IMG/VR virus record: IMGVR_UViG_3300023210_000171
Span: 1-27,657 of that record
Direction: 5' to 3' (one strand)
Source: a virus
DNA length: 27,657 nt
Shown: positions 1-27,657 of the stretch, piece by piece
Layout: each line of letters opens with the position of its first letter
Position numbering within the stretch: the stretch's first letter is position 1
The notes under the pieces: generated by a model
Told to the model about the DNA's origin: nothing
What the model saw: the letters and a program-made list of their open reading frames with translations, nothing else
Databases searched by the model: none
Translations under genes and position numbers: made by a program

Positions 1-6
1 ACCTGG

Positions 7-34
7 ACTTGGATAACCTGTACTTGGATAACCT
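7..34. repeat. Tandem 15-nt repeat, two copies
   Basis: ACTTGGATAACCT occurs at 7-19 and 22-34, a 15-nt period. The array may continue to the left of the window, so its size is unknown. Confidence 0.7.
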
Positions 35-60
35 TTGAACCTCACTACTATATAATCTAC

Positions 61-197
61 ATAACACGGTTCTACTATATAATATACCAATCGGTTTATA
101 TCAATTTGATAGTTACTTTAATCTATATAACACGGTTCTACTATATATTATATAAATAACGGTTACTTTAATCCACATAACACGGTTCTACTATATA
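61..197. repeat. Three direct repeats of ATAACACGGTTCTACTATAT
   Basis: Copies start at 61, 127 and 177. The last two belong to a larger repeat that also includes the preceding GTTACTTTAAT, so that unit recurs every 50 nt (111-147 and 161-197). The spacing is irregular and there are no spacers of constant length, so this is not a CRISPR array. Confidence 0.85.
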
Positions 198-205
198 AAC
201 TATAT

Positions 206-291
206 CAGAACAGACATTTTGATTATTTAGCAACTGAACCAGTATAAAAACTATACCAGAACAGATACTTATATATTATATACCAGAACAG
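206..291. repeat. Three CAGAACAG boxes
   Basis: CAGAACAG occurs at 206-213, 257-264 and 284-291, mostly preceded by TATA(C/T)C. The AGAAC core is the reverse complement of the GTTCT core in the 61-197 repeats, so the two arrays together form an inverted arrangement. They could be binding sites for one protein. Confidence 0.6.
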
Positions 292-299
292 TTAATGCT

Positions 300-336
300 A
301 ACATAGTTGATACTGGTTCAGTATAGAAACTATGTT
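300..336. repeat. Two-part dyad (cruciform or hairpin)
   Basis: AACATAGTT (300-308) pairs perfectly with AACTATGTT (328-336). Nested inside, ATACTG (310-315) pairs with CAGTAT (319-324) around a GTT loop. No T-run follows, so it does not look like a simple terminator. It sits beside the CAGAACAG boxes. Confidence 0.75.
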
Positions 337-588
337 GGGACTGTTCACCTATAAGTCTTACCCTATATATACAATATTGATACTGTTATAGGTAAAAACC
401 TTACTGAGACTGTTTAAATGGGGTTTAGATTATAATACTACTGTTGTATTATGTACTTTTCTTGGAATAATCCTATTTTTGGAGTAAAAACCCGTAAAAG
501 TTGGTATAAACCCCGTGATTTTTGAGCCTCCAACGACAAAAACGGTTGAAAACTCTTGAAATAATACAATTTAAGAAAAAAAATACGG

Positions 589-754
589 GAAAATTTTTGA
601 TACTTTGGAAAAAATGCCAAGTTTTACACCTTTCCAGTATTAAAAACCGAGAAAATTTTTCAACCTCCAGGAAAATTTTTCAATATCTGGGTATTAAGCA
701 CCCACCAATCATGACAAAAACCAGGAAAATTTTTCAACCTCCAGGAAAATTTTT
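589..754. repeat. Array of five GAAAATTTTT boxes
   Basis: GAAAATTTTT occurs at 589-598, 651-660, 671-680, 725-734 and 745-754. The last four form two pairs, each with exactly 20 nt between starts (about two helical turns), linked by CAACCTCCAG. The two pairs start 74 nt apart. Regular spacing of A-tract/T-tract boxes would suit a bent, phased DNA site or an iteron-like array. Confidence 0.75.
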
Positions 755-934
755 AAGCCTATAATAACCCTATACAGTGTTTAAAGCCTTATTCAGTACA
801 AAAACTTTTCTTAGTATTACACTTTCTTAGTATTAAGATACTTTCTTATTCTCTTATTAGTATATATTATCTAATTGTTAAAGTAAGTTGTTCAAAATGG
901 AGTACGAAAAGTAAAGATCTTTTTTATACCAATA

Positions 935-957
935 GTACGGATATCATTGGCTCGTAC
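935..957 (+). promoter_or_regulatory. Hairpin with conserved ATCATTGG loop, copy 1
   Basis: GTACG (935-939) pairs with CGTAC (953-957) around a 13-nt loop containing ATCATTGG. The same loop recurs in stronger hairpins at 7250-7279 and 9842-9869. This copy is in the gene-free region, so it does not follow a recognisable gene. Confidence 0.5.
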
Positions 958-1040
958 AAGCCCATAGAACGCCTTTAAGACACTTTTATGTATTAATAGT
1001 ATGTTAGTATTATTATTGTTATAGTAATGCCTTAAAACGT

Positions 1041-1225
1041 CTTAAAAATAAAGTTAATATTTTTCTTGCTTATGTGAAACCTTTTTTAGATATTGCAAGT
1101 ATAAAAAATATAACAAAGCAAGTATAACACTAACGAAAAATAAATTAATAAAAACTTGCAATTGTAAAACCTTTTTAAGATATTGCACGTATAACAAGTA
1201 TAACAACTAAACAAAGTAGCTTATG
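1041..1225 (+). repeat. Duplicated promoter region, copy 1
   Basis: This segment closely resembles 1542-1718, differing by scattered substitutions and a few indels. It includes two tandem early promoters and the start codon of the following gene. Both copies end in AACAAAGTAGCTTATGAA, so the whole regulatory unit was duplicated with the gene start attached. Confidence 0.8.
1066..1193 (+). promoter_or_regulatory. Two tandem early promoters
   Basis: Promoter a has TTGC at 1066-1069 and TATTGC at 1091-1096. Promoter b has TTGCAATT from 1156 and GATATTGCA ending at 1187. Each matches the repeated early-promoter pattern with about 20 nt between a -33-like TTG and a -7-like box. They lie before the gene starting at 1223. 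No GGGACT hairpin is present in this leader. Confidence 0.6.
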
Positions 1226-1495
1226 AACATTTACGAAGAAGAATCAGATTATAGAAAAATCCTTACTGAGTTTATCGGAAGGTCAAAAGAAATAAATGCT
1301 TTGAGTAATTGGAACGATTTGATGTCAGTTGTTAAAAAGATAGAATCAGAAGTTTTAGATGTGATTATCACTAAATCTTCATGTTCTATTATTACCAATG
1401 ATAATATGTTTAATTGTGCGTTAAGAGATACTGAATATGGGAACAAAAATGAAATGGTGTTTATTTGCTGTATTAAATACATTGAGAGTAAATAA
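1223..1495 (+). CDS. Unknown 90-aa early protein
   Basis: I do not recognise this protein. It is a small soluble 90-residue product without a signal peptide or membrane segment. The N-terminus is acidic (MNIYEEESDY), and a hydrophobic stretch follows in the middle. The ATG is preceded by A-rich sequence and two tandem early promoters, the main evidence that it is real. The next gene (1716) has a near-identical upstream region but a different product. A minus-strand frame in the same place has no promoter. Confidence 0.7.
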   Translation: MNIYEEESDYRKILTEFIGRSKEINALSNWNDLMSVVKKIESEVLDVIITKSSCSIITNDNMFNCALRDTEYGNKNEMVFICCIKYIESK

Positions 1496-1541
1496 TAACT
1501 TTATTTTTAATGAGTTAGTATTACTCTTGCTATAATAATAC

Positions 1542-1718
1542 CTTAAAAATAAAGTTAATATTTTTCTTGCTTATGTGTAACCTTTTTAAGATATTGCAAG
1601 TATAAAGAATATAACAAAGCAAGAATAACACTAACAAAAAATAAATTAATAAAAAACTTGCAATTGTAAAACTTTATTAAGATATTGCACGTATAACAAC
1701 TAAACAAAGTAGCTTATG
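1542..1718 (+). repeat. Duplicated promoter region, copy 2
   Basis: Second copy of the 1041-1225 unit. It keeps both tandem promoter cores (TTGC at 1567 with TATTGC at 1592-1597; TTG at 1658 with TATTGC at 1683-1688) and the leader up to the ATG. It has lost a short segment near the left end and a few bases between the second promoter and the gene. Confidence 0.8.
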
Positions 1719-1889
1719 AAAACTTACAGAAAATTAATGTTAACAGTCAGATACAACAATAATAAGGCTTATAGTTCTATTATTGGTTCAGAAAAGCAAG
1801 GTTTACACCTTCAAAAAGTTTCTGACTTAAAAATGATGTTTTATGGTACTTCTTTATACAGTGCTATCTTAGAAGGATTAAAATATTAA
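1716..1889 (+). CDS. Unknown 57-aa early protein
   Basis: A 57-codon reading frame starting MKTYRKLMLT and ending ILEGLKY. It is soluble and basic at its N-terminus, and I recognise no domain. Its support is positional: the start codon sits at the same place in the duplicated promoter unit as the start of the 1223 gene, and the next early promoter begins right after its stop codon. Confidence 0.65.
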   Translation: MKTYRKLMLTVRYNNNKAYSSIIGSEKQGLHLQKVSDLKMMFYGTSLYSAILEGLKY

Positions 1890-1898
1890 AAATAATCC

Positions 1899-1956
1899 TT
1901 GCAATTATCAAAGATATTGCATTCATAGGTTAAGGGACTTACCTACAAAAAGTCCC
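1899..1956 (+). promoter_or_regulatory. Shortened early promoter and GGGACTT leader hairpin
   Basis: TTGCAATT begins at 1899 and GATATTGC ends at 1920, but the spacer is about 10 nt shorter than in the other copies, so promoter activity is doubtful. The leader that follows contains GGGACTT (1934-1940) pairing with AAGTCCC (1950-1956) across the loop ACCTACAAA. The hairpin lies 22 nt before the ATG at 1979. Confidence 0.55.
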
Positions 1957-1978
1957 AATTTTAGAAAACAAAAAGATC

Positions 1979-2386
1979 ATGAGAAAAAAATATAAAGTAA
2001 GATTTAATTTAGGAAAAGGAAAAAACTTCATGTTTTGGCAAGTAATAAATACAGAAACAGGTAGTTTTAAGTATTACAATCCGTCTAAAGTTTCAATAGT
2101 AATGAGTAACTGTTTTTTAAGAAACCAAAAAGCTACTGCTAATAAAATTTTTAATGGTTCAAATAAGTCTGTTTGTGCTTGGGTTGAATGTGACAACGTT
2201 ATTATAGTAAAAGATAGCACTTTATCTTATAATAGTTTTAAAGTGTCTTACAATCCAAGAAAAAGCCCAAATTGGCAAAATAACAAAGGTGAAAATATTG
2301 ATAGTCTTAGCATTAATTGCCTTTATACTGTTGACACTTCTATTTTTGCTGGTAATAAAGGGAGACAATTATTAATGGAAATTTAA
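1979..2386 (+). CDS. Unknown 135-aa early protein
   Basis: The N-terminus is basic and aromatic (MRKKYKVRFNLGKGKNFMFW), followed by a mixed, Asn- and Ser-rich body with predicted strands and no membrane segment. The function is unknown. The spacing of start codon, hairpin leader and promoter is the same as for the 2498 and 3735 genes, which supports the ATG at 1979. The next early promoter follows 12 nt after its stop. Confidence 0.75.
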   Translation: MRKKYKVRFNLGKGKNFMFWQVINTETGSFKYYNPSKVSIVMSNCFLRNQKATANKIFNGSNKSVCAWVECDNVIIVKDSTLSYNSFKVSYNPRKSPNWQNNKGENIDSLSINCLYTVDTSIFAGNKGRQLLMEI

Positions 2387-2398
2387 TTAAAATAATCC

Positions 2399-2474
2399 TT
2401 GCAATTGTAAAAAATTTTTTAGTAATTGCAAGTACAATAAGCATAGGTTAAGGGACTTACCTACAAAAAGTCCC
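2399..2474 (+). promoter_or_regulatory. Early promoter and GGGACTT leader hairpin
   Basis: TTGCAATTGTAAAA starts at 2399 and the -7-like TAATTGCA lies at 2423-2430. In the leader, GGGACTT (2452-2458) pairs with AAGTCCC (2468-2474) around ACCTACAAA, identical to the 1934 hairpin. The ATG of the next gene is at 2498. Confidence 0.65.
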
Positions 2475-2497
2475 AATTTTAGAAAACAAATTTTATT

Positions 2498-3097
2498 ATG
2501 ATGACAAGAAAAGAATTTAACTCAAAAATGAAAAGTTTAGCTGGTATTATTTCTAACATTACAAATCACAGCTTTGGCGAGTGCATAAGTGAGGCGTACA
2601 GCTTAGGAGACATGGCGTACTTTGATGCTCCTTTTAAGGAGGTTGCATCATTCCAAACCAGGAGGATAGATCACCTTGAAGTAAACAATTCTTTTAGTTC
2701 TTATTATAATTACGCCTTTGATGCAGTTAAACATAAGTACAATTTTGTAGACGTTTACAAAGAAATTTTTTACCTTAATGAAAGTGCGTCATTGGAAATT
2801 AACGCCTACACAAGTTCAAAAACTGCAAAAGTTATTCCTTTACATTGCAAAAATGGGCTTTACGAGTCTTATGTCTCTGAGAATGTTGTTTTAGTTATTG
2901 GTGGGGTTTCTTTGTTTATTACTCCAGAGTTAACACCATTCTCAGAGGTAAGAAAAAAAATTGCTGAGTTGGTAGTAGAAGTTGGGGCTTTTGGCATGCT
3001 TTCAGAGAAACCAATAAACAAAGATACTTATAACTGGTTCTTAGATAGTCTAGGACAAGATGTAGTTCCAGCTTGTACAATTTGTTTCAGTAAGTAA
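2498..3097 (+). CDS. Unknown 199-aa early protein
   Basis: The longest protein of this first gene group, with no family recognised. It begins MMTRKEFNSKMKSL; ATG 2498 and ATG 2501 are both possible starts. The middle is aromatic-rich (YYNYAF), a hydrophobic strand-like segment VVLVIGGVSLFI lies around residues 130-140, and the C-terminus carries a CTIC pair. No signal peptide or clear transmembrane helix is seen. It is expressed from its own promoter and probably with 3192, which has no separate early promoter. Confidence 0.75.
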   Translation: MMTRKEFNSKMKSLAGIISNITNHSFGECISEAYSLGDMAYFDAPFKEVASFQTRRIDHLEVNNSFSSYYNYAFDAVKHKYNFVDVYKEIFYLNESASLEINAYTSSKTAKVIPLHCKNGLYESYVSENVVLVIGGVSLFITPELTPFSEVRKKIAELVVEVGAFGMLSEKPINKDTYNWFLDSLGQDVVPACTICFSK

Positions 3098-3103
3098 AAA
3101 ATA

Positions 3104-3151
3104 TTGCTTGGTACGTCCTTAGAACGTGTCTTTTTAATAAGAGCCAAGCAA
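3104..3151 (+). promoter_or_regulatory. Nested intergenic hairpin
   Basis: TTGCTTGG (3104-3111) pairs perfectly with CCAAGCAA (3144-3151). Inside, ACGT (3113-3116) can pair with ACGT (3124-3127). A run TTTTT follows the inner arm. It lies between the 2498 and 3192 genes and could be a processing site or a partial terminator. Confidence 0.5.
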
Positions 3152-3191
3152 CAAAAGTAAAAATTTTCATTCATTTAAAACGATCAATATC

Positions 3192-3572
3192 ATGGGAAAA
3201 ATAAAATTATCATTCACACATTTAGGAGTATCTTTCAAAGATATAGAATTTTACCAGTATAACGATTCAAAGGTGGTAAGTGCCACAGGTAGAGGTTTAT
3301 CAAAGGCAGTTAAAACTTATTGTAAATCTTTAAAAATGGGAAAAATTAAAACCAGGTACAGTTCGTTCGCTGGTGGTGACTCTTTAAGAGTAGAAATAGA
3401 AAATTTTGATAGTTCTATTACTGATATATTACAATCTATCTTTGAATACGGTTCTTTTGACTTCTATACAGATATGCAAACGTACAAAGAGTATCATTTT
3501 GATAGTATTACCATAGAAGGTGGTTATGTTCTTAGTGTAGGGGTGAAGTACTTAGGAGTTGAAGCTTTATAA
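3192..3572 (+). CDS. Unknown 126-aa early protein
   Basis: I do not recognise this soluble protein. It starts MGKIKLSFTHLGVSFKD, has a basic middle (KTYCKSLKMGKIKTRYSS) and a more acidic, aromatic second half. The ATG is preceded by the A-rich motif AAAATTTTCA...TTTAAAAC, which also occurs before 4134 and 4525 and supports this start. No early promoter lies directly upstream, so it is probably read through from 2399. Confidence 0.7.
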   Translation: MGKIKLSFTHLGVSFKDIEFYQYNDSKVVSATGRGLSKAVKTYCKSLKMGKIKTRYSSFAGGDSLRVEIENFDSSITDILQSIFEYGSFDFYTDMQTYKEYHFDSITIEGGYVLSVGVKYLGVEAL

Positions 3573-3593
3573 TAAATTTTTATAGCCCACAAA

Positions 3594-3612
3594 ACGGCTA
3601 TCATTGGAACGT
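3594..3612 (+). promoter_or_regulatory. Weak copy of the ATCATTGG hairpin
   Basis: ACG (3594-3596) and CGT (3610-3612) flank a loop GCTATCATTGGAA that closely matches the loop of the 7250 and 9842 hairpins. The stem is only 3 bp, so this is either degenerate or depends on the loop alone. It follows the stop of the 3192 gene. Confidence 0.35.
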
Positions 3613-3636
3613 CAAGAAAAATAAATCAATAAAAGA

Positions 3637-3712
3637 TTGCAATTGTTAAAACTTTTTAAGATATTGCACGTATAATAAGTATAGGTTAAGGGATTCACCT
3701 ACAAATAGTCCC
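3637..3712 (+). promoter_or_regulatory. Early promoter and GGGATT leader hairpin
   Basis: TTGCAATTGTTAAAAC starts at 3637 and GATATTGCA ends at 3668. In the leader GGGATT (3690-3695) pairs with AGTCCC (3707-3712); the C-to-T change leaves a G-U pair, so the stem survives only as RNA. The gene start is at 3735. Confidence 0.65.
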
Positions 3713-3734
3713 AATTTTAGAAAACAAAAAGATC

Positions 3735-4049
3735 ATGAAAAATTTACAAGAAATAAAAAAAGGAGATTCTTTTACTGGAGAAAATGCAGTAGGTAACAAA
3801 GTAACTAGAACATGTATTGGTTTCGTAGTATATACTCAATACCAGAGTGAAAATACACTGTTAGATGACCAACTTTTAAATAAAGAAGGTGAATTATTTT
3901 CTCACATGTCTGATTGGGAAGAAAATCACAAAAAAGCACGGTACGTAGCAAAAGACAAAGAGACTGCCTTGAAGTTTATAAAAAGAAATCAGAAAAAACA
4001 TGAGTTTCAGTTGAATTTTAGACCTTACTTTAGTAATAGGTTTCATTAA
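3735..4049 (+). CDS. Unknown 104-aa early protein
   Basis: Starts MKNLQEIKKGDSFTGENAVG and has a lysine-rich C-terminal half ending in NFRPYFSNRFH. The N-terminal 35 residues could form small beta strands around KKGDSF, but I cannot assign a family. It has its own early promoter with leader hairpin and is followed by 4134 without a new promoter, so the two probably share a transcript. Confidence 0.7.
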   Translation: MKNLQEIKKGDSFTGENAVGNKVTRTCIGFVVYTQYQSENTLLDDQLLNKEGELFSHMSDWEENHKKARYVAKDKETALKFIKRNQKKHEFQLNFRPYFSNRFH

Positions 4050-4133
4050 ACAACTATAAAGACGTAATAAAAACAATTATTAATTAAAATTCACCAGCAA
4101 GTAAAAATTTTCAACCATTTAAAACCAAAAATC

Positions 4134-4412
4134 ATGGCAAATTTCAAAAGTCACAAAATAAAAGTTAACACAAATGAGTCTAAGAGCTATTTTAACGCTC
4201 ATGACGCAATCTTAGACAGTGGGTTTGAGTATTTAGGTGAATATCGTAATGAAAACCCTGTGAGAGGCACTATAAAGAGAGACATCTACAAGAGAGTTTC
4301 AGACAATAAAATTTTTGCTTTTGCTGGTATGACTCACTTTAATACTACCGTGTATTACTTCAACATGAGAGAATACTCTGGACATTTACCAATAAATAAT
4401 TACATTTATTAA
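4134..4412 (+). CDS. Unknown 92-aa early protein
   Basis: A small soluble protein starting MANFKSHKIKVNTNESKSYF, with many aromatic residues in the C-terminal half (FNTTVYYFNMREY). The family is unknown. The start is preceded by AAAATTTTCAACCATTTAAAAC, nearly the same as before 4525. The downstream early promoter begins 8 nt after its stop codon, marking the end of the transcription unit. Confidence 0.7.
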   Translation: MANFKSHKIKVNTNESKSYFNAHDAILDSGFEYLGEYRNENPVRGTIKRDIYKRVSDNKIFAFAGMTHFNTTVYYFNMREYSGHLPINNYIY

Positions 4413-4420
4413 AATAATAC

Positions 4421-4490
4421 TTGCAATTGTAAAACCTTTTTAAGATATTGCACGTATAATAAGTATAGGGACTGAAAAGTAGTAAGTCCC
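4421..4490 (+). promoter_or_regulatory. Early promoter and GGGACT leader hairpin
   Basis: TTGCAATTGTAAAACC starts at 4421 and GATATTGCAC ends at 4452, a full match to the consensus. GGGACT (4468-4473) pairs with AGTCCC (4485-4490) around GAAAAGTAGTA. This loop version also occurs at 5565 and, with one extra base, at 7632. It drives the methyltransferase gene at 4525. Confidence 0.7.
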
Positions 4491-4524
4491 ATTAAAAATT
4501 TTTCAACCATTAAAAAACAAGATT

Positions 4525-5514
4525 ATGAAGCATTTAATAAAGCATTTAGGTAAAGAGTTTAAGACATCTCATTTTTACAATATTAGTGATGAACAATGCA
4601 AAAAGATAAAAGAGCAGTTCTACGAAAAACCAAAAAAAGAACTTGTACACGACCAGTTTAACAAATTATACAATGGAGGCAAAAAAACAAACTTTATTAT
4701 TGATTACTACTTAAAAGACGTAATGAGTAAAGCCAGACTTTCTACTTCAAAGTGGTCAATTAAAGAGTTTTTTGAATGTAATGATTTGATAAGATTTGCT
4801 TATGGTAAAATCAAAAACTGCTCAAATTTCTACAAAAGCACAGACTCAGATATAAAAAATATTAAAACCGTGCTTAGATTGTCTCCTTCTGGTACTGCTG
4901 GTAAGGTTTCAAATTTTCCATACAAAACAATGCTTGATGTGTTAGGTAAGTACAACCCAAATAATAATTATTACGACTTCTCTTGTGGTTGGGGTATAAG
5001 ATTATTATCATCATTAGCTAATAACATAAACTACTTCGGAACTGACCCAAATGATGAGTTAGTAGAAAGATTAAAAACGTTATCTAACGACTTTAAAAGT
5101 GTCACTAATTCAAAAAGTAATATAGATATCAGATGCAACGGCTCTGAGGTTTTTACGGCTGAGTGGGAGGGCAAGATAGGGGTTGCCTTTAGTTCTCCAC
5201 CTTATTTTGACTTAGAACACTATAACTCAAAAAACCAATCAATTGAAAAAGGTGGTTATGAAAAGTGGCTTAAAGACTATTGGACTCCAACGGTTAAGAA
5301 CATAAATAAATACCTTATTTGTGATGGTTATATGATTTTAAACATGAAAAACATAAAAGGACACAACACGCTTGATGATATGTGTGATATAATTAAAAGT
5401 GAAGGTTTTGAGTTTATTGAAAACTTGGAATTAAAGAACATAAACAGAGTTATCTTAGCGAATAATGGCAAAAACACAAACGAAACCATAGCTGTTTTTA
5501 AAAAAGTAAAATAA
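4525..5514 (+). CDS. DNA methyltransferase, SPPY type
   Basis: Predicted S-adenosylmethionine-dependent DNA methyltransferase acting on exocyclic amino groups (N4-cytosine or N6-adenine). Motif I is DFSCGWG at residues 151-157, with the following acidic segment FGTDP. The catalytic motif is SPPY at residues 224-227, then FDLEHY. The order motif I then SPPY, and the NQS...W segment after it, resemble stand-alone phage methylases. The first 115 residues are a lysine-rich region without a clear domain, perhaps for DNA contact. No restriction endonuclease is adjacent, so a role in protecting phage DNA from host restriction is more likely than a restriction-modification pair. It has its own early promoter and hairpin leader. 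The target sequence cannot be read from the protein. Confidence 0.85.
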   Translation: MKHLIKHLGKEFKTSHFYNISDEQCKKIKEQFYEKPKKELVHDQFNKLYNGGKKTNFIIDYYLKDVMSKARLSTSKWSIKEFFECNDLIRFAYGKIKNCSNFYKSTDSDIKNIKTVLRLSPSGTAGKVSNFPYKTMLDVLGKYNPNNNYYDFSCGWGIRLLSSLANNINYFGTDPNDELVERLKTLSNDFKSVTNSKSNIDIRCNGSEVFTAEWEGKIGVAFSSPPYFDLEHYNSKNQSIEKGGYEKWLKDYWTPTVKNINKYLICDGYMILNMKNIKGHNTLDDMCDIIKSEGFEFIENLELKNINRVILANNGKNTNETIAVFKKVK

Positions 5515-5517
5515 ATA

Positions 5518-5587
5518 TTGCAATTGTAAAACCTTTTTAAGATATTGCACGTATAATAAGTATAGGGACTGAAAAGTAGTAAGTCCC
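5518..5587 (+). promoter_or_regulatory. Early promoter and GGGACT leader hairpin
   Basis: TTGCAATTGTAAAACC starts at 5518 and TATTGC lies at 5543-5548. GGGACT (5565-5570) pairs with AGTCCC (5582-5587). The segment is almost identical to 4421-4490. The next start codon is at 5616. Confidence 0.7.
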
Positions 5588-5615
5588 ATTAAAATAGCAG
5601 ATTAAATTAAAAAAT

Positions 5616-5879
5616 ATGTATTTATTTATAGACACAAAAGACAAAGTACACGATGCAAGTGGTATAGAAAGACCTCAAAACTACTATTGGCAAAAATTTA
5701 GAGTACAAGGACAATATTACCCTATAAGGTTGATTGATGAAGATGAAATTCACGAAGAAATAATAGAGTTTTTATATGAGAATGACAATTTACCAGATGT
5801 TAGTTTAGATGAAATAGGGTTAGACGTATTCACAACTGAACAATTAGAACGTAGAGATTTTTTTATGAGTATGTTTTAA
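5616..5879 (+). CDS. Unknown acidic 87-aa protein
   Basis: A small acidic protein starting MYLFIDTKDKVHDASG, with a Glu/Asp-rich centre (DEDEIHEEIIEF). Small acidic phage proteins sometimes mimic DNA or bind host enzymes, but nothing here shows that. It follows its own early promoter and is separated by 49 nt from the denV homologue, which lacks a promoter and is probably co-transcribed. Confidence 0.7.
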   Translation: MYLFIDTKDKVHDASGIERPQNYYWQKFRVQGQYYPIRLIDEDEIHEEIIEFLYENDNLPDVSLDEIGLDVFTTEQLERRDFFMSMF

Positions 5880-5928
5880 TTGCATATAACGTATTGCCCC
5901 ATCAAAAAAAAAATAACTAAAAAAGATT

Positions 5929-6282
5929 ATGACAAGAATAAATTACGGAATACCCGTTGAAACGTTATCAAACCAGCATTTAATAGCTGAACATAGAGAG
6001 ATTAAAAGAATACCTAATTGTGTTGGTAAAGGTAAATTTTCAATGAGTAACCAACCTAAAGAGTTCAAGCTTGGCACTGGTCATGTTAAGTTCTTCTATG
6101 ATAAGTTAGGCTACTTACTTACCAGGTATTGCAAAATATACGATGAGTGCATTAAAAGAGGTTTCAATGTGCAATGCTATATTGATGCTTGGAATAACAT
6201 ACCAGATAAATTTATGAATGACAGTAACCCCACAGAAAAAGATATAGAAATTGTTAAACAGAGAATAAAAGAAAGATCATGA
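5929..6282 (+). CDS. denV: Pyrimidine-dimer DNA glycosylase (T4 endonuclease V family)
   Basis: Predicted DNA glycosylase/AP lyase that cuts at UV-induced cyclobutane pyrimidine dimers to start base-excision repair of phage DNA. Residues 1-30 carry the T4 DenV signature: MTRIN, then QHLIAEHREI. Thr2, whose amino group is the nucleophile in T4, is present. Glu24 corresponds to catalytic Glu23 of T4, and Arg3 and Arg23 match its Arg3 and Arg22. A second block GTGHVKFFYDKLGYL and CIKRGFN match the T4 core. At 117 residues it is shorter than T4 DenV (138) and lacks the C-terminal aromatic WYKYYG tail that contacts the lesion in T4. Its stop overlaps the start of the next gene (ATGA). The start is fixed because Thr must be residue 2. 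Confidence 0.92.
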   Translation: MTRINYGIPVETLSNQHLIAEHREIKRIPNCVGKGKFSMSNQPKEFKLGTGHVKFFYDKLGYLLTRYCKIYDECIKRGFNVQCYIDAWNNIPDKFMNDSNPTEKDIEIVKQRIKERS

Positions 6283-6470
6283 GCATAACAACCATAGTAG
6301 ATAGAGAAACAGAAGTAGTAGATGTTGAAAAAAATTTAGATGGAACATACACAGTAGTTTGTTATTTTGAGTACAATAACTATGAAAAGGAGTTTAACTG
6401 CGAACAAGAGGCACATTCGTGGGGTATGAGAAAATTTTTAGAAGAAATGAATAAAGAACGTTGCAATTAA
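6279..6470 (+). CDS. Unknown 63-aa protein coupled to denV
   Basis: Begins in the ATGA overlap with the denV stop, which suggests translational coupling. The product, MSITTIVDRETEVVDVEKNL onward, looks like a small beta-rich fold with many Glu residues. No family is recognised. Its end abuts the next early promoter, whose TTGC overlaps the last codons of the gene. Confidence 0.65.
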   Translation: MSITTIVDRETEVVDVEKNLDGTYTVVCYFEYNNYEKEFNCEQEAHSWGMRKFLEEMNKERCN

Positions 6471-6527
6471 GAAAAATTTTAACTATATTGCATTCAAAGG
6501 TTAAGGGATTTACCTACAAATAGTCCC
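6461..6527 (+). promoter_or_regulatory. Variant early promoter and GGGATT leader hairpin
   Basis: TTGCAATT starts at 6461, inside the end of the 6279 gene. The -7 box is TATATTGC (6484-6491). In the leader GGGATT (6505-6510) pairs with AGTCCC (6522-6527) using one G-U pair, as at 3690. The start codon follows at 6548. Confidence 0.6.
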
Positions 6528-6547
6528 AACTTTAAAAAACAAAGATT

Positions 6548-6868
6548 ATGACAAAAGCAGACGTATTAAACATGATTAGTGAAGGTTGGGTTTTACACGC
6601 AAAAGAAGGTGAGAGTGAAGGTGTACTTTACCCTAACAGATCTTTCTTTTGGAAACAAAGAGTTGAGTTTAGTCTCACAAATAAGGAAATAAGCGAGTTA
6701 CTATATCCTAACAGGAAAAGTTATACAGTACACGCACTTGATTTTGGAACTACTCATGAGGTAGTAATTACTGACTGCATCACAATGGATGACAGGATAG
6801 AACTTACCAATGAATTATGGTCTGGAATGTTAGCAGACACAGAAAATTTTATCATAGAAAAGCAGTAA
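6548..6868 (+). CDS. Unknown 106-aa protein
   Basis: Starts MTKADVLNMISEGWVLHAKE and contains a repeated LYPNR motif (residues 27-31 and 52-56). It is soluble and mildly acidic, with no membrane segment and no family recognised. It is followed after 28 nt by 6897. Both genes share the pre-start sequence AAAAACAAAGATTATG, consistent with one transcript from 6461. Confidence 0.7.
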   Translation: MTKADVLNMISEGWVLHAKEGESEGVLYPNRSFFWKQRVEFSLTNKEISELLYPNRKSYTVHALDFGTTHEVVITDCITMDDRIELTNELWSGMLADTENFIIEKQ

Positions 6869-6896
6869 ATTATTCACAACTTAAAAAACAAAGATT

Positions 6897-7238
6897 ATGA
6901 ACACAGTAAAATTATTATCATTCAATACAGAAAATAAAGCTCAGTTGTCAGCACTTAGCTTAGTAGCTAAAAGAAAAGCTGTAAGTTTAGCAGTTTGTGA
7001 AGTTGCAGAGTTACCACACATAAAGGAGTTATTTGAAACAAACAACTTTGTGAAAGCTGGTAATGTGTATCAATTTGTTTGGCGTGTAACCTATCAAAGG
7101 TTAAGTATTCATGCTGGTGTAGATGCTTATGAGCTATTAGGTAATGAAGACACTAAGAATTGTAAAGTGGCTATCTTAGAGGCTTTAGGATTGTTAGGAC
7201 AGTTTGTTTGTATGCTTGGAGAAATGAAAGATAATTAA
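6897..7238 (+). CDS. Unknown 113-aa protein
   Basis: Starts MNTVKLLSFNTENKAQLSAL and looks mostly helical, with leucine- and alanine-rich segments and a methionine-rich C-terminus (CMLGEMKDN). The function is unknown. The conserved-loop hairpin at 7250-7279 follows 11 nt after the stop and may end or protect this transcript. Confidence 0.7.
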   Translation: MNTVKLLSFNTENKAQLSALSLVAKRKAVSLAVCEVAELPHIKELFETNNFVKAGNVYQFVWRVTYQRLSIHAGVDAYELLGNEDTKNCKVAILEALGLLGQFVCMLGEMKDN

Positions 7239-7249
7239 TTCTTTAACAC

Positions 7250-7279
7250 ATGGTACGGCTAATCATTGGATCGTACCAT
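7250..7279 (+). promoter_or_regulatory. Hairpin with conserved ATCATTGG loop, copy 2
   Basis: ATGGTACG (7250-7257) pairs perfectly with CGTACCAT (7272-7279) around the 14-nt loop GCTAATCATTGGAT. The loop is identical to that at 9849-9862, while the stem differs by one compensating pair (T-A here, C-G there). It follows the end of a gene and precedes a new promoter, which suits a 3'-end element. No strong T-run follows. Confidence 0.7.
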
Positions 7280-7299
7280 ATATTTTAATCAGTAAAAAC

Positions 7300-7376
7300 T
7301 TGCAATTGTAAAACCTTTTTAAGATATTGCACGTACAAGACAATAAGGAATAAGGGACAGCCTTTTAAATAGTCTC
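7300..7376 (+). promoter_or_regulatory. Early promoter and GGGAC leader hairpin
   Basis: TTGCAATTGTAAAACC starts at 7300 and TATTGC lies at 7325-7330. In the leader GGGAC (7354-7358) pairs with GTCTC (7372-7376) through one G-U pair. The loop sequence differs from the other copies, so the stem rather than the loop is kept. The start codon is at 7407. Confidence 0.6.
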
Positions 7377-7406
7377 AATTTTAGAAATAAAGTAAAATTA
7401 AATATT

Positions 7407-7580
7407 ATGACAGTAGGTGATTTAAAAAAAATATTAGAAAAAATAGATGATGACAGGGAGATTTGGGTTAAAGACAGCAACGATAGTTGGAACTTTATAA
7501 AAGTAGATGAGGTTGACTTTAAAACTTACAAAAGTGTGGTAATAATTACAGAAGTACTTTATGATTACAATGACGAATAA
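7407..7580 (+). CDS. Unknown 57-aa acidic protein
   Basis: A 57-codon gene starting MTVGDLKKILEKIDDDREIW and ending LYDYNDE. The first half resembles the short helix and acidic loop seen in many small phage proteins that begin with TVGDL. The function is unknown. It has its own early promoter, and a second one begins 5 nt after its stop codon, so it is boxed in by two full promoter copies. Confidence 0.65.
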   Translation: MTVGDLKKILEKIDDDREIWVKDSNDSWNFIKVDEVDFKTYKSVVIITEVLYDYNDE

Positions 7581-7584
7581 AAAC

Positions 7585-7655
7585 TTGCAATTGTGAAACC
7601 TTTTTAAGATATTGCACGTATAATAAACATAGGGACTGAAACAGTAGTAAGTCCC
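7585..7655 (+). promoter_or_regulatory. Early promoter and GGGACT leader hairpin
   Basis: TTGCAATTGTGAAACC starts at 7585 and TATTGC lies at 7610-7615. GGGACT (7632-7637) pairs with AGTCCC (7650-7655). It drives the SprT-like gene at 7684. Confidence 0.7.
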
Positions 7656-7683
7656 ATTTAAAAATAACCAAAACGAAAAGATT

Positions 7684-8331
7684 ATGAAATTAACAGTAGA
7701 AATATTACAAGAATGGTACAATGAGTTCAATAAGTCAATGTTTAATGGATTATTATTACCAGTTACTATAAAAGTGACAAAGCATAAAAGAGCATTAGGC
7801 ACAGTAGGCACTATAAGAGGTTCTGGAGTAGTTTCTTTCTTAAACATATCAAATCTACTTAACAGAACAGAACAGTGTTATAAGGACACTTTAGCACACG
7901 AAATGATTCATGTTTTTCAAGTTCAAAACAAACTACCTTTAAAACATGACAAGTTTTTCTTCTCTGAGTGTGAGAGGATCAACAAATCTTTTCCAGAATT
8001 TAATCTTTCTGAGACTCTTAATTTTGATGAGTTAAAAGTTAATCCTGGAAAAACAAATAAGGTTGTAGTAGCTGTAAAAATTGGAACTTATGCAACTTTC
8101 ATGACTGAAAAAGCTTACGAACGTGTAGGAGAAGCTTTCAAAAGAAGAGTTTTGAGCATGTTTAACCACTTCACACAAGAAGAAATAAACAATTGTAAAG
8201 TTTCATACATTCCTTTGTCTCATGCTCAGATGTACACTATTCACAGAGCCACCAGAACCTTAAATTATAATAAAATCAACGAAAAACTTAGCGAAATTAT
8301 AGAAAAAGAGGGTAAATTGTTATTAAAATAG
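7684..8331 (+). CDS. SprT-like zinc metalloprotease
   Basis: Predicted zinc-dependent protease of the SprT/Spartan-like group. The metal site is the HExxH motif AHEMIH, with His72, Glu73 and His76, and a third ligand is probably His88 in LKHDKFF. The preceding segment GTIRGSGVVSFLNIS, a beta strand before the active-site helix, is usual in this family. Cellular relatives cut proteins crosslinked to DNA; the phage role is unknown. The last 80 residues (from about 135) are not obviously part of the SprT core and lack the Cys4 zinc ribbon seen in some relatives. It sits in the early region with its own promoter and hairpin leader. Confidence 0.8.
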   Translation: MKLTVEILQEWYNEFNKSMFNGLLLPVTIKVTKHKRALGTVGTIRGSGVVSFLNISNLLNRTEQCYKDTLAHEMIHVFQVQNKLPLKHDKFFFSECERINKSFPEFNLSETLNFDELKVNPGKTNKVVVAVKIGTYATFMTEKAYERVGEAFKRRVLSMFNHFTQEEINNCKVSYIPLSHAQMYTIHRATRTLNYNKINEKLSEIIEKEGKLLLK

Positions 8332-8343
8332 GAAAAAATTTAG

Positions 8344-8351
8344 TATATTGC
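8344..8351 (+). promoter_or_regulatory. -7 box of a leaderless promoter
   Basis: TATATTGC at 8344-8351 is followed by four bases and then the ATG at 8356. The TATTGC form is the same as in the early promoters. The spacing places the expected transcription start at or next to the A of the ATG. Confidence 0.5.
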
Positions 8352-8355
8352 ATAT

Positions 8356-8547
8356 ATGAAAATAATAAGATTAACAAACGTAATAAGAGTAAACAACTTA
8401 ATAAAGAGTGTTAAGTTAGTAGGAAAAGCCAAAGATATAACAATACTACTTAAAGGGAGAACTCCAAAAGAAGTAATAATAGAGATTAAAAAGTGGGCTT
8501 TAAAGAAAGAAATTAACATTAAAGATATTGAAACTGTAACATTTTAA
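8356..8547 (+). CDS. Unknown basic 63-aa protein
   Basis: A small basic protein (MKIIRLTNVIRVNNLIKSVK) with alternating hydrophobic and charged residues and no known family. No room for a leader exists if the -7 box at 8344 is used, so it may be translated from a leaderless mRNA. The next gene starts 3 nt after its stop. Confidence 0.65.
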   Translation: MKIIRLTNVIRVNNLIKSVKLVGKAKDITILLKGRTPKEVIIEIKKWALKKEINIKDIETVTF

Positions 8548-8550
8548 GAT

Positions 8551-8958
8551 ATGAAGGATAATAAATATTTAGTAATCGTAAATTTTGAAGAGTCTGAACT
8601 TTGCCAAGTTGTTTACCTTATCGAGGCAACTAACTCAATAAAAGCAACACGAAAGGCAAAAGACCTTCTAATAGAGCAAATGAGCTTAGTAGCTTTAGGA
8701 GCTGATGTTGAGATTGAGATCTTTTTTCCAGTTGATAACGAGGGTAATGAAATAAAAGAAGGAGAGTTACTTTTAGTTGAAACTATCCCAGAGTATTCAC
8801 AAGAAATGAACGAAGGTGAGAAGCTGGTGAAGGATGAGCCACTGTTTTTTGAGGAAATATTAAGCTATGAAGCTAATATGGGTACATTTAAAAAGCTTAA
8901 TGGTGAAAAAATTTATGCCAGTTGTGACATATTCAGAAAAATAAATCAAGAAAATTAA
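8551..8958 (+). CDS. Unknown acidic 135-aa protein
   Basis: Starts MKDNKYLVIVNFEESELCQV. The first 70 residues look like an alpha-beta fold, strand then helix (NSIKATRKAKDLLIEQM) then strand. The second half is strongly acidic. No family is recognised. It lies in a tight plus-strand run (8356, 8551, 8974, 9441) without internal promoters, so these genes probably form one operon. Confidence 0.7.
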   Translation: MKDNKYLVIVNFEESELCQVVYLIEATNSIKATRKAKDLLIEQMSLVALGADVEIEIFFPVDNEGNEIKEGELLLVETIPEYSQEMNEGEKLVKDEPLFFEEILSYEANMGTFKKLNGEKIYASCDIFRKINQEN

Positions 8959-8973
8959 TAAAAAAATAAAGCT

Positions 8974-9444
8974 ATGTTATACGAATACAACAATAAAGGA
9001 GAATACTTGCAGAAATACGAAGATTTAGATAAGTATGCAGAAAAAAAGGGTAAACATTTCACAAAGCATGAAAATTTTTACATAGATCAAGCCGACAATA
9101 TTACATTTAACAGTAGAGTTGGCAGAGGTAAAGCCAGAAAGTTCTTAATTTACGCAAAAACCAACAACAACTTCCTAAAAGATGACGTAAAAATAGAAAA
9201 AGAAGACAATTCTTTTGTAATTATCAACATGCTGGGAGATATCGTAGGAGAGTTTACAAATGTAAATGAATGTGTTAAGTTTACTAAATTTACTCATGCT
9301 TATATTCATTCAAAGTTAAACCACTCAAAGAGCTACATAGGTAAATCTAATGAGTTTACTAACTTAAACACTTGTGACGGGCATGTTTTTGTCCTTAATT
9401 CATTACTAAACCAAGTTAAAATACTAAACCTATTAACATTATGA
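8974..9444 (+). CDS. Protein with two NUMOD-like DNA-binding repeats
   Basis: Contains two similar halves. Residues 1-45 (YEYNNKGEYLQKYEDLDKYA) and residues about 75-120 (INMLGDIVGEFTNVNECVKF, then a segment with HAYIHSKLNHSKS) each follow the plan strand-turn-strand, then a helix-turn-helix. This resembles NUMOD1-type repeats that bind DNA in homing endonucleases and in small phage proteins. No nuclease motif is visible. The assignment rests on the general pattern, not on invariant residues. Its stop overlaps the next start (ATGA). Confidence 0.55.
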   Translation: MLYEYNNKGEYLQKYEDLDKYAEKKGKHFTKHENFYIDQADNITFNSRVGRGKARKFLIYAKTNNNFLKDDVKIEKEDNSFVIINMLGDIVGEFTNVNECVKFTKFTHAYIHSKLNHSKSYIGKSNEFTNLNTCDGHVFVLNSLLNQVKILNLLTL

Positions 9445-9827
9445 AAAGATTATTCGATATTATAAAAAATTTCTTTACTTATGAAGTTGAAGTTCCTGTA
9501 AAAGAGGAGGAGCTTGAAGATGACAACCTTACATCAGTTTACAATGTTATTTGTATTACTGGTTTAATTGGTCAACCAAGTAGACACTTTAACTTTTGCT
9601 CAGTAAAATCTGTAACTAAAGATATAGCCCCTCACTTACCAGAAGTAGGAGAGGTTGGTTTGTTGGAGTTCTCTAATAAGACAGAGGAAGGAATAATAGA
9701 CAGAACAATAGAAGACTTAGAAGATATGAAGTTACCTGTTGTAGATATTAACAGAGGTGTTAGGACGACTATTATTTCTTTTATTCCCTATATAGATGAT
9801 AGCATAGAGGTTGATTATATTACATAA
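9441..9827 (+). CDS. Unknown 128-aa protein
   Basis: Starts MKRLFDIIKNFFTYEVEVPV, whose first 14 residues could form an amphipathic helix, followed by an acidic linker (KEEELEDD) and a beta-rich body ending SFIPYIDDSIEVDYIT. The family is unknown. It is coupled to 8974 by an ATGA overlap and is the last gene before the hairpin at 9842-9869 and the late-type promoter. Confidence 0.7.
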   Translation: MKRLFDIIKNFFTYEVEVPVKEEELEDDNLTSVYNVICITGLIGQPSRHFNFCSVKSVTKDIAPHLPEVGEVGLLEFSNKTEEGIIDRTIEDLEDMKLPVVDINRGVRTTIISFIPYIDDSIEVDYIT

Positions 9828-9841
9828 AATTTTTTAATACA

Positions 9842-9869
9842 TGGCACGGCTAATCATTGGATCGTGCCA
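9842..9869 (+). promoter_or_regulatory. Hairpin with conserved ATCATTGG loop, copy 3
   Basis: TGGCACG (9842-9848) pairs with CGTGCCA (9863-9869) around GCTAATCATTGGAT, the same loop as at 7258-7271. It lies between the end of the early operon and the C-rich promoter of the small terminase gene, as expected for a 3'-end or terminator element. Confidence 0.7.
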
Positions 9870-9884
9870 CTTTCTTTAACTACA

Positions 9885-9917
9885 CTCCCTATTTTTAATA
9901 CTTTTTTCGTATCTTTG
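9885..9917 (+). promoter_or_regulatory. C-rich phage promoter P1 (small terminase)
   Basis: CTCCCT (9885-9890), 19 nt spacer, then TATCTTTG (9910-9917). The same arrangement recurs at 14853, 17969, 22866-22897 (minus strand) and 25502. The host-like TTG at -33 is replaced by the C-rich block. Confidence 0.65.
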
Positions 9918-9935
9918 TTATCAAAAAGTACAATT

Positions 9936-11153
9936 ATGGCAAGAAAAAAAATAAATAATGGACTGAGAGAAAATCCACTAACTAAAAGTGAATTAACAGA
10001 CTTAAAAATGGGTCTATCTAAGATAAATGATGAATTTGGGGTTGACTCTTGGGACATTTTAGACACAGGAGAAACTTTAGAGAGCATAGCTAATGTTGAC
10101 GCTTACTTAGAGTTCGCTCATAAAAAGGTGTTTGTTGAACAAAACAAAACATACACAACTGTTCATGGCGATGAGTTAAGTATGGCGTTATCCGTTCAAA
10201 CTATTAAAGCTCGTACAAGGCATTATTCTGCTCCAGAACAAGAAGAAGTATTAGCGTACCATAAAAAGTTCAACTCTGACCACATAACAGGTGGAGGTGG
10301 CATATTAACACTTTCAAGGAAGGCATTTATAGCTGGATATAAGCAGAGATCGAATATAAAAAAATTTTCAAAGACTCATTATGACGTTATTATAGGATTG
10401 TATGCAAGACAATACCAGCCTAATGAAATAATGTCCTACATGAGAAAAGAACATAGCATCAACTACACGTTGACTGCCCTTAGAGAGTTTCAAAAGATTT
10501 ACTCAGATGAGATTGAGAAACAAATGAAGTCTTTCCAGAACAACATAGCTGATATAAGATTATCTCACAAATCATCAAGATTAGAACAATATCAAGAATT
10601 ATATGAAAGATTAAAACATTTATTTTATAAAACTAACAAGACTAATTATAGTAGTGAAGCTATGAGAGCTTTAGAACTTGTTAGAAAAGAGGTTGAAGGT
10701 AACACTAAAAAGTTAGAAATTGACATTAATGGTAATATTAACATTAATCACGCTCTTAGTATTGATAATCAACAACAAATTATAGATAATATTCACATTT
10801 ATGATATAATTATCGGTAGAGTAGCAAGTAAAGCTGGTAAAAATCCATTGATTTATATAAATGCACTAAGAAATTCCTTCTATGCAGATATTTTAGGATT
10901 TGGAAATAAAAATAAAGAAGAAGCAGAAATAAGAAACTTACCATCAGAATTTAACTTTGATTTAACAAAGTTAGAAGAAAAATACAAAAAATTTTCAACC
11001 CAACAAGAGGAAATTGAAACTATTGAGCTTTTTGAAACCCAAGAAAACACATATTCTTCTCAGTCTAAACTTGATGTGTTGAAAAAATTCAACGATAGAC
11101 TTGAAGAAATGAAAGCAAGCAAGAAAAGTGCAGAAGGTTTGAATCGCTTGTAA
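9936..11153 (+). CDS. terS: Probable terminase small subunit
   Basis: Probably the DNA-recognition subunit of the packaging terminase. Residues about 140-240 have the typical order: a helix-turn-helix (YDVIIGLYARQYQPNEIMSY), then RKEHSIN and a long helical region with DIRLSHKSSRLEQY, then helices ending ALELVRKEVEG. That helical pattern (Ile-Arg-Leu, Lys, Arg-Leu, Glu) is common in phage small terminases. At 405 residues it is much larger than most (about 150-200), with added N- and C-terminal regions and an Asn/Ile-rich stretch NGNININH. I chose ATG 9936 because the longer frame from GTG 9864 would run through the hairpin end and the promoter. TerL lies about 5 kb downstream rather than next to it. 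Confidence 0.6.
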   Translation: MARKKINNGLRENPLTKSELTDLKMGLSKINDEFGVDSWDILDTGETLESIANVDAYLEFAHKKVFVEQNKTYTTVHGDELSMALSVQTIKARTRHYSAPEQEEVLAYHKKFNSDHITGGGGILTLSRKAFIAGYKQRSNIKKFSKTHYDVIIGLYARQYQPNEIMSYMRKEHSINYTLTALREFQKIYSDEIEKQMKSFQNNIADIRLSHKSSRLEQYQELYERLKHLFYKTNKTNYSSEAMRALELVRKEVEGNTKKLEIDINGNININHALSIDNQQQIIDNIHIYDIIIGRVASKAGKNPLIYINALRNSFYADILGFGNKNKEEAEIRNLPSEFNFDLTKLEEKYKKFSTQQEEIETIELFETQENTYSSQSKLDVLKKFNDRLEEMKASKKSAEGLNRL

Positions 11154-11166
11154 GACACTTTTAAGA

Positions 11167-11228
11167 CTCGTCACGACACTTTATACCTTTTTACTAAGAT
11201 AATGCCGTGACGAGCCTAATTTTAGGCT
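11167..11228. terminator. Bidirectional terminator between convergent genes
   Basis: CTCGTCACG (11167-11175) pairs perfectly with CGTGACGAG (11206-11214). Overlapping its right edge is a second hairpin, AGCCTA (11213-11218) with TAGGCT (11223-11228), which runs into the stop of the minus-strand gene. The two dyads share two bases, so they may be alternatives for transcripts coming from each side. Confidence 0.6.
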
Positions 11229-12232
11229 ATATTGGACAAATATTCATCTAATAAGTCTTCAAAAGTCATCTCCAATCCAGAAATGTCTGTTCCTACTGAG
11301 AAAAATGACAACTTAGAACCATCATCAACCAATGAAGTAGAGTCTGCGAGTAGTATCATATTGTTGTCAGCTAAGATTCCTCCATTAGTAGTAGTCCCTA
11401 AAGATACTCCACTTTCACTAATATCAGAACCAGATATATTCCTATTAGAAATATACAATGAATTGTTGGAAAAATTTTGAGTAGTTATAACTCCATTAGC
11501 TACATTTTGATTATTTAAAGCAATAATATTGCCAGCAGTATTAGATAAGTAGCAATAACTGATGTCAGTATTTATAAAACCAACTGGAGTACAAGTACCT
11601 ATTGCTTCTTTTAAATAAACTGAGTAATGAAAATTATCCTCAGAAACAGCATTAATTCCTGGATTGTAGGAGGTGTTAAAGCCAAAATTATCAATATTAG
11701 CTATGTGTGAATAAGGTTCAAAGTTTAACACTCCAGTTTCAAGACCTGTGATAAGTCTTTTCCAATCTGTATAAGCTGTTTCCTTACTATTGTTAGCAAA
11801 TACATAGAAACTTTCCAATTTATCCCATATTCCATCCTCTTTTAAGCCTCTAATTAAGCTATCTTGATAAAATCTTGCCGTTGAACTTGGTAACACAAGA
11901 CCTTTCAAAGCCCAAAAGTCTATCAGTTGTTGATATTCTATGGTTGGATTTAAGATAGATTCAAGAACACTCTCATAAAAGTCTAACTTGATAGTTAACT
12001 CATCCTTTATCAAGTCTCTTACACTTTTGCTAATATCCTTAAAGTTGTTTACTGGAAAATGTAGAGTTTTATTGTGAATGAACTCAATTGCTACATCTTC
12101 ACAGTCTCCAATACCTTCTATTGTTGATACTTCACCTATGTAATCGTTACTAAGGTTACTTAGATAGTAGTTTATATCCTCTATCAGTTTGTTAAGAGAG
12201 TTTATCTCTTGGATCGTTTGTTGATTATTCAT
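11222..12232 (-). CDS. Probable virion structural or adsorption protein
   Basis: A 336-residue protein. Residues 1-110 are helical and charged. The rest contains the pattern GLKEDGIWDKLESFYVFAN, then an AYTDWKR segment, then NFGFNTSYNPG and an Asn/Ser/Gly-rich beta region. I know this pattern from structural proteins of Bacteroidota phages, where a concanavalin-like or fibre fold is suspected. A tail or adsorption role is therefore likely but not proven. It stands alone on the minus strand, facing the small terminase gene. Its 200-nt upstream region holds a dyad and the 40-bp inverted repeat. No clear TAnnTTTG box is visible close to the start. Confidence 0.5.
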   Translation of the reverse strand: MNNQQTIQEINSLNKLIEDINYYLSNLSNDYIGEVSTIEGIGDCEDVAIEFIHNKTLHFPVNNFKDISKSVRDLIKDELTIKLDFYESVLESILNPTIEYQQLIDFWALKGLVLPSSTARFYQDSLIRGLKEDGIWDKLESFYVFANNSKETAYTDWKRLITGLETGVLNFEPYSHIANIDNFGFNTSYNPGINAVSEDNFHYSVYLKEAIGTCTPVGFINTDISYCYLSNTAGNIIALNNQNVANGVITTQNFSNNSLYISNRNISGSDISESGVSLGTTTNGGILADNNMILLADSTSLVDDGSKLSFFSVGTDISGLEMTFEDLLDEYLSNIA

Positions 12233-12321
12233 TCTTTTTTAATATATGTTATTGACAATCATTGGTTCGGTTAAAATAAATTCTTATTATTTTAATTTAA
12301 CATGCTTACAAGGTAGGTATA

Positions 12322-12343
12322 ATTACTTAATAAGTCAAGTAAT
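12322..12343. repeat. Overlapping dyads upstream of the 12232 gene
   Basis: ATTACTT (12322-12328) pairs with AAGTAAT (12337-12343). Inside it, ACTTA/TAAGT (12325-12335) forms a second perfect palindrome around one A. It lies about 90 nt upstream of the minus-strand start at 12232. It could be an operator or the terminator of the gene ending at 12433. Confidence 0.5.
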
Positions 12344-12361
12344 ACTGGTAAAATAATTGAC

Positions 12362-12401
12362 CCCCCTTGCATCCCCCTTTATAGTAGTGGGTTTTTTACG
12401 T
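12362..12401 (+). repeat. 40-bp inverted repeat, left copy
   Basis: This block, CCCCCTTGCATCCCCC then TTTATAGTAGTGGG then a T6 run and ACGT, recurs in inverted orientation at 24489-24528 with 39 of 40 bases identical. Both copies are intergenic. Here it lies between two minus-strand genes. Confidence 0.85.
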
Positions 12402-12432
12402 CAAACCTTATTACAGACGTTTAAAGGTACTT

Positions 12433-12840
12433 TTATACATCCATAACATGGATATATAAAACCAAATACCCTATTATATCCATTATTGTATCCTCAGTAT
12501 CTTTATCTTTAGGAGTGTTATTAAACCTTGCAATTTTATCATCAATCCTCATAGCTATACTATCTTTAGCAGTTATTTTAAGAGTGTTCACAATACTTTT
12601 AGGATTAAGAGAAGCATAACCATATTGTCGGTTCTTTTCTTCCATTAGAGAGGCTAACTCTTCCTTAAACCCTTCATGCTTTGTCGACAACAACATAGCG
12701 AGTCCCAACTTAACATCTTTACTCAAAACGTGATTAATAGCCACATCTTCTATTGATTCAATTGGCTCTTGGCGTGCGTTCTTAAACTCAAACTCATTTA
12801 AGATTGCTAATATTTGATTTTTTGTTATTCTACTTGTCAT
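12433..12840 (-). CDS. DUF1599-like (nucleotide modification associated) protein
   Basis: Resembles the DUF1599 family (nucleotide modification associated domain 1), an all-helical group thought to act on nucleotides, often phage-borne. The signature is in residues about 65-130: MEEKNRQYGYASLNP, then IAMRIDDKIARFNN, then DTIMDIIGYLVLYIHV. Lys, Asn and Tyr of the KN..YG motif, the RIDDKIAR helix and the D..D..GY motif are all present. The biochemical activity of the family is not firmly established. Its start overlaps the end of the upstream minus-strand gene by 11 nt, so both share the promoter at 13299. The thymidylate synthase gene lies on the other side of the divergent promoters. Confidence 0.65.
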   Translation of the reverse strand: MTSRITKNQILAILNEFEFKNARQEPIESIEDVAINHVLSKDVKLGLAMLLSTKHEGFKEELASLMEEKNRQYGYASLNPKSIVNTLKITAKDSIAMRIDDKIARFNNTPKDKDTEDTIMDIIGYLVLYIHVMDV

Positions 12841-13294
12841 TTCTAATAATTAAACATTTTAACTTATACTCGAATAGGCTTAAATTTGAATCTTTGTACA
12901 ACTCAATTTCTTCATCTGTTAATGTTAGCTTTAGTTCACCTATTTTAGTTAACACTTCATCAGTTTCTTTTTTAATAGAGTTTAATTGCTCTTCAATACT
13001 ACTCATTAGTTCACTCTCTTTTCTTTTTATTTCAAAGAAAGACTTAGCTAATGGGAGATAATCAACAGCTTTTCTGGTTGTAAGCTTATTAGCTCTTTGA
13101 ACCTTGTTTACGAAGGTCTTTAGATCAGTTAATTCACCCTCTCTTACCTTTGTGACGTTAAAACTCTTATTATCACTGTCAAACTCTAAGAAAGTGTATG
13201 CAAACACCTCTAATTCTGCCTCTAATTGAGGTAATACATCGTCAAGTACGCCCACACACTTGTCAATATTTTCATTTGTTATTTTCGTTATCAT
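12830..13294 (-). CDS. Unknown 154-aa protein, coiled-coil candidate
   Basis: A Lys/Glu-rich protein. Residues about 90-125 (KRKESELMSSIEEQLNSIKK and the following helix) look like a coiled coil. The N-terminal 40 residues may form another helix. No family is recognised. The -7 box TATATTTG on the minus strand lies four bases before its ATG, predicting a leaderless transcript that also carries the DUF1599-like gene. Confidence 0.7.
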   Translation of the reverse strand: MITKITNENIDKCVGVLDDVLPQLEAELEVFAYTFLEFDSDNKSFNVTKVREGELTDLKTFVNKVQRANKLTTRKAVDYLPLAKSFFEIKRKESELMSSIEEQLNSIKKETDEVLTKIGELKLTLTDEEIELYKDSNLSLFEYKLKCLIIRNDK

Positions 13295-13298
13295 AGTA

Positions 13299-13329
13299 CA
13301 AATATAATCAATTAAAAATTAACAAACAA
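13299..13329 (-). promoter_or_regulatory. Leaderless host-like promoter, leftward
   Basis: On the minus strand: TTG (13329-13327), 20 nt, TATATTTG (13306-13299), 4 nt, ATG at 13294. It is back-to-back with the rightward promoter 13336-13366. Confidence 0.75.
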
Positions 13330-13335
13330 GGCTTT

Positions 13336-13366
13336 TTGCTTTTGTGGATATTTTTTTGTATATTTG
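13336..13366 (+). promoter_or_regulatory. Leaderless host-like promoter, rightward
   Basis: TTG (13336-13338), 20 nt, TATATTTG (13359-13366), 4 nt, ATG at 13371. Mirror image of the leftward promoter in both spacing values. Confidence 0.75.
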
Positions 13367-13370
13367 AATT

Positions 13371-13643
13371 ATGTTTGATACTAACAATTACAATAACATA
13401 ATAGCTGAACTGTTAGACAGTGGAGCTGATGTAGATAGAGATGATGAAGAAGCCTTCAAAAAAGAGCTTTCTGGTAGGATTAGAGAGGTTTTATTAGAAG
13501 ATAGGCAAAATGAAGGTGAAGTTATGGAACTTTTTATAAAGAGGATTATGAGAGCTTTCACCTTTGCTCAGTTATATAATATTTTAAAGGATGACGAAGA
13601 TAAATTAGTAGAAAAATATAAAGAAGATTATGAACGACTTTGA
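13371..13643 (+). CDS. Unknown acidic 90-aa protein
   Basis: A helical, strongly acidic protein (ELLDSGADVDRDDEEAFKKE near the N-terminus, KDDEDKLVEKYKEDYERL at the C-terminus). No family is recognised. It starts right at a host-like promoter and overlaps the thymidylate synthase start by 14 nt, so it is the leading gene of that operon. Confidence 0.7.
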   Translation: MFDTNNYNNIIAELLDSGADVDRDDEEAFKKELSGRIREVLLEDRQNEGEVMELFIKRIMRAFTFAQLYNILKDDEDKLVEKYKEDYERL

Positions 13644-14532
13644 TAATGATTATATAAAATTATTAAAAAACATAGTAAAAAATGGAACTAAACAAGGTGA
13701 TAGGACTGGAGCTGGTAGAATTAATCTAACTTCATCAACTTTAAGTTTTGACATGACTAAAGGTTTTCCTTTGTTTCAGTGTAAATTTACTCCATTTAAG
13801 AACATTATTAGAGAATTGTTGTGGTTTATGAGTGGAGACACTAACATAAAGCCTTTATTAGATAAAAAAGTTAATATTTGGACAGACGATTCTTATAATT
13901 ATTACGTAAGATTATACAATAAATATGCAGATAATAACCTGCCATTACTATCCAAAGAAGGATTTGTTAAAGCTATAAAAGAAGGTAACAACGATAAAGT
14001 TTTTGAGGATATTGACTATAATTATGGAGACTTGGGTAAGGTTTACGGGCATTACTGGTACACTCAATTGCCAGAAGTAATAAATCAGATAAAAACAAAC
14101 CCAAACTCAGCTCGACACAGAGTAGATTGTTGGAGTCCTAACGAACAATCAAACTTAGATTGTGCCTTACCTCCATGTCATTATGGTTTTCAATTTATTT
14201 GTGTTGGTGATAAGGGATTGTCTATGGTTTTTAACATGCGATCAACAGACACTATGCTTGGATTAAGTTACAATGTAGCAAGTTACGGAGCTTTATTGTG
14301 TTTAATTGCTAAAATTACTAACAGAGTTCCTGTTGAATTGGTATTTCAAGGGGTAAATACTCATATTTACGCAAATCATATAGAATCTTACAATCAATTA
14401 CTATCTCAGAAAGACAAAACGGTTAATTCATACCCTAAATTAGAAATAGACCTAACTAAAAATGGAGAAAGTATGTTTACATTAAGAAATTACAAACCTA
14501 ACGATAAGATTTTTGCTCCACTTAATACCTAA
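13630..14532 (+). CDS. thyA: Thymidylate synthase (ThyA family)
   Basis: Predicted to convert dUMP to dTMP with methylene-tetrahydrofolate, supplying thymidine for AT-rich phage DNA. Motifs in order: GDRTGAGR (Arg25 for phosphate), ELLWFMSGDTN at 62-72, catalytic Cys183 in LPPCHYGFQF, RSTD at 204-207, LGLSYNVASYG with Asn215 (the TS-type Asn rather than the Asp of dCMP hydroxymethylase), and THIYANH with His245 and Tyr247. The length, 300 aa, exceeds the E. coli enzyme (264) because of an insertion around residues 95-130. Two usual features differ: the QWR of YGKQWR is YWY here, and the first Arg of the SRR phosphate-binding pair appears to be Ala161. The enzyme is clear; a modified pyrimidine product is possible but not shown. 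Confidence 0.93.
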   Translation: MNDFDNDYIKLLKNIVKNGTKQGDRTGAGRINLTSSTLSFDMTKGFPLFQCKFTPFKNIIRELLWFMSGDTNIKPLLDKKVNIWTDDSYNYYVRLYNKYADNNLPLLSKEGFVKAIKEGNNDKVFEDIDYNYGDLGKVYGHYWYTQLPEVINQIKTNPNSARHRVDCWSPNEQSNLDCALPPCHYGFQFICVGDKGLSMVFNMRSTDTMLGLSYNVASYGALLCLIAKITNRVPVELVFQGVNTHIYANHIESYNQLLSQKDKTVNSYPKLEIDLTKNGESMFTLRNYKPNDKIFAPLNT

Positions 14533-14534
14533 TT

Positions 14535-14867
14535 ATGAATGAGATTGTAAAAAAGGATGAAGAAACCTATGAAAAGGTGTTTAATAACGCTGACAAGTTG
14601 TTTAACTTCGTACGTTGTGAAGAGTGCGACTTGCTTTTAACAACCTCATTTAGAGATAAAAAGGGCAAAGTTAACAATAGGTTTATGTATTCTCACATAT
14701 TAACTAAAGGAGCTTTCCCAGAACACAGACATAATGAGGAGAATTTTCTCCTCTTGTGTAGAGATTGTCACAACAGGTATGAATTTGGGGATAGATCAAA
14801 CATGAAAACATACCCAAAAGCAGAAAAAATTATGAATAAATTATTAAATTTACCCCCTTTTAAGTAG
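14535..14867 (+). CDS. HNH endonuclease
   Basis: A 110-residue HNH nuclease. A zinc knuckle is formed by Cys28-x2-Cys31 and Cys75-x2-Cys78. Between them lies SHILTKGAFPEHRHNEENF, giving His54 as the likely general base and Asn70, followed by LLLCRDCHNRYEFGD with His79. It resembles small phage HNH proteins that act in packaging or recombination, as well as free-standing mobile HNH enzymes. It starts 2 nt after thyA stops, in the same operon, upstream of the exonuclease and TerL, which fits a packaging or recombination role better than mobility. No NUMOD DNA-binding repeat is attached. Confidence 0.8.
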   Translation: MNEIVKKDEETYEKVFNNADKLFNFVRCEECDLLLTTSFRDKKGKVNNRFMYSHILTKGAFPEHRHNEENFLLLCRDCHNRYEFGDRSNMKTYPKAEKIMNKLLNLPPFK

Positions 14868-14884
14868 AATTATTACTATATTTG
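14853..14884 (+). promoter_or_regulatory. C-rich phage promoter P2, leaderless
   Basis: CCCCCT (14853-14858), 18 nt, TATATTTG (14877-14884), 4 nt, ATG at 14889. It begins inside the last codons of the HNH gene. It combines the C-rich upstream block with the leaderless spacing. Confidence 0.6.
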
Positions 14885-14888
14885 TGTT

Positions 14889-15257
14889 ATGGAAAAGTTT
14901 TTTAACCTTTTAAAGAAGAAGACTAATAAAAGTCTTCATGATACATTGGAATTAGCATTACTTGGTAGTGAAACTGAGGAAGTGTTGATAGAAATGTTGT
15001 CTAATTCTGCTGATAAGGTTGATTTTATCCACGTTTTTAGCAACGGAGAGGCTGTAAACATATTATCGGTACATACTACGATATTGGAAAACCAATGGAA
15101 CGAAGACATCTTAGAATACACTAATGTAATTGTAATTAACAAGGATGTCGAGAAAGCATTAATTATTGAAAAAACGATAGAGCTATACGGCTCTTATGAA
15201 GAAACTGAACAAGAATACAACAACTTTATTAAGAAATGGAAAGAACTTACACAGTAG
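14889..15257 (+). CDS. Unknown 122-aa protein
   Basis: Starts MEKFFNLLKKKTNKSLHDTL. It is helical at the N-terminus, then strand-rich, with an acidic C-terminal helix (ELYGSYEETEQEYNNFIKKW). No family is recognised. Its end overlaps the exonuclease start by 22 nt, so the two are translated together. Confidence 0.7.
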   Translation: MEKFFNLLKKKTNKSLHDTLELALLGSETEEVLIEMLSNSADKVDFIHVFSNGEAVNILSVHTTILENQWNEDILEYTNVIVINKDVEKALIIEKTIELYGSYEETEQEYNNFIKKWKELTQ

Positions 15258-15835
15258 TCGACTTTGAAACAGGAGGGTTTTACCCAGAAGAAAACACTTT
15301 AACCGAGATTGGGTTGGTAGTTTATGATGAAAACTTTAACGAGTTGGATTCTTATCAAAGCTACATAGTTCCTTATGATGATAATTTAATATGCAATCAA
15401 GAGGCATTAGATATTACAGGTCTAACGCTTGAAAAAATCATAGATGAGGGTAAAACTATCAAAGAAGTTGCCTCAGATTTGGACTTACTACTAAAAAAGT
15501 ATAAAAGAACGCTCTTTGTAGCTCACAATGCTCAATTTGATTGGCAATGGTTGCCTCATTTTAAGCAGTATGGCAAAAAAGACTTAGTAAAAAAGTTCGA
15601 CCAAAATACACTTTGTACGTTAGTCTTGTCAAGATTAGCTTTTCCAAGTAAAACAAAACACACATTAGGAGCTATGTGTGAAGAATTTGAAATAGAATTA
15701 GATAACGCTCACTCAGCATTATTTGATGTTAGAGCTACTGGTGAACTATTAGAGAAATTAGTCACAAAAATGAGAGGAGATGTAGTAACTGATGAGGTTA
15801 CTATTGAGCAAGTTAAGAAAGAGTTTAAATTATAG
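15236..15835 (+). CDS. DEDDh 3'-5' exonuclease (DnaQ-like)
   Basis: Predicted metal-dependent 3'-5' exonuclease with a single DnaQ/epsilon-type domain. Exo I is VVDFETGG with Asp9 and Glu11; Exo II is HNAQFDW with Asp102; Exo III is HSALFDVRAT with His159 and Asp164. These are the full DEDDh set. Residues 25-60 (IGLVVYDENF, then DITGLTLEKI) match the usual second and third strands. At 199 residues it is a stand-alone exonuclease without polymerase or helicase domains. Possible roles are recombination, proofreading in trans or degradation of host DNA. It is preceded by 14889 (22-nt overlap) and followed by 15840. Confidence 0.88.
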   Translation: MERTYTVVDFETGGFYPEENTLTEIGLVVYDENFNELDSYQSYIVPYDDNLICNQEALDITGLTLEKIIDEGKTIKEVASDLDLLLKKYKRTLFVAHNAQFDWQWLPHFKQYGKKDLVKKFDQNTLCTLVLSRLAFPSKTKHTLGAMCEEFEIELDNAHSALFDVRATGELLEKLVTKMRGDVVTDEVTIEQVKKEFKL

Positions 15836-15839
15836 CAAT

Positions 15840-16145
15840 ATGAAAGAGAAAGAAGAAGAAGAGTTAGACCTATTAAGAGTATTAGCAGAAGAGTTTAGAA
15901 AAGCTTGTGGTGATAACTTCCTAACAGTCAATCAAATAGCAAAGAGAATTAATAAAGATAAACCAGTAGTAATTGGAATTATCTCAGCATTACAAGAGGA
16001 AGATTACGTATTAATCGAAGCAAGTCCCTCTGTAAAATATAAGTTTATCCTTAGTGATGAACAGCGAAAACAAGCCTTACTATCTCTCAAAAAGTTCTAT
16101 GAGTCACTACTTGTAGAAGTGGAGGCGGAATTAGTAACACTATAA
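15840..16145 (+). CDS. Winged-helix candidate, 101 aa
   Basis: Starts MKEKEEEELDLLRVL, 4 nt after the exonuclease stop. I prefer this ATG to an in-frame one at 15792, which would overlap the exonuclease gene by 44 nt. Residues about 25-70 (FLTVNQIAKRINKDKPVVIG, then ISALQEEDYVLIE) look like a helix-turn-helix followed by a wing. The rest is helical. It may bind DNA; the target is unknown. A strong terminator follows. Confidence 0.55.
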   Translation: MKEKEEEELDLLRVLAEEFRKACGDNFLTVNQIAKRINKDKPVVIGIISALQEEDYVLIEASPSVKYKFILSDEQRKQALLSLKKFYESLLVEVEAELVTL

Positions 16146-16157
16146 CAGGAACAAAAC

Positions 16158-16187
16158 AAAAGCTATGTATATTTATATGTAGCTTTT
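16158..16187 (+). terminator. Intrinsic terminator
   Basis: AAAAGCTA (16158-16165) pairs with TAGCTTTT (16180-16187), followed by further T residues. It lies 12 nt after the 15840 gene and 15 nt before the TerL start, so TerL transcription must read through it or start from a promoter I cannot identify. Confidence 0.75.
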
Positions 16188-16202
16188 TTTATTTTAAAGA
16201 AT

Positions 16203-17966
16203 ATGATAGAATTAAATAACAAAGGCTTTATAACAAAAGGAGCTTTAATAGAAGATATAAAAGGCAAAACGATATATGATTTATCGCAACAAGAGAGGAC
16301 TTATAAAACTTGTAGTGATATTATATCCCTTTTGCCAGATAATGCCGTGAGCGAGCTATTAAGTGGGTGTGGTGGCGACATTGACGACATGATAGAGGTT
16401 ATAAAGAATGAAACTAACCAGGTATTGCATCACACGCCTACTGGAATAGATTTACATTCTGGATCTTTTGAAGGGTTAACCTTTTTGCAAGCGAGTGTTG
16501 AGGAGAGTTTTAGACTTTCATCATTGGCTTACTTCATCCTTACAGTATTACCTCACTTTGATTTAGAACCTTTTCACATTGAATGGGCAAGATTAGTAGA
16601 AGAATACAATAGGTTGAATGTAATTGCTCCTAGAGGGCATGGTAAGAGTTATTTTTTCTCTTACGCTAACTTAATATGGAGCTTATATAGATACGCTCCC
16701 AAGACTGAAACTACGAACGTTCCATTGGATAGAGTAATGTGTCGTGAAACTATGCTATTTACTAATGAAATCTCCTTAGCTGAGAATTTATTAGGGCTTG
16801 TAGCTGACGAATTGCAAGAAAATGACAAGCTTAAAGAGAGATTATATGACAAAAACTACACAAATAAGCAGTCAATCATTTGCAAAAATGGTTCTAAGGT
16901 AATTGCTAAGTCTGCTGGTTCTAAAGCAAGGGGTTATCATCCTACTAAGATTATCCTTGATGACTACTTAAATGATGCTGTTATTACCTCTGCTGACCAA
17001 AATAAGAAGTATATTGACCACTTTTACTCAGTTATTTCTAACTGTTTAGAACCTAACGGACAATTGATAGTTGTAGGGACTCCTTTTACTCAGAATGACC
17101 TTTATAGTGATTTAAAAGCTAAGAAGTTTGAAAAAGGAAGCAAAAAAGGTAAAAATATATATACAGTAGCAGAATATCCAGCTATTAATCCTCTAACAGG
17201 GTCGGTTTTAGCTCCATCTCGTTTTACTTGGGATTCACTCATGGAGAAAAGATCACAATTTGGAGCTACAATTTTTTCAAGGGAGCTACTTTGCATTCCT
17301 GTTTCTGAGGCTTCTACTATCTTTACTCCAGAAATACTGAACGTTATGACTGAGGGAATGGAGGAATACTCTTTAGTTTCTTCAATAGAGAATTTTAAAA
17401 TTAAAAGGTTTGATAGAGTTATAACATCAGTCGATTTGAGTATTTCAGCTAATATTGGTTCAGATTACACTGTTATTATCACGTTAGGGCTGATTGAAAA
17501 TAAGGTTTACATCATCTCTATTGAACGATTTAGAAATAAGAAGTATAATGAACAGATTAAGGCAATACAACGCAACTACGCTAATTTTAGACCAGATGTA
17601 ATTGTTGTTGAGAGTAATGGATTCCAGCGAGTAATGTCAGATATTGCTTCTGACTTAGGTATGCCTATTAAAAAGTTCCAAACTACGCAAAATAAAAAGG
17701 ATTTGTATTACGGTTTACCAGCAGTAGCAGTATTAATGGAGAGAAATCAAGTAAAATTGCCACAAAAAGACAACGAAAACGGTAGAGATATACAAAGAAT
17801 TACGAAAGAAGAGTTCTCATCTATCAGTTTTAACGAAAATAACAATAAGTTAGAGTCTGTTGGTGGGCATGATGATATAGCTCACTGTCTTTGGTTTGGA
17901 CTTGTGGAGGCTTTTGCTACTAACAGTGGCGACAGAGCTTCGTTATTGGACTACTTAGAGTTTTAA
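16203..17966 (+). CDS. terL: Terminase large subunit (TerL)
   Basis: The packaging motor ATPase and nuclease. Walker A is APRGHGKS at residues 142-149, Walker B is KIILDDYLND at 249-258, and the coupling motif is VVGTPFTQND near 290-299. The C-terminal RNase-H-like nuclease has Asp411 in TSVDLSIS, Glu470 in VIVVESNG and Asp557/Asp558 in GGHDDIAH. The total of 587 residues is slightly longer than usual because of about 100 N-terminal residues before the ATPase domain. Portal follows 55 nt downstream with its own C-rich promoter. All catalytic residues are intact, so it should be functional. Confidence 0.95.
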   Translation: MIELNNKGFITKGALIEDIKGKTIYDLSQQERTYKTCSDIISLLPDNAVSELLSGCGGDIDDMIEVIKNETNQVLHHTPTGIDLHSGSFEGLTFLQASVEESFRLSSLAYFILTVLPHFDLEPFHIEWARLVEEYNRLNVIAPRGHGKSYFFSYANLIWSLYRYAPKTETTNVPLDRVMCRETMLFTNEISLAENLLGLVADELQENDKLKERLYDKNYTNKQSIICKNGSKVIAKSAGSKARGYHPTKIILDDYLNDAVITSADQNKKYIDHFYSVISNCLEPNGQLIVVGTPFTQNDLYSDLKAKKFEKGSKKGKNIYTVAEYPAINPLTGSVLAPSRFTWDSLMEKRSQFGATIFSRELLCIPVSEASTIFTPEILNVMTEGMEEYSLVSSIENFKIKRFDRVITSVDLSISANIGSDYTVIITLGLIENKVYIISIERFRNKKYNEQIKAIQRNYANFRPDVIVVESNGFQRVMSDIASDLGMPIKKFQTTQNKKDLYYGLPAVAVLMERNQVKLPQKDNENGRDIQRITKEEFSSISFNENNNKLESVGGHDDIAHCLWFGLVEAFATNSGDRASLLDYLEF

Positions 17967-17968
17967 TT

Positions 17969-18001
17969 CTCCCTTTTTGATATAATTTTTTTGTATCTTT
18001 G
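17969..18001 (+). promoter_or_regulatory. C-rich phage promoter P3 (portal)
   Basis: CTCCCT (17969-17974), 19 nt, TATCTTTG (17994-18001), ATG at 18022. Same block and spacing as at 9885 and 25502. Confidence 0.65.
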
Positions 18002-18021
18002 TTTTATAAAAGTTATTAAAA

Positions 18022-19596
18022 ATGGAAATAGAAAAGAAATATAAAGATATAGAGGAAAAAGAAGAGAATTTAAGATTGCAAAGACAAATATTGTTAGAAG
18101 AGGCTGAGAAATCGAACATTGCTGACGATAGAATCTTCTTTAATAAGCTTCAAAAAGGTAATTCTAAAGGTCAACAACCAAAAGATAACATTGATACTCT
18201 TAACTCGTATCAATTTGACCCAGACTATCACCAAACTTTTGAAGCTTTTAACTACTTAGCAACCTTTAAAAGCTTAGGATTTGATGAGTTGAGACTACTT
18301 GCGAGGTCTTTAGTTGTAAGAACTATTGTTTTAACTAGACAAGACCAGTCTTCTGAATACTCTAAACCAGCTTACAAGAAAGGTGAAAAGGGTTGGATTA
18401 TTGAAAAAAAGAGAAGTTTCTACTCTGAAAAAGAAGACATTTTATCAGATGAAGACAAGGCAGAAATCAAAAGAATTGGTAGTTTTATCTGGAATTGTGG
18501 GCAAGAAGATAATGAGTTAAATGACAACTTTGACAAATTCTTACGTAAGATTGTTAAAGATTCTTTAGAATTAGACAATGCTCCTGTTGAAAAGGTTAGA
18601 ACAAGAACTAATAAATTGTATGGATTTCAAGCTGTTGACGGAGCTACTATTTATCTTACAAAACCTTACAATGATCCGAAATACTTAGAAAATGTTGGAG
18701 CTGGTTCTGATGGATTGCCACCTAAAAAGAATGGATATTACCCTAAATATTGTCAAGTTTTTCACCAAAATGAAACAAATGCAGTATTTTTCCCAGACGA
18801 AATGTTCGTTATTCAAAGAAATCCAACAACAGATGTTTATAAAAACGGCTATGGTTACTCTGAGTTAGAGGATTTAGTACCATATTTGAACTGGTTATGG
18901 TTTTCTGATGAGCATAATGGTAAATTCTTTACTAATGGCTCTGCTCCTAAAGGATTTTTTACCTTAGCAGAGGGAAGTGCGTCAAGAATTAAGGATTTTA
19001 AACAACAATACTCAGCTCAAAACAAATCTTACCAAAATTCACACAAGTTGATGATATTTTCTGGTGATATTAAGTGGAATGACATGCAGAAGTCAAACCG
19101 AGACATGGAATACGAGGCTTGGAAAGACTACTTAATTAAGGTTACATGTGCAATGTACAAGATTGACCCAGCAGAAATCTCTTTTTCTTTCAAAAACTCT
19201 GGAGTTTATGGAGCTAATGACAAGGAAATGAGAAAGCATTCTATGGAAAAAGGTCTTGTTCCGTTATTAAAAACCATCGCAGAATATATTAACAAGCACA
19301 TATTAGAAGAGTTAAACCCTAATTATGTATTTAAGTTCGTTGGTTTTGAAAACACTGAGAAAGCTGATGTAGAAATAGCATCATCTGAGATTGCAAGTTA
19401 CAAAACTATCAATGAAGTAAGACGAGAAAAAGGATTAGAAGAATTGGCTGGTGATGAATATGATACCGTATTAAACCCAGTATTAGTTCAAATAAAGCAA
19501 ACAGAGCAACAAATAGGAGGAATGGAAGACACAGGTGTAACTCCACAAACAGAAAAAAATGTGGATAAAATGATGAAAGATTTTAACATAGAATAA
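18022..19596 (+). CDS. Portal protein
   Basis: Predicted portal, the dodecameric ring at the capsid vertex through which TerL pumps DNA. At 524 residues the length fits. The most telling stretch is MEYEAWKDYLIKVTCAMYKI followed by DPAEISF (about residues 357-383), the typical portal sequence of SPP1/HK97-like phages, then the long C-terminal helix (KGLVPLLKTIAEYINKHILE). The N-terminus is a charged helix (EKKYKDIEEKEENLRLQR). It lies directly after TerL, the usual order. A capsid protease, scaffold or major capsid protein was not found downstream in this window. Confidence 0.85.
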   Translation: MEIEKKYKDIEEKEENLRLQRQILLEEAEKSNIADDRIFFNKLQKGNSKGQQPKDNIDTLNSYQFDPDYHQTFEAFNYLATFKSLGFDELRLLARSLVVRTIVLTRQDQSSEYSKPAYKKGEKGWIIEKKRSFYSEKEDILSDEDKAEIKRIGSFIWNCGQEDNELNDNFDKFLRKIVKDSLELDNAPVEKVRTRTNKLYGFQAVDGATIYLTKPYNDPKYLENVGAGSDGLPPKKNGYYPKYCQVFHQNETNAVFFPDEMFVIQRNPTTDVYKNGYGYSELEDLVPYLNWLWFSDEHNGKFFTNGSAPKGFFTLAEGSASRIKDFKQQYSAQNKSYQNSHKLMIFSGDIKWNDMQKSNRDMEYEAWKDYLIKVTCAMYKIDPAEISFSFKNSGVYGANDKEMRKHSMEKGLVPLLKTIAEYINKHILEELNPNYVFKFVGFENTEKADVEIASSEIASYKTINEVRREKGLEELAGDEYDTVLNPVLVQIKQTEQQIGGMEDTGVTPQTEKNVDKMMKDFNIE

Positions 19597-19597
19597 A

Positions 19598-20143
19598 ATG
19601 AAGTTTTTTTTTAACATGTTTGGTTTTGATGGGATGCAAGATTTTGTACTATCAACCTTTGGAGTATTCTTAGCTAAGAACTCGCTACTCGTAAGCCTTA
19701 CCATAGGCGTTTTAGCTGGCAACATTGAACGATTTGTAGGTTTAGAGCCTGTTGTGTTCTTAGCTGTTATTTGTTTGTTTGTGCTGGAGATTATTACAGG
19801 AATAACAGCATCAGTGTTCTTTAAAAAAGAGCCTTTCGATAAAGAAAAGTTAGGAAGAAGCATTGTAAAGTTAGTAGCTTACCCAGTTTTACTATCTTTA
19901 ATTCACAACTTCCAGCAATTTGATATTGGAAGTATTGATGTTTTTGGATTCGGCATTGACTTTTTCAGTATCGCTCATACAGCTTTGGTATTTTTAGTTA
20001 TATTGCAAGTTTTAATATCTTTCTTAGAGAATTTAACTATTATGGGCTTCAAAGAACTTGAATTGATCACAAAGATATTCAAAGTAAAGTTAAATATTTT
20101 CACTAAGAAAGTTGATAAGGAAAAAGAAAATTCATATAAATGA
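19598..20143 (+). CDS. Holin, Phage_holin_4 type
   Basis: A membrane protein of 181 residues resembling the Phage_holin_4 (TcdE/UtxA-like) family. The signature is the second membrane segment ending LEIITGITASVFFKKE, then a basic loop KEKLGRSIVKLVAYPVLL. There are about four hydrophobic segments (near 26-40, 51-70, 88-100 and 125-142). The positively charged C-terminus (KVKLNIFTKKVDKEKEN) would face the cytoplasm. Holins open the inner membrane at the end of infection. It starts 1 nt after the portal stop and its TGA overlaps the next start (ATGA). No endolysin is recognisable nearby. Confidence 0.75.
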   Translation: MKFFFNMFGFDGMQDFVLSTFGVFLAKNSLLVSLTIGVLAGNIERFVGLEPVVFLAVICLFVLEIITGITASVFFKKEPFDKEKLGRSIVKLVAYPVLLSLIHNFQQFDIGSIDVFGFGIDFFSIAHTALVFLVILQVLISFLENLTIMGFKELELITKIFKVKLNIFTKKVDKEKENSYK

Positions 20144-20814
20144 GAGAATGGATAATATTTGCTAAGGAACTTGTTGTAAGGATGAGTTCTAAGCATACTT
20201 GGTACGTTATAATAACATCAGTGCTGTTATATGTGTATATAGATATAAAAAGAGACATAAAAAGCGTTAAAAGGAGACATTACTCGTTTGAATTAGCTAA
20301 CAATCATAGTAATTATATAAATCTTAGACTTAATGTGATAAGAAAGCAAATTGGAGCTACTCAACTAAGTATTTCTGGATTTCATAATGGCATTGTAACC
20401 TTTGAAAGACTTCACATTCAACACATGAGTAGAATATTTGAAGCAAAAGCAAGTGATGTCATGAGTAAAGATGATATTACAGACAAATATCCTACAATAA
20501 AGTTTCAAGCTCAAATAAATAGAATGATAGCTGATAATTATATCTATATTAAGGATGTAGAAAATTGTGAGGATCTAACCATACAGATGGTTATGAAGCA
20601 ATATCATGTAAAATCAGTAATATATATGCCTATTAGGTTTAAAAATGAGCTTGGTAAACGTGTTGTAGGTGGATTTGCTTGCGTTGAATACGACAAAAAG
20701 ACAAACTTTGATGAAAAATACCTATCAGCAGTTCAAGGACAAATGAAAGAAGTTGAATTTATGATAGATAACGCAATAAGTAAATCTCCTAAAGTAGCAA
20801 AAAAGGAGCTTTAA
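20140..20814 (+). CDS. Membrane-anchored FHNG/GAF-like protein
   Basis: A 224-residue protein with one membrane segment near residues 20-36 (WYVIITSVLLYVYIDI), followed by a basic stretch and then a domain with SGFHNGIVTFERLHIQHMSR around residues 78-97. The FHNG motif and the later VKSVIYMPIRFKNELGKRVVG segment resemble GAF-like domains in phage proteins of unknown role. Its start is coupled to the holin stop, so it may assist or regulate lysis, or sense a small molecule; neither is shown. A terminator follows. Confidence 0.6.
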   Translation: MREWIIFAKELVVRMSSKHTWYVIITSVLLYVYIDIKRDIKSVKRRHYSFELANNHSNYINLRLNVIRKQIGATQLSISGFHNGIVTFERLHIQHMSRIFEAKASDVMSKDDITDKYPTIKFQAQINRMIADNYIYIKDVENCEDLTIQMVMKQYHVKSVIYMPIRFKNELGKRVVGGFACVEYDKKTNFDEKYLSAVQGQMKEVEFMIDNAISKSPKVAKKEL

Positions 20815-20820
20815 ATATAA

Positions 20821-20848
20821 AAACCTCTATAAGTTAATATAGAGGTTT
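20821..20848 (+). terminator. Intrinsic terminator
   Basis: AAACCTCTATA (20821-20831) pairs perfectly with TATAGAGGTTT (20838-20848) around AGTTAA; TTTTT follows at 20851-20855. It ends the portal-holin-GAF-like operon and may also stop leftward transcription from the minus-strand cassette. Confidence 0.85.
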
Positions 20849-20887
20849 AGTTTTTATAAGTCATAGAAGTCCTTAATTTCTTCGATT

Positions 20888-21124
20888 TTACTTTTTGTTA
20901 ATTAATTTATATAAAAGAAAGGCGAACAATCCTATAAGAAATACAGAGCCGTAAACTATTACATTTTCTTCCATTTCTCTTCTGTTTTTACAAGTTGGAT
21001 TCTGCATACACTCATTAACCCTCTTCTGTTGTTGCTTTTTCTCATTACAAATACACCACTTAACGTATTTACTTTGGTCGTATCTACTGTATATTTTTCC
21101 ATCTGGACAAGTTACATAAGACAT
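20888..21124 (-). CDS. Small Cys-rich protein with C-terminal membrane anchor
   Basis: A 78-residue protein with five Cys before the membrane part (TCPDG; CICNEK; ECMQNPTCK). A single hydrophobic segment near the end (NVIVYGSVFLIGLFAFLLYK) is followed by INKK, giving a tail-anchored topology. The function is unknown. It is the last gene of a minus-strand cassette of very small proteins, 4 nt after the 21129 gene. Confidence 0.65.
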   Translation of the reverse strand: MSYVTCPDGKIYSRYDQSKYVKWCICNEKKQQQKRVNECMQNPTCKNRREMEENVIVYGSVFLIGLFAFLLYKLINKK

Positions 21125-21128
21125 ATTG

Positions 21129-21422
21129 TTATAGTTTATTGATAAAGTTTTTATAATCTACTGGTGATAAATACTCTTTTATAGCTTCACTCAATGAAGC
21201 ATGTGACTTTCCTATCGTTTTACTTGGCTCAAACCTAACATCACCTTCATTAGTTTGAAACTTATCATTAAACTCTTCTAATGAGTAAATAAATGCAGTT
21301 CCGTTAGGCTCTCCCTCTCTAAGTAAAACTATAAAGTCTTTCCACTCGCCTAATTCCTTCTTTCTAAAATCTCTAACTATCATAGAGAATCTCATTTTGG
21401 TTTCTTTGTGTATATATATCAT
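21129..21422 (-). CDS. Unknown 97-aa protein
   Basis: Starts MIYIHKETKMRFSMIVRDFR and contains basic and acidic helices but no membrane segment. I chose the ATG at 21422 rather than one 12 nt upstream (21434) because it overlaps the stop of the 29-residue gene as ATGA, the coupling used elsewhere in this genome. No family is recognised. Confidence 0.65.
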   Translation of the reverse strand: MIYIHKETKMRFSMIVRDFRKKELGEWKDFIVLLREGEPNGTAFIYSLEEFNDKFQTNEGDVRFEPSKTIGKSHASLSEAIKEYLSPVDYKNFINKL

Positions 21423-21508
21423 AATGAAAGCCATTTATAAACTACAAAACACATCAGTATCAAAAAAGACACTGCACTTGCTACTAATTCAAATTGTTTA
21501 TCCTTCAT
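21419..21508 (-). CDS. Very small membrane protein, 29 aa
   Basis: A 29-codon frame, MKDKQFELVASAVSFLI onward, with one hydrophobic segment of about 17 residues and the end KWLSL. Its ATG lies inside the last codons of the 62-residue gene and its TGA overlaps the next start as ATGA. Tight coupling on both sides is the main evidence. It resembles tiny phage membrane proteins in topology only. Confidence 0.55.
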   Translation of the reverse strand: MKDKQFELVASAVSFLILMCFVVYKWLSL

Positions 21509-21686
21509 TGTTTAACTTGTTTAGTATTTTTATTAATAATTCTTGGTTTTTTCTAAGTATTTCATTCCTCTCATTAATCTTAAAGTACCAGCAATAGATT
21601 TCTCTTGATAAAAAGAATCCTATAATTAAAAATAATACTGAGAATGTTAATATTTGTGCGTTACTTGTTATTAATTGTGTCATCAT
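21498..21686 (-). CDS. Small membrane protein, 62 aa
   Basis: One N-terminal membrane segment (ILTFSVLFLIIGFFL, residues 12-26) followed by a basic, coiled-coil-like tail (NERNEILRKNQELLIKILNK). This shape occurs in some spanin-like and phage exclusion proteins, but no such motif is diagnostic. It starts 12 nt after the DNA-binding gene stops, so the whole cassette (22637 to 20888) may be one transcript. Confidence 0.65.
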   Translation of the reverse strand: MMTQLITSNAQILTFSVLFLIIGFFLSREIYCWYFKINERNEILRKNQELLIKILNKLNNEG

Positions 21687-21698
21687 CTTTTTCTTCTG

Positions 21699-22637
21699 TT
21701 ATAATTTTCTTTTTGTATAAATACCTCGAACAGTATCAAAAAACTGATCAGATATAGTTACTTGGTTTGGAATTTGTCTATAAAGAGCTTTAACCTCATC
21801 ATTCCATTGTAAATCATGTCTTTTTTCGTATGATTCTGTTCTCATGTAGGCAACTGCTTCTTTTAGAGTTGAAATTCCCTCTATTTTTACCTTAATATTG
21901 TTTTTTACTACCAACTTATCCATACTTTTAACATATTTTGCTATGTATGACCTCTCAAAGCCTGTCAATTTATGCAAAGCGTGACCAGAAACAGTAAAAT
22001 TCCAGTCATAAATACTATCTACGTTTTCTTTTTTACTGTAAAATGAATAAACTTCTTTTGGTTTTGAAACTTCTTTAAGCAATCTTTTTTGAACTTTTGA
22101 ATTTCTAACACTATAAGGATTTACAGTATTAGATTTTTCCCCCGTTGTTACACATCTATTAGAAAGTTGCTTTTTATATTTTTTTCTTGTATTGTATTCT
22201 TGTGTTTTTAAATTATTATTAATCTCTAAGCAAATAAGGCTATCTTTGATATACTCTACTATCTTTCTAAAGCTACCTAAGCTTCTTAATTCAACCGAAA
22301 CCTTATATTCTACATTAGTGTCCTCTAAAGAGTCGTAAAACCCTTCATACGAGCTTAAAACGTAAAAAGATTCACCATTCTTGCGAGTTCTTTTAATTAA
22401 AAGACCCCACTGAGTAAGTTTAGATAATAATTCTTTAGAAATTCTTTTAGAAACGTTAAAATTGCGTTGAATCTTATCAGCAATTTGTGGAAGTGTATCG
22501 TAAAACACTCCTTTAGGATTAGCCTGCTTTAGGCATAAAAAATAACAATACTCACGCAACAAGCCATTATCATTTAAGAACGATAATGTGTTTGCTCTAA
22601 GGCGTACTTGCTTTTTACAGATGTGAATATTGCTCAT
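21699..22637 (-). CDS. Putative DNA-binding or replication-initiation-like protein
   Basis: A 312-residue basic protein. Residues about 1-100 look like a winged-helix domain: NGLLREYCYFLCLKQ, then LPQIADKIQRNFNVSKRISK as a helix-turn-helix, then LTQWGLLIKRTRKNGESFYV as helix and wing. A Lys-rich linker (about 140-200) leads to a second helical domain (HALHKLTGFERSYIAKYVKS). Winged-helix proteins with such Tyr/Gln-containing helices occur among phage and plasmid initiators and regulators; I cannot say which. It is preceded by a 21-bp hairpin leader and the C-rich promoter P5, so its expression looks controlled. Its wide spread of positive charge suits DNA binding. Confidence 0.5.
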   Translation of the reverse strand: MSNIHICKKQVRLRANTLSFLNDNGLLREYCYFLCLKQANPKGVFYDTLPQIADKIQRNFNVSKRISKELLSKLTQWGLLIKRTRKNGESFYVLSSYEGFYDSLEDTNVEYKVSVELRSLGSFRKIVEYIKDSLICLEINNNLKTQEYNTRKKYKKQLSNRCVTTGEKSNTVNPYSVRNSKVQKRLLKEVSKPKEVYSFYSKKENVDSIYDWNFTVSGHALHKLTGFERSYIAKYVKSMDKLVVKNNIKVKIEGISTLKEAVAYMRTESYEKRHDLQWNDEVKALYRQIPNQVTISDQFFDTVRGIYTKRKL

Positions 22638-22652
22638 TGATACAAAATAAAA

Positions 22653-22707
22653 AATGCCCTTGTAATAAATAAGATTATTGGGAGTTTCTTATCTATTAAA
22701 GGGCATT
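22653..22707 (-). promoter_or_regulatory. 21-bp leader hairpin with U-run before the 22637 gene
   Basis: Read on the minus strand, AATGCCCTT (22707-22699) pairs with AAGGGCATT (22661-22653). The inner arm TAATAGATAAGA (22698-22687) pairs with TCTTATTTATTA (22674-22663) using one G-U pair. A single bulged C separates the two stems, and the apical loop is AACTCCCAATAA. T-rich sequence follows, and the gene start is at 22637. It has the form of an intrinsic terminator placed in a leader, hence a possible attenuator. The loop CTCCCAA (22684-22678) is exactly complementary to TTGGGAG at 22752-22746 upstream in the same transcript. Confidence 0.75.
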
Positions 22708-22782
22708 GTTACCTTTAAATTCTTTATTCAGATTAATTATTGACTCTCCCAAAACCAACAACCTTCTCTCTTAATGATGATA

Positions 22783-22790
22783 CAAATATA
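22783..22790 (-). promoter_or_regulatory. TATATTTG box, leftward
   Basis: On the minus strand, TATATTTG occupies 22790-22783. No clear TTG lies at -33. It could be a second promoter within the leader of the 22637 gene; by itself the box is weak evidence. Confidence 0.4.
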
Positions 22791-22865
22791 GGAAACAAAA
22801 ATGACAATTCCTAATAAAAACTTAACTTTTTTTGCAACACCTCTTTTGGAGAATTGAATGAGTTA

Positions 22866-22897
22866 CAAATATACGAAAAATTTTCATTAAAAGGGGG
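22866..22897 (-). promoter_or_regulatory. C-rich phage promoter P5, leftward
   Basis: On the minus strand: CCCCCT (22897-22892), 18 nt, TATATTTG (22873-22866). CCCCCTTTTAA is identical to the block at 14853. It lies right after the stop of the 22902 gene and before the leader of the 22637 gene. Confidence 0.6.
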
Positions 22898-22901
22898 CTA
22901 C

Positions 22902-23306
22902 TTATCCTTCATTTTTAATAAGTTTTAACACCTCTTCTAAGTTTTCAAGACTAATTCCAGTAATGTCTGACTGTAATGATTTTAATTCATTCAGAACCTC
23001 ATCAAATAACCTCTTTTTTGAAAGGTGTGACTTATATATGTCATGCAATTCTTTAGAATATTTAACGCATAAATTTCTATCTTTCGCATTTTCTAATAAA
23101 ACACCTTTATCATCAACCCTAAGTCCAGTCTCTTTATCATAGAGACCACAACTTGTTTGAAAAAAACTACTTTTTACCTCAATAACCCATCTTGAAGCAT
23201 GAAATACTGCTGATTTTTCAGAGTTATAAAACGACTCAACGCCTTTATTTCCATTAAACTTCAACAAAACTCTATCTCCTACCTTTAAATCTTCAAATTT
23301 ACTCAT
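22902..23306 (-). CDS. Unknown 134-aa protein
   Basis: Starts MSKFEDLKVGDRVLLKFNGN, a small beta-barrel-like start of the KOW/SH3 type, and ends in leucine-rich helices (ELKSLQSDI; NLEEVLKLIKNEG). No family is assigned. It lies between the promoter block P5 and the probable frameshifted gene on the same strand and has no clear promoter of its own, so it is probably read from 24452. Confidence 0.65.
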   Translation of the reverse strand: MSKFEDLKVGDRVLLKFNGNKGVESFYNSEKSAVFHASRWVIEVKSSFFQTSCGLYDKETGLRVDDKGVLLENAKDRNLCVKYSKELHDIYKSHLSKKRLFDEVLNELKSLQSDITGISLENLEEVLKLIKNEG

Positions 23307-23350
23307 AATTTCCTTGTTTTAATTAATACAACAGCAATGTAACACCTTTG

Positions 23351-23697
23351 TTAGAATAATCCTAACAATCTTATAATTTTATCATCAAAAATTTCAAGAT
23401 TAGTATAGTAATCTTTACTTTTACTTTCTACGGAACACAAAAAGGTAGGCATAGGTGAATTAATTAAAACGCCACATCCTATTATGTGCGAAAAATCCCT
23501 TTTTGCTTCAATTGAGTAAGTCCAATCATCATAAGGCGTTAAGTTCGGCAAATAGTAGTCTACGATATGCTTTCTAATTACACCATCAACCCCTCTTTCT
23601 TTAGGTTTTGAGACTCGGTAAGTATTTTTCCTATCTCTACATTACTTTCATCAATAGAAAGTAATAATTCCATCAAATTATCTATTTTTCCACTCAT
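23351..23697 (-). pseudogene. Probable single gene split by a frameshift at a G-run
   Basis: Two minus-strand frames appear to be one gene. The first (23697-23578, 39 aa) starts MSGKIDNLMELLLSIDESNV and ends LKKEGLMV. The second, open from 23641 to its stop at 23351, has no ATG; its first usable start is TTG at 23551. Read through with one extra G in the GGGG run, the first frame continues LKKEGVDGVIRKHIVDYYLP into the second, giving about 115 residues. The second frame upstream of the run (RDRKNTYRVSKPK) looks unnatural. Either a one-base deletion broke the gene, the sequence has an error, or a -1 shift is used. The start overlaps the end of the metallophosphoesterase gene by 20 nt. The function is unknown. 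Confidence 0.5.
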
Positions 23698-24250
23698 TTT
23701 CTAACTGTTCTTGGGTATAACTTTGAAAATTCATAACTAATTCATTCTTTCTTGCACTTATAAAGTCTGATTTTCGCTTAGATTCAACTAATTTATCCAA
23801 TAAAACTGGTTTATAATCAACATTCTCAACACAAACGTTAACATAGCGAAGATCTGGAATAATTTTATCATGAATGTGACCATGAATATTAAGCAAGAAT
23901 CTATCAACTTCGCTCTCATGAATGGGAATATGTGTTAAAATGCACCCTTTTAACTTAACACAGCCACAAATATGATTGACATATTCTAACAATTTTGAAG
24001 AATGTTGAGGTTTGTCATGATTGCCGAGAACAACTTTCTTAACTCCATTCAACTTATTCAGCAATTCATAACCTTGTGTTTTCTCCATAGTTATGTCTCC
24101 TAATATCCACACCACGTCTCTTTTAGTGACGATACTATTCCAAGCATCAATGATATGATTATCGTGACTTAGAACGTCTTTAAATCCTCTTTTAGTAGCC
24201 ATGTTACAGTGACCAAGATGCAAATCTGATATTACATACACTTTACTCAT
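23678..24250 (-). CDS. Calcineurin-like metallophosphoesterase
   Basis: Binuclear metallophosphoesterase of 190 residues. All motifs are present: SDLHLGH with Asp9 and His11, GDIT with Asp52, GNHD at 76-79, THIPIH with His107, and HGHIH with His123 and His125. The domain fills residues 1-150; the rest is a charged helical tail. Such phage enzymes may cleave phosphodiesters or nucleotide phosphates; the substrate cannot be read. The start overlaps the stop of the upstream gene as ATGA, so it is translated from the leaderless operon promoter at 24452. Confidence 0.88.
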   Translation of the reverse strand: MSKVYVISDLHLGHCNMATKRGFKDVLSHDNHIIDAWNSIVTKRDVVWILGDITMEKTQGYELLNKLNGVKKVVLGNHDKPQHSSKLLEYVNHICGCVKLKGCILTHIPIHESEVDRFLLNIHGHIHDKIIPDLRYVNVCVENVDYKPVLLDKLVESKRKSDFISARKNELVMNFQSYTQEQLENEWKNR

Positions 24251-24447
24251 AATCTTCTTCTTTTTTTAGGTAGTGAATTAACAAAATCTTCTTTTAACTC
24301 TTCCATCGTCTTACCATACTTAGGAGCTTTACTAAGTGAGATTCTATTTCCATTTTTATCAAACAACACCACAACATCATCTTCAAATGTAAAGTAGTGT
24401 GATTTAGCTTTATTAATGAAGTGCTTTTCTCCTTCTTCGTTCATCAT
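24247..24447 (-). CDS. Unknown 66-aa protein, leaderless
   Basis: Starts MMNEEGEKHFINKAKSHYFT with an acidic N-terminus and ends with the very basic SLPKKRRRL. The minus-strand -7 box TATATTTG lies four bases before the first ATG, so the mRNA should begin at the start codon. It is the first gene of the leftward operon with the metallophosphoesterase. No family is recognised. Confidence 0.65.
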   Translation of the reverse strand: MMNEEGEKHFINKAKSHYFTFEDDVVVLFDKNGNRISLSKAPKYGKTMEELKEDFVNSLPKKRRRL

Positions 24448-24451
24448 GTAG

Positions 24452-24482
24452 CAAATATACTACCTTTAAACGACAAAAACAA
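24452..24482 (-). promoter_or_regulatory. Leaderless host-like promoter, leftward
   Basis: On the minus strand: TTG (24482-24480), 20 nt, TATATTTG (24459-24452), 4 nt, ATG at 24447. The 40-bp inverted repeat begins 7 nt upstream of the TTG. Confidence 0.75.
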
Positions 24483-24488
24483 GGGTTT

Positions 24489-24528
24489 ACGTAAAAAACC
24501 CACTACTATAAAGGGGGATGGAAGGGGG
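24489..24528 (-). repeat. 40-bp inverted repeat, right copy
   Basis: Reverse complement of 12362-12401, 39 of 40 bases identical (G/C difference in the CCCCCTTnCAT part). It lies in the 169-nt region between divergent genes at 24447 and 24617. Confidence 0.85.
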
Positions 24529-24564
24529 TGTTAGTTTGTAGTCCCCATTTTATTAATTCTACCC

Positions 24565-24595
24565 TTGATATTAATCAGTATTTTCCGTATATTGT
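24565..24595 (+). promoter_or_regulatory. Promoter of the homing-endonuclease-like gene
   Basis: TTG (24565-24567), 20 nt, TATATTGT (24588-24595), then a 21-nt A-rich leader to the ATG at 24617. Confidence 0.55.
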
Positions 24596-24616
24596 AAAAC
24601 ATTAATAAAGAAAGAT

Positions 24617-25495
24617 ATGAGAAAGTTAACAACAGAAGAATTTATAAATAAAGCAAAGAAGATTAAGCCTCATTATGATTATAGTAATGTAAAATACACA
24701 GGTAGTCAAACAAAAGTAAAAATTACTTGTGACAAGGGGCATGAATTTCGCATTGAACCCAGAATGCTCATCTCTGGTCAAGGTTGTGCTAAGTGTAGTG
24801 TTTTTTATCAACACTCCACTGAACAGTTCATAGAGAAAGCGAAGAATATCAAACCTAATTATGATTACAGCAAAGTAGACTATACCAATAGCAAAACAAA
24901 AGTAAAAATTATTTGCGATAAGGGACATGAATTTGAAATTAGACCACACAATCTTTTTTCTGGTCAAATATGCTCAAAGCGCAGTAGGAAACCTCGACAT
25001 ACAACAGAAGAGTGGATTTTAGAAGCAAAGAAGATCAAACCTAATTATGATTATAACAAAGTAGACTATATTAATAGCAAAACAAAAGTAAAAATTATTT
25101 GTAACAAGGGTCATGAATTTAGAATTAGACCTACAAGTTTAACCTCTGGGTCGGGTTGCGCTAAGTGTGCGTCAAGCAAAGGAGAAGAAGCAATAAGAGA
25201 GTTTCTTAAAAGTAATATTGTTGAGTTCTCAGAGCAAAAAAGGTTCAAAGGTTGTAAAAATAAGAAAAGCCTTCCTTTTGACTTTTACCTCCCTCATCTT
25301 AAAACCTGCATAGAGTTTGATGGAGAACAACATTTCAGACCTATCGGTTATTTTGGAGGGATTGAAGCTTTTGAACAAAATAAGATTAATGACTTTATAA
25401 AAGATACTTATTGCATCAACAATAATATCAATCTTATCCGTATTGCTTATAACGAGGATATAATTAACAAACTTAAGGAAAGCCTTAATTTATAG
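24617..25495 (+). CDS. VSR-like homing endonuclease with zinc-ribbon repeats
   Basis: A 292-residue protein in two parts. Residues 1-185 are three repeats with a 62-residue period, each with the core TKVKI(T/I)C(D/N)KGHEF and CAKC: ligands Cys38/His42/Cys57/Cys60 in repeat 1 and Cys162/His166/Cys181/Cys184 in repeat 3. In repeat 2 the last Cys is Arg122 (CSKR), so that ribbon is degenerate. Residues 187-292 form a PD-(D/E)XK or VSR-like nuclease: KGEEAIREFL, Asp222 in LPFDFYLP, then CIEFDGEQHF with Glu233, and LIRIAYNED at the end. This plan matches free-standing phage homing endonucleases of the I-Bth0305I/VSR-like type. It has its own promoter and lies beside the tail fibre and the inverted repeat, as expected for a mobile insert. 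Confidence 0.75.
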   Translation: MRKLTTEEFINKAKKIKPHYDYSNVKYTGSQTKVKITCDKGHEFRIEPRMLISGQGCAKCSVFYQHSTEQFIEKAKNIKPNYDYSKVDYTNSKTKVKIICDKGHEFEIRPHNLFSGQICSKRSRKPRHTTEEWILEAKKIKPNYDYNKVDYINSKTKVKIICNKGHEFRIRPTSLTSGSGCAKCASSKGEEAIREFLKSNIVEFSEQKRFKGCKNKKSLPFDFYLPHLKTCIEFDGEQHFRPIGYFGGIEAFEQNKINDFIKDTYCINNNINLIRIAYNEDIINKLKESLNL

Positions 25496-25501
25496 GAAGA
25501 G

Positions 25502-25534
25502 CCCCCTATTTTATATTTATATTTTGTATCTTTG
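25502..25534 (+). promoter_or_regulatory. C-rich phage promoter P4 (tail fibre)
   Basis: CCCCCT (25502-25507), 19 nt, TATCTTTG (25527-25534), ATG at 25556. A frame starting at TTG 25532 would begin inside the -7 box and is rejected. Confidence 0.65.
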
Positions 25535-25555
25535 TGTTGTACAAAATATAAATAT

Positions 25556-25804
25556 ATGATTTTAAAAGCTGGAGATGATTCGTTCTTCTTTATTGATAAT
25601 GAACCTTACCAACGAGGTGATTACAGGTTCATATTTAAAAGAGAGAACCCAAACCTTGTATCTCTATTTGACAAAGGAGAGAGCGTAACTAAATTTGGAT
25701 TTAGAAACATTTCTGATTGGCAAGGGCAAGTAGACTCCAACCCTCCATTTACATTTGCTAGCAAAGCAGATATGCAATCCTTTTATAAGGACTTTTTTTT
25801 TTAA
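25556..25804 (+). CDS. Tail fibre protein, N-terminal part (ends at T10 tract)
   Basis: An 82-residue frame, MILKAGDDSFFFIDNEPYQR onward, ending KDFFF and a TAA formed by the T10 run at 25793-25802. Without one T the frame would continue directly into the downstream fibre as FFFKSGSGGEIVDNS. It is therefore probably the N-terminal (virion-attachment) part of a fibre of 606 residues. It has a C-rich late promoter. If no shift occurs, only this short product is made. Confidence 0.7.
   Translation: MILKAGDDSFFFIDNEPYQRGDYRFIFKRENPNLVSLFDKGESVTKFGFRNISDWQGQVDSNPPFTFASKADMQSFYKDFFF
25793..25802 (+). promoter_or_regulatory. T10 slippage tract in the tail fibre gene
   Basis: Ten T in a row at the junction of the two fibre frames. 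Runs of nine or more A/T are established sites of transcriptional slippage and of replication slippage. Loss of one T, or gain of two, restores the full frame. Confidence 0.7.
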
Positions 25805-27377
25805 AAGTGGAAGTGGTGGTGAGATAGTTGATAATTCAATACCTCTTTCTAAGTTAGAACAGATATTTGGAGAATCTTTGCTTGGCAACTACGACCCTGT
25901 GACGGGGAATGTTAAAGTAGTAAACGTTGGTGATGGATTAAAGTTTGTAGGTGATACTTTAGAAACTGATATTACTATTGACGGTTGGGATGGAGAGGTT
26001 AATACCCGAAATGATTTACCAATTACAGTAGGTGACCCTCCTGTTGGTTCTGTTTACTTAGTGTTACAACCTATCACTGAGTCAATAATGGGCATTCCTT
26101 ATAAAACTTATCAGTCTGGTTTGTATTTGAGAAGTTTTAACACGGGAGCTTTAACAGACTGGGAAAGGATGAATGTTAAAACTCAATTCACTGATGCTGA
26201 GTTTAAGGTTGTTGATGCTGACAATACTTCAAGACAAGCTAAGTTTGATGTTGGAGGCGTTTCAAGTGGGACTGTAAGAAGTTTAACGGTACAAGATAAG
26301 GACTTAACTATTGCTGGTTTAGATGATATTACTACTATTGGTGCTGAGAACATTGGAACTGAGGGTGAGGAACTATTTAAGCAGATAGCTAACAAACTTA
26401 TTCAGATTAAAAAGATAGTTGGTAAAGGTGACGTTAATATCACAAGTAACGTTGCTAATGATACAGTTGAAATAGAATTAACTGTTCCCGCTACTCAATG
26501 GGGTGGTATTCAAGGAACTTTGTCAGACCAAACAGATTTACAAAATGCACTTGACACTAAGATTGAAGGTGCTACTAATATTGGAACTGAGGGTATTGGT
26601 GTATTCAAGCAAGTTACCAACAAGATTAATGAACTTAAAAAGATTGTTGGTAAAGGTGATGTAAATGTGACTGAGAATGTTGCTAATGATACTATTGAAA
26701 TTGAGTTAACCATTCCTACTGTAACTATAAGCTGGGGTGACATTCAAGGAACTTTATCAAATCAAACAGATCTCCAAAATGCACTTGATGCTAAGATTGA
26801 TGGTGCTGAGAACATTGGAACTGAGGGTGAGGAACTATTTAAGCAGATAGCTAACAAACTTATTCAGATTAAAAAGATAGTTGGTAAAGGTGACGTTAAT
26901 ATCACAAGTAACGTTGCTAATGATACAGTTGAAATAGAATTAAATGTTCCCGCTACTACAAAAGTTGTTTCTTATAGTAGTATAGCTATAAACAATTTTA
27001 ACAGTAATGCTTTAACTAATGTTTCTAATATGCAAGTTACGATAGCAAAGATTGGAGATTATTCTTTTGTATCAACTATTAATTGTAGTAATGATAATAA
27101 TGAAGAAGTTGAAGTTACTTTAGCAATTACTCCAATATCTTCTCGAAACATCACTTTAATAGATGGCACTGTTCAAGCTTTAACGGCTGGTGTTCAATTT
27201 TCTTTTGTAAAACAATTACAGTTTGACACGCAAAAGAAAAACCAAGACCAAACTTTACAAAGAGATTTTATAATCAATGGACTGCTTGTTGGCGATCTTA
27301 TAGATGTTCAACTTAATACAAGAGGAGATAATGTAGATATTGATAATAGATGGCTAACAGGTTTTTCAGTTTCATAA
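25803..27377 (+). CDS. Tail fibre protein, main part (no start codon of its own)
   Basis: A 524-residue continuation that begins in the T10 tract. It has no ATG before ESIMG (about residue 95), so it needs the upstream part for a start. The sequence is fibre-like: VGDPPVGSVYLVLQ and GLYLRSFNTGALTDWERM, then repeats that include the widely found tail-fibre motif WGxIQGTLSxQTDLQNALDxK (twice; the first carries one extra G), between three copies of an (E/T)NIGTEG...KKIVGKGDVN block. The first and third of these blocks are almost identical in DNA. The C-terminus (from about 400) is a beta-rich tip with SSIAINNFNSN, likely the receptor-binding end. It acts on the host surface at adsorption. Confidence 0.8.
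   Translation, partial: KSGSGGEIVDNSIPLSKLEQIFGESLLGNYDPVTGNVKVVNVGDGLKFVGDTLETDITIDGWDGEVNTRNDLPITVGDPPVGSVYLVLQPITESIMGIPYKTYQSGLYLRSFNTGALTDWERMNVKTQFTDAEFKVVDADNTSRQAKFDVGGVSSGTVRSLTVQDKDLTIAGLDDITTIGAENIGTEGEELFKQIANKLIQIKKIVGKGDVNITSNVANDTVEIELTVPATQWGGIQGTLSDQTDLQNALDTKIEGATNIGTEGIGVFKQVTNKINELKKIVGKGDVNVTENVANDTIEIELTIPTVTISWGDIQGTLSNQTDLQNALDAKIDGAENIGTEGEELFKQIANKLIQIKKIVGKGDVNITSNVANDTVEIELNVPATTKVVSYSSIAINNFNSNALTNVSNMQVTIAKIGDYSFVSTINCSNDNNEEVEVTLAITPISSRNITLIDGTVQALTAGVQFSFVKQLQFDTQKKNQDQTLQRDFIINGLLVGDLIDVQLNTRGDNVDIDNRWLTGFSVS
26339..26495 (+). repeat. 157-bp direct repeat in fibre gene, copy 1
   Basis: Differs from 26801-26957 by one base (C at 26482, A at 26944). The copies start 462 bp (154 codons) apart, so the reading frame is kept. 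Confidence 0.9.
26801..26957 (+). repeat. 157-bp direct repeat in fibre gene, copy 2
   Basis: Second near-identical copy. A divergent copy of the same block lies between the two, from about 26572. Confidence 0.9.
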
Positions 27378-27657
27378 ATGGTAGATTGCAAAAAGTGCGT
27401 AAATAGTGGGTGTTGTAAACTTGTTATTGAAATAAGCAAAGAAGAATACAATAGTCTTTCAAGCAAAGTAAAAAAGGAGTTTACAAAAAATGTTGATTCC
27501 TTTTTAGAAAAAAGTCCACATCTAAAAGGTTTTATAGAAAAGGATCTTGAAGTTTTGTATGAAGGTAATTATGCAAGAATGAATAAGGACAAAGATGGTT
27601 ATTGCCCATTGCTTGATAGAGAAACAATGTTATGTTCAGTTTATGAAGAACGTCCAC
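27378..27657 (+). CDS. CxxCxxCC (YkgJ-like) cysteine-cluster protein, truncated by window end
   Basis: Starts right after the tail fibre stop with no gap. The N-terminus MVDCKKCVNSGCCK has the CxxCxxxxCC spacing of the YkgJ family, thought to bind zinc or an iron-sulfur cluster. The later residues YCPLLDRETMLCSVYEERP match the family's second Cys block, CPxL...C..Y..RP. The frame is still open at the window end (93 residues visible). In other genomes such proteins are of uncertain function. It is probably co-transcribed with the fibre. Confidence 0.75.
   Translation, partial: MVDCKKCVNSGCCKLVIEISKEEYNSLSSKVKKEFTKNVDSFLEKSPHLKGFIEKDLEVLYEGNYARMNKDKDGYCPLLDRETMLCSVYEERP

Follow-up and report, generated by a model that had tools for sequence, protein, structure and literature searches.

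A virion fibre gene interrupted at a T10 tract: probably an ordinary homopolymer indel and not a dedicated switch

In a virus record of 27,657 bases, analysed here over its whole length (the window), a gene for a virion fibre is, on our best reading, divided into two reading frames at a run of ten T residues. We consider, with a probability of roughly 0.6, that this frame break represents a miscount in assembly or a sporadic slipped variant in the sampled phage population and not a dedicated switch, and of these two forms of indel an assembly miscount is our first choice. An earlier note on this DNA had named a sequencing error as the main alternative to its own proposal of slippage or phase variation at the tract. 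For that proposal no direct support emerged: a second tract length was not seen, close relatives were not found in the collections searched and the relatives detected are tract-free at the site.

The window has an AT content of 69% and carries terminase, portal and holin genes. The source virus probably infects Flavobacteria (Flavobacteriia), probably marine ones. Positions 1-1222 contain short tandem repeats and lack convincing genes.

The T10 tract and its reading frames

The tract occupies positions 25793..25802 of the plus strand, where it was located by inspection and with a run finder; it is preceded by AAGGAC and followed by AAAAGTGG. The first frame (25556..25804, plus strand) starts with an ATG at 25556 and extends over 82 codons to a TAA at 25802-25804, the T of which is the final base of the tract. 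It encodes a putative N-terminal virion-attachment domain with a predicted terminal helix. The second frame (25803..27377, plus strand) comprises 524 codons from 25803 to a stop that ends at 27377 and, as judged from the open reading frame listing and homology, encodes a KSGSGG Gly/Ser linker, a conserved fibre module, three shaft repeats and a C-terminal domain. It is offset by +1 relative to the first frame and is stop-free back to 25734; at the composition of the window, 524 stop-free triplets would arise by chance with a probability of about 6e-19. An intact reading requires a net loss of one base, while the other shifted frame meets a stop after seven codons. The arrangement of the two frames described in the earlier note is thus borne out by the open reading frame listing and the codon score, as is its observation that the sequence resumes sensibly with one T fewer, given the +1 offset and a coding signal that continues in the second frame.

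A Markov estimate yields 0.85 expected T10 runs for a window of this composition, and the occurrence of one somewhere is unsurprising; the unusual feature is its position inside a gene. The only other 10-base run, an A10 at 5904-5913, is intergenic, lying 15 bases 5' of an ATG, and provides a natural stutter control. Among open reading frames of at least 100 amino acids in the window, a single further A/T run of at least nine bases occurs (T9, 19604-19612) and its frame is intact. Several runs of 7-9 bases within window genes are also intact, and no further frame breaks were found elsewhere in the window.

One gene or two

Scoring of codon usage, with the remaining genes of the window as training set, favours the first frame until about 25760-25775; from about 25790-25800 onwards it is the second frame that scores better. 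The optimum for the frame switch is flat, extending over 25772-25802, and the T10 tract falls within this interval as its sole long homopolymer. The coding signal therefore changes frame less than about 30 bases from the tract and continues immediately after it. All of the gene starts checked in the window (30 of 30) are ATG codons, mostly with A-rich leaders. The first ATG of the second frame occurs at 26088, deep in the conserved module, and a TTG at 25755, which lacks an A-rich leader, is the sole ATG, GTG or TTG upstream of the linker. The claim in the earlier note that the fibre frame lacks a start codon consequently holds for ATG but not strictly, since this upstream TTG exists. Given the frame statistics, the one-frame relatives described below and the lack of a good start in the second frame, the two pieces are best read as one interrupted gene, in agreement with the homopolymer-split fibre gene proposed earlier.

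The alternative that these are two overlapping genes, one encoding an 82-residue protein and the other a fibre starting at TTG 25755 or at another weak start near the linker, draws on a layout that does occur in the wider family, since in loci L007/L008 and L012 the homologous fibre has a start codon of its own, TTG or ATG, at the Gly-linker and follows a separate small gene. Independent starts of this kind had been named earlier as evidence that would speak against a split gene, and these loci supply them, but those carrying the three fibres L003/L009, L004/L010 and L011 do not, each being encoded in one frame. Moreover, codon usage upstream of about 25775 fits the first frame and not the second, the first piece is, by eye, unlike the small upstream genes of L007/L008 and L012, and a TTG start without an A-rich leader would stand against the uniform use of ATG among the 30 starts checked in the window. 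We regard two genes as the most improbable of the explanations considered here.

The first piece

Searches of viral_contigs and INPHARED proteins revealed no homologues of the first piece, and neither hhalign nor profile HMM comparison yielded significant homology to the fibre N-termini. Against a profile of 12 fibre N-termini it scored 0.7 bits, while shuffled sequences reached 7.9. It agrees with the N-terminal domain of the family only in position, in a PFT motif and in a terminal helix, the latter taken from a model too poor to serve in a fold search: the single-sequence prediction, of low confidence (pLDDT 49), ends in a helix. The model of the family N-terminal domain also places a helix before its linker. 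As homologues are not detectable, it is position and frame statistics that suggest the first piece to be the attachment domain of the fibre.

The fibre family

The conserved module lies at about 25977-26357, carries the motif DGxV..DLP..GSxYLV..YQxGLYI..LSDW..NVK and shares about 45-54% identity (E 1e-28 to 2e-36) with fibres of the uncultured phages IMGVR_UViG_3300033153_001082 (L003/L009), 3300037245_001188 (L004/L010) and 3300011013_000096 (L011). PHROG matches of the second piece are to tail and virion-structural proteins. Repeat analysis delineated three direct shaft repeats of about 230 bases each at 26271..26950 (plus strand). Within these, 26339-26481 and 26801-26943 are identical over 143 bases and are a likely site of recombination that would alter shaft length, or of mis-assembly.

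The earlier note had suggested a search for an intact fusion in related phages, and three were found: in L003/L009, L004/L010 and L011 one and the same frame encodes the module together with a Gly/Ser linker and, ahead of it, a domain of about 90 residues. Twelve N-terminal domains were aligned, and those fetched run unbroken into the linker or shaft; they follow the pattern MAxKFEI...PFT..F..F.R.NLGF ahead of the Gly/Ser linker. The single open frame that L003, L004 and L011 have in common is absent from this record, where it breaks at T10. While the fibre under study shares with those of L003, L004 and L011 a module situated behind a Gly/Ser linker, the latter differ in being encoded in one frame and in showing no significant match to the first piece. 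None of these relatives, which are not close, carries a T tract at the domain/linker junction.

Assignment of the product as a virion fibre is safe. The more specific terms tail fibre and host recognition, used in the earlier note, go beyond what could be established: the related L003 fibre gene lies between those of the major capsid protein and the tape measure (a 918-residue open reading frame that we read as such), and one related fibre, P0004, has a head-decoration match at its C-terminus. Both a head fibre and a tail fibre would fit. With the family N-terminal domain as query, a fold search matched two entries of the viral library significantly, the stronger match being to a protein of Tenacibaculum phage Gundel_1 (E 1e-6), and none in the PDB; the Tenacibaculum phage match would agree with Flavobacteriia as hosts of the fibre family's phages.

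Upstream elements and neighbouring genes

The gene at 25556 starts 21 bases after a promoter-like element, TTTTGTATCTTTG (25522..25534, plus strand). Copies, exact or with one base changed, immediately precede two other genes, those at 13371 and 18022, the latter encoding the portal protein. The recurring form TTTTGTAT[AC]TTTG lies at 13354, 17989 and 25522 on the plus strand and, with one mismatch, at 9905, in each case shortly ahead of a gene. The approximately 50 bases upstream of the fibre gene match those upstream of the portal gene at 76%. TTTTGTATCTTTG is judged promoter-like from its TAnnTTTG, the Bacteroidota -7 motif.

A leader, TTTTAGAAAACAAAAAGATC, is identical at 1971-1993 and 3727-3749, immediately 5' of the ATG codons of two genes, and related A-rich leaders precede several others. 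Directly upstream of the fibre gene, at 24617-25495, lies a gene for a DUF4379/HNH-type homing endonuclease (phrog_559, E 4e-81) whose DNA is similar to segments found in Staphylococcus phages and in phages of Klebsiella and Escherichia that have genomes larger than 350 kb.

Origin of the frame break

The preferred explanation envisages one fibre gene encoding an N-terminal attachment domain, a Gly/Ser linker, a repeat shaft and a C-terminal domain, in which a homopolymer-length indel at the domain/linker boundary would interrupt the frame, the intact form presumably predominating in nature. It is favoured by the coding signal that continues past the tract, by tract-free relatives in one frame and by the ATG-only starts of the window. 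In addition, the promoter-like element immediately ahead of the interrupted gene also precedes the portal gene, and A/T runs of at least nine bases are lacking in open reading frames of at least 100 amino acids in the related loci fetched. Spurious homopolymer frame-shifts have been documented in 454 phage assemblies (PMC3670811; PMC4546147). Against it stand the lack of a homologue of the first piece and the absence of any other broken gene. Broad homopolymer error across the window was ruled out, with a single break found and the runs of 7-9 bases intact; it is therefore improbable that the data set is prone to homopolymer errors in general, but a lone error at the longest coding tract is still compatible with the data.

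It is also conceivable, if unlikely, that an out-of-frame T10 is retained by the phage where the attachment domain meets the linker in its only visible fibre gene, either for polymerase slippage to set the ratio of short domain to full fibre in each virion or for replication slippage to switch the fibre between virions. Mononucleotide tracts of about this length slip during replication, and a P-site UUU, such as that preceding the UAA here, can shift its pairing forward by one base ahead of a stop codon. Programmed recoding, whether transcriptional or by a +1 ribosomal shift at UUU-U, would produce a fixed fraction of full-length fibre, the rest being short attachment domain; we consider it rather doubtful. 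The tract is suitably placed at the domain/linker boundary and exceeds the threshold of seven T residues from which E. coli RNA polymerase slips; in reporters, a one-base deletion at T8 brought back about 10% of the signal (PMC6260861). One-base loss is thus physically plausible, and it would occur as a by-product even of an accidental tract. The E. coli figures are a guide only, since this phage is transcribed by the polymerase of another host. Homopolymer transcript insertions outnumber deletions genome-wide in E. coli and Buchnera (PMC5574713), whereas a net loss is required here. The downstream RNA folds no better than shuffled sequences (z 0.29), offering no structure as a frameshift stimulator.

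Several precedents bear on recoding. An A11 tract restores Citrobacter rodentium tssM1 at about 20%, both products being needed (PMC4256274), and in this gene and Shigella mxiE the frame likewise breaks near a long A/T tract, with the rest of the coding sequence following it; however, slippage was shown experimentally for both, for tssM1 on an A tract, whereas here it is proposed from sequence. For the Campylobacter phage methyltransferase CPt10_0091, slippage was also proposed at a homopolymer frameshift, but there the poly-A frameshift itself was confirmed and the product is not a virion fibre (PMC2853527). Listeria phage PSA has +1 ribosomal frameshifts in its capsid and tail genes, in the tail gene before a stop (PMC5009743); the latter resembles the present case in its direction, in affecting a virion gene and in the position of the shift codon before a stop, but it employs a proline codon and lacks a T tract, and its capsid gene has a pseudoknot.

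Phase variation, in which replication slippage would toggle the fibre between virions, seems less probable again. A gene for host recognition would make sense as the site of slippage at so long a tract, but an OFF virion without a needed fibre could go no further if the phage has no second one, and none is visible in the window, which is a fragment. Furthermore, no phage-fibre precedent was found in the literature searched, and viral_contigs yielded no near-identical junction with another tract length, leaving a single sequence of this phage. The same collection contained no close relatives of the fibre, terminase or portal, only distant relatives of the fibre; a search of genome_contigs for relatives gave none, neither piece matched INPHARED proteins and a junction read-through query produced a chance-level match only (E 4). 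With no close relative, tract-free distant ones and no RNA structure, conservation, on which the case for a programme usually rests, is not demonstrable. If T10 is genuine, host polymerase slippage should still generate some full-length fibre, perhaps at about 10% or more, together with the 82-residue fragment; such leakage is expected with or without selection and is consequently not evidence of a switch.

Implications

If the tract is both genuine and selected, a mononucleotide run would here control the virion fibre of a phage, an arrangement of which no example was found in the literature searched. More probably the case is a caution that breaks at long homopolymers in single metagenome contigs need read checks before they are labelled as switches. 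The intact relatives delimit a family of fibres whose attachment domain can be recognised.
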